NCBI GenBank assembly: GCA_040754075.1
Contig: JBFMDH010000009.1
Span: 1-64,000, forward strand
DNA from: Acidobacteriota bacterium
GTDB taxonomy: Bacteria > Acidobacteriota > Blastocatellia > UBA7656
DNA: 64,000 nucleotides
Direction: 5' to 3'
This document shows, piece by piece, positions 1 through 64,000 of the stretch. Below the pieces are notes generated by a model. The model had not been told where the DNA came from. It saw only the letters and a program-made list of their open reading frames with translations, and made no database searches. The position numbers and the translations under genes were made by a program. Numbering within the stretch: the stretch's first letter is position 1; each line of letters starts with the position of its first letter.

Positions 1-34
1 CAAGCGAATTGGCAAAAGTGTTATGATGCATCGA

Positions 35-97
35 GACCTTCCTCCGGTTCTGTGTGGTTTTGCAACTAACAGAGTAACCGAGGGAGGTCCTTTTTTT
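35..97 (+). terminator. Rho-independent terminator-like hairpin before the sigma factor
   Basis: An imperfect inverted repeat (GACCTTCCTCCGGTT at 35-49 against TAACCGAGGGAGGTC at 75-89) is followed by seven T at 91-97. This looks like the terminator of a gene left of the window. Its right arm also holds AGGGAGGT, the only good ribosome-binding sequence for the sigma factor that follows, so it could sequester that site. Confidence 0.65.
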
Positions 98-98
98 A

Positions 99-779
99 AT
101 TGTCAACCGACTTTGTTACAGCCCTGATGAACTGGCTTGGTCGGAATTCATTCTACGGTTTAATCCGACAATCAAAAAAACCATCGTCAAAACCCTGCAA
201 AACAAAGCGCATGAAAATCCGCTGCATAAAATTACGGTCGAAGAGAGCCGTATAGATGATCTGGTGCAAGCGGTTTATCTCAAACTGGTGCAAGATAACC
301 GGCAGGCTTTAAGAAATTTTAAGAACGACTTCGACCCATCGATTTATAGTTACCTGAGCGTTATTGCGGTGAATGTGGTGAAAGATTTTTTCCGCGAAGT
401 CAACGCGGTCAAACGCCCTAACCTCGCGGTGTCGCTTGATGCTCTGCTGGGAGAAAACGGCGATAATGTGTTACTCGGTGAAGGCTCGCGGGTTGAAGAA
501 AATCAATTTGCGGAAATGCTCAATGAAGAAGAGCAGGAAGCGATATTGCAATTAATCGATGAAGCGTTTCGCTTGTTGCGCAAGTGGAAAAACCGCGACC
601 GTGATGTGTTGATGTTCAAATTGAGAATCATTCACGGTCTCAAGTTAAAAGAGATTGCCAATCTGATGAACCTTGATTTGTCGCCTGTCACCATCAGTTC
701 AATCGTCAACCGCACTTTGAAAAAGGTGAAACCGGTTTTGCTGGCAATGTTGAAAAAGACATCAGGTGATGGCAAGTAG
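99..779 (+). CDS. RNA polymerase sigma-70 family factor (ECF-like), non-canonical start
   Basis: A small sigma factor with region 2-like sequence near its start (DELAWSEFILRFNP, then DDLVQAVYLKL) and a region 4 helix-turn-helix at the end (GLKLKEIANLMNLD, then TISSIVNRTLKKVK). The first in-frame ATG/GTG/TTG is GTG at 264, but starting there would remove most of region 2. The frame is open back to a stop at 75-77 and homology-like sequence begins near position 105. I place the start at ATT 99, about ten bases after AGGGAGGT (81-88). CTG 132, or a frameshift near 78-110, are alternatives. The family call is reasonably firm and the start is not. Confidence 0.65.
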   Translation: MVNRLCYSPDELAWSEFILRFNPTIKKTIVKTLQNKAHENPLHKITVEESRIDDLVQAVYLKLVQDNRQALRNFKNDFDPSIYSYLSVIAVNVVKDFFREVNAVKRPNLAVSLDALLGENGDNVLLGEGSRVEENQFAEMLNEEEQEAILQLIDEAFRLLRKWKNRDRDVLMFKLRIIHGLKLKEIANLMNLDLSPVTISSIVNRTLKKVKPVLLAMLKKTSGDGK

Positions 780-798
780 CCGGTTGGCAATTTCCCAT

Positions 799-1830
799 TT
801 AATGCAATATCGATTGCACAATCTGCAAAGCCGTTTCACCATCTTCGCGACTCACATCCTTGTGCGTGACCATACGCATATCTTTTGGGCTGATACCATT
901 AGCCAACACCCCTTGGGCTTTCAGACGCGCTGAAAAATCCGCCGTATTCATACCGGTTCCGGCAATGTTAAAAACCAGTATGTTGGTTTGAACCTTTTCC
1001 GGGTCAATCAGGATGCCGGGGATTTGAGCAAGCCCGCGCGCCAGGCGTTGAGCATTTGCATGGTCTTCGGCTAACCGCCTGGTCATTTTTTCAAGGGCAA
1101 TGATTCCGGCAGCGGCAATGACGCCGACTTGTCGCATTGAACCGCCGAACATTCGTCGAACTGCAAGCGCGCGGTTAATAAATTCTTTCGTCCCCGCAAT
1201 CATCGAACCTACAGGCGCGCCAAGCCCTTTCGATAAACAAAACATCACCGAATCCACCGGGCGCGCGAGGTCTTTGACATCGCAACCCAGCGCCGTTGCC
1301 GCATTAAAAATTCGCGCCCCGTCGAGATGCACCGCCAAGCCTGCGGCGTGCGCTTGTTGGCAAATTTCTTCGATGCGCGCCACCGGCATCACCGCGCCGC
1401 CTGCCATGTTATGGGTGTTTTCAAGCGTGACAAGACGAGTTTGCGCGACATAATAATTTTTTGGGCGAATGGCTGCGGCAATCGATTCCCAATCGAGAAT
1501 GCCGTCTTCGCCGCGCACCGCGCGCGCCAGCACCCCGCTCATCGCTGCCATCGTCGCCATTTCATAATCGAGAATGTGAGAGCGGGCTTCAACAATGACT
1601 TCTTCGCCGGGTTGAGTATGAAGTTTGATGCAGATTTGATTGCCCATCGTCCCCGACGGCACAAACAAGGCAGCATCTTTGCCAAGCATTTCGGCGGCGA
1701 GTTCCTGCAGGTGATTGACGGTTGGGTCTTCGAGATAAACATCGTCGCCGACCTCTGCGCGAAACATCGCCTCGCGCATCTCTTCGGTTGGTTTGGTTAC
1801 GGTATCACTGCGTAGGTCAATGGTATTCAT
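799..1830 (-). CDS. ltaE: Low-specificity L-threonine aldolase
   Basis: PLP-dependent fold-type I enzyme expected to cleave L-threonine or L-allo-threonine to glycine and acetaldehyde in the cytosol. The 343 residues match the family length. Visible signatures are the N-terminal [11 protein letters not shown], the cofactor-contact motif HLDGAR (about 168-173) and the PLP lysine in [12 protein letters not shown] (about K201). The start ATG is preceded, four bases away, by a degenerate 7-base repeat (1835-1862) instead of an obvious ribosome-binding site. Its right-hand neighbour on the same strand is an unrelated secreted protein, so it is probably a single-gene unit. Confidence 0.93.
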
Positions 1831-1834
1831 AAGT

Positions 1835-1862
1835 GTTAGGCGTTAGGGTTTAGATGTTAGCT
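1835..1862. repeat. Degenerate heptanucleotide tandem repeat in the ltaE leader
   Basis: Four consecutive 7-base units on the plus strand: GTTAGGC, GTTAGGG, TTTAGAT, GTTAGCT. The array ends four bases from the ltaE start codon and occupies the expected ribosome-binding region. Confidence 0.55.
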
Positions 1863-1948
1863 CTCAAGTTTTTTAGCGCAATCATTTTATAGTTATACTC
1901 GACCATCGGCTTGGATTTTTATCGGTTTAACTGACACCTGAAACCGGC

Positions 1949-3106
1949 TTACTGTTTTCTGACGACCGGTTCGTCTTCGAGGTTGGGATAGATGCCGCGA
2001 CGGGTGCGGATTTTTACATCGGGACTGGTGCCGAAAACTTTTACCGAATGAAAAGATTTGTCATCGGATTTGCGCTCAGAGGTATAAGCAATGACAAATT
2101 CCGTGCTGAGTTCCTCGATAACATGAAGCGCGACCGATACGCAGGTTTCCGCTTTCTTTTTGACATCGGCTTTTTCATAAAATTGTGGTTTGCGGTCTTC
2201 GCAGGTCAAACGCTCTTCGATATTCCACATTGCGCCGCCGGTCTCTTCGGCTAACGTTTGCATAGTAAAAGCTGCGGCTTCGAGTTGTTTCGCATAAGCA
2301 TTCATCGCGTCATAACGCTTTCGCACACTCGGATCAAGCTTTTCATAAAAGGCGAACACGCCGCCGGTTTTGTCTTTGATTTCGCGAATCAATCCGCCAT
2401 TCTGGCTGACCACATAAATGGTCGCTCGCGCCTGATGCAAAGCGGTGAGGGCTTCTTCAAACAACAGGTTGTCGAAGGAATCGACGCCATCGGTAATTAA
2501 CACAACGCTGCGTCGCTCTTCGACCTTCGGCAAAACTTCGGTTGCCGCATAAAAAATCGCATTGTAAAAATCGGATTTGATGCCTTGTTTGAATCGGGCG
2601 TTCAACTGGTTGCCCACCGCCGTTTTGTCCTTTGTCCAATCGGAGAGCAAATCGACTTTATCCGCATAAGTGATGACCGCCGCCTGGTCATCATCGGCAA
2701 GCCCTTTGATGACATTGAGCGCAATGTTGCGGTTGATGTTGACATCTTTATGAATGTCTTTGGTGACGCTGAGGTCGCTGCTCGCATCAATGATAAACAG
2801 GACGTTGGCGGGTGAACGATGAACCGAAGTGATTTCCTGGCGTTTGCCATCTTCGGCGATAATGAAATCTTTTTTGTCGAGGCGTGCGGGCAATTTGCCG
2901 TTGCTGCCGCGCACATTAACCGGAAGCAGAATTTCTTCGATGCGCAATTTGACAACGTCCAAGTCGTCCGTATCGGTTACGGGTTTGCGTTTCGGCGCTT
3001 GATCGCGCAACCGTCCGCTTTGCCCCAGTACCAGACCGCTCAACGCAAATGCGCAACACAGCGCCATTGCAACGTTGATTTTCAATGCGCTCCTTAGCTT
3101 TCTCAT
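1949..3106 (-). CDS. Secreted VWFA-related domain protein (acidobacterial type)
   Basis: A 385-residue protein with an N-terminal signal peptide (hydrophobic stretch about residues 10-28, ending near GQSGRL) and one von Willebrand A domain at about 95-300. The VWA core is visible as NVLFIIDASSDLS, VITYADKVDLLSDW and SVVLITDGVDSFDN. The metal-site motif reads DASSD rather than the usual DxSxS, so metal binding may be altered. It matches the VWFA-related family that is expanded in Acidobacteria. Its substrate or partner is unknown, and the likely location is periplasmic or extracellular. The stop of hemW's neighbour lies eight bases upstream, which suggests co-transcription with hemW. Confidence 0.85.
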   Translation of the reverse strand: MRKLRSALKINVAMALCCAFALSGLVLGQSGRLRDQAPKRKPVTDTDDLDVVKLRIEEILLPVNVRGSNGKLPARLDKKDFIIAEDGKRQEITSVHRSPANVLFIIDASSDLSVTKDIHKDVNINRNIALNVIKGLADDDQAAVITYADKVDLLSDWTKDKTAVGNQLNARFKQGIKSDFYNAIFYAATEVLPKVEERRSVVLITDGVDSFDNLLFEEALTALHQARATIYVVSQNGGLIREIKDKTGGVFAFYEKLDPSVRKRYDAMNAYAKQLEAAAFTMQTLAEETGGAMWNIEERLTCEDRKPQFYEKADVKKKAETCVSVALHVIEELSTEFVIAYTSERKSDDKSFHSVKVFGTSPDVKIRTRRGIYPNLEDEPVVRKQ

Positions 3107-3113
3107 AAAGACC

Positions 3114-4310
3114 TCATACGAAAGTCATAAAGACTTCATTTGATAAGAGCCGCCCACGCGCAGTCAACATTAAACACCGGTTTTCAATTCGTAGCAACTC
3201 TGCGTCCAGGAGTCTCGGCAACTCATCGGCGTAGCGTTCAAGAATATCTACGCCGTAATCCTTTTGAAAAGATTCAAGGTTGATGCCTTCCGCAAGCCGC
3301 AGTCCCATAAAAATCGCATCCGCCGCGCGTTCTTCGTGGCTCAGTTCGCGTCGGTCATTGATGGCGTGACCGCGCGCGACAATCGCTTCAATATAGCTCT
3401 CAGTCTTTAACCGGTTCACCCAGCGCGCTCGCCCATCATATGAGTGAGCGCCACAGCCTATGCCGTAAAACGGCGCGCCCGTCCAATATTTGACATTATG
3501 TTTAGCGCGGTAGGATTTCGGCAAGTCGGAAATCAAAGCGAAGTTGGAAATTTCATAATGCTCGTAACCGGCTTGTTGAGTTGCTTCACTAATCATTTCG
3601 TACATTTCACCCGCGAGGTCTTCATCGGGTTGTGGCACGAGTCCGCGTTTGATTTGCGCGTAAAGCTGGGTGCTCTCTTTGACTTCAAGAAGGTAAAGCG
3701 AAAGATGTTCGGGGCGCAGTTTCAATGCCTCGAGCAAATTAAAAGCCCAGTCTTGTTTGGATTGCGCGGGGAGTCCTGCAATCAAATCGAGGCTGAGGTT
3801 ATTAAAACCGGCTTGGCGCAGTGCTTCGACGGTTTGCCGCACTTGCGCGGTGTTATGCGTGCGACTAAGCCCCGCGAGTTCCGTGTCGATAAATGATTGT
3901 ACGCCGACGCTGGCGCGATTGATGCCGCCCCTAAGCCACCCCGCGATTTTTTGTCGCGTGAAGGTCGCGGGATTGATTTCAATGGTAATCTCTGCGTCGC
4001 TTGCGACTGCAAAAGCCTGGCGCGCCGAGTCAATGATAGATGCGAGTTGTTCGGCTTCGACTATTGAAGGCGTGCCGCCGCCGAAAAAGATGGTATCGAC
4101 GGCGAGTTTATCGCCGGTGAATTCATGCGTCGCTTCGAGCCGGGATTTTTCGGCGCTCAGTTTCGCGCCCCAATAGTTGATTTCCTGATTAACGGCTTCG
4201 ATGTAGCGGGCGGCAAGGTCTGCAAAAAAATCGGTCGTATTAAAATTGCAATAAGTGCATTTGCGTTCGCAAAACGGAATATGAATGTAGATGCCCGCCG
4301 TTTGATTCAC
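3114..4310 (-). CDS. hemW: Radical SAM haem chaperone HemW
   Basis: A coproporphyrinogen-oxidase-like radical SAM protein expected to bind a 4Fe-4S cluster, SAM and haem and to deliver haem to haemoproteins. The cluster motif CERKCTYC (C14, C18, C21) is near the N terminus, followed by FFGGGTPS, and the 398 residues fit the family. HemW proteins share the fold of HemN but lack its catalytic features. The start is a GTG. The first 83 bases of the gene region are duplicated at 4978-5060, on the far side of the mazEF pair. The VWA gene lies eight bases downstream. Confidence 0.9.
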   Translation of the reverse strand: MNQTAGIYIHIPFCERKCTYCNFNTTDFFADLAARYIEAVNQEINYWGAKLSAEKSRLEATHEFTGDKLAVDTIFFGGGTPSIVEAEQLASIIDSARQAFAVASDAEITIEINPATFTRQKIAGWLRGGINRASVGVQSFIDTELAGLSRTHNTAQVRQTVEALRQAGFNNLSLDLIAGLPAQSKQDWAFNLLEALKLRPEHLSLYLLEVKESTQLYAQIKRGLVPQPDEDLAGEMYEMISEATQQAGYEHYEISNFALISDLPKSYRAKHNVKYWTGAPFYGIGCGAHSYDGRARWVNRLKTESYIEAIVARGHAINDRRELSHEERAADAIFMGLRLAEGINLESFQKDYGVDILERYADELPRLLDAELLRIENRCLMLTARGRLLSNEVFMTFV

Positions 4311-4327
4311 GCAAAAAGTATAGCATT
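4245..4327. repeat. Direct repeat copy A (5' end of intact hemW)
   Basis: This 83-base stretch aligns without gaps to 4978-5060. The first 24 bases are identical and the remainder diverges. It covers the HemW cluster motif and the start codon. The two copies bracket the mazE/mazF pair. Confidence 0.9.
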
Positions 4328-4340
4328 TGAAAGAGAGGTT

Positions 4341-4670
4341 TTAGGGCGCAAATATTTCTCCCAGAACTTTCAAAACTTCAGCTTGAGCGGGCTTGTCTAT
4401 TCTGCCGATTTTTTTTACCAGTCTGGTTTTATCAACCGTGCGAATCTGGTCAAGCACAATTTGCCCTTGTTTACCTTGAAATTTGCAGGTTACCCGTGTT
4501 GGATAGCCTCTTCCTTTGGTAGTCATCGGAGCGACGATAACTGTGCTGATATAACGATTCATTTCATCAGGAGAAATAATCAGGCAAGGACGAGTCTTTT
4601 TGATTTCACTGCCAATGGTTGGATCGAGATTGATTAGGTGAACCTCAAAACGTTTGACTACCATTGCCAT
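4341..4670 (-). CDS. mazF: MazF/PemK-family mRNA interferase toxin
   Basis: A 109-residue endoribonuclease toxin of the MazF/PemK/CcdB fold. Family features seen are FEVHLINLDPTIGSEIKKTRP near the start in shortened form (VHLINLDPTIGSEI), then CLIISPDEMN, VIVAPMTT and the conserved GQIVLDQIRTVD. It overlaps the antitoxin gene upstream by 13 bases, typical of co-translated modules. A slightly later start at the third codon (MVVKR) is possible. It is expected to cleave mRNA when antitoxin is lost. The pair lies between hemW and a duplicated hemW 5' fragment, suggesting acquisition by insertion. Confidence 0.92.
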   Translation of the reverse strand: MAMVVKRFEVHLINLDPTIGSEIKKTRPCLIISPDEMNRYISTVIVAPMTTKGRGYPTRVTCKFQGKQGQIVLDQIRTVDKTRLVKKIGRIDKPAQAEVLKVLGEIFAP

Positions 4671-4912
4671 TCATCCTCATCCCAGGAAGATTGATTGATT
4701 GATTTTTCATCGAGCAATTTATCATCACCATGCTTTGCCATCGCCTGAAACGCTTCTGCCCAGCCTTGTCGCGGCTCATCTGCCGAGCGAATGATAATCT
4801 TCTTGTCCTGTACCTCTAGCTCCACTTCATCCGTTAAACCGGTTTGATGTAGATAAACTTTCGGTATGCGAATTCCCTGTGAATTGCCGATTCTAATGAT
4901 ATGCGTCTTCAT
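4658..4912 (-). CDS. mazE: MazE-type AbrB-fold antitoxin
   Basis: An 84-residue antitoxin with an N-terminal SpoVT/AbrB swapped-hairpin DNA-binding domain (HIIRIGNSQGIRIPKVYL, then DEVELEVQDKKIIIRSA) and an acidic, disordered-looking C terminus (SSWDEDEWQW) that would wrap the toxin. It lies upstream of and overlaps mazF, the classical antitoxin-first order, and probably represses the shared promoter in the 4913-4977 gap. Confidence 0.92.
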   Translation of the reverse strand: MKTHIIRIGNSQGIRIPKVYLHQTGLTDEVELEVQDKKIIIRSADEPRQGWAEAFQAMAKHGDDKLLDEKSINQSSWDEDEWQW

Positions 4913-4977
4913 AACTACAATGTAATTACTTTATGCTTTCAGGTCAAAATATTTAAAGAGTGCCCTATCATCTTGAA

Positions 4978-5060
4978 ATTGCAATAAGTGCATTTGCGTT
5001 CACAAAGAGGGATATGAACGTGAAAGATGGTGATTTGATTCACCGAGAAAGGATAGGATT
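4978..5060 (-). pseudogene. Orphan 5' fragment of hemW (direct repeat copy B)
   Basis: Read on the minus strand this stretch begins with GTG and encodes about 24 residues closely matching the HemW start, including the intact motif CERKCTYCNF. It then runs into an unrelated sequence and a stop codon. It is a copy of 4245-4327, about 730 bases away, with mazEF in between. It is most simply a remnant left when mazEF entered beside hemW, or a duplication made during that event. Confidence 0.88.
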
Positions 5061-5096
5061 GGCAGATAGGTGTAAAGTTTTATTTTAAGGAATCGG

Positions 5097-5324
5097 CTAC
5101 TGTTTTTCGCGTCCTTCACGAATCAATTCGACGATTTCTTCGGTTGAAATGTTGAGTTTTATACCAGGCACATCCAATGTTGATGGCTTCGCGGCTGCTG
5201 GCTTGAGAATAAAAATTTGTCCGTCAGCTCGTTGGATTCGCACTTCGCCTTCCTGCTCAGCTTGCTTTAACAGAAAAGTTAAATCCTGTTGTTGATCTTC
5301 ATGATAGATGTGCATCGATATCAA
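5097..5324 (-). CDS. Antitoxin of a PIN-domain toxin (downstream position)
   Basis: A 75-residue acidic protein with a C-terminal helix (STEEIVELIREGREKQ) and an N-terminal strand-rich half (EGEVRIQRADGQIFILKP), resembling Phd/VapB-like antitoxins that pair with PIN toxins. It starts with TTG overlapping the toxin stop (TTGA), or at ATG 5315, behind a strong GGAGG. The toxin-first order is the reverse of classical vapBC. The functional call rests mainly on linkage to the PIN gene. Confidence 0.7.
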   Translation of the reverse strand: MISMHIYHEDQQQDLTFLLKQAEQEGEVRIQRADGQIFILKPAAAKPSTLDVPGIKLNISTEEIVELIREGREKQ

Positions 5325-5716
5325 TTTACCTCCATAATATCAATTCCTGCTGCCTTCGCCGCATAACTTAACCCACCATCTAAAGTTAATAAAGGACAAT
5401 TTTGCTGCATTGCACAAGCGATAACATAAGCATCATAGGCATAAATTTTTAAACGTGCCGCTACCTCCAACGCTTGTCCCAAATCAACCTCAATTAAGTT
5501 AAGCTGGATTTGTCGGTAGATGTCAATTGCTGTTTTTGCCTGTTCCAAGGTTATCCGGTCGCGTTTGAGCATTGCTGAGAACGCATTGCCGATTTCCCAG
5601 TGCAACGAGGTAGGAGCAAAAAGTTCACAGCCTTGCGTTTTCACTATCAAAGCTGGCTTTTCCGGTTCATCGGCAATGACTGCAATAATGATTGATGTAT
5701 CTACAACAAGATTCAT
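5321..5716 (-). CDS. vapC: VapC-like PIN-domain ribonuclease toxin
   Basis: A 131-residue PIN protein starting MNLVVDTSIIIAVIADE. The acidic residues expected for the metal-dependent nuclease site are seen in VVDTS (first Asp), the central WEIGNA (Glu), YAYDAYVIACA (Asp) and LLTLDGG (Asp). I chose ATG 5716 because the domain begins there; a TTG 72 bases upstream would add an unrelated extension. It should act as an RNase when released from the antitoxin encoded immediately downstream. Together with mazEF it forms two adjacent TA modules between hemW and a GH31 gene. Confidence 0.9.
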   Translation of the reverse strand: MNLVVDTSIIIAVIADEPEKPALIVKTQGCELFAPTSLHWEIGNAFSAMLKRDRITLEQAKTAIDIYRQIQLNLIEVDLGQALEVAARLKIYAYDAYVIACAMQQNCPLLTLDGGLSYAAKAAGIDIMEVN

Positions 5717-5889
5717 GAATGCACCGAAAGCGAGAACGTAGAAAGGCGTATGGTCAATTCGATTACAACGGAAACCCGCAAAACACAAAGAACATTGTCA
5801 TATCACGCAATTATAATTGATAGACCGAAACCTGCTCTTTAATTACCCAATCACTATTTAACCCAAACCAGACCTTCTGCTGATGGAGT

Positions 5890-8280
5890 TTATTGTACAC
5901 TGATGCGTTTAATTTGCCAGTTGACTTTGCCGCGCAAGGGGTCGTTCTTGATTGCGGTGGCGTTGGCGTCGAGCGCGATGGTTTGCAGATTCTCTTTCGG
6001 AAGCGCGAAGAGTCCCGCAACGCCCGCGTTATCGCTGCTGTAAACCCGCAACTCGATTTCATTCCATTTCATCTCGCCGGTGTTTTGCGCAACCGCCATG
6101 TGCGGAATGATGGAATGGTCTTTCACCAACACGATAATCGGAATTTGTCCCGCAGCGATGGTCTGCCAACTGCCGCCGCTATATTTCTTGCCGGTTTGAT
6201 AATCAATCCAGTTGCCCGGCGGCAGATAAACTTTGCGCGAACGCGCTTCTTCAATAAGCGGGGCAACCAACAAATTACTGCCGAACATATATTCATCTTC
6301 AATGAGCCAAGCGGTCGGGTCTTCGGGGAATTCAAAAAACAATGTCCTCAACATCGGAAAGCCGCGCTCCGATGAATCCTTCGCCTGCGCATAAATATAA
6401 GGCATCAACGCATATTTCATTTCCGCGATGCGACGAAATTCATCAACGAATGCCGCGTCATATCCCCAGGGTTCACGCGGCGGCGCGCCGTGACAGCGCG
6501 TGTGCGAAGTGAGCGCCCCGAAAGCAAACCAGCGGTGATAGAGGTCACGCGGGGCGCGGTCAACGAATCCGCCCGCATCGTGGCTCCAATAAGTGAAACC
6601 CGAAAGCCCGAATGACAACCCGCTTCTTAACGTCGCAGCCATCGCCGAATTGGTATTTTCGGCGTCGCCTCCCCAATGCAGTGGGTAACGCTGGCTGCCA
6701 GCCCAGGCGCTGCGCGCCCAGATAATCGTATCGCCGGTCACTTCTTTGGTGATTTCTGCGACCGCTTGGTTATAGCGCAACGGATAGAGATTGTGCTCGT
6801 AAAAACCTGTCCGACCTGAAGCATAAAGACCTGTGAGCGGCGCGCCTTCGCCGAAATCAACTTTGATTGCGCCAACCCCCATTTTCAAAAGCCCGGCGAG
6901 CAAACCTTTGTACCACTCGACGGCTTGCGGATTGCTGAAATCCAGCACCGCGTCTTCGGCGGGCAATTGTCCGTTTTCATTTTTCACGATGTAACCTTTG
7001 GCGACCGCTTCTTTGTAGATTTCATTTTTACTGGTGAAATAAGGTAATTGCCACAGGCTGATGTGAAAGCCTTGCCCGCGTAAATCGCTAATCATTTTCG
7101 CGGGGTCGCGAAAACGCGAAGTCGAAAATTTGTAATTGCTGCGCCAGTCGGTTTCAAACCATCCGGTATCGAGATGGATGACATCGCTTGGAATGCGATA
7201 CTCGCGGAGTTTGGTTGCTACGTCGCGCACTTCGTCTTCGGCTTTGTAAGTGATGCGGCTCATCCATAGACCGAATGACCAGAGCGGCGGCACCGGGCTG
7301 CGACCCGTAAGCGTCGTGTATTCGGAAAGAATGTCTTTGGGATTTCCAAGAAAAACGAACAAATCAAGCGATTCGTCGCCCGAATAAATCACATTGTGGG
7401 CGTCGAATGAATTGCCGAAATCGAAAGTAAGCGGCGCGCTCGTATGCACAAACATTCCATAGCCGTTACTGCTCAGGAAAAAGGGAACCGGCTTGTACAT
7501 CAACGCAGACTGCACGCCCATCGCGTCTCTGGTGAAGAGCACAACTTTTTGCCCGCGTTTATTCAAATGTGTGAATGATTCGCCGCATCCATAAATTTTT
7601 TCATCGGATGAGAGTTCAAAAGTAGCGGCAATCGAACGACTCAAATCGCTGGCGCGGCGAATGAACGAAAACGGCGTGGTGACGGTAAAACTTTTCGGGT
7701 CGCCGAGGTTTTGTGTGCGCGTCAACATCCGTCCATTGCCGTCGTAAAATTCAATATGCCAGGGGTCTTTGATGATGCGCACGCGACCATTGGCGCTCGT
7801 ATAAGTGATGCTCTTATCGTCTTCTGCAACCTTCCACGAAGTGTCTTTGGCAGGCGTTCCCGCAAACATGAGTGAAGGCGCATCAGCAATCGGGGTTTCG
7901 CGGGTGTTGATGCGAATACGCACAGCGCGTGGACTGATGAACGAAATAGAGAAGGGAAGCGCGGGGTTTTCGTCATACTCGGTGCCGGGAAATTCCGTAC
8001 TGCGCGCGCGGGTGAGCGGCAAATCAATTTTTTGAAATGACAAACTGGTTTGCCGCATATACCTTGCCCATTCGATTGCGCCTTGCCCGGACGCGGCGTT
8101 GAAATTGACCAGTTTATTGCCGATGAAATAAGTCTGCTCGAATTTCTGAAAATCGCGGCTGACATCCACCGGGTCGCCAAGCACTTGCGCTTGAGTTTTT
8201 GTAGAAATGCAAATAAATAACAGAAATAAAAACGGCAGTGATTTGACTATTCGATGATGAGTGACAAAACAGTTCGACAT
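5890..8280 (-). CDS. Secreted glycoside hydrolase family 31 (alpha-xylosidase/alpha-glucosidase-like)
   Basis: A 796-residue enzyme with an N-terminal signal peptide (hydrophobic residues about 14-30) and a GH31 catalytic barrel. The nucleophile motif KVDFGEG (D475) and the acid/base region HWGGDAENTNSAM (D539) are present, as is WSHDAGGF further on. The KxDFGE form and the upstream PPLWSFGLWMSR resemble YicI-type alpha-xylosidases, but specificity between alpha-xylosides and alpha-glucosides cannot be set from sequence alone. It probably acts in the periplasm or outside the cell on plant or bacterial oligosaccharides. It appears to be a single-gene unit. Confidence 0.92.
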   Translation of the reverse strand: MSNCFVTHHRIVKSLPFLFLLFICISTKTQAQVLGDPVDVSRDFQKFEQTYFIGNKLVNFNAASGQGAIEWARYMRQTSLSFQKIDLPLTRARSTEFPGTEYDENPALPFSISFISPRAVRIRINTRETPIADAPSLMFAGTPAKDTSWKVAEDDKSITYTSANGRVRIIKDPWHIEFYDGNGRMLTRTQNLGDPKSFTVTTPFSFIRRASDLSRSIAATFELSSDEKIYGCGESFTHLNKRGQKVVLFTRDAMGVQSALMYKPVPFFLSSNGYGMFVHTSAPLTFDFGNSFDAHNVIYSGDESLDLFVFLGNPKDILSEYTTLTGRSPVPPLWSFGLWMSRITYKAEDEVRDVATKLREYRIPSDVIHLDTGWFETDWRSNYKFSTSRFRDPAKMISDLRGQGFHISLWQLPYFTSKNEIYKEAVAKGYIVKNENGQLPAEDAVLDFSNPQAVEWYKGLLAGLLKMGVGAIKVDFGEGAPLTGLYASGRTGFYEHNLYPLRYNQAVAEITKEVTGDTIIWARSAWAGSQRYPLHWGGDAENTNSAMAATLRSGLSFGLSGFTYWSHDAGGFVDRAPRDLYHRWFAFGALTSHTRCHGAPPREPWGYDAAFVDEFRRIAEMKYALMPYIYAQAKDSSERGFPMLRTLFFEFPEDPTAWLIEDEYMFGSNLLVAPLIEEARSRKVYLPPGNWIDYQTGKKYSGGSWQTIAAGQIPIIVLVKDHSIIPHMAVAQNTGEMKWNEIELRVYSSDNAGVAGLFALPKENLQTIALDANATAIKNDPLRGKVNWQIKRISVQ

Positions 8281-8475
8281 GAGGTTCCTTAATCAATGCG
8301 GATTCTATATTCAGGCAAAAAACTTAAAGTGATGGTTGCAGAATAAAAGTTGAGCCGTTGATTTTGTGGCTCTGCCTGAGCAATGAATCCTTTACTTTCT
8401 GATAAGTGAAGATTTGTCGGAACCGTTTAAAAATTGATGACCGGATTATATTAGATTTTGTTGCGCTTGTCGCAT

Positions 8476-9207
8476 TCAAGCGCGACGTTCGTAAATGGAA
8501 ATGTGCTTCGCGCTTGTTGACGTGAATGGGTTTTGTTGCCAGTCGCTCCAGCGATGTTTAAGTTGCAAGCCCGCAAGCCTTGCCATTAAATCCATCTCCG
8601 CAGGGTATGCGTAACGAATCTCGACCGGAAAAAGCTTTACTTGATTGTTGATTAAAACAAGGTGCTGACTTTTAATGCGCTGATTGACCGCGTCGTGTTG
8701 CGAAATTTTCAGTCCCACACGGTCACTGGTTACTGCCGTCACTTTGAGTTCCTGTTCGCGTTTGAAAAACGTAAAGTTGGGGACAAACACTTCGACAACG
8801 AACACGCCGCCGTCTGTGAGATGTTCGCTTACGTTTTGAAAACAGCGCACCTGTTCTTTCTGAGTCTGTAAAGCAAAGAGCGTGTTATAGACGATAAAGA
8901 TGAGTGAAAATTTTCCTTCGACTCCAACGTCTGCAAAGTTTCCCATCGTGACTGAAATCGCATCGCCGCCGGGCTTTTCTCTGAGCCGCGCAACCATCGC
9001 GGTCGAGGCGTCAATGCCGCAAACTTCGACGCCATGCCGGGCAAGCGGCAATGCGATTAAGCCTGTGCCGATACCGAGTTCAAGCGCGCGCCCGGTTCCG
9101 GCAAACTCCGCGAGCCGGTCAATCGCAGCCGGGTCGAAAGCCGCGAACCAGTCGTCGTAAACCGCCGCGCACACTTCATTGTAAATTGTATTAACATCAT
9201 TGGACAT
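8476..9207 (-). CDS. Class I SAM-dependent methyltransferase
   Basis: A 243-residue Rossmann methyltransferase. The SAM-binding glycine motif is ALELGIGTGLIALPLA, followed by the acidic ribose contact in VCGIDAST and the region FSLIFIVYNTLFAL. The C-terminal half carries a beta-rich insertion typical of small-molecule methyltransferases. The substrate cannot be named. Its ATG lies three bases after the stop of the small secreted protein encoded upstream, so the two are probably translationally coupled. Confidence 0.88.
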   Translation of the reverse strand: MSNDVNTIYNEVCAAVYDDWFAAFDPAAIDRLAEFAGTGRALELGIGTGLIALPLARHGVEVCGIDASTAMVARLREKPGGDAISVTMGNFADVGVEGKFSLIFIVYNTLFALQTQKEQVRCFQNVSEHLTDGGVFVVEVFVPNFTFFKREQELKVTAVTSDRVGLKISQHDAVNQRIKSQHLVLINNQVKLFPVEIRYAYPAEMDLMARLAGLQLKHRWSDWQQNPFTSTSAKHISIYERRA

Positions 9208-9210
9208 CGG

Positions 9211-9738
9211 TTATTCCTTCACGTCGCGAATCCCATTTTTCTTGATGTATTCAACGGTTTCTCTGGCAAGTGTATCGCGTTCGGCTTCGGTGAGTTTGCG
9301 AATAAAATTCCAGTGTGTCCAGGGGCGATAGCCCGCGATGTCATCGTGGTTGCGTGTGAGATAAATATCGAATGCCTGTTTGATGTTCGCTTCGGAAACC
9401 TGTTCAGGTGTGATGGTGAGTTTCAAATTCATGGTGAGGCGTTGCCAGATGTCGCAGATGAAGGTGTCGGTGAGCGTCGGGGGAATCTCACGCTTCGACA
9501 TTTTGCGATAATCATAAGTTTCGCGGTCAAGATAGAGAGATTTCGGATACGGCGGCGCTTTATATTTTTCAATGCGCGACAACACCCCGGTCGATGATTC
9601 GGGCGCAGGCTGAGCGGGAATTCTGGATTGCCCGAAGGTTGTATGAGTAGTTAATGCATAAGCGAAGAGTAGGAGGATTTTACCAATCACCTTTATGTTC
9701 ATAAGCATTTTCAGGTAATCAAATAATTTGAATATCAA
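9211..9738 (-). CDS. Small secreted protein of unknown function
   Basis: A 175-residue protein with a signal peptide. The likely start is the internal MNIKVIGK or MLMNIKVIGK, giving a hydrophobic segment ending in THTTFGQS. The mature part is charged and rich in Arg, Lys and Tyr and contains TFICDIWQRLTMNLKLTI and a C-terminal helix (EAERDTLARETVEYIKKNG). I recognise no family. It is followed immediately by the methyltransferase gene. The upstream region 9739-9905 is shared with the divergent epimerase gene. Confidence 0.75.
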   Translation of the reverse strand: MIFKLFDYLKMLMNIKVIGKILLLFAYALTTHTTFGQSRIPAQPAPESSTGVLSRIEKYKAPPYPKSLYLDRETYDYRKMSKREIPPTLTDTFICDIWQRLTMNLKLTITPEQVSEANIKQAFDIYLTRNHDDIAGYRPWTHWNFIRKLTEAERDTLARETVEYIKKNGIRDVKE

Positions 9739-9905
9739 AATTTAATGACCGCCATCATAACATATTTTGACTGCGGCTCTAACGCATCTGTGATGACAAC
9801 TGATACGCAAATCGGGTATTCTTGGAAATCGTTTTCTGACCCCCAACACTCTTTATCACAACCCAAGTCGTTTCGTGTTGAGGCGAAATTTTTATTGAGG
9901 TGAAG

Positions 9906-10868
9906 ATGAGTTATCTGGAAAAACTGCCCGGTCAGCGCATCGTCGTCACCGGTGGCGCAGGGTTTGTCGGCTCGAATATCGTTCGCAAACTTCTGGCTAA
10001 CGGCGCAACCGTTGTCGTGCTTGATGATTTTTACACCGGCAATGATATCAATCTCCCGATTGAACACCCGAATCTCGAAATCGTGCGCGGCAGCGTCGTC
10101 GATTTCGATTTGGTCAAAGATGTCGTTAAAGGCGCGCATGCCGTGATTCACGAAGCGGCGCGCAACATCATCGTTTCAACACGCAATCCGCGCGAAGATT
10201 ACGAAGTCAATATCGGCGGCACGCTCAATGTCCTGCTTGCGGTGCGTGAACATAAAGTTTCGCGCATGGTCTATTCATCATCGGCTTCGGTTTATGGCAA
10301 CCCGCGCTACCTGCCCATCAACGAAGATGACCCGACCAATATGCTCAGCCCTTATGCGGTGTCGAAATTCGGCGGCGAAAATTATTGCAAAGCCTTTTAT
10401 GAAAGCTACGGGCTATCGACGGCGATGGTGCGTTATTCAAATGTCTACGGCACGGCGCAACGCCCCGACAATCCTTATTGCGGGGTGATTGCCAAATTTT
10501 TTGAAGCGGCAATGGCAGGCAAATCGCCACGCATACACGGCGACGGTGAACAGACACGCGATTTCACTTACGTTGATGATGCGGTTGATGCAACTCTGCT
10601 GGCGACCTTTTCACCGAAAGCCGAGGGGCAGGTTTATAATGTCGGCACCGGGCGCGAAACCTCTGTCAATCAACTGGCGCGGATGATCATTCAAATCACC
10701 GGGGCGCAGGTTGAACCGGAATATATTGACCGCCGCGATATTGATAACATTCGTCGCCGCGTCGTCAACATCGAAAAGATTCGCCGTGAACTGAGATGGA
10801 CGCCGGCGTTTACCATTGAAAAAGGCTTGCGGTTGACCCATCAGTGGTTGAAAGAGAACGAACAGTGA
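9906..10868 (+). CDS. NAD-dependent epimerase/dehydratase (nucleotide-sugar SDR)
   Basis: An extended short-chain dehydrogenase close to UDP-glucose 4-epimerases. It shows the NAD motif VTGGAGFVGS near residue 15, the Asp at the end of strand 2 (VVLDDFYTG), SSSASVYG with the catalytic Ser, and the YxxxK pair in SPYAVSKFGGE. RDFTYVDDAVDA near residue 220 is the sugar-nucleotide region. I start at ATG 9906 behind GAGG rather than at the upstream GTG. It overlaps the following glycosyltransferase by GTGA, so the pair probably makes and transfers one envelope or glycolipid sugar. Confidence 0.92.
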   Translation: MSYLEKLPGQRIVVTGGAGFVGSNIVRKLLANGATVVVLDDFYTGNDINLPIEHPNLEIVRGSVVDFDLVKDVVKGAHAVIHEAARNIIVSTRNPREDYEVNIGGTLNVLLAVREHKVSRMVYSSSASVYGNPRYLPINEDDPTNMLSPYAVSKFGGENYCKAFYESYGLSTAMVRYSNVYGTAQRPDNPYCGVIAKFFEAAMAGKSPRIHGDGEQTRDFTYVDDAVDATLLATFSPKAEGQVYNVGTGRETSVNQLARMIIQITGAQVEPEYIDRRDIDNIRRRVVNIEKIRRELRWTPAFTIEKGLRLTHQWLKENEQ

Positions 10869-11635
10869 ATTCGCAAGTACAATCACACCTCGACACCTTA
10901 ACGAAAAATCAAATGCGAAAACCCCGTGTGTTATGTGTGGCACCGGCATGGAATGAAGGCGAGCGCATCAAACGGGTTGTTGAAGCCGTGCCGCAGGGCG
11001 TGGTTGAAACTACAGTTGTCGTCGACGACGGCTCAAGCGATAACACCGGCAAATTTGCCAGCGAAGCCGGGGCGATAGTTTTAGGCGATGGCAAAAATCA
11101 TGGCGTTGGCGCAGCGATTCGCACCGGCATCGATTATGCCATTACTAATGATTATGACATCGTGGTGATTGTTTCGGGCGGCGGCAAAACCCCGCCGGAA
11201 CAGATACCGCGCTTGCTTGAACCGCTACTCGCGGGCACCGCCGAACTCGCGCAAGGTTCGCGTTACACGGATGGCGGCGAGTATTTGCGAATGCCGCTGC
11301 GGCGCAAGATCGGCACGCGCGGTTATACCTTTCTATTTTCCCTGTTTTGCGGTCGGCGGGTGACGGATGCCTCAAGCGGCTTTCGCGCCATCAAGGTATC
11401 GCTGTTTGATGACCAGCGCATCAATCTGCATCAGGATTGGTTAGACCGTTATGAACTGGAACCCTACCTGTTATTCAAAGCTTTACGCTTGCGCCATAAG
11501 GTTGTCGAAGTGCCGGTGACTATTGAATACCCGAAAGAAAATGACGGCATCGCTTATACGAAGATGCGCGCTCTGGTTGACTGGTGGAAAATCTTTCGTC
11601 CGATTTTTTTCCTGGGGTTAGGTATTAAAAAATAA
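10865..11635 (+). CDS. Family 2 glycosyltransferase (DPM1/polyprenyl-phosphate type)
   Basis: A GT-A fold glycosyltransferase. The core begins RVLCVAPAWNEGERI with VVVDDGSSDNT and the acidic region IVVIVSGGGKTPPEQIPRLLEPL; note SGGGK where many relatives have DADGQ. The C terminus (FRPIFFLGLGIKK) is hydrophobic but too short for a clear membrane anchor. GTG at 10865 overlaps the epimerase stop; ATG at 10913, just before the domain, is the alternative start. It probably transfers a sugar to a polyprenyl phosphate or similar acceptor at the inner membrane. Confidence 0.87.
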   Translation: MNSQVQSHLDTLTKNQMRKPRVLCVAPAWNEGERIKRVVEAVPQGVVETTVVVDDGSSDNTGKFASEAGAIVLGDGKNHGVGAAIRTGIDYAITNDYDIVVIVSGGGKTPPEQIPRLLEPLLAGTAELAQGSRYTDGGEYLRMPLRRKIGTRGYTFLFSLFCGRRVTDASSGFRAIKVSLFDDQRINLHQDWLDRYELEPYLLFKALRLRHKVVEVPVTIEYPKENDGIAYTKMRALVDWWKIFRPIFFLGLGIKK

Positions 11636-11649
11636 AGATAACCACAGGG

Positions 11650-11820
11650 AAGAAGAGGGGGAGAAAGGGAGAAGGGGAGAAAGGGAGAAAGGGAGAGCGG
11701 AGAGGCAGAGACGTTTAACCCTTTGCTCAAAAAAACAAACCTTCTGCTCAATCAATATCAGAGAGGCAGCGAAGAATTTTATCTCCCCCTCTCCCTTTCC
11801 CCCCTTCTCCCTTTCTTCTT
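11650..11820. repeat. Inverted pair of purine/pyrimidine octamer tracts
   Basis: The gap between the glycosyltransferase and folP holds a G/A-rich tract (about 11650-11705, repeating AGAAAGGG and AGAAGGGG units of 8 bases) and, 75 bases on, a C/T-rich tract (about 11782-11820) that is its near reverse complement. The two could form a long hairpin in RNA or DNA. It follows the glycosyltransferase stop and precedes folP, so it may end the first transcript. Confidence 0.7.
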
Positions 11821-11846
11821 CACCACTGTGGTAAACCTATTCTTCG

Positions 11847-12695
11847 ATGAGAAAAAGATTCAATATCGAACTTGGTGATGGCAGCGAACTCGCGCTTGGC
11901 GAGCGCACGCTGATTGTCGGGGTGTTGAACGTCACCCCCGATTCGTTTTCCGATGGCGGAAAAAATTTTGATACGTCGCGTGCCATTGAACGCGCCTTGG
12001 AGATGCAGGAAGAGGGCGCGGATATTATCGAAATCGGCGGCGAATCGACGCGTCCGAACTCCGAAAGAATTCAGCTTGTCGAAGAGTTGCAACGCCTTTT
12101 GCCGGTGCTTGAAGGATTGCGGGGGAAACTAAGCGTGCCGGTTTCAGTTGACACTTATAAAAGCGCAGTGGCGCGTGAAGCCATCGCCAGAGGCGCAAAA
12201 ATAATTAATGATGTGAGCGCCTTGAGGTTTGATGAAGTCATCGCCTGTGTGGTCGCCGAGTCGGGCGCGGCGCTCGTCTTGATGCACATGCGCGGCGAAC
12301 CCGCAACCATGCAAAAAATCGCGCCAAGCCGAGATATTTTCGCGGAGATTAAAAACGATATGCGGGTCGCGATTCATAAAGCTCAAACGCATGGCGTCAA
12401 ACGTGAGCAGTTGATTTTTGATCCGGGCATCGGGTTTGGAAAGACGTTAGAACAGAACCTCGAAATTCTGAATGGGCTTGAAAGCTTTGCGGATTTGGAT
12501 TTGCCGTTGATGATTGGCACATCGCGCAAAAGTTTTATCGGGAAATTAACCGGAAGAGTCGAACAGGAGCGCGTATTCGGAACCGCTGCGTCGGTGGCGA
12601 TTGCGATTGCGCGTGGCGCGCATTTCGTTCGCGTTCACGATGTCAAAGAAATCGCCGATGTCGTAAAAATCAGCGATGCCATCATCAACGCTTAA
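11847..12695 (+). CDS. folP: Dihydropteroate synthase
   Basis: A TIM-barrel enzyme of folate synthesis that joins dihydropterin pyrophosphate and p-aminobenzoate in the cytosol. Diagnostic motifs are GVLNVTPDSFSDGG, the phosphate-binding region GGESTRPNSE (family form GGxSTRPG), the pterin contacts DVSALRF and LIFDPGIGFGK, and the closing VRVHDVKE. Length (282) is normal. It ends four bases inside the convergent nrnA gene. Confidence 0.96.
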   Translation: MRKRFNIELGDGSELALGERTLIVGVLNVTPDSFSDGGKNFDTSRAIERALEMQEEGADIIEIGGESTRPNSERIQLVEELQRLLPVLEGLRGKLSVPVSVDTYKSAVAREAIARGAKIINDVSALRFDEVIACVVAESGAALVLMHMRGEPATMQKIAPSRDIFAEIKNDMRVAIHKAQTHGVKREQLIFDPGIGFGKTLEQNLEILNGLESFADLDLPLMIGTSRKSFIGKLTGRVEQERVFGTAASVAIAIARGAHFVRVHDVKEIADVVKISDAIINA

Positions 12696-13663
12696 ACTGA
12701 AACCGGCACCGGTATGACGCCGACCGCTGATTGCAAGCCTTCGAGGACGCGGGTTTTCACCGCTTCAAATTCACCTTCGATGCGGCAGCCTGCGGCATTG
12801 CGATGCCCGCCGCCGCCAAAAGTTTCGGCGACTTTGGCGACATTGTTTTTGCCTTTCGAGCGCAAACTGATGCGATAGTTGCCGGGCGCGAGTTCTTTGA
12901 AGAAGGCGACCGCTTCGACTTCATCAATCGACAGGGCGTAATTGACGATGCCATCCGAATCTTCGTCGCAGGCATCGGCTTCGTACATCATTTCGTGGTC
13001 AACATAGACCCAGGCGATTTTTCCCGACTCATCGCGTTGAATCGTCGAAAGCACCAGTCCGAGTAATTTGATTTTTGCAAACGGGTAGGAATAAAAAAGC
13101 GCCTGTGAAATTTTTGCCGGTTCAGCGCCGCGCCTGACCAGTTCGGAGGCGATTTTGAGCGACCGTTCCGTGGTATTGGAAAAATGAAAACTGCCGGTGT
13201 CGGTAAGCAATGCCGTGTAGATGCATTCGGCAATCTCTTTGCTGACTTCGATGCCGAGCGCCTTCGAGAGATTATAAATCATTTCACCGACCGCGCCCGC
13301 TGTCGGGTCAATCCAGTTGATGTCGCCGAACGCTTCGGTCGTCGAATGGTGGTCAATGTTGACGATGAATTGCGCTTTTAAACCGGGAAGCCCCGGACGC
13401 AAAGCATCGCTGCATTCCATTAAAAAGACCGCATCGTAAGCGCGGGTCAAATCGGGTTGAATTAAAACTTCATCGGAGCCGGGCAGGATGGTGTACGCGG
13501 GTGGAATGCGGTCGTGCAAGACCACTTCGACATCTTTACCGAGACTGCGTAACATCCAGTAAAGCGCGAGTCCTGAACCAATGCCATCACCGTCCGGGCG
13601 AATGTGCGAGGTAATCGCAAAGCTATTTTTCTTCTCAATCAGTTCTACAACTTCACCTAGCAT
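12692..13663 (-). CDS. nrnA: Bifunctional oligoribonuclease/pAp phosphatase NrnA (DHH family)
   Basis: A DHH/DHHA1 phosphoesterase expected to degrade nanoRNAs and dephosphorylate pAp. The DHH motif is in FIVNIDHHSTTE, with the N-terminal SHIRPDGDGIGSGLAL and the C-terminal GGGGHRNAAGCRI of DHHA1. I start at ATG 13663 (MLGEVVELIEKKN); upstream residues are not family-like. It follows rbfA in the rimP-nusA-infB-rbfA cluster, a common neighbourhood for this gene. It is convergent with and overlaps folP by four bases. Confidence 0.93.
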   Translation of the reverse strand: MLGEVVELIEKKNSFAITSHIRPDGDGIGSGLALYWMLRSLGKDVEVVLHDRIPPAYTILPGSDEVLIQPDLTRAYDAVFLMECSDALRPGLPGLKAQFIVNIDHHSTTEAFGDINWIDPTAGAVGEMIYNLSKALGIEVSKEIAECIYTALLTDTGSFHFSNTTERSLKIASELVRRGAEPAKISQALFYSYPFAKIKLLGLVLSTIQRDESGKIAWVYVDHEMMYEADACDEDSDGIVNYALSIDEVEAVAFFKELAPGNYRISLRSKGKNNVAKVAETFGGGGHRNAAGCRIEGEFEAVKTRVLEGLQSAVGVIPVPVSV

Positions 13664-13766
13664 ACAGCAACTAATAAACAAAGGCTGAGTGCGAATTGCG
13701 ATGAACAATTCAGCTGGGGCGAAAAAAACAAATTTCCCTGATGATCATTCGCATTCAAAAGCGTAG

Positions 13767-14183
13767 TTAATTGGAACCCTGCATGGGCGAATCGGTTAAT
13801 TCGCTGTTTGCAGCCGTTTCCGCTAACTCACGCGCCTTCATCTTCTCCTCTTCTTCTTGAAGTATCTGTTCGATTCTTGCAGCAGTCCGTAATGTGTCAT
13901 CGTGAACGAAATGGATTTCGGGAATGCGTTTCATACGAATGGCAAAACCGAGTTGGTGACGAATAAAGCCTGCGGCATGGTTGAGCGCCGCCAGAGTTTC
14001 TTTGGCTTCTTCGTCGGTTCCTGCAACACTGACAAAAATCTTGGCGTGACTCAAATCCGGGGTCACACGCGCTTCGGTGATGGTGGCAAGCCCGATTCTG
14101 GGGTCTTCCAAATCACCATCCATAATCAAACTGATCTCTTCTCGTAGCTGTTCTGAGAGGCGTTCTTGCCTTCTACCACTCAT
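13767..14183 (-). CDS. rbfA: Ribosome-binding factor A
   Basis: A 30S maturation factor with a KH-type fold. It starts SGRRQERLSEQLREEISLI and has VTPDLSHAKIFVSV and the helix-kink region RIPEIHFVHDDT, all typical of RbfA. Length 138. The C-terminal tail beyond about residue 110 is acidic and low in complexity. It follows infB, 79 bases away, as in many bacteria. Confidence 0.95.
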   Translation of the reverse strand: MSGRRQERLSEQLREEISLIMDGDLEDPRIGLATITEARVTPDLSHAKIFVSVAGTDEEAKETLAALNHAAGFIRHQLGFAIRMKRIPEIHFVHDDTLRTAARIEQILQEEEEKMKARELAETAANSELTDSPMQGSN

Positions 14184-14262
14184 ATTGCCCTCTCATTCAT
14201 TTAACCATTCAAATTTGAATTCGCAATGCTTTTACAGGGTTTGCGAACTCATCAATCTGAAT

Positions 14263-17022
14263 TTATAACTCGGTCGCCGCGACCTCTTCCGTGGTATAGG
14301 ATTCAATCACATCACCGAGTTTAATATCCTGAAATCGCTCTAAACTGATACCGCATTCAAAGCCCTGGCGAACTTCGCTGACATCGTCTTTGACGCGCCG
14401 AAGGGATTCGATTTTGCCTTCGTGAATGACCACGTTATCGCGCAGGATTCTTGCCATCGTCCGACGAATGACGCCATCGGTTACCGAACAACCGGCAATA
14501 AAGCCAATCTTCGGCACTTTGAAGACCTGACGCACTTCCGCATGACCGAGAATAACTTCGCGTTTCGTCGGGCCCAGTAACCCAAGCATGGCATTGCGCA
14601 ATTCTTCTTCGACTTTGTAGATGATGGTGTGCAGACGAATATCGACGCCTTCGGCTTCCGCCAGTTCACGCGCCCGGGTTTGCGGGCGAACATTAAATCC
14701 GATAATCACCGAAGCGCGGTTCATATCTTTCGATGACGCGGCGGCAAGCGTGACGTCCGATTCGGTAATTGCGCCGACGCCCGACCGAATAATGCGAATC
14801 TGTACGCGGTCGGTCGACAGCTTGAGTAAATTATCGCGCACCGCTTCGACGGAACCTTGCACGTCGCCTTTGAGGATGACCTGCAATTCTTTGACATCGG
14901 AAGTCTTGTCCGAGAATAACTGTTCAAGGCTACGCGCCGAGGTTCGCGCGATTGCCGCTTGCCGGGCTTGCATCTGGCGTTGATTGGCGATGTGCTGAGC
15001 TTGCGTGGCATCCTGCACGACGAGGAAATGATCGCCGGCGTGCGGCACCCCTTGCAGACCTAACACTTCAACAGGGGTTGAGGGACCAGCTTCGCCAGCC
15101 GGACGACCCCGGTCGTCAAACATCGCCCGGACGCGACCAAACACTTCACCGACAATGAACGGGTCGCCGATGCGCAAAGAGCCTTGTTGAACGAGCACGG
15201 TGGCTACGGGACCACGCCCTTTATCGAGTTTGGCTTCAAGCACAGTGCCCGAAGCGACGCGGTCAGGATTGGCTTTGAGTTCGAGCAAATCCGACGACAG
15301 AATAATCATTTCCAGCAACGCGTCGAGGTTCTGTTTCTTCTTTGCGGAAACTTCGACCATAACCGTGTCGCCGCCCCAGCCTTCCCATTGCAAGCCGCGG
15401 TTGGAAAGTTCCTGTTTAACTCTGTCGGGATTGGCATCGGGTTTATCAATCTTGTTAATCGCGACAATGATTTTGGTTTCGGCAGCCTTGGCGTGGTCAA
15501 TGGCTTCGAGGGTTTGCGGCATCACCCCGTCATCGGCGGCAACGACGAGAACCACCACATCGGTGACTTTCGCGCCGCGCGCGCGCATCATGGTAAACGC
15601 TTCGTGACCGGGCGTATCGAGAAAAACAATCTTGCGGGTTCTTTCCGGTTCATCCGGGTCAGGAACATCAACGGCGTAAGCGCCGATGTGCTGGGTGATC
15701 CCACCGGCTTCACCTTCGGCTACGCTGGTTTGACGAATCGCATCAAGCAGAGAGGTTTTGCCGTGGTCAACGTGTCCCATAACCGTGACCACCGGGGCGC
15801 GGTCAACCAGGGTTTCTTCGCCCGATTCAATAATTTTTTCTTCTTCGGTGTCGAGCATCAACTCTTCAAAGGGAACGAAACTGACCTCGAATCCATACTC
15901 TTTGCCGAGGTTGTGCGCGACATCCTGATTTAACGTCTGATTGATATTGGCGATGATGCGGCGTTTGAATAATTCCTGCACCACATCTTTGGGTTTCAAT
16001 TCCAGTTTTTCGGCAAAATCTTTCACGGTTGCGCCTTCGACCAGTTTGACCGATTTGAATTCCGTAAATACCGGTTTGGGTTTAGCGAGTGGCGCGGTTT
16101 GGGTTTTGCGAAGATGTGACGGCAAATCTAAATGTTTGCCCTCTTCATGCCCGAACTCACCTTTCGCCGGCTTGCCTTTGCGCGAGCGTTTGCGCGGTCT
16201 GGTGTCCTGCGGCACATAAACCGATAGCGGTTTATGACCGGGTGTGGTTGGCGGCACAGGGGTTGCCGCAGTTCCATCGGCTCTTTGGGTTCTTGCCTGA
16301 ACGGCTCCTGTGCCGACCCGCGAATCGGTTCGTTTATAACCGGTTCGGATAGGCGTCACCGTCGTTCTTTGTGGCGGCGGCGCTGTTGTAGAGGTGGTCG
16401 GCGCAGTCGTTGGCGGCGGTTGCATGCGCGCGCCCGGTTGCGGACGAAGTTTACGCACCTGCATTCCCTGCGGTTTGGGTTCAGGGACAGGTTTACTGGT
16501 TACGGGTTCTACAGCTGTTGTTTCGATAGGTTCGCTCTCCTCAACCGTTTCTTGTTCAATTTCGGGTTGCCGTTCAGGTTGCTCAGTCGAAATTTCTTCT
16601 TCGGGTGGTTCAATCGTTTCGCTTTCCGAGGGTTCGGTTTGCGCCACTTGTGGGCGCGCTTTAAGCTGGCGAACGGTGGGTTTCGGCGGTTCGGGTTTTG
16701 CTGCTTCCTGAGGTTTTTCTACCGGTTGAACCTCAACTTCTTGAAGAACCGCTGGCTCTTCGGATTCTCTGGTTTCGACCGCAGCTTCTTCAGCCGATTT
16801 TGCCACTTCTTTTTTAACGACTTTGACCAAACGCGGGCCAGCGGTTGGCATGGCCTTTTTCGGAAAATATTTGGCTCGAATGCGGTCTGCTACATCCGCA
16901 GGGACAGTGTTTGAAGGCACACTGACATCCACGCCTTCACGACGGGCGTCGTCAAGCACCTTTTTGTTGTCCAGCTTTAATTCTTTAGCCAGGTCGTAAA
17001 TTCTAATCTTTTGCCCTGCCAT
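14263..17022 (-). CDS. infB: Translation initiation factor IF-2
   Basis: A 919-residue initiator-tRNA GTPase. An N-terminal IF2_N-like helix-turn (KIRIYDLAKELKLDNKKVLD) is followed by a long Pro/Glu/Thr-rich linker (about residues 70-320), then the GTPase domain with G1 GHVDHGKTSL, G3 DTPGHEAF and G4 NKIDKP, and domains II-IV to the C terminus. The long linker is at the upper end of the usual range. It lies 51 bases downstream of nusA with no ylxR gene between them. Confidence 0.97.
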   Translation of the reverse strand: MAGQKIRIYDLAKELKLDNKKVLDDARREGVDVSVPSNTVPADVADRIRAKYFPKKAMPTAGPRLVKVVKKEVAKSAEEAAVETRESEEPAVLQEVEVQPVEKPQEAAKPEPPKPTVRQLKARPQVAQTEPSESETIEPPEEEISTEQPERQPEIEQETVEESEPIETTAVEPVTSKPVPEPKPQGMQVRKLRPQPGARMQPPPTTAPTTSTTAPPPQRTTVTPIRTGYKRTDSRVGTGAVQARTQRADGTAATPVPPTTPGHKPLSVYVPQDTRPRKRSRKGKPAKGEFGHEEGKHLDLPSHLRKTQTAPLAKPKPVFTEFKSVKLVEGATVKDFAEKLELKPKDVVQELFKRRIIANINQTLNQDVAHNLGKEYGFEVSFVPFEELMLDTEEEKIIESGEETLVDRAPVVTVMGHVDHGKTSLLDAIRQTSVAEGEAGGITQHIGAYAVDVPDPDEPERTRKIVFLDTPGHEAFTMMRARGAKVTDVVVLVVAADDGVMPQTLEAIDHAKAAETKIIVAINKIDKPDANPDRVKQELSNRGLQWEGWGGDTVMVEVSAKKKQNLDALLEMIILSSDLLELKANPDRVASGTVLEAKLDKGRGPVATVLVQQGSLRIGDPFIVGEVFGRVRAMFDDRGRPAGEAGPSTPVEVLGLQGVPHAGDHFLVVQDATQAQHIANQRQMQARQAAIARTSARSLEQLFSDKTSDVKELQVILKGDVQGSVEAVRDNLLKLSTDRVQIRIIRSGVGAITESDVTLAAASSKDMNRASVIIGFNVRPQTRARELAEAEGVDIRLHTIIYKVEEELRNAMLGLLGPTKREVILGHAEVRQVFKVPKIGFIAGCSVTDGVIRRTMARILRDNVVIHEGKIESLRRVKDDVSEVRQGFECGISLERFQDIKLGDVIESYTTEEVAATEL

Positions 17023-17073
17023 ATCCTCTCAAATGGTAACTACATTTTAGTAGACCGGTTTTTTCCGTTTGCT

Positions 17074-18873
17074 TTACTCGGAGCTTTTGTGAGTCTCCGC
17101 GTCTTCTGTATGCGTAGCGTTTTCAGTATCCGTTTCGCCTGCTGTCGCTTCGGTCGGGGTTGCAGAAATCGCCGGTTCGGCATCAGTGTCCGTCGCCGCT
17201 TCCTGAGTTGCCTCTTGGGCGGCGCTTTCTAAGCTTTCCGTCCCATCAGCAGAGGTTTCAACCGTTGGTTCAACTTCCGCTTCATCACTTTCCTCAATAG
17301 GTTGGGTGATTTCATCATCCGAATTTGCGTCCGCTTGTTGAGACGTTGCTTCACTTTCAGAAGTTGCTACGGCGCGCTCTGCCGCTTCCGCGACTTCATC
17401 ACCTGCTGCAACAGTTTCTGCGCCCGCCGTTACAGGCTCTGTCGCGCCGCTTTCGGTAGCCTCATCGCTTTCGCCAGTGGGAACTTCTTCCTCATCCGTT
17501 GCCTGGGTTGCTGTGGCGGTCTCTTCAACCTCATCTGTCGCTTGCGCCTCTGCGGCAACTTCGTCAGCGTCATTTGCCGCTTTGACCTCTCTGGCATGTT
17601 TTTGCGCGAGCAAGCGATTGGCGCGTTCGATGACTTCGGTTGCCTGGTCAAAGCTGAGGTCGATGATTTCTACCAGATCGTCAACCGAAAGGTTGGCTAA
17701 GTCTTCAATCGTTTCAATGCCGCGTTCGTGCAAGCGCTCGGTGGTAATCTGGTCAAGCGCCAGACTTTCGCGAATTTCAAGCAAGTTGGCTTCGCCGCCC
17801 GACATCACCGCTTCGAGTTGTGCCGCCGCCATGCGCGCAGCCTCTTCGGCGCTGCGAATGTCGATGTGCCAGCCGACCAGTTTGGCGGCAAGTCGCACGT
17901 TTTGCCCGCGTTTGCCGATTGCCAGTGACAGTTGGTCATCGGAAACCGTAACCGTCAGGTGTTTGTCTTCAAAGCTGTTGATTTCGACTTTGGAAACTTT
18001 CGCAGGTGACAACGCATTGGCGGCGAAAATCGCCGGGTCTTCGCTCCATTCGATGATGTCTATGCGTTCGCCTCTGAGTTCACGGATGATAGCCTGCACG
18101 CGCGAGCCTTTCATACCGACACAAGCGCCCACCGGGTCAACGTCGCGTTCGGTTGACACGACGGCGATTTTGGCGCGGTCACCGGCTTCGCGAACCGCCG
18201 CTTTGATTTGCACCGTGCCGTCATAAATTTCCGGCACTTCCATTTCAAATAATCTTTTTAAAAGTTCAGGCGAGGTGCGCGAAACTTCAACCTGTGGACC
18301 TTTTGAATCTTTCGATACATTGCTGATGACCACGCGGATGCGCTCACCCTGATTGAAATTTTCGGCGCGTGATTGTTGATCTTTCGGCAACACGGCTTCG
18401 ATTTTGCCGAAATCGACAATGATGCGTCCGCCCTCAAAGCGTTTGACAAAGCCGTGTACCAACTCGCCGACGCGCTCGATGTATTCGTCATAAACGTTAT
18501 TGCGTTCAGCTTCGCGGACTTTTTGCACGAGAATCTGTTTGGCGGTTTGGGCGGCGATGCGTCCGAGACTTTCGGTCGGTTTAGGGAATTCCAACTGGTC
18601 GCCGACTTCTGCGCCTTCAACGCCCATCTCTTCAACATCGGCAAGCGAAATTTCCGTAGCCGGATTGGTGACCTCTTCAACCACGGTCATCAGCGCGAAC
18701 AAATCCACTTCGCCGGTCTCATCGTTAAAGCGCGCGCGCAACTCTTCGCCGGTTTTGAACTGTTTACGCGCGGCGCTCATCACCGCGTCCTCGATTGCCG
18801 AGATAATGACATGTGGGTCAATATTTTTTTCTTTACTTAAAATTTCAATGGTTTGATTCAAACTTGTTGCCAT
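17074..18873 (-). CDS. nusA: Transcription termination/antitermination factor NusA with acidic tail
   Basis: NusA N-terminal domain (1-125), S1 domain (about 130-200), two KH domains (VGACVGMKGSRVQAI; LSLAIGKRGQNVRLAAKL) and one helix-hairpin-helix segment (LDQITTERLHERGIETIEDL, about 375-430). After about residue 440 comes a tail of about 150 residues made almost only of Glu, Asp, Thr, Ala and Ser, which canonical NusA lacks. The gene is second in the rimP-nusA-infB order. It is expected to bind RNA polymerase and affect pausing, termination and probably its own leader. Confidence 0.95.
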   Translation of the reverse strand: MATSLNQTIEILSKEKNIDPHVIISAIEDAVMSAARKQFKTGEELRARFNDETGEVDLFALMTVVEEVTNPATEISLADVEEMGVEGAEVGDQLEFPKPTESLGRIAAQTAKQILVQKVREAERNNVYDEYIERVGELVHGFVKRFEGGRIIVDFGKIEAVLPKDQQSRAENFNQGERIRVVISNVSKDSKGPQVEVSRTSPELLKRLFEMEVPEIYDGTVQIKAAVREAGDRAKIAVVSTERDVDPVGACVGMKGSRVQAIIRELRGERIDIIEWSEDPAIFAANALSPAKVSKVEINSFEDKHLTVTVSDDQLSLAIGKRGQNVRLAAKLVGWHIDIRSAEEAARMAAAQLEAVMSGGEANLLEIRESLALDQITTERLHERGIETIEDLANLSVDDLVEIIDLSFDQATEVIERANRLLAQKHAREVKAANDADEVAAEAQATDEVEETATATQATDEEEVPTGESDEATESGATEPVTAGAETVAAGDEVAEAAERAVATSESEATSQQADANSDDEITQPIEESDEAEVEPTVETSADGTESLESAAQEATQEAATDTDAEPAISATPTEATAGETDTENATHTEDAETHKSSE

Positions 18874-18896
18874 CGCCTTTTACCTTCGTTTACACC

Positions 18897-19352
18897 TTAA
18901 AATTCATACTCAATATTGGCTTTTGCTATGTTGTCGAAGGCGATTTCAACGATTCCCGTATTATCCGAATCCAGTTTAACCACATCGCCCTCGATGCCTT
19001 GTAACTTGCCATGAAAATTTCTTTGCCCGTTGATCGGGCGAAAGGTTTTCAATTTCACCCGATTGCCTGCAAACCTTGCATAATCCGCAGGCTTATAAAG
19101 TGGTCGGTCAACCCCCGGTGAAGAGACTTCCAGAATATATTGATTGGCAATTAAGTCCTCCACATCAAGCAACGCGCCGACCTGACGGCTGACGAGTTCG
19201 CAGTCGTTATGGGTAATGCCAGCGGGTTTATCAATAAATATGCGTAGAATAAAGTTGTTCTTGGGACCCACCGTTTCCCAATGAACCAATTCTAAGCCTT
19301 CCCGGTTGGTCACCCGTTCGATGATGGCGTTGATTGCTTCTTTGTTCATCAT
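18897..19352 (-). CDS. rimP: Ribosome maturation factor RimP
   Basis: A 151-residue 30S assembly factor. Family motifs are GLELVHWE, FILRIFIDKPAGIT, DCELVSRQVGALLD and LEVSSPGVDRPL. It is the first gene of the rimP-nusA-infB-rbfA operon and is 24 bases from nusA. Unusually, the start codon directly follows a hairpin plus T-run (19356-19380) and no Shine-Dalgarno sequence is seen, which suggests regulated read-through or unusual initiation. Confidence 0.95.
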   Translation of the reverse strand: MMNKEAINAIIERVTNREGLELVHWETVGPKNNFILRIFIDKPAGITHNDCELVSRQVGALLDVEDLIANQYILEVSSPGVDRPLYKPADYARFAGNRVKLKTFRPINGQRNFHGKLQGIEGDVVKLDSDNTGIVEIAFDNIAKANIEYEF

Positions 19353-19353
19353 A

Positions 19354-19380
19354 AAAAAAGTGGGCGCGAGCCCACTTGTC
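19354..19380 (-). terminator. Terminator-like hairpin directly before rimP
   Basis: On the minus strand AAGTGGGC, loop TCGC, GCCCACTT is followed by a T-run that touches the rimP start codon. It could end transcripts from gcvT, whose stop lies about 170 bases upstream, or act as an attenuator for the rimP-nusA-infB operon. Confidence 0.75.
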
Positions 19381-19553
19381 TAGCAAGTTTCTTTTCCAGC
19401 AAGCTTTTAATGATACCTGCACAAAATGGCAAACGCAAGCATCTATAAATTTTGTTGCCTGGGTCGTAGCCAGAAAAGCAATAGCGGCATTTTAGTTCGC
19501 TCAACAGAGCTTCCATAAATGCCGCTCAGGGTGGTCTCGGAAATAAAAAATCT

Positions 19554-20657
19554 TTAGTCGAATTTGCGGTCGCGTTTATAAAACGGCATTTCGACGATGC
19601 GCGCCGGGACGACGCGCCCACGAATCACAATGCCAATCGCGGTTCCTACGGCTGTGTGATTGATTGGCAAATACGCCATGCCGATATTTTTTTGCAGAAA
19701 TGGTGCAGGGCTTCCCGATGAAACTTTGCCGACTTCCTGACCGCCAATGACAATCGCATAGCCGTCGCGCGCCGGGGCGCGGTCTTCGACTTCAAAGCCA
19801 ATGAGTTTGCGCGTGAGTCCGGCGGCTTTTTGCGCTTGAAGGGCATCGCGTCCGACGAAATCACCTTTGTTCAGTTTGGTTATCCAACCCAGCCCGGCTT
19901 CAAGCGGGGTTGTCGTCTCATCCATATCATTGCCCCACAACCGGAACGCGGCTTCGAGCCGTGTCGTATTGCGCGCCGCAAGCCCGCAGGGAATTAAACC
20001 TTCCGAAGCGCCCGTAAGCAGCAAGCGATTCCAGATATGACGCGCATCCTTCGGGTCGCAGAAAATTTCAAACCCGTCTTCGCCCGTATAACCGGTGCGC
20101 GAAACCCGACATTCGATGCCGTCCACTTTTACCTTGTGCGACCAGTAATAAGGAATGCGGTCAAGCAAGCCGTCAGTAATATCCTGCAACATATCTTCGG
20201 CTTTTGGTCCCTGTAGCGCCATCAACGCATAACCATCGCTCACATCATAAGCCGTAACCTTGCCCATCGCTGCCGCGTGTTTTTTTACCCAGGCGAAATC
20301 TTTGGCAATATTCGAGGCATTGACCACCAGCATGAAATGCTCTTGATTGATGCGATATACCAGCAGGTCATCAATGATGCCGCCCTGTTCGTTCGTCAGC
20401 GCGCTATATTGCACCTGATTGTCATCAAGTTTGGCAACGTCATTGGTCGTAAGCGATTGAACAAGGGCAAAGGCGCTCTCACCGATGAGTTCAAATTCGC
20501 CCATGTGCGATACATCGAACAAGCCTGCGGCTTGGCGCACCGCCAGATGTTCCTGAATCGCCCCTGAATATTGCACAGGCATTTCCCACCCGGCGAAATC
20601 AACAATACGCCCGCCTAACGAGACGTGCGCTTCATAAAGCGGTGTGCGCTTGAGCAT
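19554..20657 (-). CDS. gcvT: Glycine cleavage system aminomethyltransferase (T protein)
   Basis: A tetrahydrofolate-dependent T protein that takes the aminomethyl group from lipoyl-H protein and makes methylene-THF and ammonia. Signatures are TPLYEAHVSLGGRIVDFAGWEMPVQ at the start in shortened form (VDFAGWEMPVQY), GLFDVSHMGEFE, the catalytic-region GYTGEDGFEIF, and the C-terminal VGKVSSGSPAPFL. Length 367 is typical. No gcvH or gcvP is visible in the window. No glycine-riboswitch signature was found upstream. Confidence 0.95.
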   Translation of the reverse strand: MLKRTPLYEAHVSLGGRIVDFAGWEMPVQYSGAIQEHLAVRQAAGLFDVSHMGEFELIGESAFALVQSLTTNDVAKLDDNQVQYSALTNEQGGIIDDLLVYRINQEHFMLVVNASNIAKDFAWVKKHAAAMGKVTAYDVSDGYALMALQGPKAEDMLQDITDGLLDRIPYYWSHKVKVDGIECRVSRTGYTGEDGFEIFCDPKDARHIWNRLLLTGASEGLIPCGLAARNTTRLEAAFRLWGNDMDETTTPLEAGLGWITKLNKGDFVGRDALQAQKAAGLTRKLIGFEVEDRAPARDGYAIVIGGQEVGKVSSGSPAPFLQKNIGMAYLPINHTAVGTAIGIVIRGRVVPARIVEMPFYKRDRKFD

Positions 20658-20935
20658 GGTTTAAGTTCCTCATTTAAGCAATGGTTTGACGTCATGCAAA
20701 GAATTCTCAAGAGAGAGGCAAGCTTACACACCCATTTTTCATCAGTCAAGTTTTGCGCCTGTTCGCCTTTCATTGCATCAAATTCGCCGATCATACTGGG
20801 CGATTTTTCGGCAGCGGCAGGGGGCAGAGATGGAACTGAACCGGCAAGAGGGTAGTAACTGGATGCGGATACCTGAGCCATTTGCTGCCCGCCTTTGGCA
20901 ATCGCTTCTTGTCCTTGCGTGTCGCTTTTCGACAT
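20615..20935 (-). CDS. Possible small protein upstream of gcvT (weak)
   Basis: An open frame starting MSKSDTQGQEAIAKG with codon use similar to real genes over its first 70 residues (Ala, Gly, Gln, Ser and Pro rich), then a less convincing tail that overlaps the gcvT start by about 43 bases. I recognise no family. It may be a real short protein or leader, or chance. It occupies the otherwise gene-free 331 bases between gcvT and lpxD, which must also hold both promoters. Confidence 0.3.
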   Translation of the reverse strand: MSKSDTQGQEAIAKGGQQMAQVSASSYYPLAGSVPSLPPAAAEKSPSMIGEFDAMKGEQAQNLTDEKWVCKLASLLRILCMTSNHCLNEELKPCSSAHRFMKRTSR

Positions 20936-20988
20936 GGGAAACTTGCTCACTTGTTTATCGCATAACTTTATTTATCGTCGTCGTCAAT

Positions 20989-22020
20989 ATGCTGACACTC
21001 GCTCAATTAGCGGAAATCATTCAAGCCGAAATCATCGGCGAGGCAACCGCTATTGTGCATGGCGCGCAAGCCTTTGAAGCCGCGCAAGCCGGTGATGTCA
21101 CCCTCGCCAGTGATACCAACTATCGCGCGCGATTGAATGATTCAATGGCGACCGCCATCATCATCGCGCCACCGGTTGTTGCGGCAAGCGCCAATTTACT
21201 GGTCGTGAAAAATCCGAAGCTGGCATTCGCCCGCGCCATTCAAGCCTTGCACGCCAAAGCTTACGCGGCTTCGGGCGTCAGCGCCGATTTGCTAAGAGGC
21301 GAAGGCTGTGTGTTGGGCGACGAGCTTTCAATTCACCCGCGGGTCACCCTCGGTCGCAATGTCGTTATCGGCAACCGCGTCACGCTGCATCCGGGCGTGG
21401 TCATCGGCGAGGGGTCGCGCATCGGCGATGATACGGTGATTCACGCCAACGTAGCGATTTACCCGGACACCTTGATTGGCAACCGTGTGGTCGTTCATTC
21501 GGGCACTGTCATCGGCGCGGATGGCTTTGGCTTTGTGCCGGATGAACAGGGGCGTCAGGTCAAACTTCTCCAACTCGGGCGTGTGATTATCGAAGATGAT
21601 TGTGAAATCGGCGCGAATTGCGCCATTGATTGCGGAAATTTTGAAGATACGATTTTGCATCGCGGCGTGAAGTTGGATAATTTTATTCAAGTCGGACACG
21701 CAACCGAGATTGGCGAAAATACCGTGGTCGCGGCGCTCAGTGGATTTTCCGGTGGCACACGCATCGGGCGCAATTGTTTGATTGCCGGGCAGTCGGGAAC
21801 CAAAGAACATGTGACCATCGGCGACCGCGCCGTCATTACTGCCAAGACCGCAGTGATAAAAGATGTGCCGCCGGGTGTCGTTGTAGGCGCGATGTTGCCT
21901 GCGCAGGAATATCACCTTTGGCTTCGTTCGCAGGCATTGTTTAGCAAACTCCCGGACATCTATGACCGGTTGAAGAAAGTTGAAAAAGCCCTCAAATCGC
22001 TTTCGCAAAAGGGCAACTGA
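20989..22020 (+). CDS. lpxD: UDP-3-O-acylglucosamine N-acyltransferase LpxD
   Basis: Third acylation step of lipid A synthesis: adds a hydroxyacyl chain from ACP to UDP-3-O-acyl-glucosamine. The N-terminal uridine-binding domain (LTLAQLAEIIQAEIIG) is followed by left-handed hexapeptide repeats (VTLGRNVVIGNRVTLHPGVV in part) and the catalytic His region DNFIQVGHATEIGENT. I start at ATG 20989, giving 343 residues, normal for LpxD; the open frame further upstream is not family-like. It heads the lpxD-fabZ-lpxA operon. Confidence 0.96.
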   Translation: MLTLAQLAEIIQAEIIGEATAIVHGAQAFEAAQAGDVTLASDTNYRARLNDSMATAIIIAPPVVAASANLLVVKNPKLAFARAIQALHAKAYAASGVSADLLRGEGCVLGDELSIHPRVTLGRNVVIGNRVTLHPGVVIGEGSRIGDDTVIHANVAIYPDTLIGNRVVVHSGTVIGADGFGFVPDEQGRQVKLLQLGRVIIEDDCEIGANCAIDCGNFEDTILHRGVKLDNFIQVGHATEIGENTVVAALSGFSGGTRIGRNCLIAGQSGTKEHVTIGDRAVITAKTAVIKDVPPGVVVGAMLPAQEYHLWLRSQALFSKLPDIYDRLKKVEKALKSLSQKGN

Positions 22021-22058
22021 AAAATTAATTAATCATTCAGACCTCAGAAAATTTAGCT

Positions 22059-22568
22059 ATGGAAACTATTTTTGATATATCGCAAATTCAAGCCATCTTG
22101 CCGCATCGCTACCCTTTCCTGCTGGTTGACAAAATCGTCGAATACGAAGAACGGAAGCGAGTTGTCGGAATAAAAAATGTCACCGTCAATGAGCCGTTTT
22201 TTCAAGGACATTTCCCCGGCGCGCCGATTATGCCCGGGGTGTTGATTATCGAGGCGATGGCGCAAACCGCCGGGGTGATGATGCTCGCGGGCTTTGAAGA
22301 CCGCCATAAAAAACTGGTCTTTTTCACCGGCATTCAAAACGCCAAATTCAGAAAACCCGTGGTGCCGGGCGATCAGTTAAGAATGGAACTGACGGTCTTA
22401 CGGTTTGGCGGACGTCATATTAAATTGCGCGGCGAAGCCTATGTTGACGGCGTGTTAATCGCCGAAGCCGAAATCTCTTCATCACTCATTGACCGCGATT
22501 TATTGGATAAAAGCAAACAGGAAGATCACGCGGCATTCAAACCCATAAGAGAAACGACTGAGGAGTAA
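22059..22568 (+). CDS. fabZ: 3-hydroxyacyl-ACP dehydratase FabZ
   Basis: A hot-dog-fold dehydratase of fatty acid elongation. Motifs: ILPHRYPFLLVDKI, FFQGHFPGAPIMPGVLIIE with the catalytic His, and the Glu in the following helix (EAMAQTAG). It is 169 residues, slightly long because of a charged C-terminal tail (LLDKSKQEDHAAFK). Its place between lpxD and lpxA is the common arrangement that balances hydroxyacyl-ACP use between lipid A and phospholipid synthesis. Confidence 0.96.
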   Translation: METIFDISQIQAILPHRYPFLLVDKIVEYEERKRVVGIKNVTVNEPFFQGHFPGAPIMPGVLIIEAMAQTAGVMMLAGFEDRHKKLVFFTGIQNAKFRKPVVPGDQLRMELTVLRFGGRHIKLRGEAYVDGVLIAEAEISSSLIDRDLLDKSKQEDHAAFKPIRETTEE

Positions 22569-22574
22569 AGCCGA

Positions 22575-23348
22575 GTGAAGATTCATCCGACCGCCATCAT
22601 CAGCGCGAAAGCCGAACTCGGCGCAAACGTCACTATTGGCGCGTATTCGATTATCGGTGATGACGTGAAACTGGCAGACGATGTAGAGGTCGCAAGCCAT
22701 GTGGTGATTGAAGGGCCTTCGGAATTTGGTCGTGGCAACATCTTTTTCCCGTTTGTTTCGGCAGGTCAAGCGCCGCACGATTTGAAATTCAAAGGTGAAA
22801 AAAGTTTATTGCGCGTCGGCGAGCGCAATGTCTTTCGCGAATTCAGCACTATTCATCGCGGCACAGAGGTCGGCGGTGGACTCACCAGCATCGGTTCCGA
22901 CAATCTGTTTATGGCGCAATCGCATGTGGCGCATGATTGTCATATCGGCAATCACGTCATCTTTGCCAACGCCGCAACCCTTGCCGGTCACGTACTGGTC
23001 GAAGATTATGCGACCATCGGCGCATTTTCCGGCGTGCATCAATTTTGTCGCGTCGGCAAATATGCTTTTATCGGCGCATCATCGGCTGTCGTCAAAGACG
23101 CGCTGCCCTATGCGCGAACGGTTGGTAATCACGCGAAATGTTACGGCGCGAATACCATCGGCTTGGAGCGCAAAGGATTTTCCAAAGACCAGATTAAAAT
23201 CATTTCGCGGGCATTTCGTTTACTGCTCAACTCAAAACTCAACACCACGCAAGCCCTCGATGCCATCAAAGCGGAACTCGGCGCACACCCGGAGATTCAA
23301 TACCTCGTGCAGTTCATTGAAATTTCTGAACGTGGGGTCACCAAATAA
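22575..23348 (+). CDS. lpxA: UDP-N-acetylglucosamine acyltransferase LpxA
   Basis: First step of lipid A synthesis. Hexapeptide-repeat protein of 257 residues beginning KIHPTAIISAKAELGANV, with the catalytic-region AQSHVAHDCHIGNHVIFAN and the C-terminal helical part (GLERKGFSKDQIKIISRAFR). It starts at GTG 22575, seven bases after the fabZ stop. Downstream, where lpxI would normally follow, there is instead a palindromic element and genes on the other strand. Confidence 0.96.
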   Translation: MKIHPTAIISAKAELGANVTIGAYSIIGDDVKLADDVEVASHVVIEGPSEFGRGNIFFPFVSAGQAPHDLKFKGEKSLLRVGERNVFREFSTIHRGTEVGGGLTSIGSDNLFMAQSHVAHDCHIGNHVIFANAATLAGHVLVEDYATIGAFSGVHQFCRVGKYAFIGASSAVVKDALPYARTVGNHAKCYGANTIGLERKGFSKDQIKIISRAFRLLLNSKLNTTQALDAIKAELGAHPEIQYLVQFIEISERGVTK

Positions 23349-23350
23349 GT

Positions 23351-23472
23351 AGAGCGATTTGCCAACCGATTGATTGAGGTTGAAGAAGCGGTCTTTGACC
23401 GCGTCGTTGGTTGAGGCGCGGTCAAAGACCTTTCTCGACAATTGCTGAGCAAAGTCATTCGCAAACGGCTCT
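23351..23472. repeat. Palindromic intergenic element, copy 1
   Basis: A 122-base inverted-repeat element. The outer ends are AGAGCGATTTGC and GCAAACGGCTCT, and perfect 14-base inner arms GGTCTTTGACCGCG (23390-23403) and CGCGGTCAAAGACC (23417-23430) form a strong hairpin. It fills the space between the convergent lpxA and peroxidase genes, where it may terminate both. Related copies lie at 29469-29570, 29572-29695 and, in part, 45127-45180. Confidence 0.85.
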
Positions 23473-23475
23473 GAA

Positions 23476-25713
23476 TTATGGACAGGCGCTAATCACTTTA
23501 GTCACCAGCGTAACCGGGCTGCCATTCACCAACCGAATCAATTTAATGATATTCGCGCGACCGGGATTTGCCGCATCACAAGCCAGCAACAACTTCGCGC
23601 CTTTTTTCACCTTGAGATTTGCGCCATCAATGAATTTCACCACAGCCGCCTGCTGACCATTGATTTCAATGAGGTCGCCGCGCTCGAATCCCGCGCCGCT
23701 GAGGAATAAATTTTTCCCCGACGTGGTCGCCGTATTGATTCTGATATTGGAAGTTTCGTCGGGCGTCGCTTCGCCGAAAATCGTCATCTGGAAAATCGGT
23801 GTTGCCGCAAGTCCACCGCTGGCGTTTGCGTCGAACACGAACCAGCGACCAAATAAAGTTGCGCCAATCAATGCCGGATGGTTGTCGGGAATCGCAAGAG
23901 TCACTGAAGCGAAGCCTTTGCCGTCGCCTGTGCCTTCAAGCTGAACCGCAAGGTGGGCAAATGAAGCAACGGGCGGCAAGGTCGAATTGATATTCGCCGG
24001 ATTTTCATCAATCACTAAAATCGCCTGTGCGCCGCCTTTGGCATTGTAGATGCCGACTGTGAAACTTGGATTTCCGGCAAGCGGCGGCTCAAGCGCAACG
24101 ACTTGCGGTGTCATGCCGCCCGAACCGCTCACCCCTGCGCCGCTGACGTGCGGAACTCGCGAAGATTCCGAATAGAGCGTTGGACGGTCAAACGGCGCGG
24201 TTTGGGCTGCGACTCTGGGGTCTGTGAGCGGGCGCTTCAAAAAAGCCACAAGGTCAGCCCTTTGTTGCGGCGAAAGATTGAGCGGGCGAATCCGGCGGTC
24301 TTTGTTGGGCGCGTTAAAATCACCGCCGCGATTATAAAATTCAACGACATCTTCGAGCGTCGCAAAACGCCCGTTATGCATATAAGGCGCGCGCAGTTCG
24401 ATATTGCGCAATCCCGGCGTCCGCATTCTTCCCATGTCGTTATTGTTGCCGGTGATTTGAAAACGTCCGGTGTCTTCATTCGCCGGGCGCGCGCCTGTGT
24501 AATGAAAATTGTTATCCGTAAACAACGGTCCGCCATGACAACCGGCACAGCCCGATTGATTGAAGACATTTTGCCCGCGTTGTTCAGCGGCGCTAAGCGG
24601 CGCAATCCCCGAAACTGCCTGATCGAAAGGCGTGCGGTCTGAATAAAGGGTTCGTTCATAAGCGGCAATCGCCATCGCGATACGAATCGGCGTGACTTCG
24701 TTTGAGCCGAAGGCTTCGGCAAAAAGTTCCGCATAGCTTCGCCCGTTTATCCACGCCTGCAATGCCGCGGGGATGTTGGTCGCAAGCGCCAAAGGTCGCG
24801 ATGCCGCAACCCGCGCTGCCACATCATTCCAGTTGCGTCCCGCGTGTCCCATTTCGGAAGCGTTGACCGGCGGTTGCAACACCTGGCTTTCAAGCGCGGC
24901 GTTGTTAGTGAGGGCAACTGTGTTACTAATCGGGTCTGTGCAAACCTGTGTGGCGCGACCATCCCAGAAAAGGGAATTCGCATAACCCGCATCAATGTGA
25001 CTGACCGAGCGGCGCGCGGTGACCTGCTCTTTGAACCCGAAGGTTGATGAAAAACGATACGTGCCATCGGCAGAGTTGGCGGGAACGCCCGGTGAACCGA
25101 TGATGTCATCAGGGGTTCCGAAAACATTGTCACTGCCGGGATGGGTGGCGCGCGCGGAGTCGAGCAAACTGCGCGGGTCAACGCCGCCTTTGTTCGGGAT
25201 ATGACAGGTGCCGCAAGCGACGGTGCGCGTCGAAGCGAGTTGTTCCTCCCAGAACAGGGCTTTGCCGAGATAGGCTTTGCTTGCGGTAACCGAATTGCCG
25301 AACGGTTCGGGTGGTGGATTCAGGGCTTGCCCGCCGCCTGTTCCATTGGCGCGTGTGCCCTGGTCAGCGAGGCTTAAACCGCCCGCCGCGCCACTGCCTT
25401 CGGCGCGCACCCAATAAAAATAGGTTTGACCGGTGAGCGCCGTGGTGTCGAAAAATGTCGCGGTTGCGGTAGTGCCTAAATCGACGGCGGTGGTCGGGTC
25501 GTTTACGGTGTTGCGAAATATGCGATAGCTTGTGGCATGGTGAATCGCATCCCAGGAAATGCCGATTTTATTGGCATACACCGCATCAGAAGCCGACACG
25601 CCGGTTGGCGCGGATAGGCTCGTGCTTTGACTATGGACTGTTGGTAACGGAAGGAATTGACCAAGGCAAACCACACTTATAGTGAGGAGAAGAAAAATTT
25701 TTAACTGTCTCAT
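23476..25713 (-). CDS. Secreted FN3-containing di-haem cytochrome c peroxidase/MauG-family protein
   Basis: A 745-residue exported protein. A signal peptide (1-29) is followed by a fibronectin type III domain (about 35-123), then a CCP/MauG domain with two haem c motifs, CGTCH (167-171) and CAGCH (389-393), and the helix LFWDGRA between them. About 200 C-terminal residues form a beta-rich region with an IPT-like end (SGKNLFLSGAGFERGD). The family reduces peroxide or oxidises protein or small-molecule substrates; the substrate here is unknown. The FN3 and C-terminal additions suggest cell-surface or extracellular action. Confidence 0.9.
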   Translation of the reverse strand: MRQLKIFLLLTISVVCLGQFLPLPTVHSQSTSLSAPTGVSASDAVYANKIGISWDAIHHATSYRIFRNTVNDPTTAVDLGTTATATFFDTTALTGQTYFYWVRAEGSGAAGGLSLADQGTRANGTGGGQALNPPPEPFGNSVTASKAYLGKALFWEEQLASTRTVACGTCHIPNKGGVDPRSLLDSARATHPGSDNVFGTPDDIIGSPGVPANSADGTYRFSSTFGFKEQVTARRSVSHIDAGYANSLFWDGRATQVCTDPISNTVALTNNAALESQVLQPPVNASEMGHAGRNWNDVAARVAASRPLALATNIPAALQAWINGRSYAELFAEAFGSNEVTPIRIAMAIAAYERTLYSDRTPFDQAVSGIAPLSAAEQRGQNVFNQSGCAGCHGGPLFTDNNFHYTGARPANEDTGRFQITGNNNDMGRMRTPGLRNIELRAPYMHNGRFATLEDVVEFYNRGGDFNAPNKDRRIRPLNLSPQQRADLVAFLKRPLTDPRVAAQTAPFDRPTLYSESSRVPHVSGAGVSGSGGMTPQVVALEPPLAGNPSFTVGIYNAKGGAQAILVIDENPANINSTLPPVASFAHLAVQLEGTGDGKGFASVTLAIPDNHPALIGATLFGRWFVFDANASGGLAATPIFQMTIFGEATPDETSNIRINTATTSGKNLFLSGAGFERGDLIEINGQQAAVVKFIDGANLKVKKGAKLLLACDAANPGRANIIKLIRLVNGSPVTLVTKVISACP

Positions 25714-26214
25714 GAAAATTTCCTCTGCTGAACTTTGATCTTTCTTTAAAGGAATCTGCGGTCAAAGGGATTCGGGAGACCGCCAATCCTTTGACCCCTT
25801 TGCTACGATAAATTTTGTTTGAAACCAATGGGACAGGTACTGCTGTTGAGAAAAAAGAGAGGCCTGTTGTTTGGTAATCGACTCTGGCGCTGAAACCAAA
25901 GCTCAGGATAACGATTCAGTCCGCACTCTTTAATCTCACCGTTACTGCTGAACTGCTTTACACACGCTTTTTTATTTGTCTTCGCATATCTTTGCGAATC
26001 TTTGCATTTCTTTACATTCGTGATGTCCGCGAAGGAGTGAAATAGTTCCCGAAAATTTTTATGCAGATGAATTCATCAACTCACAGCTTTCTCAACAGTC
26101 TATCACTGGTTAAAATGAGTCAGACCCCAGTGAGTTGATTGGAAGAGCTTCCATTGGGGTAGGTCAGAAGTTAATATCACTGAGTATCGGCGTTTTGAGA
26201 GGAGGCATTGAATA
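25714..26214. other. Gene-free stretch with small inverted repeats
   Basis: No coding region is convincing here. It holds an inverted repeat GGTCAAAGGGATT / AATCCTTTGACC (about 25757-25796), 10-base direct repeats related to ATCTTTGCGA near 25986-26015, a C/G-capped hairpin at 26124-26159, and the AGGAGG ribosome-binding site of the next gene near 26201. The promoters of the divergent peroxidase and kinase genes must lie here. Confidence 0.6.
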
Positions 26215-26895
26215 ATGGCAACAGTTGTTCTGCTTGGCTTTTCAACAACCGGAAAGTCAACGATCTTGAAAGACTTCGCGTCGAGGTATAGTAGCTACAA
26301 TCTCGAAACAATCGACACAGATAGACGAATCCCTATCCCTGATTATGCTAAGACAGAGGAAGATGCTCATATCTACACTGTCTTTAACCAGCTAGTGAAG
26401 GGACAGGATCGAAGTAAAGCACTCAGATACATAGAAAAACGAGAACGAGAAATTCTTAATTCTCTTCAGCCAGGGAAGAATCCGCAGATTGTTGCTGCTG
26501 GACCTGCCTTAGCTTCAAGAGAGCCTGAATGGACGAAGTTTACAAAACGTGTAAACCCTGTTTGTTTCTACCTGGAAAAGACCGCCGAGGAAGTTTATGA
26601 AGGTTTGCTTAATCGGCGAAATGACAAAAAGAAATTTCCCAAAAAAGTTCGAGAGCGGGCAGATTTTGGCTCTTGGGATGAGGATGTCATAACCGAATAC
26701 GAGAATGGCAAATGGGTTGAGATACCCAAAGTTAGAGCGATAGCGAACATCACAAGACATATGAAGCCACTTATCCAAATCTATGAGGCGCATTCGTCAG
26801 GCAGAAAATACAAGTCTCTTGACCTTCAACGCAACTCTGCTGTCAAAGACGAGTTTTACGCCAAAATAAGAGATGCGCTTGGTATTCCCGAATAG
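26215..26895 (+). CDS. P-loop kinase-like protein (shikimate-kinase/AAA-like), cassette-borne
   Basis: A 226-residue protein with a Walker A motif GFSTTGKST (8-16) directly after the first strand, LETIDTDRR as the second-strand acidic region, and VCFYLEKTAEEVYEGLLNRR resembling the lid/R-rich part of small-molecule kinases. The substrate is unknown; it is not a standard AroK. Base composition is visibly more AT-rich than the lpx genes around it. It has its own AGGAGG site and is followed by an attC-like hairpin (26928-27020), as in integron cassettes. Confidence 0.75.
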   Translation: MATVVLLGFSTTGKSTILKDFASRYSSYNLETIDTDRRIPIPDYAKTEEDAHIYTVFNQLVKGQDRSKALRYIEKREREILNSLQPGKNPQIVAAGPALASREPEWTKFTKRVNPVCFYLEKTAEEVYEGLLNRRNDKKKFPKKVRERADFGSWDEDVITEYENGKWVEIPKVRAIANITRHMKPLIQIYEAHSSGRKYKSLDLQRNSAVKDEFYAKIRDALGIPE

Positions 26896-26927
26896 CTCTG
26901 CCAGAAGAATGTCCGTGGCGCAAACGG

Positions 26928-27020
26928 GTCTAACAAACGGTTCGACCAGAGTTGCCGAAGCGGATTTCACATGCTTTCTTCTAGTGCTCGATAGCTGCCC
27001 GGTCAATCCCAATGTTGGGT
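26928..27020 (+). other. Integron attC-like site 1
   Basis: A 93-base imperfect palindrome. It begins with GTCTAAC (fits the RYYYAAC core), followed by AAACGGTTCGACC, and ends with CCCGGTCAATCCCAAT then GTTGGGT (fits GTTRRRY). The architecture is close to the site at 50614-50705. It starts 32 bases after the stop of the P-loop gene. No integrase is in the window. Confidence 0.65.
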
Positions 27021-27060
27021 AGACTCTCCGAGGATGTGATAGATTTAGCTCTGAGAGGGA

Positions 27061-27636
27061 ATGGTTATGTCAACACAGCCTAAAACAAAATACACCCCGG
27101 AAGAGTATCTGGCATTAGAGCGCCAATCGGCTGCGAAAAGTGAATATTTCGCCGGCGAAATATTCTTAATGGCTGGAGCCAGTGAAAGACATAACCTGAT
27201 TGTCGCTAACCTCATTGCCGAATGGCGCAACCAACTAAAAAATCGTCCTTGCAAAGTCTACCCCAGTGATATGCGCGTCAAGATTAGCGATTCCGGACTC
27301 TATACCTATCCTGATGTAAGTATCGTTTGCGGCGAAGCAGAATTTGAAGACGACCGGAAGGATACTTTGATTAATCCGACCTTGATTGTTGAGGTGCTTT
27401 CGGAATCCAGCGAAGCTTATGATCGTGGGAAAAAATTTGAGCATTATCGCCGCATCTCTTCACTTTCGCATTACCTGTTGGTTGCTCAGGATAAGCCTGA
27501 AGTTGAATTGTTTGTCAGGCAAGTTGACGGGAAATGGTTATTTTCAGCTTATAGCGGTTTTCAAAGTAAAGTAATGCTCGATTCAATCCACTGCGAATTG
27601 TTGTTGCAGGAAGTTTACGATAAGGTCACTTTCTAA
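27061..27636 (+). CDS. Uma2-family (DUF820) restriction-endonuclease-fold protein
   Basis: A 191-residue protein of the Uma2/DUF820 family: YTPEEYLALERQ, KSEYFAGEIFLMAGAS, RHNLIVANLIAEW, the core YPDVSIVCG, and PTLIVEVLSESSEAYDRGKKFEHYR with the PD-(D/E)xK-like acidic residues. Function is unproven in most bacteria; it is common in accessory regions and in cyanobacteria and Acidobacteria. A perfect 24-base palindrome (27142-27165) lies in its coding sequence. It starts 40 bases after attC-like site 1. Confidence 0.9.
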   Translation: MVMSTQPKTKYTPEEYLALERQSAAKSEYFAGEIFLMAGASERHNLIVANLIAEWRNQLKNRPCKVYPSDMRVKISDSGLYTYPDVSIVCGEAEFEDDRKDTLINPTLIVEVLSESSEAYDRGKKFEHYRRISSLSHYLLVAQDKPEVELFVRQVDGKWLFSAYSGFQSKVMLDSIHCELLLQEVYDKVTF

Positions 27637-27827
27637 ACCTCCAACAAGAATTGTGTCATAGTAACTTGACGTGGAGTTGACCGCGCTGCGAACTCTTGAG
27701 AAAAAAATGGCAGGCGAGGCGCGGTTGCTGTCGAACGAAGCGGTGAGCGCGCTACAGGTTTTTAGTAGCCGGATGTTTCGCGTTGATTTGCATCATTCGT
27801 CATACACAAAGAAAATTTTAACTGAAT

Positions 27828-28637
27828 ATGAAATATGGACTCATAGCTGGTAACGGAAGATTTCCGACAATGGTGCTCGAAGGGGCGCGCGAACAGGGCA
27901 TTGAAATCGTGGTTGCGGCGATTAAAGAAGAGACCGCCGCCGAAGTTGAACAGATGGCGGCGCGTGTCGAATGGATGAGCGTCGGACAACTCGGCAAACT
28001 GTTGAACTTTTTCAAAAAAGAGAATGTGACTCATGCCATCATGGCAGGGCAGGTCAAACATCATCAGATCTTTCGTTTGAATGCGTTGCCGGATTTGCGC
28101 ATGGTGAAGCTGCTGGCGCGACTTGCGACCAAAAACACCGATAACCTGCTTGGCGCGGTTGCCAGTGAACTGGCAGGTGAAGGCATCACGCTGGTGGATT
28201 CAACCACCTTTCTTGATAAATACCTTGCCATTGAAGGCGCGATGACCAAACGCGCGCCGAGCAAAGATGAACTCGCGGACATTGAATTTGGTCTTGCTAT
28301 TGCCCGCGAAATTGCCCGCCTCGACATCGGACAAACCATTGCCGTGAAAGACCGCGCCGTGGTTGCCGTTGAAGCGATGGAAGGAACCGATGCGGTGATT
28401 TTGCGCGCCGGAGAAATCACCCGCGGGCGACCCTTTGTGGTGGTCAAAGTTGCCAAACCGAATCAGGATATGCGATTTGATGTTCCGGTCATCGGCATTC
28501 CGACGATTGAAACGCTGAAGCGCGCAGGCGCAACGGCTATCCATGTCTCTGCGAAAAAAACCTTGCTTTTTGATAAGCCCGAACTCTTAAATCTGGCTGA
28601 AAAATACCGCATTTCGGTGTATAGTTCGGCGAATTAA
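27828..28637 (+). CDS. lpxI: UDP-2,3-diacylglucosamine pyrophosphatase LpxI
   Basis: Makes 2,3-diacylglucosamine 1-phosphate in lipid A synthesis, an alternative to LpxH. The 269 residues match the LpxI (former DUF1009) family: YGLIAGNGRFPTMVLEGA, HAIMAGQVKH, DLRMVKLLARLATKNTDNLL and VVKVAKPNQDMRFDVPVIG. It normally sits directly downstream of lpxA; here it is about 4.5 kb away, separated by apparently inserted genes. Confidence 0.93.
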   Translation: MKYGLIAGNGRFPTMVLEGAREQGIEIVVAAIKEETAAEVEQMAARVEWMSVGQLGKLLNFFKKENVTHAIMAGQVKHHQIFRLNALPDLRMVKLLARLATKNTDNLLGAVASELAGEGITLVDSTTFLDKYLAIEGAMTKRAPSKDELADIEFGLAIAREIARLDIGQTIAVKDRAVVAVEAMEGTDAVILRAGEITRGRPFVVVKVAKPNQDMRFDVPVIGIPTIETLKRAGATAIHVSAKKTLLFDKPELLNLAEKYRISVYSSAN

Positions 28638-28714
28638 CCGCCCGCCTTCAATCAAACTCTCCACAGTTATAATCTCGTATGGTACACTGCCAAGCGTAAA
28701 AAAGAGTGACGGCA

Positions 28715-29470
28715 ATGATAAGAAACATCCCTGTAGATTTCGATCCTGAAAGCGCAATCATAGACGCTGAATTGCTGGTTAAATATCGAATGATCAATCG
28801 CGCCATCGAGACCCTTGAACGGGCGATTGATGGCGCGCCGCGCCATGTTGGACTGCGAGAAAAACTCCGGCAGATTTTAATTGAAGCCGGACGCCGCGAC
28901 CTGGCTGCCCAACAATGTCTGGCGCTCGCCAGTCTGCACATTTCCGCAGGTGATATTGAAAAAGCCAATGAACGATTGCTCGAAGCCAAACGCCTTGACC
29001 CAAGGGTTTCCGTAACCGGGCAACTGCGCGAAAATCGCCGCCCCGAAGCCACGCCCGCTCAACCCTTACACCCGGCGGCACCGCAACCTGCGCCGGTCGT
29101 TGAAAAACCCGAACCCAAAGTCAACAAAGTGTTGATGGGTAGCCTGTCCGATGTCAGTCTGTTTGACATTATTCAGATTCTTGAAAACAGCAAACTCACG
29201 GGCGAAATGTACATTGATTCGACCGCTGCCAAAGGTGAGATTTATTTCAAAGAAGGTTTGATTATCGGCGCAAAATGCGAAGCCGAGACCGGCAATGCCG
29301 GTCTTAGCAAAATGGCTGATGCGGTTGACGGCACTTTTGATTTTCAAAAATCCAGCACCCAGCATGACGTGACCATTCACGCCACCAGTAATACCGGACT
29401 GATACTTGATTTATTAAGAGCCAAAGATGAAGACAATTTTGCGAGCGGCAATTCCGACTGGTTGACGTAG
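28715..29470 (+). CDS. TPR-like plus DUF4388 protein
   Basis: A 251-residue cytosolic protein. The N-terminal helical half (NRAIETLERAIDGAPRHVGL and DIEKANERLLEAKRL) looks like TPR repeats, followed by a Pro/Ala-rich linker, then a PatA-like DUF4388 domain (KVLMGSLSDVSLFDIIQILE and GEMYIDSTAAKGEIYFKEG). DUF4388 proteins are associated with signalling and gliding regulators in several phyla; the exact role is unknown. ATG 28715 is preferred over GTG 28706 because AAAAGAG sits at the right distance. Confidence 0.85.
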   Translation: MIRNIPVDFDPESAIIDAELLVKYRMINRAIETLERAIDGAPRHVGLREKLRQILIEAGRRDLAAQQCLALASLHISAGDIEKANERLLEAKRLDPRVSVTGQLRENRRPEATPAQPLHPAAPQPAPVVEKPEPKVNKVLMGSLSDVSLFDIIQILENSKLTGEMYIDSTAAKGEIYFKEGLIIGAKCEAETGNAGLSKMADAVDGTFDFQKSSTQHDVTIHATSNTGLILDLLRAKDEDNFASGNSDWLT

Positions 29471-29570
29471 AGTGGATTGCCAACCATTCACTGACCTTGA
29501 GCAAGCGGTCTAATCTGCGATTCTCCAACGACACGGTCATAGACTGAGGATAATCAATCGCCAACAGCGT
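29469..29570. repeat. Palindromic intergenic element, copy 2a (degenerate)
   Basis: Begins AGAGTGGATTGCCAACC like copy 1, contains GAGCAAGCGGTCTAATC as a decayed inner arm and ends AATCGCCAACAGCGTT. It starts at the stop codon of the DUF4388 gene and abuts copy 2b. Confidence 0.65.
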
Positions 29571-29571
29571 T

Positions 29572-29695
29572 AGAGCGGTTGGCGATTGAGTTTACTCAGC
29601 CGCTGTTGAGGAAGTGGTCTTTGACCGCGTATGACGGGAAACGCGGTCAAAGACCACTCCCTCAACGTGAGTAAATCGTTTTGCAAACTGCTATA
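29572..29695. repeat. Palindromic intergenic element, copy 2b
   Basis: Same family as 23351-23472. The inner arms here are 18 bases and perfect (29613-29630 with 29641-29658, loop 29631-29640). The outer part ends TTTTGCAAACTGCT. Confidence 0.85.
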
Positions 29696-29706
29696 GGACG
29701 CCAATA

Positions 29707-29762
29707 ACTTCAAAATAAAAAAGCGAGAGCCGCATCTGACTCTCGCTTTTTTATTTTGAAGT
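29707..29762. terminator. Perfect bidirectional terminator
   Basis: Two 23-base arms (29707-29729 and 29740-29762) are exact reverse complements. The GC core GCGAGAG/CTCTCGC is flanked by A and T runs, so it works as a rho-independent terminator on both strands, between the DUF4388 gene and the OmpH-like gene. Confidence 0.93.
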
Positions 29763-29779
29763 TGATTCAGCAAAAAAAC

Positions 29780-30403
29780 TTATTGTGGTTTTGCCGGATT
29801 TGCCGCCGGGGGGGCTGCGCCCGCTACGGGGTTGGCTTTGTTATATTCCTTGACGAAATCCTGGGTGATGTCGAGGCGCTGATCGTACCAGACCAGGTGA
29901 CCGGAATTATAGGCATTTGCCAGATCAACCAGAATGGTGATGCCTCTTTTCGCGGCGTATTCACGGGCAAATCTATCAAGTTTTTCTGAAATCGGTTTGA
30001 GTGCCAGATCGCGCGCCCGCGTGCCATCGGCTTCCAAATCTTCGGCTTTGCGCTGGTAATCGCGTTTGAGGCTGGCAATCTGTTCGGTAAGTTCAGCTTT
30101 TTTGGCAGGCGTGAGGGCATCGCCCTGGGTTTGCAAAGTGTTTTCGCGCGTTTGAATTTGTTGAGCGAGGAGTTCGGCTTCTCTGACCCGCGGCTCGAAT
30201 TGTTTGTTCAAGGCTTCACGTTTGGCGCGAAATTCGTCAATGGCATCCTGTAGCATGCCTGTATTGATGAGCGCAAGCTTGCCTTTCAGACCGCCGGGAA
30301 CCCCTGGGGTTTGCGGCGCGGTTGCCGGTGGTTGTTGCGCTTCGGCGAGGCTTGCGAATATCAGAAGCGAAAAAGTTAATAGGAGAAATTTACTGATTTT
30401 CAT
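29780..30403 (-). CDS. OmpH/Skp-family periplasmic chaperone (copy 2)
   Basis: A 207-residue exported protein: signal peptide ending LAEAQQ, a short strand with LALINTGMLQDAIDEF, a long charged coiled coil (about 60-150), and a closing strand (GITILVDLANAYNSG). This is the Skp layout, a trimeric holdase that escorts unfolded outer-membrane proteins to BamA. It has a Pro/Ala-rich C-terminal tail. It is 20 bases from its paralogue upstream, and both follow bamA on the same strand. Confidence 0.88.
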   Translation of the reverse strand: MKISKFLLLTFSLLIFASLAEAQQPPATAPQTPGVPGGLKGKLALINTGMLQDAIDEFRAKREALNKQFEPRVREAELLAQQIQTRENTLQTQGDALTPAKKAELTEQIASLKRDYQRKAEDLEADGTRARDLALKPISEKLDRFAREYAAKRGITILVDLANAYNSGHLVWYDQRLDITQDFVKEYNKANPVAGAAPPAANPAKPQ

Positions 30404-30423
30404 ACACTCGAGTTCCTTTCCGC

Positions 30424-31047
30424 TTAATTATTCGCAGGTGGTTTGGTCGCCGCCGGTTTAGGAGTTGCCGGTTTAGGAGCTGCCGGTTGTCCGCTTGCCG
30501 GTGTGGGGTTGGCTTTGTTGTACTCGGCGATGAAATCGTCGGTAATGTCAGCTTTCGGTTCCCAATAAGCCAGTGTGCCGCTTTGCGCCGCGCCCGCCAG
30601 ATTGATAATCATGACGATGCTGTTTTTGGTTGCATAATTGTTGAGGAATTGAAACAGTTTGTCGCGCACCGGCTTGGTTGCGGTTTCGACCTCTTTTTCG
30701 ACATCCTGTTGCAGGTCTTCTTTTTCGCGCGTGTATTGACGCTTGCCGGTTTCAAATTGATCACTTTTTTCTCGTAATTTATCTGCGGTCAATACCTGTT
30801 TCTGTGCTTCAATCTCTTTGCCCAATTGCTCAAGCTGTTTTCCCAAAGCATCGAGTTTCTGATAACGGTCTTTAAATTTTGTATCGACTTGTTCGTATTT
30901 TAATCGTAGCTCTCCGATTTCCGCCGGGAATTTCGTGGTATTGAGTACCACGATTTTGCCATCGGGAATCGTCGTTTGCGCGGATGCGCTGATTGTTATT
31001 GCTGCCAAAGCGATTACTGCAACGACAGCCAATTTTAATTTCACCAT
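30424..31047 (-). CDS. OmpH/Skp-family periplasmic chaperone (copy 1)
   Basis: Paralogue of the next gene with the same length and plan: signal peptide ending ISASAQT, strand GKIVVLNTTKFPAEIGELRL, coiled coil, then NSIVMIINLAGAAQSGTLAY and a Pro/Lys/Ala tail. The two are clearly diverged, suggesting specialised clients or hetero-oligomers. It lies downstream of bamA across a 67-base hairpin (31133-31199). Confidence 0.88.
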   Translation of the reverse strand: MVKLKLAVVAVIALAAITISASAQTTIPDGKIVVLNTTKFPAEIGELRLKYEQVDTKFKDRYQKLDALGKQLEQLGKEIEAQKQVLTADKLREKSDQFETGKRQYTREKEDLQQDVEKEVETATKPVRDKLFQFLNNYATKNSIVMIINLAGAAQSGTLAYWEPKADITDDFIAEYNKANPTPASGQPAAPKPATPKPAATKPPANN

Positions 31048-31132
31048 AACTGCTCCTATTCAGATTTGAATTGAATGACTGGACTGGGTACTCCAGCAAA
31101 GCGTCTCGAAATTTTGATTATAACTACACGAA

Positions 31133-31199
31133 GAACCATTTGTCATTGAGCAATTGTGTTTTGCCTGTTGCTGAACAATCGTTCGATGACAAATGGTTC
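31133..31199. repeat. Long hairpin between bamA and the first ompH-like gene
   Basis: Arms 31133-31157 and 31175-31199 are 25 bases long and match at 22 positions, including 14 outermost perfect pairs (GAACCATTTGTCAT). No T-run follows on the minus strand, so it may modulate mRNA stability or read-through rather than act as a simple terminator. Confidence 0.8.
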
Positions 31200-31202
31200 A
31201 AA

Positions 31203-34139
31203 TTAAAAGGTTCTTCCGATGGAAAAGCGCACCACCCGTTTTTCTTCAAGGAAGAAACTATTATTGATATCGGCATTGGGATTCCAGGCGAATATCAAAC
31301 GGAAAGGCACATTGATGACCGGAACCTGAACGCGCAATTCGCCGCCAAGCGAGTAGCGATAGTTGTCAAATATGCCACCTTGGGTATCCGATAAAACGAT
31401 ATTGGTGACATCCTGTCGGTCGCCGCGAATGTTAGCGAACTTGAATCCCGGCGGTAAACTGTTGCCCAGTTCGGGAACCCCTGCTTTACGCAATTCTCTT
31501 TGTGAAGCAATCAACCCTCTGGGGTTCAGGGTCACCGGAATCCCATCGTTTAGAATCGCCGGAACGAATTCACTGGTGAGCGACTGGTCATCCAGTTTGC
31601 GCAGATTAAATGCCGAACCAATATCAAAAAACGGCGCAAAAGAGATGGGACCAATAATCGGTATGCGATATTCCAAATTGAACAACAATTCGGTATCGCC
31701 GCCCATAAAGAATGGGAAAATCGTTTGTGCCGAAGATTGTTGATTGGTTACCAGGAACTGTTCGAGAACGCTTGGCGCGATACTATTGGCGGTTGCCTGA
31801 TTCGGTCTTCGCACCTTCATCCGATTGCCGGATAAATCGGTAGCAAAAATATTCTGGGTGCTGAAGGTGCCGACAATCGGCGCGGTCGGTGAAATCGAGC
31901 GAATGTTATAACCGCGAATGTCTTGTTCGCCGCCGAGGAAGAATCTGGTGTAGAGCGGCGTGCCGCCAACGAAGGAAACCGAATTGGAGTTGAAGCGTTC
32001 ACCGAAGGCGCTGATATGTCCAAACAAAAAGCGCAACCCTAATGTTCGGGTTTTGCTCGGTTCCAGATTGCGTTCTTTACCGGCAAAGAAGGGGCGGAAG
32101 AAGCGGTATTCAACCGTCGGTTCGATAAGGTTGACATCGCCGCCCAGAAAACTGCCGGAAAGCGATGCCCCGATGGTTAATGATGAACCGTTGCTGGGGT
32201 CAATCGAAGCATTGACCGTGTTATAGGAAATCGTCGGCGTAAGGGTTGATTGTCTGACCCCTTTTTGCCGGAAACTGACCGGGAAATCATTGCTCGTGTC
32301 TTCGTCAGTGAGCGCCGGCGGGTCAACAATATCGGTGTTGCGATACGCATATGAAAGTCCCAACCGGATGAACCTGCCGAGACGGAAACGCGGCGTAAAA
32401 AGTTGCAGCGGCGCGCTTGAGGAAACCGAAAAGCCTTTGGTCTTTTGGGTGAATAAAAATTCGCCGCCGAAATTACCGAATAGGCGCGGGTCGGCAATCG
32501 TTTGATTAAAGCCCTGTCCGAAGAATTGATAATCCTGATAGAAGAGATTGAATCCGATGCTGATCGGACGCCCGCGCAGGTAAGGCTCGGTGAAGCCGAT
32601 GGAATAAATTTTTTGCCGGTTACCGGCGGCAATCTGGAACGACAGCGATTCGCCGTAACCAAGCAGGTTGTTGGTCGAATAATCAATGCCGATAAACGAA
32701 CCACCGATGCCGGAAACGCCGCCGTTGAAACTGATTTGCTGACGCCCCTTTTCCTGAACCTTGATGGTCAAATCAACCTTGCCCTCTTTTTCGTTGGTGT
32801 TGACGGTGGTGTCTTCTTCTTTGACCTGTTCAAAATAACCCAGTTGATTCAATCTGAGGGTGCTGTAATCGAATAGCTCTTTATTGTAACGTTCACCTTC
32901 GTTAAGCAGGATTTCACGACGCAACACGTTGTCGCGGGTAAAGGTGTTGCCGATAAATTCGATTCTTCCGATGGTGTATTGCTTGCCTTCGTCCATAATG
33001 AAGGTCAAATCGGCAGTGCCCTTCGTCGGGTCGTTCGGGTCATCTTTGAAATCCGGCACGAAATCCGAATTGAATTGAATATAACCGCGCGTGCCGTACA
33101 GTTTCTTGAGATTTTCCAATCCCTTGCTCACGACCGTGTAGCCTTTGACCACATCGCCCGATTTAATATTTAAAACCGATTTAATCTGCTCTTCGGTGAA
33201 CTCTTTGTTGTCTTCGATTTTGATTTGCCCGGCGCGATACTGTCGCCCTTCGTTGACCGGAATGATAATTTTCAACCCTTGCCCTTTATGTCCGAAAATC
33301 GGCACCCAACTGCCGACTTTGCCCACCGGTTCAACGCGCGGTTCGCCAAAACGGGTTTGCAGATAACCGTTATCGGCATAGGTCAAAACCCGCAAACGGT
33401 CGAGGTCAACTTGCAGTTTCTCTTTGTGATAAATGTCTTTGGAAGAGAAGGTGGTGAGCAAGCCGACTTCTTTGACGAATTTCATGCGCGAACGCAGATG
33501 GTCATCGGAAAAGACATTGTTGCCTTCAAACTCAATCTGCGCGACGCGAAAGCGCGGACCTTCATCGATGCGGAAAGTTAAACCGACGGCGGTTTGCGAA
33601 ATCTCTTCGGTGACGGTATCGACTTTGGCTTCGGGACGCCCTTCGTTGGCTAGCAACTCTTTGATGACGGCGGCAGCGCGTTTGGCTTTCACAGGGTCAT
33701 ATTGCGATTCTTTGGAAAGCCCGATCTGGCGTTTGCGAAACTCTTCAAGGACGGTCGATTGTTGAATGGATTTCAAACCGACATATTTGATTTCCAGAAG
33801 CAAGGGTCGTTCACGAACTTCAAAGGTGACGATTTTGCCGCCGCGGGTGCCGTCTTCGGCAAACACCTTGACATCATCAAAATAGCCCTGTGCATAAATC
33901 GTACGCACATCGCGATCAAGTTGTGCAGGATTGTAATTATCGCCTTCACGTGTACCAATCCATATGCGGATAGTGGATTCGGGAATGCGACGATTGCGCG
34001 TAATGTTGACTTGTTCAACTAAAACTTCCTGAGTTTGTGCCTGCGCGGTTGGAAAAAGGAGTTTGATTTTTCCTGAAAAGGGAAGCACACCCGCTAATAA
34101 AGTTAGCCCGATGATCAATAGAAGTATTCGCTTGCTCAT
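31203..34139 (-). CDS. bamA: Outer membrane protein assembly factor BamA
   Basis: An Omp85 insertase. A signal sequence (ILLLIIGLTLLAGVLPF) is followed by POTRA repeats covering about residues 40-450, then a 16-strand-type beta-barrel. The conserved barrel loop motif is seen as DIRGYNIRS, and the protein ends with the outer-membrane signature Phe (VRFSIGRTF). I start at MSKRILLLI (34139); the upstream TTG extension has no family likeness. It is 978 residues, longer than the E. coli protein, with extra extracellular loop sequence. It leads two Skp-like genes. Confidence 0.95.
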   Translation of the reverse strand: MSKRILLLIIGLTLLAGVLPFSGKIKLLFPTAQAQTQEVLVEQVNITRNRRIPESTIRIWIGTREGDNYNPAQLDRDVRTIYAQGYFDDVKVFAEDGTRGGKIVTFEVRERPLLLEIKYVGLKSIQQSTVLEEFRKRQIGLSKESQYDPVKAKRAAAVIKELLANEGRPEAKVDTVTEEISQTAVGLTFRIDEGPRFRVAQIEFEGNNVFSDDHLRSRMKFVKEVGLLTTFSSKDIYHKEKLQVDLDRLRVLTYADNGYLQTRFGEPRVEPVGKVGSWVPIFGHKGQGLKIIIPVNEGRQYRAGQIKIEDNKEFTEEQIKSVLNIKSGDVVKGYTVVSKGLENLKKLYGTRGYIQFNSDFVPDFKDDPNDPTKGTADLTFIMDEGKQYTIGRIEFIGNTFTRDNVLRREILLNEGERYNKELFDYSTLRLNQLGYFEQVKEEDTTVNTNEKEGKVDLTIKVQEKGRQQISFNGGVSGIGGSFIGIDYSTNNLLGYGESLSFQIAAGNRQKIYSIGFTEPYLRGRPISIGFNLFYQDYQFFGQGFNQTIADPRLFGNFGGEFLFTQKTKGFSVSSSAPLQLFTPRFRLGRFIRLGLSYAYRNTDIVDPPALTDEDTSNDFPVSFRQKGVRQSTLTPTISYNTVNASIDPSNGSSLTIGASLSGSFLGGDVNLIEPTVEYRFFRPFFAGKERNLEPSKTRTLGLRFLFGHISAFGERFNSNSVSFVGGTPLYTRFFLGGEQDIRGYNIRSISPTAPIVGTFSTQNIFATDLSGNRMKVRRPNQATANSIAPSVLEQFLVTNQQSSAQTIFPFFMGGDTELLFNLEYRIPIIGPISFAPFFDIGSAFNLRKLDDQSLTSEFVPAILNDGIPVTLNPRGLIASQRELRKAGVPELGNSLPPGFKFANIRGDRQDVTNIVLSDTQGGIFDNYRYSLGGELRVQVPVINVPFRLIFAWNPNADINNSFFLEEKRVVRFSIGRTF

Positions 34140-34424
34140 AATAAATAAAACTGCACTCCGAAAAAACTCTGTTCTTTGGGTCAATTTCAAACCGGATGAT
34201 AATTATTTGCCCGAAATTGGAACATCCCATCAAAACGAAAGATCGTAATTGGGTAATCGCTCTCCAGAATTTACGACCGAGCACGTCCAATAATTTTTGA
34301 TGGATAAGCTATTTCGCTCAAAAATAGAACGCTGGTTTGACCGAACATTGTAACAAAAATGACAGATACCGCAAATTTGTTAAAGCATACGGCAAAAATA
34401 GAAAGGGCGATGCGCAACGGTCGG

Positions 34425-34766
34425 TTAATTCAACTTTTTATGGCGATAATGAATGACTCGCACATTTTCCAGGGTGACCAATCCTTCCTGCACCATTTCA
34501 TCTATGGCTGGCAACAACGCGGCAATCTTTTCTGCGCTATCAACGATTTCAACAATCACCGGTAAATCTTCCGAGAGGCGCAAAATTTTTGCCGTATGAA
34601 TCCGACTGTTAGCGCCGTAACCCATCAGGCCTCTGAACATCGTTGCCCCTGCGATGCCCATCTCCCGCGATTTGAAAATAATGGCTTCGTAAAGCGGTTT
34701 GCCCTGCCAGGAATCCGATTCACCTATGAAGATACGCAATAGTTGCCCCTCTTCAGAAATTTTCAT
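34425..34766 (-). CDS. DUF190 (PII-like) protein linked to CrcB
   Basis: A 113-residue PII-like-fold protein: LLRIFIGESDSWQGKPLYEAI, GIAGATMFRGLMGYGANS and LPVIVEIVDSAEKI are typical DUF190. These genes very often sit beside crcB and are thought to assist or regulate fluoride export. Here it lies 47 bases downstream of crcB on the same strand. Confidence 0.92.
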   Translation of the reverse strand: MKISEEGQLLRIFIGESDSWQGKPLYEAIIFKSREMGIAGATMFRGLMGYGANSRIHTAKILRLSEDLPVIVEIVDSAEKIAALLPAIDEMVQEGLVTLENVRVIHYRHKKLN

Positions 34767-34813
34767 AACCCTTCTCCTTAAAAAAAACGTTTGTCAAACG
34801 CTTGAATTTTAAC

Positions 34814-35191
34814 TTAAAAAATTTGCGCGATACGCACACCCGCCCAAACCGCTGCTAATCCGAGAAGCAGACTGCCTACGGCGTTCAGGATGGCAAACCA
34901 TTGCTCGCCATCGCGCATCAGCGTGTAGGTTTCAAAGGCAAAACTGGAAAACGTTGTATAGCCGCCCAAGACTCCCGTCAGGATGGCAACGCGAATGGTT
35001 GGCGATATCAAAACGCGCGCTTCAAAAAGTTCAGCCAGCAAGCCAATGATGAAACTTCCCGAAACATTAATGATTAAGTTGGCATAAGGAAAAACCGGCT
35101 TCTCAATGAGAGAATAGACAAAGGTTGATAAGAAATACCGACAACCTGTCCCAAAGGCTCCCCCCAGTAACACCGCAAGCGTTTTATTCAC
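34814..35191 (-). CDS. crcB: Fluoride channel CrcB/Fluc
   Basis: A four-helix membrane protein of 125 residues that forms dual-topology dimers and exports fluoride. Signatures: GGAFGTGCRYFLS, the NxxG motif in LIINVSGSFIIG, and GVLGGYTTFSSFAFE with the pore Phe residues. The start is GTG 35191 behind AGGAGGG. A palindrome (35241-35254) lies upstream; I could not find fluoride-riboswitch motifs. Confidence 0.95.
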   Translation of the reverse strand: MNKTLAVLLGGAFGTGCRYFLSTFVYSLIEKPVFPYANLIINVSGSFIIGLLAELFEARVLISPTIRVAILTGVLGGYTTFSSFAFETYTLMRDGEQWFAILNAVGSLLLGLAAVWAGVRIAQIF

Positions 35192-35240
35192 AGTTGCTTT
35201 TACCCTCCTCTGAAATTGTTTTGTCTCTTTTACAAGAAGC

Positions 35241-35254
35241 GGTGAAATTTCACC
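35241..35254. promoter_or_regulatory. Palindrome upstream of crcB (possible operator)
   Basis: GGTGAAATTTCACC is a perfect 14-base palindrome, about 50 bases before the crcB start, with partly symmetric flanks (AAGC/ACTT). It could be a repressor site or a leader hairpin. Confidence 0.35.
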
Positions 35255-35302
35255 ACTTGATTTACAAGCCTACTGTCTTTCGTCCATTTATGTAGCAGGC
35301 TT

Positions 35303-36958
35303 TCAACAAGCATTTGGTGACCGGCTTATGCTCTCCAAAAGTCGAAGGAGGCGGTCAACGTCGCAACGAATTTGCGATGCCTCATTCGGTTGATTGCCGG
35401 TTAATCGTTCAACGGTTCCAAGCAAATCATCAATTCGCCTTTCGGCTTCAAACTTCAACTGAGACAGACAGTCATTGAGGTTTTCCGTCCATTGAAAAAC
35501 CAGTCGCGATAAATTTTTTTCAACCAGAAACGGCAACTTTCCGATAAAGTGCTGTCTCACGACCGGGGTTACAAAAAACATCGGCAGGATTGTCGAAAAT
35601 ATTTCCCAGTCATGGTCGAATACTCGTCCGATATGAATGTCCGGGTTGAGTGGCGGATGGATTGCCATTGCCATTTCCTGAGTGTGCAGATGAACCCCGT
35701 AAAGCTTGAAAACCCGCTCGGCAAACCGGTTGCGGAAATCCTGTAAGACGCGGATGATTTGTTTCCTGACCGTTTCAATGAGCAAAATAAATTGGTGGTG
35801 TTGCTGATTTGAAATAGCGCGAATCTCTTGGGCGAGGCGTCGGTTTAACCACTCCTCAAAAGCCTTGCGGGAAGCGGCGAGACTTTTCGTCCATTGGGGA
35901 AACTCCGTTTTCAATTCAGCCAGCAGTTGGGTTGCTAACCTTGCCTGATAGTCGTGCAATATTTTTTTTACCGTCGTTCGTGTATGGTTTTGCGCGTGTT
36001 CGATGATTAACTGCATTGCCGCTTTGGTATCTTTCACAAAATCTTTTTCACTCAGAAGTTGTTGGCTCAATGCGGTGCGCTCTGCTTCACGCATCTCGGC
36101 AGATTTCAAAGCCAGAGCGAGATAGTTTTGACCTTCGCGCAGCAGGGTGACGATTTTTCGATGAATGATTTCCTCTCTGTTGTGGTGAAATTCAGTAGCA
36201 ACAGATTTGAGTAGTTCCGCTTCCAGTTGACGTTTGAAATCCTCGTAGCCCGGTCGAATAGAGAAAGGAAATATTGCCGGTGCATAGCCCAGCAGACTCC
36301 GGCTTTGTTCGCGGATGAAGGCAACCACTTCGCGATATTCGATTTCACTCAGTAAATCGGCTTTGGTTAGCAGGATGGCAACCTTTGGAGTGTATTGCGC
36401 CAAACGTTTTATCAGTTCGAGGTCAGACTGTGAAAGCGGCGTTTCAATACTCATGGCGATTAACGCAATGGCAACATTGGGCAGCCAGTTCAAAGCGGCT
36501 TGGGTGTTGTGGGTTAAAGCGCTATCTAAACCCGGCGTATCAATGAAGCGCACCCCGTTGAATTTTTGCAGCGCCGGTGATTGAATCGTCACCTGCGCCG
36601 CCTGCTTCTGATTGTGCGGGTTCTCGCGTTCGTTGATAAACTGGCTGATCAGGTCAAGCGCAATCTCGGTCGTTTCTCCATTAAGAAAAGTCACAAACGC
36701 TTTTTCTGGTTCACCGTAACCGATTTCTGTAATCAGCGCGGTCACCGGAACCGCGCCGACCGGAAGAAAAGGAATATCCAGAAGGTTATTCAAGAAACTG
36801 CTCTTTCCGGCTTTGAACCGGCCGACCACCGCAACATTGATTTCATTTTCCTTGACCGCTTTTTGGCAGACGTTGATAAGTAGCGCGAGAGTTGTGATTT
36901 GATAGCGTTCTGCGATTTCCGAAACGACATTGATTGCGTCATTGAATGGTGAATTCAT
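35303..36958 (-). CDS. Bacterial dynamin-like GTPase
   Basis: A 551-residue large GTPase. G1 is GRFKAGKSS (about 48-56), the G2 region VPVTALITEIGYG, G3 DTPGLDS and G4 TKADL. The C-terminal 300 residues are helical with coiled-coil character, as in bacterial dynamin-like proteins. No clear membrane segment is visible, though FSTILPMFFVTPVV is hydrophobic and may act as a membrane paddle. Relatives act in membrane remodelling, fission or defence. It sits alone between crcB and clpC. Confidence 0.88.
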   Translation of the reverse strand: MNSPFNDAINVVSEIAERYQITTLALLINVCQKAVKENEINVAVVGRFKAGKSSFLNNLLDIPFLPVGAVPVTALITEIGYGEPEKAFVTFLNGETTEIALDLISQFINERENPHNQKQAAQVTIQSPALQKFNGVRFIDTPGLDSALTHNTQAALNWLPNVAIALIAMSIETPLSQSDLELIKRLAQYTPKVAILLTKADLLSEIEYREVVAFIREQSRSLLGYAPAIFPFSIRPGYEDFKRQLEAELLKSVATEFHHNREEIIHRKIVTLLREGQNYLALALKSAEMREAERTALSQQLLSEKDFVKDTKAAMQLIIEHAQNHTRTTVKKILHDYQARLATQLLAELKTEFPQWTKSLAASRKAFEEWLNRRLAQEIRAISNQQHHQFILLIETVRKQIIRVLQDFRNRFAERVFKLYGVHLHTQEMAMAIHPPLNPDIHIGRVFDHDWEIFSTILPMFFVTPVVRQHFIGKLPFLVEKNLSRLVFQWTENLNDCLSQLKFEAERRIDDLLGTVERLTGNQPNEASQIRCDVDRLLRLLESISRSPNAC

Positions 36959-36984
36959 GATTCATAAATGTCAGAGAGGAAATC

Positions 36985-37033
36985 GAGGAAAAAGAAAACT
37001 CCTACTTTGCCTCTCTTCAACCGTAAGCTAAGT
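36985..37033 (-). terminator. Terminator downstream of clpC
   Basis: On the minus strand ACTCCTACTT and AAGTAGGAGT form a 10-base stem, followed by TTTCTTTTT. It lies about 80 bases beyond the clpC stop. Confidence 0.75.
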
Positions 37034-37110
37034 AGGAGTCATTGACTGCTATGGGCAGTGATTAAGGGTGGACTCCACCACCACGCAGGTAACGATAAAA
37101 AGTTTACGCG

Positions 37111-39549
<2,439 letters not shown>

Positions 39550-39571
39550 ATTGGCTTCCGCTGTAAAAAGT

Positions 39572-39725
39572 GCTGAGGACTGAGGACTGAGGACTGAGAA
39601 GAAACGATGAAGTCAAAACGATGAAGGATGAACCGGAAGGACTAAATTAAAATCTTTCAGTTCATCGTTCGGTGTTCCGACTTCATCCTCTCTAATACTC
39701 AGTCCTCAGTCCTCAGCACTCAGTC
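39572..39725. repeat. Inverted heptanucleotide arrays between clpC and lolD
   Basis: Three TGAGGAC units (39574-39594) on the left are matched by reverse-complement AGTCCTC units on the right (about 39698-39728). The sequence between is also partly self-complementary (GATGAAGTC near 39608 against GACTTCATC near 39679). The whole could fold into one long hairpin. Its right array runs into the lolD stop codon. Confidence 0.8.
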
Positions 39726-40436
39726 CTAACTGAGTTTTCCATCCTCAAGGTGAAGCACGCGGTCGCAGATTGCCGCGAGTTTTTCATTATGGGTTACGAT
39801 TACCGATGTCAAATTCTGCGCTTGATGAATCTCCTTGAGTAACTGGTGAATGTTTTCACTGGTTTTGCTGTCGAGGTCGCCAGTCGGCTCATCAGCCAGC
39901 AACAAACTGGGACGCGAAACCAAGGCTCTTGCCAGCGCCACACGCGCCTGTTCACCGCCCGATAATTCGCCCGGACGGTGTGTGGCGCGATTTGCCAACC
40001 CAACGTCGGCGAGCAGGGATGCGGCACGATTGCGGGCTTCACTTGCAGATGTGCGCGCAATCAATAGCGGCATCATGACATTTTCAAGAGCTGAAAACTC
40101 CGGCAACAAATAGTGAAATTGAAAAATGAACCCGATTTTCTTATTCCGAAACCTCGTTAAGTCTAGCTCAGCAATTTTTGAGATGTCAAATTCGCCGATT
40201 TTTACCGCGCCGGCGCTTGGCTTATCCAGCCCGCCAAGCAAATGCAGCAAGGTGGATTTGCCCGCTCCCGACGGGCCGACGATTGCCACCATTTCGCCTT
40301 CGGCAATCGTTAAATTCAAATCCTTAAACACCGTGACGCGATTTTCGCCCGTCGCATAAATCTTGCTTAAATGCTCTACTTTAATAAAAGTCTGGAGTCT
40401 GGAGTCTGGAGTCTGGAGTCCCTTTGATTCAGGCAT
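39726..40436 (-). CDS. lolD: Lipoprotein-releasing ABC transporter ATPase LolD
   Basis: A 236-residue ABC ATPase of the MacB/LolD group: Walker A GPSGAGKST, Q-loop FIFQFHYLLPEFSALEN, signature LSGGEQARVALARAL, Walker B LLADEPTGDLD and the His switch VTHNEK. It powers extraction of lipoproteins from the inner membrane with the LolC/E-type permease encoded just upstream. Its first 16 codons are largely a translated 7-base repeat (GLQTPDSRLQT), not part of the family, and there is no later ATG/GTG/TTG before the conserved core. Confidence 0.92.
   Translation of the reverse strand: MPESKGLQTPDSRLQTFIKVEHLSKIYATGENRVTVFKDLNLTIAEGEMVAIVGPSGAGKSTLLHLLGGLDKPSAGAVKIGEFDISKIAELDLTRFRNKKIGFIFQFHYLLPEFSALENVMMPLLIARTSASEARNRAASLLADVGLANRATHRPGELSGGEQARVALARALVSRPSLLLADEPTGDLDSKTSENIHQLLKEIHQAQNLTSVIVTHNEKLAAICDRVLHLEDGKLS
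40390..40420. repeat. Heptanucleotide array inside the 5' end of lolD
   Basis: About four tandem copies of a 7-base unit (plus strand GTCTGGA; minus strand AGACTCC) occupy codons 6-16 of lolD. Because seven is not a multiple of three, gain or loss of one unit would shift the reading frame. Confidence 0.85.
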
Positions 40437-40566
40437 TGACGTGCTCCTTCATTGACTCAATTTGAAAATCGGAATTACTCAGTCGAATTTGAAAACTTCT
40501 TTGCCGTCCGCCAAACCTGAATTTGCAATTGAGTGCGTCAGCAATAGCACCCGCGTTATGACTGTA

Positions 40567-40590
40567 GACTCTCGACTCTCGACTCCCGAC
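40567..40590. repeat. Heptanucleotide array between lolC-like gene and lolD
   Basis: Consecutive units GACTCTC, GACTCTC, GACTCCC, then a partial GACTTTA. The sequence differs from the array inside lolD but has the same 7-base period. It lies eight bases beyond the stop of the permease gene. Confidence 0.75.
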
Positions 40591-40597
40591 TTTATTT

Positions 40598-41845
40598 TCA
40601 TTCATACCGCAAGCCCTCCACCGGATTGATGCGCGCGGCATTGAGTGACGGATAGACGGTTGATAGAAAGCTGATGAAGATGGTGACGACCGCAACGATT
40701 AATACATCCGAGGTGTGAACATGAAACGGCAGATAATCCAAAGCGTATGCGCCGGGCGGCAGCTTGACGAATTTTCGCGCATTGGCGAAATAGCAAAAGC
40801 CCGCGCCGACAATCACGCCGAAAATTAAACCGACGAAACCAATCATCAAGCCTTGCAACATAAACAACCACATCACGCTGCGATTGGTTGCGCCCATCGA
40901 TTTTAAAATCGCAATGTCGCGCTGTTTTTCCATCACAATCATGATGAGCACGGTGATGATGTTTAATGCCGCGATGCCAATGACAATCAACAGAGCGATT
41001 CCTGAAAGCAGTTTCTCATAACTGAGCGCCGTGTAAATCGGCGCATTGAGTTCCTGCCAATCCTGTACGGCATAGGCATCGCCGACCGCCGCCAGCACTT
41101 CGCGACCGATGGCTTTGACATTATCGACATCATCGACTTTGATTTGAATCAACTGCACGACATCTTCGGAACCCGAAAGGCGCTTTGCGGCATCGAGCGA
41201 AATATACGCCCACGTCGCATCATAATCGGCAAGCCCGGATGCAAAGATGCCTGTGACTTTGAAATCGCGATAACGCGGCGACAGTCCCATTGGCGTCAAA
41301 TGACCTTGCGGTGAAATGAGGGTCACGATGTCGCCCAGTTTCAGCCCGATGTTTGTCGCCAAATCCTGCCCGATGATGAGGTGGTCAATGGTCACATTGG
41401 ATTCGCTATCGGTTTCAAATTGCGTAAGCGAGGTGACCTCGCCGGCTTTGATGAATTGAAACACTTCGCTGGATTCAAGTGGCGCGGAGGTATCGACGCC
41501 TTTTAAAAACGCGCCGTCGGTATCTTGTTTGCCTTGCATTAAAACTTTCTGGTAGAGCGTTGGCGAAGCATTACGGATATGCGGCAAGGCGCGCAGTTTT
41601 TCAAGCAAGGCAGGATAATCGTTGATGGTTTCGCCGCTTTTGGGAAGCAGATTGAGATGCGCGGTGCCTGAGAGAATCTTTTCCTGAAACTCTTCGCGAA
41701 AGCCGGTCATCATTGCCAGGACGACGATTAACGCGGCAACCCCTGCGGCAACCGCTGCAATAGCGATAAAGGTGATGACGGAAATCATCACCTGTTTGCG
41801 TTTGGCTCTCAAGTACCGCAGGGCGATAAACAATTCGTAAGGCAC
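40598..41845 (-). CDS. lolC: Lipoprotein-releasing ABC transporter permease (LolC/LolE family)
   Basis: A 415-residue permease with one N-terminal membrane helix (VITFIAIAAVAAGVAALIVV), a large periplasmic MacB-like domain (about 50-265), and three C-terminal helices (LLIVIGIAALNIITVLIMIV, LMIGFVGLIFGVIVGAGFCY and VLIVAVVTIFISFLSTVYPS). The start YELFIALRYLRAKRKQ and the motif DIAILKSMGATNRS are typical of LolC/E. A single permease with LolD suggests a LolF-like homodimeric arrangement rather than LolC plus LolE. Confidence 0.92.
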   Translation of the reverse strand: MPYELFIALRYLRAKRKQVMISVITFIAIAAVAAGVAALIVVLAMMTGFREEFQEKILSGTAHLNLLPKSGETINDYPALLEKLRALPHIRNASPTLYQKVLMQGKQDTDGAFLKGVDTSAPLESSEVFQFIKAGEVTSLTQFETDSESNVTIDHLIIGQDLATNIGLKLGDIVTLISPQGHLTPMGLSPRYRDFKVTGIFASGLADYDATWAYISLDAAKRLSGSEDVVQLIQIKVDDVDNVKAIGREVLAAVGDAYAVQDWQELNAPIYTALSYEKLLSGIALLIVIGIAALNIITVLIMIVMEKQRDIAILKSMGATNRSVMWLFMLQGLMIGFVGLIFGVIVGAGFCYFANARKFVKLPPGAYALDYLPFHVHTSDVLIVAVVTIFISFLSTVYPSLNAARINPVEGLRYE

Positions 41846-42128
41846 GAGGGGAATCGTAAAGAACCATTCGTTCGGGTGTCAAATTCGCAGGAAAACTTTG
41901 CTTACCACCCCAAATTATGCTACCGAACGCATAACTCAAGTATACAGATGCACGACCCGATTAAACTTGCTTCCAACAGATTTGGTAGGTTTTAACTTTT
42001 TAAGAGAATTAATGTGAATCATTTAAAGGTATAAGGAAAGTCAACTTCAGATTCTGATTGACTTTAGATAGTTAGTGATGTTTAGATTGCCCTTGCTTCA
42101 CTATCAATTGGGCTGCTGGAGATATGCC

Positions 42129-42521
42129 ATGGCAGACGAACAAGATAACAAAGATCAGCAGGTTGAGTTTGTCTTTGAATATGATCCCAATTATCGCCTA
42201 GTACCAGCAAATGGGGCTTGGGGAGGTATTACTCCAAGAGGAGACATTAGGATTGATTTTTTTGTTGAGAGTCAAGCCATTCCTCATCGTGTGGTAAATA
42301 AGATAGACATAAAAGCTAATGCAATAGGAGAGGAAATTAAAAGAGTTCCAGAAAAACATTTTGTCCGCCAAATTCAAGTAAGTATACTGATGAACCCTAG
42401 CGCGTTTGAGTCGCTCGGAGAATGGATACAGGACAGACTTGAACAACTTAAAGAATTATCTAAAGGTGATTCTGGGTCAAATGCTCCTGTTTCTCAGGAA
42501 CAAAATAGAGCCGAGAGGTGA
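42129..42521 (+). CDS. Unknown protein, first gene of retropepsin trio
   Basis: A 130-residue soluble protein with conserved-looking core YRLVPANGAWGGITPRGDI followed by RIDFFVESQAIPHRVV and a C-terminal helix (ESLGEWIQDRLEQLKEL). It is distantly reminiscent of DUF3467-type proteins, but I am not sure of the family. ATG 42129 follows a GGAG site; an upstream frame extension is not credible. It is three bases from the next gene and AT-richer than its surroundings, so the trio looks like one transferred operon. Confidence 0.78.
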   Translation: MADEQDNKDQQVEFVFEYDPNYRLVPANGAWGGITPRGDIRIDFFVESQAIPHRVVNKIDIKANAIGEEIKRVPEKHFVRQIQVSILMNPSAFESLGEWIQDRLEQLKELSKGDSGSNAPVSQEQNRAER

Positions 42522-42524
42522 CTG

Positions 42525-42908
42525 ATGCTTAATTTCAATATACCAGATAATGCACCTACAATTTATACAGGAACTCGTTTTAAACTCCAGCCTAACTATA
42601 AACGATGGGAAGAGACTGTCGGTATTGCTGATGCTAATCGTCGCTTTAATACAATTGAACAACCATTGCCTTCAACCGAAAGCGTATTTCAAAAACAAAA
42701 GAGGTTGTTTGAGTACATTCCAGCAGCAGCACTTATTCAGTATCGCGGTCAGTTTGTCGCAGCATGCAATGGGGTGATTGTGGATTCAGACAGTAATCTC
42801 CCAGCATTAAGTCGAAGATTTGTTGAAACCTATGGTCATGTGCCTGTTTATATTACAAAAGTTGGTGAAAAAATAAGAGTTCATATTCCTACACCGTTCT
42901 TGAGATGA
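42525..42908 (+). CDS. DUF5678-like small protein, second gene of retropepsin trio
   Basis: A 127-residue protein. The C-terminal half, YRGQFVAACNGVIVDSDSN then LPALSRRFVETYGHVPVYIT, resembles the DUF5678 pattern of a Tyr-x-Gly-x-aromatic-Val-Ala strand pair followed by a helix. The N-terminal half is Pro/Asn-rich without a family match. The function is unknown. It lies between the first trio gene and a retropepsin-like gene, with gaps of three and four bases. Confidence 0.75.
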   Translation: MLNFNIPDNAPTIYTGTRFKLQPNYKRWEETVGIADANRRFNTIEQPLPSTESVFQKQKRLFEYIPAAALIQYRGQFVAACNGVIVDSDSNLPALSRRFVETYGHVPVYITKVGEKIRVHIPTPFLR

Positions 42909-42912
42909 TTGA

Positions 42913-43296
42913 ATGCCTGGCCCATTCCCTTACTCGATAATACCTCCTTATGATTGTCCGGCACCGGTTTGTAGTGTTCAAATTTCCTATAGCAATCTTT
43001 CAACAAATTGCGATGCAATTATCGACTCTGGCGCAGATATGACTTGCATACCGGAACGCATAGTAAAAGATATGGCTTTATTACAAATAATGGAATTTGA
43101 AGTCGGAGGAGCAAATGATGGTACTCCTCAGACACGACCTGGATATGTCATTGATTTTGAATTTTTGGGATTTACGTTTCCTGCTCTTATAGTTGTATCA
43201 ATACAAGGGTTGACCGATCATGTTTTAATCGGCAGGGATATTCTTAATCATCATATCGTGACGCTAGATGCCAATTTAGGGTTTACAGTCCTATGA
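42913..43296 (+). CDS. Retropepsin-like aspartic protease, third gene of trio
   Basis: A 127-residue clan AA aspartic protease domain. The active-site motif is AIIDSGADMTCIP (Asp38), and the second family motif, hydrophobic-hydrophobic-Gly, is seen in DHVLIGRDILNHH. One catalytic Asp per chain means it would act as a homodimer, as in retroviral proteases. No signal peptide is seen, so it should be cytosolic. Its substrate may be one of the two proteins encoded just upstream. A weak hairpin with T-rich end follows at 43336-43352. Confidence 0.85.
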   Translation: MPGPFPYSIIPPYDCPAPVCSVQISYSNLSTNCDAIIDSGADMTCIPERIVKDMALLQIMEFEVGGANDGTPQTRPGYVIDFEFLGFTFPALIVVSIQGLTDHVLIGRDILNHHIVTLDANLGFTVL

Positions 43297-43392
43297 AGGA
43301 TGCCGTCTATGGGCACAAATTCAACTTTTTCGTATGAAAGCAAAGCTTTCTTCACCCCACTTTAGTTCGATTTTCATGGGAGAATTCAAAAG

Positions 43393-45033
43393 ATGACGCG
43401 ACGGTTTTTCATATTCTTGCTGGTCTTTGTCGCGGTTGGTATCGCAATGATTACGATGCTGACCGGAAATCAAAATGTTTCAAAAGCGCAGGCGCAATAT
43501 ACCTTGACCATCACCCCCATAGGACCCAATCAAACCACGATAGATAATATAAAAACCGGTTTGATGAATAACGCGGCGGTCAAACAAGGGTTAAAAGGGC
43601 AGAGCCGGATTTTATCTTTTGAACTTCTTGATAGAATCGAAAACGGCGATTCGCTGCCGCCGGATCGCTGGCGCGCTTATATCTACTCGTATGGCAACAA
43701 ACGCGCCTTTTTAACCGAAGGCAATTTCACCGACAGTAACATTACGGTTACAACGGTCAGCGGGCAGTTGGATTTCACTTCAGCGGAAGAGTTTGATGAT
43801 GCGACATCGGTGGTGAGCAGTGACCCGAAATTCAGCGGCGCTTTTCGTGCCGGCAGTGTGAGAGCCTATCCGCCGATGCCGCCGACTTCCGCAGACCCGC
43901 AAGGCAAAGGCGATAGAATCGTCAATGTCGGCATTCTCGGCGGCAGCATCAATCAAATCGTCGGCGTCGATATGAACACGCGCAAATTGGTTTATTACAA
44001 AAACAATGCTCCGACAACGGCAATTGCAACGCCCAGTAGTTGCGGCATTCCCGGAGCCGGACAAGCGACAACCGCAAGAGGCACCGCCGGACAATTTGAA
44101 GTCGTGGTGACCGATGGCACGACGGAAATCTGGCGCATGGTGGTCATCAGACCCTCGGCTTCGTCGGGGACAAGGGCTTCGGGTGTTGAACTGCGCAATG
44201 TGGATTATCGCAGCAAACGTATGCTTGGTCGCGCACACGTACCGATTCTCAATGTCTTGTATGACGGCAACCGTTGCGGGCCCTATCGCGACTGGCAATG
44301 GCAGGAAGGTATGTTTACTGCAAATGGCACGGATGTCGCCACAGGGGTTCGCCAATGCACCTCGGTTCCGCAATCGTTTTTACAGACCAACAACGATACG
44401 GGAAATTTTCGCGGCGCAGCCTTTTATGTTGAACCGGCTACCGGTGAGTTGACCATCATGAGTGAAATGGAAGCCGGTTGGTATCGCTACATCAGTGAGT
44501 GGCATTTATTCAATAACGGCACCCTGCAACCGCGATTCGGGTTTGGCGGCGTGTTCAATAGTTGTATTTGCAATACGCACAATCACCATGCCTATTTCAG
44601 ATTGGATTTCGATATTGCCGGGACCTCGCCGAATGTCGTATCGGGGCCGGCATTGCGTAGCTGGCCGAATCCGATTGCCACCGAACTGAAAATCATTCGT
44701 CAAGGGACGATTGATGACCGGTTGTTGATTAAAAATCCCGCGACCGGTGATACGGTGATGCTGACACCTGCGCTTACCGACGGCATTGCCGATTCTTATG
44801 CGGTGGGCGATATGTGGGTGCTGCGCGGCAAAGGCACCAGTGAATTGGACGACGGTTATAATTCGACCGGCGGGTCAGGAACCTTTGCCCAGTTGGATAA
44901 TTTCGTCAACAGTGAATCGGTTTCCGGGCAAGATATTGTCGTCTGGTATCGCGGCGGTTTCCGCCATATCTTCAATGACGGTGACGCCGCGCCACATTAT
45001 GTCGGTCCTGAAATTTCCGTTGTGCAGTGGTAG
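43393..45033 (+). CDS. Secreted copper-amine-oxidase-like protein with altered cofactor motif
   Basis: A 546-residue protein with a signal peptide (about 1-34, ending SKAQAQ). The C-terminal half looks like the catalytic domain of copper amine oxidases: NTHNHHAYFRLDFDIAG matches the first two His copper ligands, and DIVVWYRGGFRHIF the third. The position of the topaquinone motif (usually N-Y-D/E-Y) reads AGWYRYISEWHLF, keeping the Tyr but not Asn or the acidic residue. It may be a variant oxidase or a non-catalytic relative. No ligand or partner is evident. Confidence 0.7.
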   Translation: MTRRFFIFLLVFVAVGIAMITMLTGNQNVSKAQAQYTLTITPIGPNQTTIDNIKTGLMNNAAVKQGLKGQSRILSFELLDRIENGDSLPPDRWRAYIYSYGNKRAFLTEGNFTDSNITVTTVSGQLDFTSAEEFDDATSVVSSDPKFSGAFRAGSVRAYPPMPPTSADPQGKGDRIVNVGILGGSINQIVGVDMNTRKLVYYKNNAPTTAIATPSSCGIPGAGQATTARGTAGQFEVVVTDGTTEIWRMVVIRPSASSGTRASGVELRNVDYRSKRMLGRAHVPILNVLYDGNRCGPYRDWQWQEGMFTANGTDVATGVRQCTSVPQSFLQTNNDTGNFRGAAFYVEPATGELTIMSEMEAGWYRYISEWHLFNNGTLQPRFGFGGVFNSCICNTHNHHAYFRLDFDIAGTSPNVVSGPALRSWPNPIATELKIIRQGTIDDRLLIKNPATGDTVMLTPALTDGIADSYAVGDMWVLRGKGTSELDDGYNSTGGSGTFAQLDNFVNSESVSGQDIVVWYRGGFRHIFNDGDAAPHYVGPEISVVQW

Positions 45034-45055
45034 GTTGTTATAAAATTGCAGGCGA

Positions 45056-45098
45056 TAAAAAAGCGTTGGCGAGATTCTCACCAACGCTTTTTTATTTT
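45056..45098. terminator. Bidirectional terminator
   Basis: AAAAAAGCGTTGGCGAG and CTCACCAACGCTTTTTT form a stem of about 15 pairs with A and T runs on the two sides. It lies just after the amine-oxidase-like gene and before the convergent BACON gene. Confidence 0.9.
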
Positions 45099-45126
45099 GG
45101 TAGCAAGTTGAAAATCTGCCTGTGAA

Positions 45127-45180
45127 AGAGCGGTCAAAGACTGCTTATTCAACCTCAGTAAGCTCATTTGCAAATCGTCA
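45127..45180. repeat. Palindromic intergenic element, partial copy 3
   Basis: Matches the right half of the element at 23351-23472: GAGCGGTCAAAGACTG, TCAACCTCAGTAAGC and TTTGCAAATCG. The left half is missing. Confidence 0.6.
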
Positions 45181-45186
45181 TAAGGG

Positions 45187-48100
45187 TTAGGTTCCCGCCT
45201 GTTTAACGGTCACGCTCTTTCCGGCAACGGTTAAGGTGGTTTGCCGCGTCGTCGAGCCGGGATTTGCGGAAACCGAAATCGTCACAGTGCCAGTGCCGGT
45301 GCCACTTGAACCGGAAGTAATCGTCACCCAGGTGACCGGGCTTGAAGCAGTCCAGTTGCAACTGGAACCGGTCGTCACTGTGATGGTTCGCGCGCCGCCC
45401 GGTTTGGTGAAGGCAAAATAGGTTGACGAAACCTGATAGGTGCAACTCGCTGCGCCGCTTTGGGTCACCGTGAAAGTTTGCCCCTGAACAGTGATCGTTC
45501 CTTGTCGTTCAGTGGTGCCCGGATTTACCGCAACGGTGTAATTGACCGCGCCGCTGCCGGTGCCGCTTGAACCGGAGGTAATGGTGAGCCAACTGTCATT
45601 GCTTACTGCCGTCCAGTTGCATCCTGCGGTTGTAGTCACAGAGAAATTACCTGCACCGCCGCTTGCCGTGTAGGTCGCAGTGGTCGGTGACAAGGTGTAT
45701 GTACAACCGCCACTCGCGCCATCCTGATTTACCGTAAAGGTTCGTCCGGCGATGGTCAGGGTTCCGCTGCGCGAAGGATTCCCGGCATTCGATGCAACCG
45801 TGTAATTGACCGCGCCGCTTCCCGAACCGCTCGCCCCGGAAGTGATCGTAATCCATGCGGCATTGCTCACCGCTGTCCAGTTGCAGCCTGTGGTCGTGGT
45901 GACGGTGACGCTGCCGGAGCCGCCAGTCACCGGGTAGGTTTGCGAGGTCGGCGAAATCGTGTAATTGCAAACCGGCGTGCCGCCTGCCTGCGTGATGCGA
46001 TGGATTTTTTTACCGACGACAATGACGGTCGAGCGCGCGTTGGTCGTTGGATTGGCGGCAACACTGTATTTTACGGCACCATTCCCTGTGCCATTCGCTC
46101 CTGAGATGATGGTTACCCAACCGTCCATACTGGTTGCGGGTCTTGAGCACCCGCTTGGAGCCGAAACCGTGATGCTGCTGGTTACACCTGATGCGCCATA
46201 TGAAGCGCTTGCAGGAGAGAGTCCGGTCACACAGGTTGTGCCGTATTGGGTGACGTTGAATGTTTGACCGCCAATGGTCATCGTCCCGACCCGGTCTGTG
46301 GTTCCCGAATTGCGCGCCACTGAAAAACTCACTGTGCCATTGCCGTTGCCGCTCGCGCCTGAAGAAATGGTTATCCACGAGGTGTTACTCACAGCCGTCC
46401 ACGCGCAACCGCTCGGAGCCGTTACCATCACACTGTTTGTGCCGCCGTTTGAATCAAAGAAATCGGCGAGACTACTTAACCCATAGGTGCAAATCAATTC
46501 AGCCTGAGTGACGGTGAAAGTTTGCCCGGCGATGGTGATAGTGCCTTGTCTTTGACTGCCCGTACTATTGACAGCAACCGAATAATTCACCGTGCCGTTA
46601 CCGCTGCCGTTTGCGCCCGAGGTCACAGTAATCCACGAATCATTACTGACGGCTGTCCATATGCAATCTATGCCTGCTGTCACATTGACGCTGCCGGAGC
46701 CGCCTGACCCTGTGAAGTTTTGACTGCCTGGGGCAATCGCATACGAACAGGAATTGTTCACATTCAACAAGCCGTTGGCGGTGACGGTTTGCCCGTCGGG
46801 ATTGGTGATGGTGATATTTTTTGCGCCGCTGCTTGCGGTCATAGTGTTGAGATTGAGAACCACTGTAGTCGGGTTTTGGTAAGTCACGCTGTTGACCACG
46901 ACGCCGCCATTGACGCTTGCGGTTAAACGACAGCCAAAGCCATTGCCGGGATCGAAAAATGCCGAACCGTTTATTGAATTGGCGTTGATGGTGACATTGA
47001 TCGAAGTGCCTTGTCCGATAAGCGACGGGCTGGCGCTTGCCGGGGTCGCCGGTGGCGGCGCTAGCAATTTGACCACGCGCAATCCGTATGAATTGGTCGC
47101 ATCGCAAAATTCCTGCACCGTCCACATGGTCATATCATCGCAGGGGTCGAGACTGGTGTAAGAATAATCGCCCCAGCGTCGAAATCCTATTGCCCCGGTA
47201 TCGCCCGCCGGGTTGTAGGCTGTCGTTGAACTTGTGAGCGCCGCAGGCGTTTGCAAAGTGCCGGGCGTGTCGCTTGCCAGACGTCCTGCGGTTGCGGCGT
47301 TGATGAATTCATTGGTTCCGGCAATGCTTGTCGCCATCGCCATATGTCCCTGCCCGGAAACCATCACCGAAGGCATCCAGTAATTCCTATCATCAACCGT
47401 GTTGGTTGCCGAAGACGCAAACAAAGTTCCGCTCTGCACGACGCCTGGCGTTGCGGTATTTAAATTTTGAATTTCATACCAGCGCGAACCGTTGCGCGTG
47501 CGTGTGCCGCCGCCCGACGCGATGCCGTTGTTATCGACGCCAAGGTTGTGCGAAGTCCATAATCTGCCATTGCGAATGTGCGCAGCAATCAATCGGTCAT
47601 CGGTGGCATCGAGTTGTCCGTTCGCGCCGCCGGCGTTGCCTTGATGGCGAACCGTGAGCGGCAAGGCGGTTGTCAAAATGGTGATGGAAATATTTGCCGA
47701 AAGCACAGGGGTGGTGTCGGCATTGGTAACGCGGCGCGCAATGAGCGAACCGAAACCGGCATTATCAACGCCAATGAAATAGCCTTCGGTTGCCGCCGGG
47801 TCATAATTATCGACGCCCTGCGGCGCAAAGGGTCCTGTGCCGGTTGCCCCGCCGGTTAAATTGCGAAACGCCGTGACCACAATCGGGCCGCCGCCGGTCA
47901 CAGAACTTTTACGCACCACAAAAGCCGCGCTGCTATTAAACGTCAGCGGTGTGCCACAAAACTGATTGACGCCGATGTATAGCCCGTTGGCATCAATGCC
48001 AAGCGTCGGGTAATCCGATTGGCAATTGGCATCTCCGGCAGGAGTGACGAGATTTTGCTGAAATGCAAAGAATGTCCAGATGGTCGCGCCATTAATCGTG

Positions 48101-48852
48101 GCGTTGTTGCTGACGGCAATCAAGATGCTGTTTGGCGTCACCGCTGCGGTGCTTGCGGTGACGAACCAGCGATTGGATAAACGGTCAAAACGCACACGCG
48201 GATAGTTGGTTGATGCGGTGCCGCGCACCGAATTGAAAAAAGTATTGAGCGTGGTATTGAGCGTGCCAATGACGCCGGTTTTGTCGAACACCCGTATGCG
48301 CCCGTTGACCGCTAAAAGAAATTGCGTCGGTCCCGCAGCGCCCATCGTATCGGGCGGAAAGGCGTTGGTATCGGTCAAGGTCGCCGCTGTAAAACTGGTC
48401 GAAGGCGTTTGCGGCGCGCGCGGTTCCAGCGCAGGCGTATTCGGGTCGCGGTCTGGAAACGCAGCGATGGCAAGCGATTCAGGATTTTGCGGCAAATTTT
48501 TTCTGTCGGTTATTGGTCTTGCAAATTCGTAGGCTGGTGGCGCAGGGTCTTTGCCCGCCAGTTGGCTGTCGAGTTCCATGATTTCGGCGGTGGTTTTCGC
48601 AATACCCACAGCGCCTGTCCACGGCGTGCCGATGAGTTGCCCGCTATCAGTCTGGCGATTTGACGAAAGCGCAGACTTTTTGATGGCAGAAGTTTTTGCT
48701 TTCGAGACAGGCGATAATACAACCGCGCGACGGGTCAGATGTTGCGCCAGTAAGTTACCCGGAATTGAAAGCATAAAGAGCAGTGAGAGGGTCAATGCGC
48801 CGATTTGGCGAAAGGGTAGGATTTGACGAACGCGAAACCTGAATTTGAACAT
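45187..48852 (-). CDS. Large secreted protein with six BACON-type repeats
   Basis: A 1221-residue exported protein. Start at [10 protein letters not shown] with a signal peptide ending LLAQ. Residues about 130-620 form a beta-propeller-like or sialidase-like module of unknown type (repeated motifs such as [11 protein letters not shown] and [17 protein letters not shown]). An IPT-like domain follows (about 620-710), then six tandem BACON-type domains to the end, each with C-x-WTAVSN-x-SWITITSG and an ending like [13 protein letters not shown] domains bind carbohydrates or mucins in characterised cases. It is probably a cell-surface or extracellular adhesion protein. Confidence 0.88.
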
Positions 48853-49187
48853 TATTCCTCCAAACCGAATATCTAAGAGCACACAAGATGCCGATTAAAA
48901 CCGCAAAATTTTATGTTGGTGAACTCGCTGTTGAATTGAATCCCGTAAAGATGCCCTCGGCTTATGAGTTCGGGCGTTCTTAATTTTTAGCGACTCCGTA
49001 TGCTATGTCACCACTAAATTCCTGTCAATTTGCAGGGGGAATTCTTCAAAGTGAGACTGGCTTTGGCGTCAGGTCTTGCGGCGCGAATATCGCTTCAATG
49101 AATCAGCCAAGGAAACTGCGAAATCCGAGTCTCACTTTTAATCGCGCCCCATGCAAAGCCGCAAAGGTGTGTGCTATAAGAGTGGGG
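48853..49187. other. Gene-free stretch with inverted repeat before rfaE2
   Basis: No gene is evident between the BACON gene and rfaE2. Arms AAAGTGAGACT (49048-49058) and AGTCTCACTTT (49128-49138) are perfect and extend imperfectly to about 20 bases, giving a roughly 90-base palindromic element. The promoters of both divergent genes should lie here. Confidence 0.6.
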
Positions 49188-49679
49188 ATGGTGAGCAAAG
49201 TTGTCACTCGTGATGAATTGGTAAAAGCGCGCGAAGGGTTGCGAAACGCCGGACGAAAAGTGGTTTTTACCAACGGTTGTTTTGACCTGCTGCATCCCGG
49301 TCACATCCGCTATTTGCAACAAGCGCGCGCGCTCGGCGATGCGCTGATTGTGGCGCTCAATAGCGATGCATCAGTTAAAAAATTGAAAGGCGACAGCCGC
49401 CCGATTCTTAAACAGGATGAACGCGCCGAGGTGATGGCGGCGCTTGCCTGTGTCGATTTGGTGACCATCTTCGATGAAGAAACGCCGCGCGAACTCATCG
49501 CCCAGGTGTTGCCCGATATTCTGGTGAAAGGCGGCGATTGGGCAATTGATACGATTGTCGGTCGCGAAGAGGTCGAAGCCGCCGGCGGCGAAACCCGTTC
49601 GCTAGCTTTCATCGAAGGCGTTTCAACCAGCGACATCATCAAACGGATTTTAGCGAGTGAGAAAACCAATACAGGTTAG
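49188..49679 (+). CDS. rfaE2: Heptose 1-phosphate adenylyltransferase
   Basis: A 163-residue nucleotidyltransferase that activates heptose 1-phosphate with ATP to make ADP-heptose for the LPS core; equivalent to the C-terminal domain of HldE. Motifs: [19 protein letters not shown] with the HxGH signature, [21 protein letters not shown] and [12 protein letters not shown]. Start at ATG 49188 behind GGGG; longer upstream frame is not conserved. Its stop codon lies inside GTTAGGC, the inferred left boundary of an inserted gene cassette. Confidence 0.94.
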
Positions 49680-49698
49680 GCGCAAAACGAGTAACGCT

Positions 49699-50619
49699 AT
49701 GACCAAAGTAAATCTTGAAAATGATCCAGAAGAAATATGTCACAGGTTGGTGCTCGATCAATATTGGAGCGATGTGATTGAGGCATTGGGAGCGTCAATA
49801 GAACTTGCTCATCTCTATGGGCCAGATCGCTGGGGAATACGGCTGGCACCTGACAGCATTATGCTGAAAGTTGGGCGGCATGAAATCCTTCAACTGGGTG
49901 ACTGGGATCTACCGTTCCATCTCATTATTGATCAAGATTCTGTCCCCGCGCATTTACGAAAACGTTCTGAACTTTGGTTCTCTGAGGACAAGGATTGTTA
50001 TGGGAATTGCAACGCGAATGGATACTATCCATCCAACCCAGGATCAGAAGCCTGCAATATGACATTCGAGGGTCTCAAAAATGTGTATCAGGAGTTGTAT
50101 AGCTCTCATGCTGAAATCGTCGCCCGTGCAGCCCGAAAATCTAAACACCCATCCACCAGAACCACACATTCAGTAAGGCTTGTCGAGTTTCTTGCTAAAG
50201 AACTGGGGAAGCCGTTGCCCCAACCAACATACTCCAACATATCAGACCATAATCAACCATTACTAATATCAGAGGAAATCACGAACGACGTAGAGTACAT
50301 AGAAGGGGCAGCGCGGCAAATATTTGTCAATGCTTACGAGCGAAACCCTGTCGCTCGTGCTCTTTGTATTCAACATTATGGCTGCTTGTGTGCAGTATGC
50401 GGAATGAATTTTGGGGAAACCTACGGCGAAATAGGTGCTGGCTTCATTCACGTTCATCATCTCGTTGAAATTTCCTCAATTAGGGAAGAATATAAAATTG
50501 ACCCTGTGAATGATCTTCGACCTGTTTGCCCAAATTGTCATGCGATGCTACATCGTAAGAAACCGGCATTCAAAATTGAGGAATTAAAAAGCATTCTCGT
50601 TAATCAAAAAGGCGGTTAA
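49699..50619 (+). CDS. HNH endonuclease domain protein, cassette-borne
   Basis: A 306-residue protein. The C terminus is an HNH nuclease: CLCAVCGMNFGETYGEIG, FIHVHHLVEIS, NDLRPVCPNCHAMLHRKKP, with two CxxC zinc pairs and the His-Asn-His core. The N-terminal 190 residues are of unknown type and include a Cys-containing patch (CYGNCNANGYYP). Similar proteins are found in restriction and defence settings, but no modification gene is next to it. ATG 49699 is chosen. The stop codon is inside the attC-like site. Composition is more AT-rich than rfaE2. Confidence 0.85.
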   Translation: MTKVNLENDPEEICHRLVLDQYWSDVIEALGASIELAHLYGPDRWGIRLAPDSIMLKVGRHEILQLGDWDLPFHLIIDQDSVPAHLRKRSELWFSEDKDCYGNCNANGYYPSNPGSEACNMTFEGLKNVYQELYSSHAEIVARAARKSKHPSTRTTHSVRLVEFLAKELGKPLPQPTYSNISDHNQPLLISEEITNDVEYIEGAARQIFVNAYERNPVARALCIQHYGCLCAVCGMNFGETYGEIGAGFIHVHHLVEISSIREEYKIDPVNDLRPVCPNCHAMLHRKKPAFKIEELKSILVNQKGG

Positions 50620-50705
50620 CAACTGGTTCGACCGGAGCGCGCGAAGCAGAGTTCTTATGGTTCCTTTGAGTATGGCTTGCGCGCCGCGTCAATTCCGCGT
50701 TAAGC
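50614..50705 (+). other. Integron attC-like site 2
   Basis: A 92-base imperfect palindrome. The left side is GGTTAAC-AACTGGTTCGACC and the right side GCGTCAATTCC-GCGTTAAGC; inner arms GCGCGCGAAGC (50636-50646) and GGCTTGCGCGC (50674-50684) pair. The plan matches classical attC sites (paired cores, unequal inner boxes, variable loop) and site 1. It also holds the stop codon of the gene at 50700-51290. Confidence 0.7.
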
Positions 50706-51290
50706 AGAAAATTTTACCCACCACATCAGCGCGCAGGTGAACCAAAAAATTACCGCGACAATTTTTCTCTTCACACTTTTGTGTGTCCAGATAAAAGCGC
50801 CAATCATAAATATCCACACCAATAAAAATTCCCAGAGCAAAAGATTAAAGCCTTTTGCCGTAAATAACCCGCTAGCCGAAAGCGGCGCGACCGGAATTGG
50901 GCGAATGGGGAAAAAGTAACGTGTGTTATCAAACGGCGCAAAAAACGCCACCCCCAAGCCGCCCGTGGTCAGCGCATCGAAAAAGCCATGTGAAGCCGTG
51001 ACCAGCGAAAATAAACCGGCGAGAAAAACGAAACGGCGTTTGCCATGCCATTTCATTTGCAAAAAAAGAAAGGCCACGGCGCATCCCATCACTACTGCGA
51101 AAAACAGGGAATGAGTAAAGCCGCGATGCCCGAACCCATCGCCATATGCAATCCAGCGCATCAACAAAGCATCGGCGTCGGGAAGCGCGGCAAGCAAACC
51201 ACCAGCAAGCATGATGCGTTTATCGGTTTGCTCAATGGCTAATTTGGTTGCGCCCAAAGCAAAGGCGCTATGCGTGAAAATCGTTGGCAT
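50700..51290 (-). CDS. YdjM-like (DUF457) membrane-bound metal-dependent hydrolase
   Basis: A 196-residue integral membrane protein. The family motif GHRGFTHSLFF (HxGxTHS) follows the first helix, with LPDADALLMRW before it and ASHGFFDALTTGG after; these His and Asp residues are thought to bind metal. Four to five hydrophobic segments are visible. The E. coli relative YdjM is SOS-regulated; the substrate is unknown. Its last codons lie inside attC-like site 2. Confidence 0.9.
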   Translation of the reverse strand: MPTIFTHSAFALGATKLAIEQTDKRIMLAGGLLAALPDADALLMRWIAYGDGFGHRGFTHSLFFAVVMGCAVAFLFLQMKWHGKRRFVFLAGLFSLVTASHGFFDALTTGGLGVAFFAPFDNTRYFFPIRPIPVAPLSASGLFTAKGFNLLLWEFLLVWIFMIGAFIWTHKSVKRKIVAVIFWFTCALMWWVKFSA

Positions 51291-51728
51291 ATGACCTCAA
51301 TCCGAATCCGTTGTACCGCAAGCTGTCTAGCCTGCGGCAATCTTGGTCGAAGCCCCCTTGAAATTTCGAGGACGGACTTGTCTAAATCGGCGCAGACTCG
51401 ACAGTCTGCGCTAGCGTTTTTCTTAACTTCATGCCATTGCCCTAAAGGGGCGCAGGAGACGCGATTCACCTTGCTGGTTGACCTGTGGCTGCGCCACTGG
51501 CCCCTTCGGGGCATTTGTTCAAATAGCGACTTGAGTTAAGTAGCGCCTGTTGCTGCATACCCAGCTTAAATCTTCATCAGTGTTGATTAACTCAATACGC
51601 TTACGTCGCAAATCGATGCGATGTTTTGATGCTGTACACTTAAACCCGGCGCAAATTAAAATTGACGCTCTCGGTTCGCGGATATACGATTAAGCAGCCT
51701 CGAAAAAGCTTCAGTCCGAATAAATGTT
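51291..51728. other. Gene-free stretch with twin 22-base hairpins
   Basis: Two hairpins of identical design (9-base stem, 4-base loop) occur at 51316-51337 (CCGCAAGCT...AGCCTGCGG) and 51390-51411 (GCGCAGACT...AGTCTGCGC). A GC-rich palindromic run (GCCCCTTCGGGGC, about 51500-51512) follows. They look like REP-type elements. No coding sequence is convincing; the promoter of the chemoreceptor fusion is likely in 51600-51728. Confidence 0.65.
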
Positions 51729-54700
51729 ATGGAAAATCCTCGCTCGGTCTCAAAAAAAGCGCGAGAGTCACAAACCCAGACGCCATCCAATGAGGTCGCG
51801 TCAAACTTGCTTGACCGCCGCATTTTTGAAACCCTTGCGCGCATCGCGCAGGGCGACCTCGGTTTTCCCATCAACGGCTTTCATAAAGACCTCACCGGCG
51901 AAGGCAGAGAGTTACTCTTAAACCTCGACGGCTTGGCGCGCAAACTGCGCTACATCGTCAGCCGCCTGCAACGCGCTTCGGATTCCATTGAAACGGTCGT
52001 CGGTGAAGTGTTGCGCGGCACCCAGACTTTATCCGCCAGCGTCATTGACGAAGCCAAATCCGTCGAAGAGACCTCCAGCTCGATTTCGGAAATCAATTCG
52101 TCCATGCATTCGGTAGGCGATAATTTGCAATCGCTTTCCAACCTCACGCAAACCACTTCAAATTCCATCATTCAGATGGCGGCGTCGATTGACCACGTGT
52201 CGCAAAGCGCCGAGGGACTCGCGCAATTTGTCGAAGAGACCACAGCGGCAATCGAACAGATGGCTTCAAGCATTCGCAAAGTAGCCGAATCCACTGAAAC
52301 CCTTGCCGAATCCGCCGAAACCACGGCGCGTTCAATGGAAGCGATTGACAATTCAACCCGCAGCATCGATGAATCGGTCAAAGAGACCACGGTGCTTGCC
52401 GCAGAGGTCGCGCAATCGGCAGACGCCGGCAGTCAACTGGTCGCCGACACCGCGACCAGCGTTTTGAAAATTAAAGAAGCCATCGATGCCGCCACCGAAA
52501 CCATTTCGCGACTCGGCAAACGCTCGGAACAAATCGGCGAAGTCACCCACGTCATTGATGAAATCGCCGACCGCACCCATCTGCTGGCGTTGAACGCTTC
52601 GATTCTTGCCGCGCAAGCCGGAGCGCAGGGACGCGGCTTTCGCATCGTCGCCGATGAAATCAAGGAACTCAGCGAACGCACGGCGGCTTCGACGCGCGAA
52701 ATCGAAGAGATGATTAAAGCGGTGCGCGAAGACGTCATTGAAACCGTTGAACGGGTCGCCGCCGGTAGTCAACGCGCTGACGAAGGCGTCGAGCTTGCCA
52801 AACGCGCTTCGGATTTTCTCAATGAAATCCGCGAAAAAACCACGACCTCATCCGACCGCATACGCCACATCGCAGACGCCACCGCCGTGCAGGCTTCCGA
52901 AAGCCATACTGTATTTGAAGCCGCCGATTCGGTGCGCCAACAGGCGCGCGATATTCAACGCGCCGCCAACGAACAGGCGCAGACCGCCAAACAAATCGGC
53001 GAACGCGCCCTGCATATGAGCAACCTCACCAAACAGGTGCAGCGGGCGACCGGCGATCAGGCGAAAGTTTCGCGTTACATCGCGTCGGCAATGGAAGAAT
53101 TGAGCCTGGTGGTTGAACAGATTCGCCTGGCTTCCGATGAACAATCCACCGAAGTCGAACAGGTGCTGCGCGCCATTGAAACCATTAAAGAAGTGGTTGA
53201 CCGCAATCAGGCTTCGATTTCCGGTATCAACGGCGCGGTTGATTTGTTGGTGCGCGAAGCCGAACTTTTAAACCGTGAAGTTGAGGCGTTCACCTTGCCG
53301 GAATCGGAACACGGCGGGCATTTGCGCTTTGCATTGAGAACTTCGCAACTCACCCTCGACCCGGCAACCGTCTCTTCGATTTCGCGCAACGAAGTCATCT
53401 CGAATATTTTTGAAGGCTTGGTGCAATTCGGCGAACGCGCAGAGATTCGCCCGGCGATTGCCGAACGCTGGGAGATTTCGCCCGATGGTCGCACTTACAC
53501 CTTCGCTTTGCGTGAAACCGCGAAGTTTCATAATGGTCGCAAGGTTCGCGCCGAAGATGTGAAATATTCCTTTGAACGGCAGATGCGCCAAAACGAAGAT
53601 GCCGCCGGTTGGGTGTTTCGCCCGCTGGTTGGCGCGGAAGAGTTTATGTCCGGCGAAAGTGATTCGGTCGCCGGGATTCGCGTGATCAATGAGCGCGTTT
53701 TACAACTTGAACTGGTGCAACCCGTGGCATTTTTTCTTTCGACTTTGTGCGTCGATTATGCCTACATTGTGCCGCGTGAAGAGATCGAAAAACCGTCATT
53801 CGATTTTGAATCAAAACCCATCGGCTCGGGTCCTTTCCGTTTGCTTGAACCGGTCAACGGCAACAAAGAGGCGCAACTCGAACGCTTCAGCAATTATTGG
53901 AATGCGGAATTGCCTTATGTTGACCGCTTGACCATTCAATTCGGGTTAAGCGCCGAAGAAATTTTTGATGCGTTTATCAAAGGCGACCTTGATTACGTCA
54001 GCGATTTGCCGCTTACCTACCTGGATGAATTTCGCCAACGGGTCGGTGAAATTCACCTGCTTGAAGCGTTGCAATTGCAAACCCGTATGCTGGTGTTTGA
54101 TTGCGAGCGTCCGCCATTTGATGACCCGCGCATCCGTCAAGCCATCAATTACGCCATCAATCGCGAGCAGTTTATTCAAGAGGTTTATGCGGGAATGGCG
54201 GAACCGGCAGTGGGACCGATTCCGCCAGGGCTTCTCGGTTACGACCCAACTCAGCAGATTTATCAATACGACCGCGAACGCGCGCTTGCATTGCTGAAAG
54301 AGGCAGGCTACGACGGCGGATTCGATACCGAAATCTGTTGGTCGGATTCGGTGAGTCCCACGGTTGAATGTTTGAAAGACGATCTGGCGGCAGTCGGCAT
54401 TCGCGCTGAGTTTCGCTACATTGGACTAACGGAATTGCAACGCACGCTGAGAATGCGCGCCACGCCGATTGTCGGACGCGATTGGTATGCCGATTATCCC
54501 GACCCGGATAATTTCACCTATGTGCTGTTCAATTCGCGCAACCGGAATTTATTCATCGGCACTTATGCCAACGAAGATGTTGACCGCTTGACCGATGAAG
54601 CGCGCGCGGTGATGAATCGTGAAGGGCGCGAGTCGCTTTACAAAGAGGTGACCAGGCTTCTGCTTGAAGACGCGCCGTGTGTATTTTTGGCGCATCGCCG

Positions 54701-54806
54701 CAGTTTCGTCGCCCATCGCGCAGACCTCGAAGGCGTCGCGCTGCATCTGCTTTCGCCATTCGTGACGCCCAAAGATTTGTGGTTTGCGAAAACCGGCGGA
54801 AAATAA
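51729..54806 (+). CDS. Chemoreceptor (MCP) fused to a family 5 peptide-binding protein, apparently cytosolic
   Basis: A 1025-residue fusion. Residues about 30-85 resemble a HAMP linker (ARIAQGDLGFPIN, then LARKLRYIVSRL). Residues about 90-515 are the methyl-accepting coiled coil, with a recognisable but divergent tip (IADRTHLLALNASILAAQAG at 277-296, then QGRGFRIVADEIKEL) that differs from the usual consensus at several signalling positions. From about 527 to the end is a complete SBP_bac_5 dipeptide/nickel-type binding protein (ALRTSQLTLDPATVSSIS, then RETAKFHNGRKVRAEDVKYS). No signal peptide or membrane helix is visible anywhere, so the normally periplasmic module seems to work in the cytosol, perhaps sensing peptides after uptake. 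Confidence 0.9.
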   Translation: MENPRSVSKKARESQTQTPSNEVASNLLDRRIFETLARIAQGDLGFPINGFHKDLTGEGRELLLNLDGLARKLRYIVSRLQRASDSIETVVGEVLRGTQTLSASVIDEAKSVEETSSSISEINSSMHSVGDNLQSLSNLTQTTSNSIIQMAASIDHVSQSAEGLAQFVEETTAAIEQMASSIRKVAESTETLAESAETTARSMEAIDNSTRSIDESVKETTVLAAEVAQSADAGSQLVADTATSVLKIKEAIDAATETISRLGKRSEQIGEVTHVIDEIADRTHLLALNASILAAQAGAQGRGFRIVADEIKELSERTAASTREIEEMIKAVREDVIETVERVAAGSQRADEGVELAKRASDFLNEIREKTTTSSDRIRHIADATAVQASESHTVFEAADSVRQQARDIQRAANEQAQTAKQIGERALHMSNLTKQVQRATGDQAKVSRYIASAMEELSLVVEQIRLASDEQSTEVEQVLRAIETIKEVVDRNQASISGINGAVDLLVREAELLNREVEAFTLPESEHGGHLRFALRTSQLTLDPATVSSISRNEVISNIFEGLVQFGERAEIRPAIAERWEISPDGRTYTFALRETAKFHNGRKVRAEDVKYSFERQMRQNEDAAGWVFRPLVGAEEFMSGESDSVAGIRVINERVLQLELVQPVAFFLSTLCVDYAYIVPREEIEKPSFDFESKPIGSGPFRLLEPVNGNKEAQLERFSNYWNAELPYVDRLTIQFGLSAEEIFDAFIKGDLDYVSDLPLTYLDEFRQRVGEIHLLEALQLQTRMLVFDCERPPFDDPRIRQAINYAINREQFIQEVYAGMAEPAVGPIPPGLLGYDPTQQIYQYDRERALALLKEAGYDGGFDTEICWSDSVSPTVECLKDDLAAVGIRAEFRYIGLTELQRTLRMRATPIVGRDWYADYPDPDNFTYVLFNSRNRNLFIGTYANEDVDRLTDEARAVMNREGRESLYKEVTRLLLEDAPCVFLAHRRSFVAHRADLEGVALHLLSPFVTPKDLWFAKTGGK

Positions 54807-54859
54807 AATCCTATTTAACAATTCGTCTACGACGTTCTCAAAAGCAGGGGAGTGAAGCG

Positions 54860-55675
54860 ATGTGGAATGATTTGCTGAAACGCCAAAACCAAACTGTCTT
54901 TTGGTTTACCGTTGTTGTATTTGCCTGGGTTTTTACAAATGCTTTAACGACCAATGCGCAGGATGATTTTAAAAACACCGAACTTCGCAAGAATAACGAA
55001 AAAGCCGCCGACCTTTTAAAGAATGCCAAAAATGAAGCAAGTAAAGAACGCTTTGATGCGGCGCTCGATTATGCCACGCGGGCGCTCGGCTATTTAGAGA
55101 ATAAAGAACCGGCATATTTTGAACGCGGCAAAATTTACACTGCGAAAAAAGATTTTGAAAGTGCCGTCAAGGATTTCAACGAATGCATCAAGATAGAGGC
55201 AAACCGAGCGATTTACTATAACGCCAGAGCCGTCGCCTTCTGGGGATTGAAACGCTACGATGAAGCGATAGCTGACCTCACAGAAGTCATTCGCTTGAGT
55301 CCGCAATCGGTCGCTGCCTATGAAGCGCGAGCCAATGCCTACTATCAAATCAAACTTTATGATGAAGTGGTGATTGATATGACCGAAGCCATCGGACTTG
55401 AACGCAAGCCCGGTCATTATCGTTTGCGAGCCTCGGCGTTTCGGGAAATGAAAGATTATGACAACGCCATACAGGATTTCACTCACGCCATCGAAATGAA
55501 TCCGAAAAGCGCCGAAATCTATGTTGAAAGAGGCAACACCTATTTATTGATGGCGAATTTCGATGATGCTTTGCGCGATGCGAAATCCGCTTTGCAACAA
55601 GACCCGAAATCCGATGAAGCAAAAAAATTAGAGACCGAAGCCGCCAAAAAGAGCGCCGAAAAACCGCCTCAGTAG
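54860..55675 (+). CDS. Secreted TPR protein
   Basis: A 271-residue protein with an N-terminal hydrophobic signal (TVFWFTVVVFAWVFTNALT) and about five to six TPR units (for example ALDYATRALGYLENKEPAYF and AIADLTEVIRLSPQSVAAYE). The C terminus is a charged helix (AKKLETEAAKKSAEKPPQ). TPR arrays mediate protein-protein contacts, probably in the periplasm here. I start at ATG 54860; an upstream frame extension overlaps the previous gene and is not convincing. It lies 53 bases after the chemoreceptor fusion. Confidence 0.85.
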   Translation: MWNDLLKRQNQTVFWFTVVVFAWVFTNALTTNAQDDFKNTELRKNNEKAADLLKNAKNEASKERFDAALDYATRALGYLENKEPAYFERGKIYTAKKDFESAVKDFNECIKIEANRAIYYNARAVAFWGLKRYDEAIADLTEVIRLSPQSVAAYEARANAYYQIKLYDEVVIDMTEAIGLERKPGHYRLRASAFREMKDYDNAIQDFTHAIEMNPKSAEIYVERGNTYLLMANFDDALRDAKSALQQDPKSDEAKKLETEAAKKSAEKPPQ

Positions 55676-55793
55676 AAGCGGCTTATCAATCTTTAAGCCA
55701 TTGCATTTAGACGAGGGCTGACAACATCACCAGGACACGAAGGACGCAAAGATTTATCAGCATGCTTTGCGGGTCATCTCTTAAAGAATCGCC

Positions 55794-57086
55794 ATGCCGG
55801 AATCCTCAGCCGAAGATGTAGCAACCCACACGCCGAAAATCGCTTTGCAGGTGTTGACCTGTCAGGCGTGTGGCGCGGCGGTTCCCTTAACGGCTGGCGA
55901 AACGGTTGCCTGTCCTTATTGTCAGGCGACGGTGGTTATTCCTTCAGCCTATCGCGCGCTGCGTGAAGTTGAAGATGAAGCGGCTGCCAAACGCACCAAG
56001 GCGCAACAACTTTTTAAGGTTTTGGGAAACCCGCCCGGCAGATTTTTGCGACTGTGGGCGGGCGCTTCTTTGGGACTCGGCTATCTTTTTCTTTTGCCAT
56101 TGGTTTTTGTTTTTGCAGGCATCGCCATCAGCAAAGGCACGGATGCCATCAGTTCAACGATTCACGCCAATCTCGCCGACGTTTTAACCAACGCGCAATA
56201 TTTCTCAGTAATCGGCGCGTTGATGTTTACGACGCTCGGATTGCCGATAGTCCTCGGCGTTTATGGTCGCCGTCGCACCGATTCGCGACAGCGCATTCAG
56301 GCGGCGCTTGCGGCTTTGCCTCCCAAAAGAGCCGGTGCGCCAATGGGTTGTCGCAAATGCGCCGCGCCGCTTCCCATAAAAGACGATGCCCTCGGTGAGA
56401 CCTGTTATTACTGCGGCACGGATAATCTTGTACATCTGCCCGAATCGTGGATCAGCAAAGCGCGCGGCAAAATCACCTCGCTTGGCGCGACCATCGAAGA
56501 GGCTGCTGAACAGGATGCCTTGATGCGTTCACGCGAACGTCGCAGTTTGCGAAATCAGTTGCTGGCGCTCGGATTGATATTTCCCGTGATGTTCGGATTC
56601 GGCAAAGCCCTTGATAGCGATAAAGAACGAATGCCGCCCAGGTGGCAGACCGCAATCAAAGGAGATCGCAGGTTGATTTATGCGTCAAAAAGTTCGCTCG
56701 GCAGTCACGTTCAAGCACTGCATCCGCCGCATCCGATTTCACAGTTGCCGTTAAATATTGTGTTCGACAAAGAGGAATGTCTGGAAACAGGCGGGTGTCT
56801 GAGAAGTTATTACGTGGCGCTTCGCGATAACGAGAAGCTTTTAATTTCAGGCGAGAAATTTCCACAACGGGCAAGGGCATTAGGATTTAATTACTACACC
56901 CAAACCAACTCGCTTTTCGACGATTGGAGCCGATTAGGCGAGCACCGAATTTTATATGCTGATCAAACCCTTGAATTTCGCGCGCCGCGAAGCGCCTGGT
57001 ATCAGGTTGAATTGATTTGCTCCGATTGCACATTCGATAATAAATCCCGATTCGTGCTGCGCGTGAACATCGAAGCCGCCAGGTGA
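55794..57086 (+). CDS. Double zinc-ribbon membrane protein of unknown function
   Basis: A 430-residue protein. It starts with a zinc ribbon (CQACGAAVPLTAGETVACPYC), then two membrane helices (LGYLFLLPLVFVFAGIAISK and YFSVIGALMFTTLGLPIVLG), a second zinc ribbon (CRKCAAPLPIKDD, then CYYC), a third helix (LLALGLIFPVMFGFGKAL) and a C-terminal domain of about 160 residues with Cys-containing motifs (CLETGGCLRS; LICSDCTF). I recognise no named family. The two ribbons suggest metal or nucleic-acid contacts on the cytosolic side; topology is inferred. Confidence 0.8.
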   Translation: MPESSAEDVATHTPKIALQVLTCQACGAAVPLTAGETVACPYCQATVVIPSAYRALREVEDEAAAKRTKAQQLFKVLGNPPGRFLRLWAGASLGLGYLFLLPLVFVFAGIAISKGTDAISSTIHANLADVLTNAQYFSVIGALMFTTLGLPIVLGVYGRRRTDSRQRIQAALAALPPKRAGAPMGCRKCAAPLPIKDDALGETCYYCGTDNLVHLPESWISKARGKITSLGATIEEAAEQDALMRSRERRSLRNQLLALGLIFPVMFGFGKALDSDKERMPPRWQTAIKGDRRLIYASKSSLGSHVQALHPPHPISQLPLNIVFDKEECLETGGCLRSYYVALRDNEKLLISGEKFPQRARALGFNYYTQTNSLFDDWSRLGEHRILYADQTLEFRAPRSAWYQVELICSDCTFDNKSRFVLRVNIEAAR

Positions 57087-57127
57087 GACTATCCCGCCCT
57101 TAGCGAGTAAGGTTATTAAGTTAAGCG

Positions 57128-57198
57128 GCAGTAGCCCGACCGTGAGGGAGGCTGGCAGATACACTAAGCCCGCGCTGACGCTTGGGCTACTGCTTTTT
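57128..57198 (+). terminator. Terminator-like inverted repeat
   Basis: GCAGTAGCCC (57128-57137) and GGGCTACTGC (57184-57193) are perfect arms followed by TTTTT. An inner hairpin (AGCCC...GGGCT) competes with it. It lies about 40 bases after the zinc-ribbon gene; the rest of the 57087-57397 gap shows nothing else clear. Confidence 0.65.
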
Positions 57199-57397
57199 GC
57201 GTAAATGTTCCTGCAAGAATTTCCAAGCCTTCACATTCTCTCAGTGAAATCCCGTGAACCAGATTTACCGCTCATAAAATCCGTGAATGCCAGCGTCAGT
57301 TAAAAAACATCGAAAGACTGAAGCCGGAGGCGCATTCCGCTCAGCCCGAATATAAAACCAAACCGACGCCGACATTCCTTTAGAGGAGGCTACATCC

Positions 57398-60300
57398 ATG
57401 AAAAAAGCTGCTTTCCGGCTGCTGCCAGCCGTCGTCTGCCTGTTTGCCTTTTTCACCTTTTCATTTCTTGCCGCGCCTGCGCCGCCCGTTGTCGATGAAG
57501 CGGCGATGCAGGCTGAATTAAAACGCGATGCCTTGCTCATCATCGTGCCGGTTAAACACGCAGCAAACTTGACCGCCGCAACTTTCACCATCGAATTAAT
57601 CGATTCGGATAATGAAAAACTCGCAGAAGTTTCGCAATCGGTTACGCTTCGACGCGGTGAAAATTTGCTGCAACTGCGTATCGTGTGGCGGGAACTCCTT
57701 GATGAAAAAAACTGGCAGGAACGTTTGCAAATGCTCACCTGGACGCGCGTGCATTACCGTTTGCAAACCGTCGAAACCCGGTATAACCAGGCGCAGGAAG
57801 TCGCGGGCATTCGCGCGCTTGGCTGGATGCTTAAAGATTTATTCACCTTGAGAATCATCGCGCCAACCGAACCTTCACAAGGCACACCGGCGCACATTCG
57901 CGTCTTTGCCGAAAACCCTTTGACCCACCAACCGGTCGCCGGTGTGAATGTTGAAGCGGCGCTTGCGCTCAAAAGTTATGATGAGAAAACTAAAAAAGCG
58001 GAAACCCGGCAGGGTATGACTTCAGCCAATGGCAGCGTTGCCTTTGACCTTTTGCCACCAGTGACCGATGAACACGAAGAGCAGATTGAGTGCAGCTTGA
58101 AAATTGTTGCCACCCGTCCGGGATTCAGAATAGAAGAAGAACGCGAACTGGATTTTTATGACCGCGCTGCTGCCATCATCACCACAGACAAACCGCTCTA
58201 TCAACCCGGTCAAATTCTGCATATTCGCACACTGGTTTTTGACGGGTTGTCGCGTCGCCCGCGCAAAAGCGAAAACCTGACCGTCGAAATTGAAGACGGG
58301 GAATACAAAAACGTTTTTGAACGCGAATTAGTGACCGACCGTTTCGGCGTCGCTACAGCCGATTGGACAATTCCCGCGACCGCGCCACTCGGGCAATATC
58401 AAGTCGAAATTCACAACCAGGATAATCAGCTTGCCGAAGCCAGCGTGCGCATCAGTCGTTATGAATTGCCGACCTTTGTCGTGAATGTCGAACCCGATAA
58501 ACCGTTTTATCTCCCTGATGAAGATGCTCGTGTGAAAGTTAGCGCCGCGTTCGTATATGGTGAACCGGTAAAAGCCGGGCGTGTGCGCGTTGCCCGCGAA
58601 GAAGAGCGCGAGTGGAACTGGAGAGCACAGAAATGGGAGGTTGAAGAAAGCGCGGTATGGGAAGGCGAAGCCGAAAAAGACGGCGCGTTCACCGCCCAAA
58701 TCGCGCTTACCGATGAACACCAAAAACTCAAAGAATCGGATTACTCTAAATATAGAGACATCAATTATGTCGCGCGCTATACCGAAGCCGCGTCCGGGCG
58801 CAGCGAAGAACGCCGCTTTCGTCTGCGCGTCACTAAAGACGCCATTCATCTCTATGTTTTTTCAACCGACATACGACAACCGACTGCCTTGCCGCTCAGG
58901 TTTTATGCGGTGGCGAACTATGCCGACGGCACACCGGCAACGGTTGATATGGCTTTGAAAGCGCAATACAAACACCGCTCGGATGAAAAAGGTTTGCCGC
59001 CGCTTTTTACAATTCACACGCGCACAGATAAACATGGCATCGCTTTGATTGAACCCGATGCGCGACTACAGGAAGCCGAAGATTTACAACTTGAACTTTC
59101 GGCGCGTGACGCGAAAGGGGCTACAGGAGCCATTTCTGAGGAATTGCCGATTTCCGGAGGCGACGCGCTGAGAATCAAAACGCCGCGCGCGCTTTATCAT
59201 CGCGGCGAACCTTTGCAGGTAGAAATTCAATCAACCAGAGAGAGCATTCCGCGACTGTTGGTCGAACTGTTTGCCGATAATCGTTTGCTTCGCGTCGAAG
59301 AGGTCGCGGTTCGTGAAGGTCACGCAAACCTGGAGTTCGACGCGACCGCCGACTTGCGAGGTCGCGTCACGATTGTCGCTTATGACCCGCAGGAAGCAAG
59401 CGATTATCGTTGGGACGCCCGGCGGTTTGCGACACGTAGCGTGCTTTATCCGACCAGGCGCACACTTTCGTTAAATGCGCGATTCGAGCGCGATTCGGTG
59501 AAACCCGGTGAAGCGACGCGCCTCAGCTTTACCGCAAATGCGCCTGATGGTCGCGGGCGCGAAACCTCGCTTGGCGTGGTGGTCTATGATACGGCGGTCG
59601 AAGAACGCGAACGAACCGAATGCGAATCGGGGCAGGGGCGCAATTATTTCGGCGCGTACTATTCGCGATTTTTCAACTGGCACGAGGCGGTTTCGGATGT
59701 CACGCTCGGTGACCTCGAACAACTCGACGAAGCGCGCCCGTTTCCCGCCGACCTCGAACTGATTGCCGATGCCCTGTTGCAGCGCACAGGCAACGGCTAC
59801 CGGTATCGTTCATATTCAGCGCGGGCTGAGGGTGAAAGCGTCGAAGCAGAATTTGATGATGCAATTGAACCATTGAAAATCACCATCAACTGGATACTCG
59901 GAAAACCATCGCTTGCCGCATTGCCGCGCGACCGCGAAAGTTTGCAGCGGTTGCTGGCGCGTCACGGCATTGAACTCGACCGCCTCGCAGATTTCTGGGG
60001 CAATCTTTACCGGGTGCAATTCGCCGTGCGCGATAAAAATTATACGGTGGATATTTTATCCAATGGTCCCGATGAACAACCCGGTACGAACGATGATTTT
60101 CGACTGGTGGAATATTCAAGAGCTTTCTGGGACACCACCTATAACAACGAATTGATCCGCGCGATTGACGGGTTCAAATCGCGGAAAGGTCGTTATCCAA
60201 ATCGGGTTGCGGAAATTCTCGAGGAACTGCGTTTTTATGGCGCATCGTTTCTTTCTGCCAAAGACCCCTGGGGCGAAGCCTATAAAATCATTTATACCCC

Positions 60301-63300
60301 TTCGCGTTCGCGTTCGGTTTATGAATTGCGAGTGATGTCGACCGGCAAAAATCGCAAATTCGATAAAGACCGCTACGACGATGACCTCACATTATTTCAA
60401 CTCGAACGCGATTGGTTTGCCGACAAGCGCGAAGCGATACGCCGCGTTTTAACCACCCGCTTCATTAATAAACAGGCGTTTCCCGAAAACGCTTCGCAAT
60501 TTGAAGCCTATTTGAACGACAGCGGCATACCTGTTCAAGACCTGCGCGACCCCTGGGGATACCCGCTGCAAATCAATATCAATGAAACGGCGCGTTACGG
60601 CGTGCGCCCGCAAGTGACACGTGTAGCGGCGACGGTGAATGCGCCTGCGGTAGACAAGACAACCCTTGAACCGATAACCCAAACGATTCGCCGCATCTGG
60701 TTGAGTGTTTCAGTAAAACCGGGATTGGCAACCTGGTTCACCGGGGTGAATGAACCCATCAATTTTTCGGTTGCAACATATGATCAAATCGTGCGCGAAG
60801 AATCCCGAGAGGACGCGCTGCAACAAGCGAATGAATCAAAAAACAGCAATCAAACTTCAACGAATCGCAGAAAAGTGTTACCTGCCGGGTTGGGCGGCGC
60901 GATAAGCGGAATTGTCGTTGATATGAGCGGCGCAGTGATTCCAGGCGCGACCGTGACCCTGACCAATCAAGCAACCAACGTCGTGTTACAAACCAAAACC
61001 GATGATAATGGCTACTATGGATTTTCGAGTTTGAGTCCGGGAAAATATTCTTTAAAGGTCGAGTCACAGGGATTCAAATCATCAGAATTTTTGAGTATTG
61101 ATGTTCGTCTCTCGGCAACCACGATTGTTGATGTGGAGTTGAATGTCGGTGGCGTAAGCGAAACGGTGATGGTTGCCGCAGAGCCAACTTCTTTGCAAAC
61201 TGAGAGCACCCAAGTGTCGGCCTCGCAAACGCGCGACCAAAAAACCGCGAGCCTTCCGCAACGCGCCAATCCGGCAACCACGCCGCGATTGCGCCAGGAT
61301 TTTCCTGAAACCCTGGTGTGGCAACCGACGCTTGTAACCGATGCGCAAGGGCACGCCGAATTGAAATTCAAGGTTGCCGATTCCATCACCACCTGGCGCA
61401 TGGCGGTTATCGGTTCAACCGAAGACGGTTTGATTGGCACAACAACCGCTGACCTGCGGGCATTTCAACCGTTTTTTGTCGAACATCAACCGCCGCCATC
61501 GCTCACCATTGGCGATGAAATCGAAGTGCCGGTCGTGGCGCGAAACTTCCAGAAACGCGCTGCCAGCGTCAACGTCAAACTCGCGCCCGCCGCCTGGATG
61601 CAGCTATTTGCAGATGCCGAACAGACCCTGCGCGCCGCTGCCAATGATTCGGCAACGGCGCGCATTCAATTCAAAGCTATCAAAGCGGGCGAGTTCAAAC
61701 AGGAAGCCTCAGCAATTGGCGACGATGACGGCGACCGGGTTGCCAGACCTGTTGCTGTGCGGTTCGATGGGCGCGACAATTGGCAAACCGCTGCGGATTT
61801 GTTCCAGCGCCAAACCACAATGGAGGTTCAGGTGCCAGGTCGCACGATCAACGGTTCATCGCGAGTTGAATTGAAAATTTACCCCGATTTATTTGCTCAC
61901 GCGGTCGAAGGCATCGAAGGCATTTTGCAACGCCCGCACGGTTGCGCTGAACAAACCACGAGCAGCACTTATCCGAACCTCATCGTATTGCAATATCTGC
62001 AACGCACAGGGCGCAAGCTGCCAGCGATTGAACAGAAGGCTTTGCGATATCTTGGTGAAGGGATTGCCCGGTTGCGTTCGTTTGTCACACCAGGCGGAGG
62101 ATATGCGTACTTCAACGGCTCAAGCCCGGATGTGCCGCTTACTGCCTACATCGCGCGTTTCCTGAGTGAAGCCGGAGAATTTGCAGCGGTTGATGAAGCG
62201 GCGCTTGACGGAGCGCGCCGTTATTTAGCCCATGAACAGCGCGTTGATGGTGGGTGGAGCGCCTATGGTTATGCAGGTTCCAATGAATCATCGGCAAGGG
62301 TTTCGGCAACCGTTGTTTGCTCACTGGTCTTTTCGCAAGCGCAATCAGCAGCGGATTCAAAGCCTACGGAAAACGACCCGCAAAAAGCCATTGTCAGAGG
62401 CTTGGATTTTCTGGCGCGCGCCACACGCGAAGGCGATGATGCTTATGCGCTGGCGCTTTATGTGCTGGCGGCGCTCAAAGCCGGACGGGTAGAGGCGGCA
62501 AGCGAATCTGCGAACACACTATTGAAACTGGCAAATGCATCATCGGGCGCATTGCACTGGGGGGTTGATTACACGCCTTATTACGGCTGGGGGCGCGCGG
62601 GGAAAATCGAAACCACAGGGCTTGCTGTTGAAGCATTGATGACCCTCAGCCAACAACCTAACGTGAAAGAGCGTGAAGCGTTTGCGCAGGCGGCGCGGCG
62701 CGGCTTGCTTTTCATTGTGCAGAGCAAGGATGAATATGGCATCTGGTATTCAACGCAGGCAACTATCAATGCGTTGCGGGCAATTATTGCGGTGGCTTCG
62801 CAGGACGACACTGTGAAATTATCAACCTTGAAGTTTGAAATTCAGGTTGATGACGGGGCTTCACAAATCGTTGAAGTGAAGGTTGACGCAGGTGAACCGG
62901 CTTTGGTTGATTTGACGGCGAGGTTCCCGCAAATCTTTGACATAGCGGGGACGCATCGCGTGAGCTTGCGAACCGAGGCTTCGCGCACCTTGAGCGCCGC
63001 AGTGGTTACCCGTTCAACCTTGAGATGGGATGACAAAGATGCGCGAGGCATCAGCGATGATGGGGCGCTGCGCTTGCGTGTCGGGTTCGACAAAACCGAA
63101 ATCAAGCAGGGCGAAACCGTCACTTGTACGGTTCACGCCGAGCGCGTCGCATCCGGCTACGGCATGATGTTGCTTGAAGTCGGATTGCCACCGGGGGTGG
63201 ATGTCGATGTCGAAAGTTTACGTCGCGCGTCGGTATCGCGATTTGATGTCACGCCCGACCGTGTGGTGATTTATCTCTGGTCAAAACCGGGCGGAATCGA

Positions 63301-63427
63301 TTTCAGTTTTACATTTCGCCCGCGACTGAAAATCAACGCCAAAGCGCAACCGTCGTTGCTCTATGATTACTACAACCCGGATGCGCGGGTTTCCGTGCCA
63401 CCGGCGCAATTTGTCGTGAACCGATAG
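57398..63427 (+). CDS. Bacterial alpha-2-macroglobulin with inserted GspG-like and carboxypeptidase-regulatory domains
   Basis: A 2009-residue exported protease-trapping protein. A signal peptide (1-27, no lipobox Cys) is followed by macroglobulin domains (GQILHIRTLVFDGLS; YELPTFVVNVEPDKPFY), then, unusually, GspG/pseudopilin-like segments (GFKSRKGRYPNRVAEIL about 925; QDLRDPWGYPLQI about 1050), a carboxypeptidase-regulatory-like domain (SGIVVDMSGAVIPGATVTL, about 1166-1258), the A2M core (LVWQPTLVTDAQGHAEL), the thioester motif GCAEQ (C1516, Q1519) and the complement-like helical and receptor-binding domains. The thioester Cys and Gln are intact. Confidence 0.92.
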   Translation: MKKAAFRLLPAVVCLFAFFTFSFLAAPAPPVVDEAAMQAELKRDALLIIVPVKHAANLTAATFTIELIDSDNEKLAEVSQSVTLRRGENLLQLRIVWRELLDEKNWQERLQMLTWTRVHYRLQTVETRYNQAQEVAGIRALGWMLKDLFTLRIIAPTEPSQGTPAHIRVFAENPLTHQPVAGVNVEAALALKSYDEKTKKAETRQGMTSANGSVAFDLLPPVTDEHEEQIECSLKIVATRPGFRIEEERELDFYDRAAAIITTDKPLYQPGQILHIRTLVFDGLSRRPRKSENLTVEIEDGEYKNVFERELVTDRFGVATADWTIPATAPLGQYQVEIHNQDNQLAEASVRISRYELPTFVVNVEPDKPFYLPDEDARVKVSAAFVYGEPVKAGRVRVAREEEREWNWRAQKWEVEESAVWEGEAEKDGAFTAQIALTDEHQKLKESDYSKYRDINYVARYTEAASGRSEERRFRLRVTKDAIHLYVFSTDIRQPTALPLRFYAVANYADGTPATVDMALKAQYKHRSDEKGLPPLFTIHTRTDKHGIALIEPDARLQEAEDLQLELSARDAKGATGAISEELPISGGDALRIKTPRALYHRGEPLQVEIQSTRESIPRLLVELFADNRLLRVEEVAVREGHANLEFDATADLRGRVTIVAYDPQEASDYRWDARRFATRSVLYPTRRTLSLNARFERDSVKPGEATRLSFTANAPDGRGRETSLGVVVYDTAVEERERTECESGQGRNYFGAYYSRFFNWHEAVSDVTLGDLEQLDEARPFPADLELIADALLQRTGNGYRYRSYSARAEGESVEAEFDDAIEPLKITINWILGKPSLAALPRDRESLQRLLARHGIELDRLADFWGNLYRVQFAVRDKNYTVDILSNGPDEQPGTNDDFRLVEYSRAFWDTTYNNELIRAIDGFKSRKGRYPNRVAEILEELRFYGASFLSAKDPWGEAYKIIYTPSRSRSVYELRVMSTGKNRKFDKDRYDDDLTLFQLERDWFADKREAIRRVLTTRFINKQAFPENASQFEAYLNDSGIPVQDLRDPWGYPLQININETARYGVRPQVTRVAATVNAPAVDKTTLEPITQTIRRIWLSVSVKPGLATWFTGVNEPINFSVATYDQIVREESREDALQQANESKNSNQTSTNRRKVLPAGLGGAISGIVVDMSGAVIPGATVTLTNQATNVVLQTKTDDNGYYGFSSLSPGKYSLKVESQGFKSSEFLSIDVRLSATTIVDVELNVGGVSETVMVAAEPTSLQTESTQVSASQTRDQKTASLPQRANPATTPRLRQDFPETLVWQPTLVTDAQGHAELKFKVADSITTWRMAVIGSTEDGLIGTTTADLRAFQPFFVEHQPPPSLTIGDEIEVPVVARNFQKRAASVNVKLAPAAWMQLFADAEQTLRAAANDSATARIQFKAIKAGEFKQEASAIGDDDGDRVARPVAVRFDGRDNWQTAADLFQRQTTMEVQVPGRTINGSSRVELKIYPDLFAHAVEGIEGILQRPHGCAEQTTSSTYPNLIVLQYLQRTGRKLPAIEQKALRYLGEGIARLRSFVTPGGGYAYFNGSSPDVPLTAYIARFLSEAGEFAAVDEAALDGARRYLAHEQRVDGGWSAYGYAGSNESSARVSATVVCSLVFSQAQSAADSKPTENDPQKAIVRGLDFLARATREGDDAYALALYVLAALKAGRVEAASESANTLLKLANASSGALHWGVDYTPYYGWGRAGKIETTGLAVEALMTLSQQPNVKEREAFAQAARRGLLFIVQSKDEYGIWYSTQATINALRAIIAVASQDDTVKLSTLKFEIQVDDGASQIVEVKVDAGEPALVDLTARFPQIFDIAGTHRVSLRTEASRTLSAAVVTRSTLRWDDKDARGISDDGALRLRVGFDKTEIKQGETVTCTVHAERVASGYGMMLLEVGLPPGVDVDVESLRRASVSRFDVTPDRVVIYLWSKPGGIDFSFTFRPRLKINAKAQPSLLYDYYNPDARVSVPPAQFVVNR

Positions 63428-63641
63428 CTTTGCTTCATCAATTTGATGAAGCAGTAGCGTGAAGAGGTGAGTTGACAACTTTCCTTGATTTCAGCATTCG
63501 CCTCGAAAATGGTTTTGGATTTTCGTTGGGTGAATGAAGTATGCCAGTTTAACTCAATTCACCTTTTCACCGCTTCATTTTTTGTTGAGCCAGATGAAGC
63601 TCTGGCTAATCCACGCTCACAAATGCGCCTTGCCGCGTGCC
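63428..63641. other. Intergenic region with two hairpins
   Basis: A perfect hairpin GCTTCATCA-ATT-TGATGAAGC (63432-63452) directly follows the alpha-2-macroglobulin stop but has no T-run. A second (AGCCAGA/TCTGGCT, 63588-63607) precedes the sucD promoter candidate. No gene is convincing in the 300 bases before sucD. Confidence 0.5.
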
Positions 63642-63671
63642 TTCACAATTTTTCAAGCGATGTGCTATATT
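63642..63671 (+). promoter_or_regulatory. Candidate sigma-70 promoter of sucD
   Basis: TTCACA (63642-63647) and TATATT (63666-63671), each one base from consensus, are separated by 18 bases and lie 57 bases before the sucD start. Confidence 0.45.
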
Positions 63672-63727
63672 GCTCGTCTTTTGAAATCAGAAATTTTCCA
63701 TCATGACTTAACCATTAGGAGATTAGC

Positions 63728-64000
63728 TTGAGCATACTTGTTGATAAAAATACTCGCTTGGTGGTGCAGGGCATCACCGGTAAAGAAGGCACTTTTCACA
63801 CCAAACAAATGATTGAATACGGCACCAACATCGTTGGTGGCGTCACTCCCGGCAAAGGCGGAACCACCCACGAAGGCGTTCCGGTTTTTAATACGGTTGC
63901 CGATTCGGTAAAACAGGCGGGCGCCAATGCCAGCGTCATTTATGTGCCGCCACCGTTTGCTGCCGATGCGATTATGGAAGCCGCCGACGCCGGCATTCCT
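63728..64000 (+). CDS. sucD: Succinate-CoA ligase alpha subunit (5' part)
   Basis: The first 91 residues of the CoA-binding subunit of succinyl-CoA synthetase, cut by the window end. Motifs: [38 protein letters not shown] and [16 protein letters not shown]. The start is TTG 63728, six bases after AGGAG. It makes ATP or GTP from succinyl-CoA in the TCA cycle; sucC is not in the window. Confidence 0.95.

Follow-up and report, generated by a model that had tools for sequence, protein, structure and literature searches.

A family of putative chemoreceptors with a C-terminal family 5 solute-binding domain in Acidobacteriota, including a form predicted to be soluble

The window analyzed here is a stretch of 64,000 nucleotides from an acidobacterial genome of the class Blastocatellia (contig JBFMDH010000009.1, positions 1 to 64,000). 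It contains a single intact open reading frame that encodes a methyl-accepting chemotaxis protein (MCP) coiled coil fused to a family 5 solute-binding protein (SBP) domain in one chain of 1025 amino acids plus stop (Table 1). Genes upstream of it were assigned by Pfam as cytidylyltransferase-like, HNH, and YdjM-like, and those downstream as TPR, alpha-2-macroglobulin, and zinc-ribbon-like, the last with no match above its cut-off. Neither che nor transporter genes were found by Pfam among these scanned neighbors, so that the gene does not lie beside a chemosensory cluster, and no tRNA gene was detected in the 64-kb window.

Table 1. Features of the MCP-SBP_bac_5 gene, in window positions
Feature	Coordinates	Strand	Basis
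Whole gene, predicted soluble MCP-SBP_bac_5 fusion	51729..54806	+	Open reading frame, Pfam, full-length homologs
HAMP-like start, residues ~31-80	51819..51968	+	Resemblance in alignment; without Pfam HAMP match
MCP coiled-coil hairpin, residues ~71-523	51939..53297	+	Pfam MCPsignal, residue scan, low-confidence full-length model (helical)
Hairpin tip, residues 279-311, IADRTHLLALNASILAAQAGAQGRGFRIVADEI; expected site of CheA/CheW contact	52563..52661	+	Alignments
Family 5 solute-binding domain, residues 524-1025	53298..54803	+	Pfam, AlphaFold model of residues 522-1025, PDB matches
WYADYPDPDNF motif, residues 919-929; Asp922 aligned with DppA Asp408	54483..54515	+	Alignment with 1DPP

The initial annotation had described an MCP rod and a whole SBP_bac_5 domain in a single chain, and both were recognized by Pfam far above their cut-offs: MCPsignal (PF00015) at residues 230-402 (E 3.8e-41, 141.2 bits versus a cut-off of 34.6) and SBP_bac_5 (PF00496) at residues 572-938 (E 4.2e-82, 276.6 bits). 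The rod, including its HAMP-like start, spans residues ~31-523 and passes directly into the complete SBP domain. In a residue scan, positions 55-523 were free of proline, the first being Pro524, immediately N-terminal of the SBP domain, and the position of the tip turn near residue 298 implies arms of ~225 residues each. The proposed HAMP-like start was borne out only in part, since the segment containing LARIAQGDL resembles HAMP by eye in the alignment but gave no Pfam HAMP match at E<=0.1. At the same threshold, no match to an N-terminal DNA-binding domain was obtained, nor to a C-terminal CZB domain, the C-terminus being occupied by SBP_bac_5. PHROGs matches returned the coiled coil and the SBP domain again and nothing further, and the methylation motif was represented by one strict match (172-181) and one looser match. 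An AlphaFold model of the full-length protein was of poor confidence (pLDDT 59.5); it showed a helical rod, and the geometry of the junction was not taken from it.

A fusion of this kind might arise from two genes joined by a sequencing error near position 53300, an explanation that we reject, because the junction is conserved across genomes of the class and the phylum. We searched 162 genomes of the class with a profile covering the junction (residues 380-700), scoring the best 13 candidates per genome, and detected the fusion in at least 14 of them: the whole of the window's family (7 genomes), G007 with two copies, G020, G146, G084, G082, G094, and G079 (G labels denote genomes, G000 being that of the window). 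Best E-values in these bearers were 8.6e-89 or lower, and the next match, at 7.6e-36, covered the SBP part only. The frame is open over its full length in 7/7 genomes of the window's family, and the junction lies within one open frame in 12 of the 13 other class genomes bearing the fusion; in the remaining one, G146, the junction falls between two contig ends and the profile match is split over two contigs. When 396 genomes sampled from the phylum were searched, with the best 5 candidates per genome scored, at least 42 matched at E<=1e-40, and at least 30 of these matches spanned the junction, the 12 matching genomes without it being left uncounted. This added 25 bearers outside the class, all of which carry PF00015 in the same frame. 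Two frames are imperfect, G274 having a junction-spanning match in a frame that breaks further on and G094 a frame that diverges from the other family members at about residue 880. A search of genome contigs yielded 12 fusion loci, all acidobacterial, which does not bound the distribution, given that it missed divergent members of the phylum found in the sampled-phylum search. Thus, the fusion is a real gene with the same domain order across genomes, and the receptor type is scattered through the phylum, mostly in bacteria without flagella. Bearers include Pyrinomonas methylaliphatogenes K22, as which we take G020.

The window protein was originally noted for having neither a signal peptide nor a membrane helix, and a hydropathy scan agreed with this: no membrane-like segment was found in residues 1-260, and the only 19-residue stretch above a hydropathy of 1.5 (657-675) lies inside the SBP domain. 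There is also little room for a start further upstream, the frame being open for just 21 codons 5' of the ATG (1046 versus 1025 amino acids). A different N-terminus characterizes the relatives from other Acidobacteriota (L141-L157; 25-37% identity over 566-1008 residues). All 17 relatives tested outside the class possess two adjacent N-terminal hydrophobic peaks separated by a loop of 3-15 residues, with 1-5 K/R before the first peak, 0-2 in the loop, and 1-6 after the second, a charge pattern consistent with an N-in/C-in arrangement. The loop is too short for a periplasmic sensor domain, and MCP rod and SBP domain of these anchored relatives should therefore be cytosolic. None of 11 soluble proteins tested had the adjacent hydrophobic pair; their highest single peak, 1.62 in G007b, lies within the coiled coil.

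When 28 proteins were placed in a tree, a branch with support 95/98 separated the soluble ones from the rest, and the distribution of the anchored and soluble states required one change, as it did in 96% of bootstrap trees; the root of this tree is not fixed, and long-branch warnings apply to G007b, G352, G185, and G170. The partial proteins of G079, G082, G094, and G146 were excluded from both the tree and the topology test. With the other 17 proteins anchored, a single loss is the simplest reading, and the window's clade has apparently lost its N-terminal anchor once. The soluble form thus probably arose by loss of the membrane hairpin from an anchored ancestor that already had the same cytosolic SBP domain.

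Family 5 SBPs are normally periplasmic proteins or lipoproteins, and it might be argued that the protein as a whole is exported, or displayed on the outside, to bind external peptides, the more so as the nearest free-standing SBP that we saw, encoded at L160 4638-6242, begins like a lipoprotein as judged by eye. We consider export highly improbable and reject it on the strength of the N-terminus, which has neither signal peptide nor membrane helix, and of the topology of the relatives, whose membrane hairpin should leave the chain inside; moreover, an external MCP tip could not meet CheA. The L160 protein is 34.8% identical, and its gene adjoins a permease-like gene, as read from the translation, a context in line with the capture of a transporter SBP by the receptor.

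Structure prediction of the cleft yielded a complete two-lobed DppA/OppA-like fold, which is apparently ligand-competent. The model of residues 522-1025, built with 60 sequences, reached a pLDDT of 92; its best Foldseek matches were 8upi (Helicobacter pylori DppA with peptide) and Escherichia coli DppA with Gly-Leu, and its nearest solved structures were mostly peptide-binding proteins of family 5. In VIA-align, comparison with E. coli DppA (8z1z_F) gave a Z of 42.0 and an rmsd of 1.7 over 473 residues. In the alignment with 1DPP, Asp922 corresponds to DppA Asp408, which we take to hold the amino end of the peptide. This position is Asp in 27 of 28 family proteins and is lost in G006, and the W..D..D.D.F motif is found in all 17 anchored relatives as in the window protein. 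Opposite DppA Arg355, which presumably holds the dipeptide carboxylate, the window protein has a gap. The title of the 8z1z entry mentions a charge swap of Arg383 and Asp436 of the precursor, which by count are residues 355 and 408 of the mature protein; this fits the role assumed for Asp408. Since Arg355 faces a gap, the ligand is not necessarily a dipeptide, and we claim an amino-bearing ligand only: it would be a small cytosolic compound with a free amino group, most likely a peptide or a peptide-like molecule. Fold and Asp are common to the window protein and DppA/OppA, but the window protein differs from these in lacking the signal peptide, adjoining transporter genes, and Arg355. A role as partner of an ABC importer is accordingly not borne out, there being no signal peptide and no transporter gene among the scanned neighbors.

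The missing counterpart of Arg355 would also suit an SBP domain that serves as a protein-interaction module, docking on another protein, for instance a DUF4388-DnaJ-TPR protein, so that the receptor reports contact. A divergent DUF4388-DnaJ gene lies less than 2 kb from the fusion in G002, G003, G020, G146, and G094, which belong to two families (Pfam domains were checked in three of the five), and pull-downs with the soluble receptor TlpD are described as having found metabolic enzymes (PMC4820699). We regard this explanation as unlikely: the predicted cleft fold and the Asp922 motif have been kept (27/28) over great divergence, as expected of ligand binding, and neither the 64-kb window nor the flanks examined in G001, G004, G006, and both G007 copies showed a J-domain gene of this kind. 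The upstream side of the fusion is cut by a contig end in G005, G084, and G079.

The hairpin tip had been described as departing from the usual CheA/CheW-binding consensus. This holds for a few positions peculiar to the soluble clade: residue 282 is Arg instead of Gln in 10 of 11 aligned soluble proteins, and in the same 10 the Glu found at position 299 in most anchored relatives is replaced by A, Q, T, S, or P, with G007b retaining both Gln282 and Glu299. Arg305 occurs in the window's family and in one G007 copy. It does not hold for the tip as a whole, which is a recognizable MCP tip. Members of the fusion family, among them most anchored relatives (degenerate in G352, G366, and G173), commonly share the core I(L/I)AAQAG, and it recurs in MCPs of Nitrospirota that carry no SBP_bac_5 domain; the contig of one of these (L128 2762-4438) also bears CheR- and CheB-like genes, as read from translations. 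A tip outside the MCP range is ruled out by this shared core together with the PF00015 score of 141 bits versus 34.6, and for the same reasons the tip gives no grounds for the non-flagellar pathway that had been deduced from it. From its sequence, the tip is an MCP variant that does not rule out CheA/CheW.

The changes at 299 and 282 in 10/11 soluble proteins, the loss of Asp922 in G006, and the frame breaks in G274 and G094 might alternatively be signs of a degenerate receptor, a relict fusion past signaling that is merely kept or is decaying. The full-length frame in 7/7 genomes of the window's family speaks against this, as does the tip itself, which within that family is more conserved than the other four of five segments compared (82-91% identity versus 29-59% for the N-terminus), and we consider decay improbable.

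Candidate partners for such a tip are present in the window's genome (100% complete), which gave seven CheW-family matches, three of them in CheA-sized frames. Two of these frames (C25 and C7) adjoin CheW and CheR genes, the one at C25 also an MCP gene. The third CheA comprises Hpt, HATPase, and CheW domains; its gene is preceded by ribH and nusB and followed by cheW, with no MCP gene adjoining, and this CheA, together with that CheW, is the best partner candidate for the fusion in this genome. A CheW-family match was obtained in all fusion genomes asked (9/9 and 25/25), and CheR in 13/13. The nusB-type CheA was found, at E below 1e-100 with the best 7 candidates per genome scored, in at least 12 of 14 fusion genomes versus at least 27 of 148 other genomes of the class (Fisher p 5.5e-7, shared descent ignored), counts that favor fusion genomes because the profile was built from them and that include G152, which may hold another CheA type. 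It was missed in the fusion genomes G006 (92% complete) and G082 (71% complete). The link between this CheA and the fusion is confounded by shared descent. nusB lies directly 5' of the CheA gene in 9 of the 11 fusion genomes examined at this locus, G003 and G005 being those where it was not seen, and in 6 of the 7 examined genomes that lack the fusion, G008 being the exception.

The pairing is clear in G020 (99% complete), where the fusion is the only PF00015 match and the one CheA has CheR and CheW within 8 kb. It is the only PF00015 match also in G146, G084, G094, and G082 (96, 89, 88, and 71% complete, respectively), but not in G079. Among 21 searched genomes with the nusB-type CheA and without the fusion, 18 showed no PF00015 match above the cut-off, including G008 (100% complete); 17 of these had none at E<=0.001, and G159 had a weak match. 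This CheA does not need the fusion receptor there, and in such genomes it must act without a recognizable receptor.

A non-flagellar output, as the initial annotation had suggested, is nevertheless probable on other grounds. No FliG_C match was obtained in 37 of the 39 fusion genomes, a set that includes incomplete ones, and among 14 controls it matched in four, E. coli, Bacillus subtilis, Caulobacter, and Thermotoga. In nearly all bearers, including the window's genome, the output is therefore probably not flagellar. The two exceptions, G020 and G146, are two species of one genus; as the only bearers with FliG, and with the CheA-fusion pairing clearest there, they could have a flagellar output. 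P. methylaliphatogenes is described as a non-motile cell with a near-complete set of flagellar genes, for which peptides and proteins serve as carbon sources (PMC4644332). This species is cultured and, in these searches, had the fusion as its sole Pfam-detected MCP and a single CheA, which makes the ligand and the output of a putative one-receptor intracellular pathway directly testable.

On balance, we favor a cytosolic chemoreceptor that senses a peptide or another amino ligand through its SBP domain and feeds CheA/CheW, its soluble form derived from an anchored ancestor and its output probably non-flagellar. The SBP domain, at the rod end away from the tip, would be the ligand-binding domain and would capture a small amino-bearing compound from the cytosol. 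When its two lobes close beside the HAMP-like N-terminus, which would lie at this end of the hairpin as well, the coiled coil might be altered, and with it how active a CheA/CheW complex at the tip is. The window protein would thus probably report on peptides, or molecules like them, within the cell. It is tempting to go further and to envisage, tentatively, a dedicated pathway by which flagella-less acidobacteria read their own peptide pool, the soluble SBP receptor acting through the nusB-linked CheA/CheW on a non-motility output. Surface polysaccharide, pili, or gene expression are suggested as such outputs.

The order of the domains, signaling part first, had been regarded as reversed and therefore odd. 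An MCP is a hairpin, which brings both of its ends together. The order is consequently not an anomaly, and TlpD of H. pylori sets a precedent: this solved soluble receptor is described with a zinc-binding sensor C-terminal to the hairpin and demonstrates that a soluble receptor can function with its sensor at the C-terminus (PMC12871147). According to the same description, TlpD differs from the window protein in its CZB sensor, its N-terminal PAS domain, and a hairpin of about half the length of that of Tsr (PMC12871147).

The MCP-SBP layout itself has already been published, in a table that lists McpK of Myxococcus xanthus (MXAN_6456; 1048 amino acids, MCP domain 246-463) with an MCP domain and a "bacterial extracellular solute-binding proteins" domain; McpK resembles the window protein in length and in its location outside a che operon (Table 1 in PMC3945109). 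Compared by description only, it differs in having three predicted membrane helices, whereas the window protein has none, and its authors linked it to the Dif pathway from phylogeny and its heptad class, 44H (PMC3945109). The name McpK has apparently also been used for a Pseudomonas protein. A search spanning part of the literature returned no account of the soluble MCP-SBP form, the cytosolic placing of the SBP domain, or the acidobacterial family.

A family 5 SBP domain is also found as a cytosolic sensor in SgrR, a cytosolic regulator with a helix-turn-helix domain, whose output is that DNA-binding domain and not an MCP. The NCBIfam model of SgrR matched residues 542-724 of the window protein, only part of the SBP domain, with 38 bits versus a cut-off of 476 (E 7.3e-10). 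Binding proteins are textbook external sensors, and a phylum-wide receptor family appears here to have turned one inwards. Two Nitrospirota proteins (L128 4435-7236 and L129 3137-5962) likewise combine an MCP hairpin with a C-terminal, probably cytosolic, binding domain, but differ in that this domain is PhnD-like (Phosphonate-bd, PF12974), that they match Pfam HAMP, and that they have an N-terminal membrane part. They are an independent fusion, and the PhnD-like domain on these MCPs suggests that the inward turn happened more than once.

Family-5 solute-binding domains are coupled to signalling parts by a second route in the same class (Blastocatellia), namely in long frames carrying two SBP_bac_5-like stretches in tandem. 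These frames are mostly about 1400-1900 aa in size, and the one that was domain-scanned (L050, 1890 aa) is composed of Ser/Thr kinase, AAA_16, TPR-like, SBP, and SBP parts in this order. Outside this phylum, the Phosphonate-bd domain of Nitrospirota MCPs is an independent case of a binding-protein domain at the cytosolic end of an MCP.

A CheA gene was detected in 18 class genomes without a match to the receptor signalling domain PF00015 over the cut-off (e.g., G008, G016, and G053). CheA in these genomes has no recognisable receptor. Among class genomes of this type, nusB adjoins CheA in five of the six loci examined. In the che cluster on contig C7 of the window's own genome, the position expected of a receptor is taken by a membrane protein with a CHASE3 domain and no MCP domain.

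Coordinates of features in the window and in compared loci
Feature	Location	Strand	Basis
CheW, CheR, and CheA genes (che cluster, C7)	L037 7426-14533		
CheA, no PF00015 match over cut-off, G008	L099 6140-8113		
Same, G016	L102		
Same, G053	L100		
Nitrospirota MCPs, C-terminal Phosphonate-bd	L128 4435-7236; L129 3137-5962		domain scan
Tandem SBP_bac_5-like frame	L050 4672-10344	-	
Same	L051 4300-9981	-	
Same	L052 1305-7259	+	
Same, several frames	L070-L075		
DUF4388-DnaJ genes	L043 11577-13259; L046 7840-9609; L049 12830-14242; L111 3193-4809; L114 3285-4382		
Fluoride riboswitch match	window 37026-37091	-	35.9 bits vs cut-off 34
Dynamin_N GTPase gene	window 35303-36958	-	domain match
BACON-repeat protein, 1231 aa	window 45187-48882	-	domain matches
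Alpha-2-macroglobulin-like protein, 2009 aa	window 57398-63427	+	domain matches

In five genomes, a DUF4388-DnaJ gene lies divergent to the MCP-SBP_bac_5 fusion, less than 2 kb away, and TPR was found in those that were domain-scanned. Within the window, the fluoride riboswitch match is located directly 5' of the start of the Dynamin_N GTPase gene, which, if controlled by it, would be an odd target. The alpha-2-macroglobulin-like protein contains an inserted CarboxypepD_reg domain as well as a T2SSG-like stretch.
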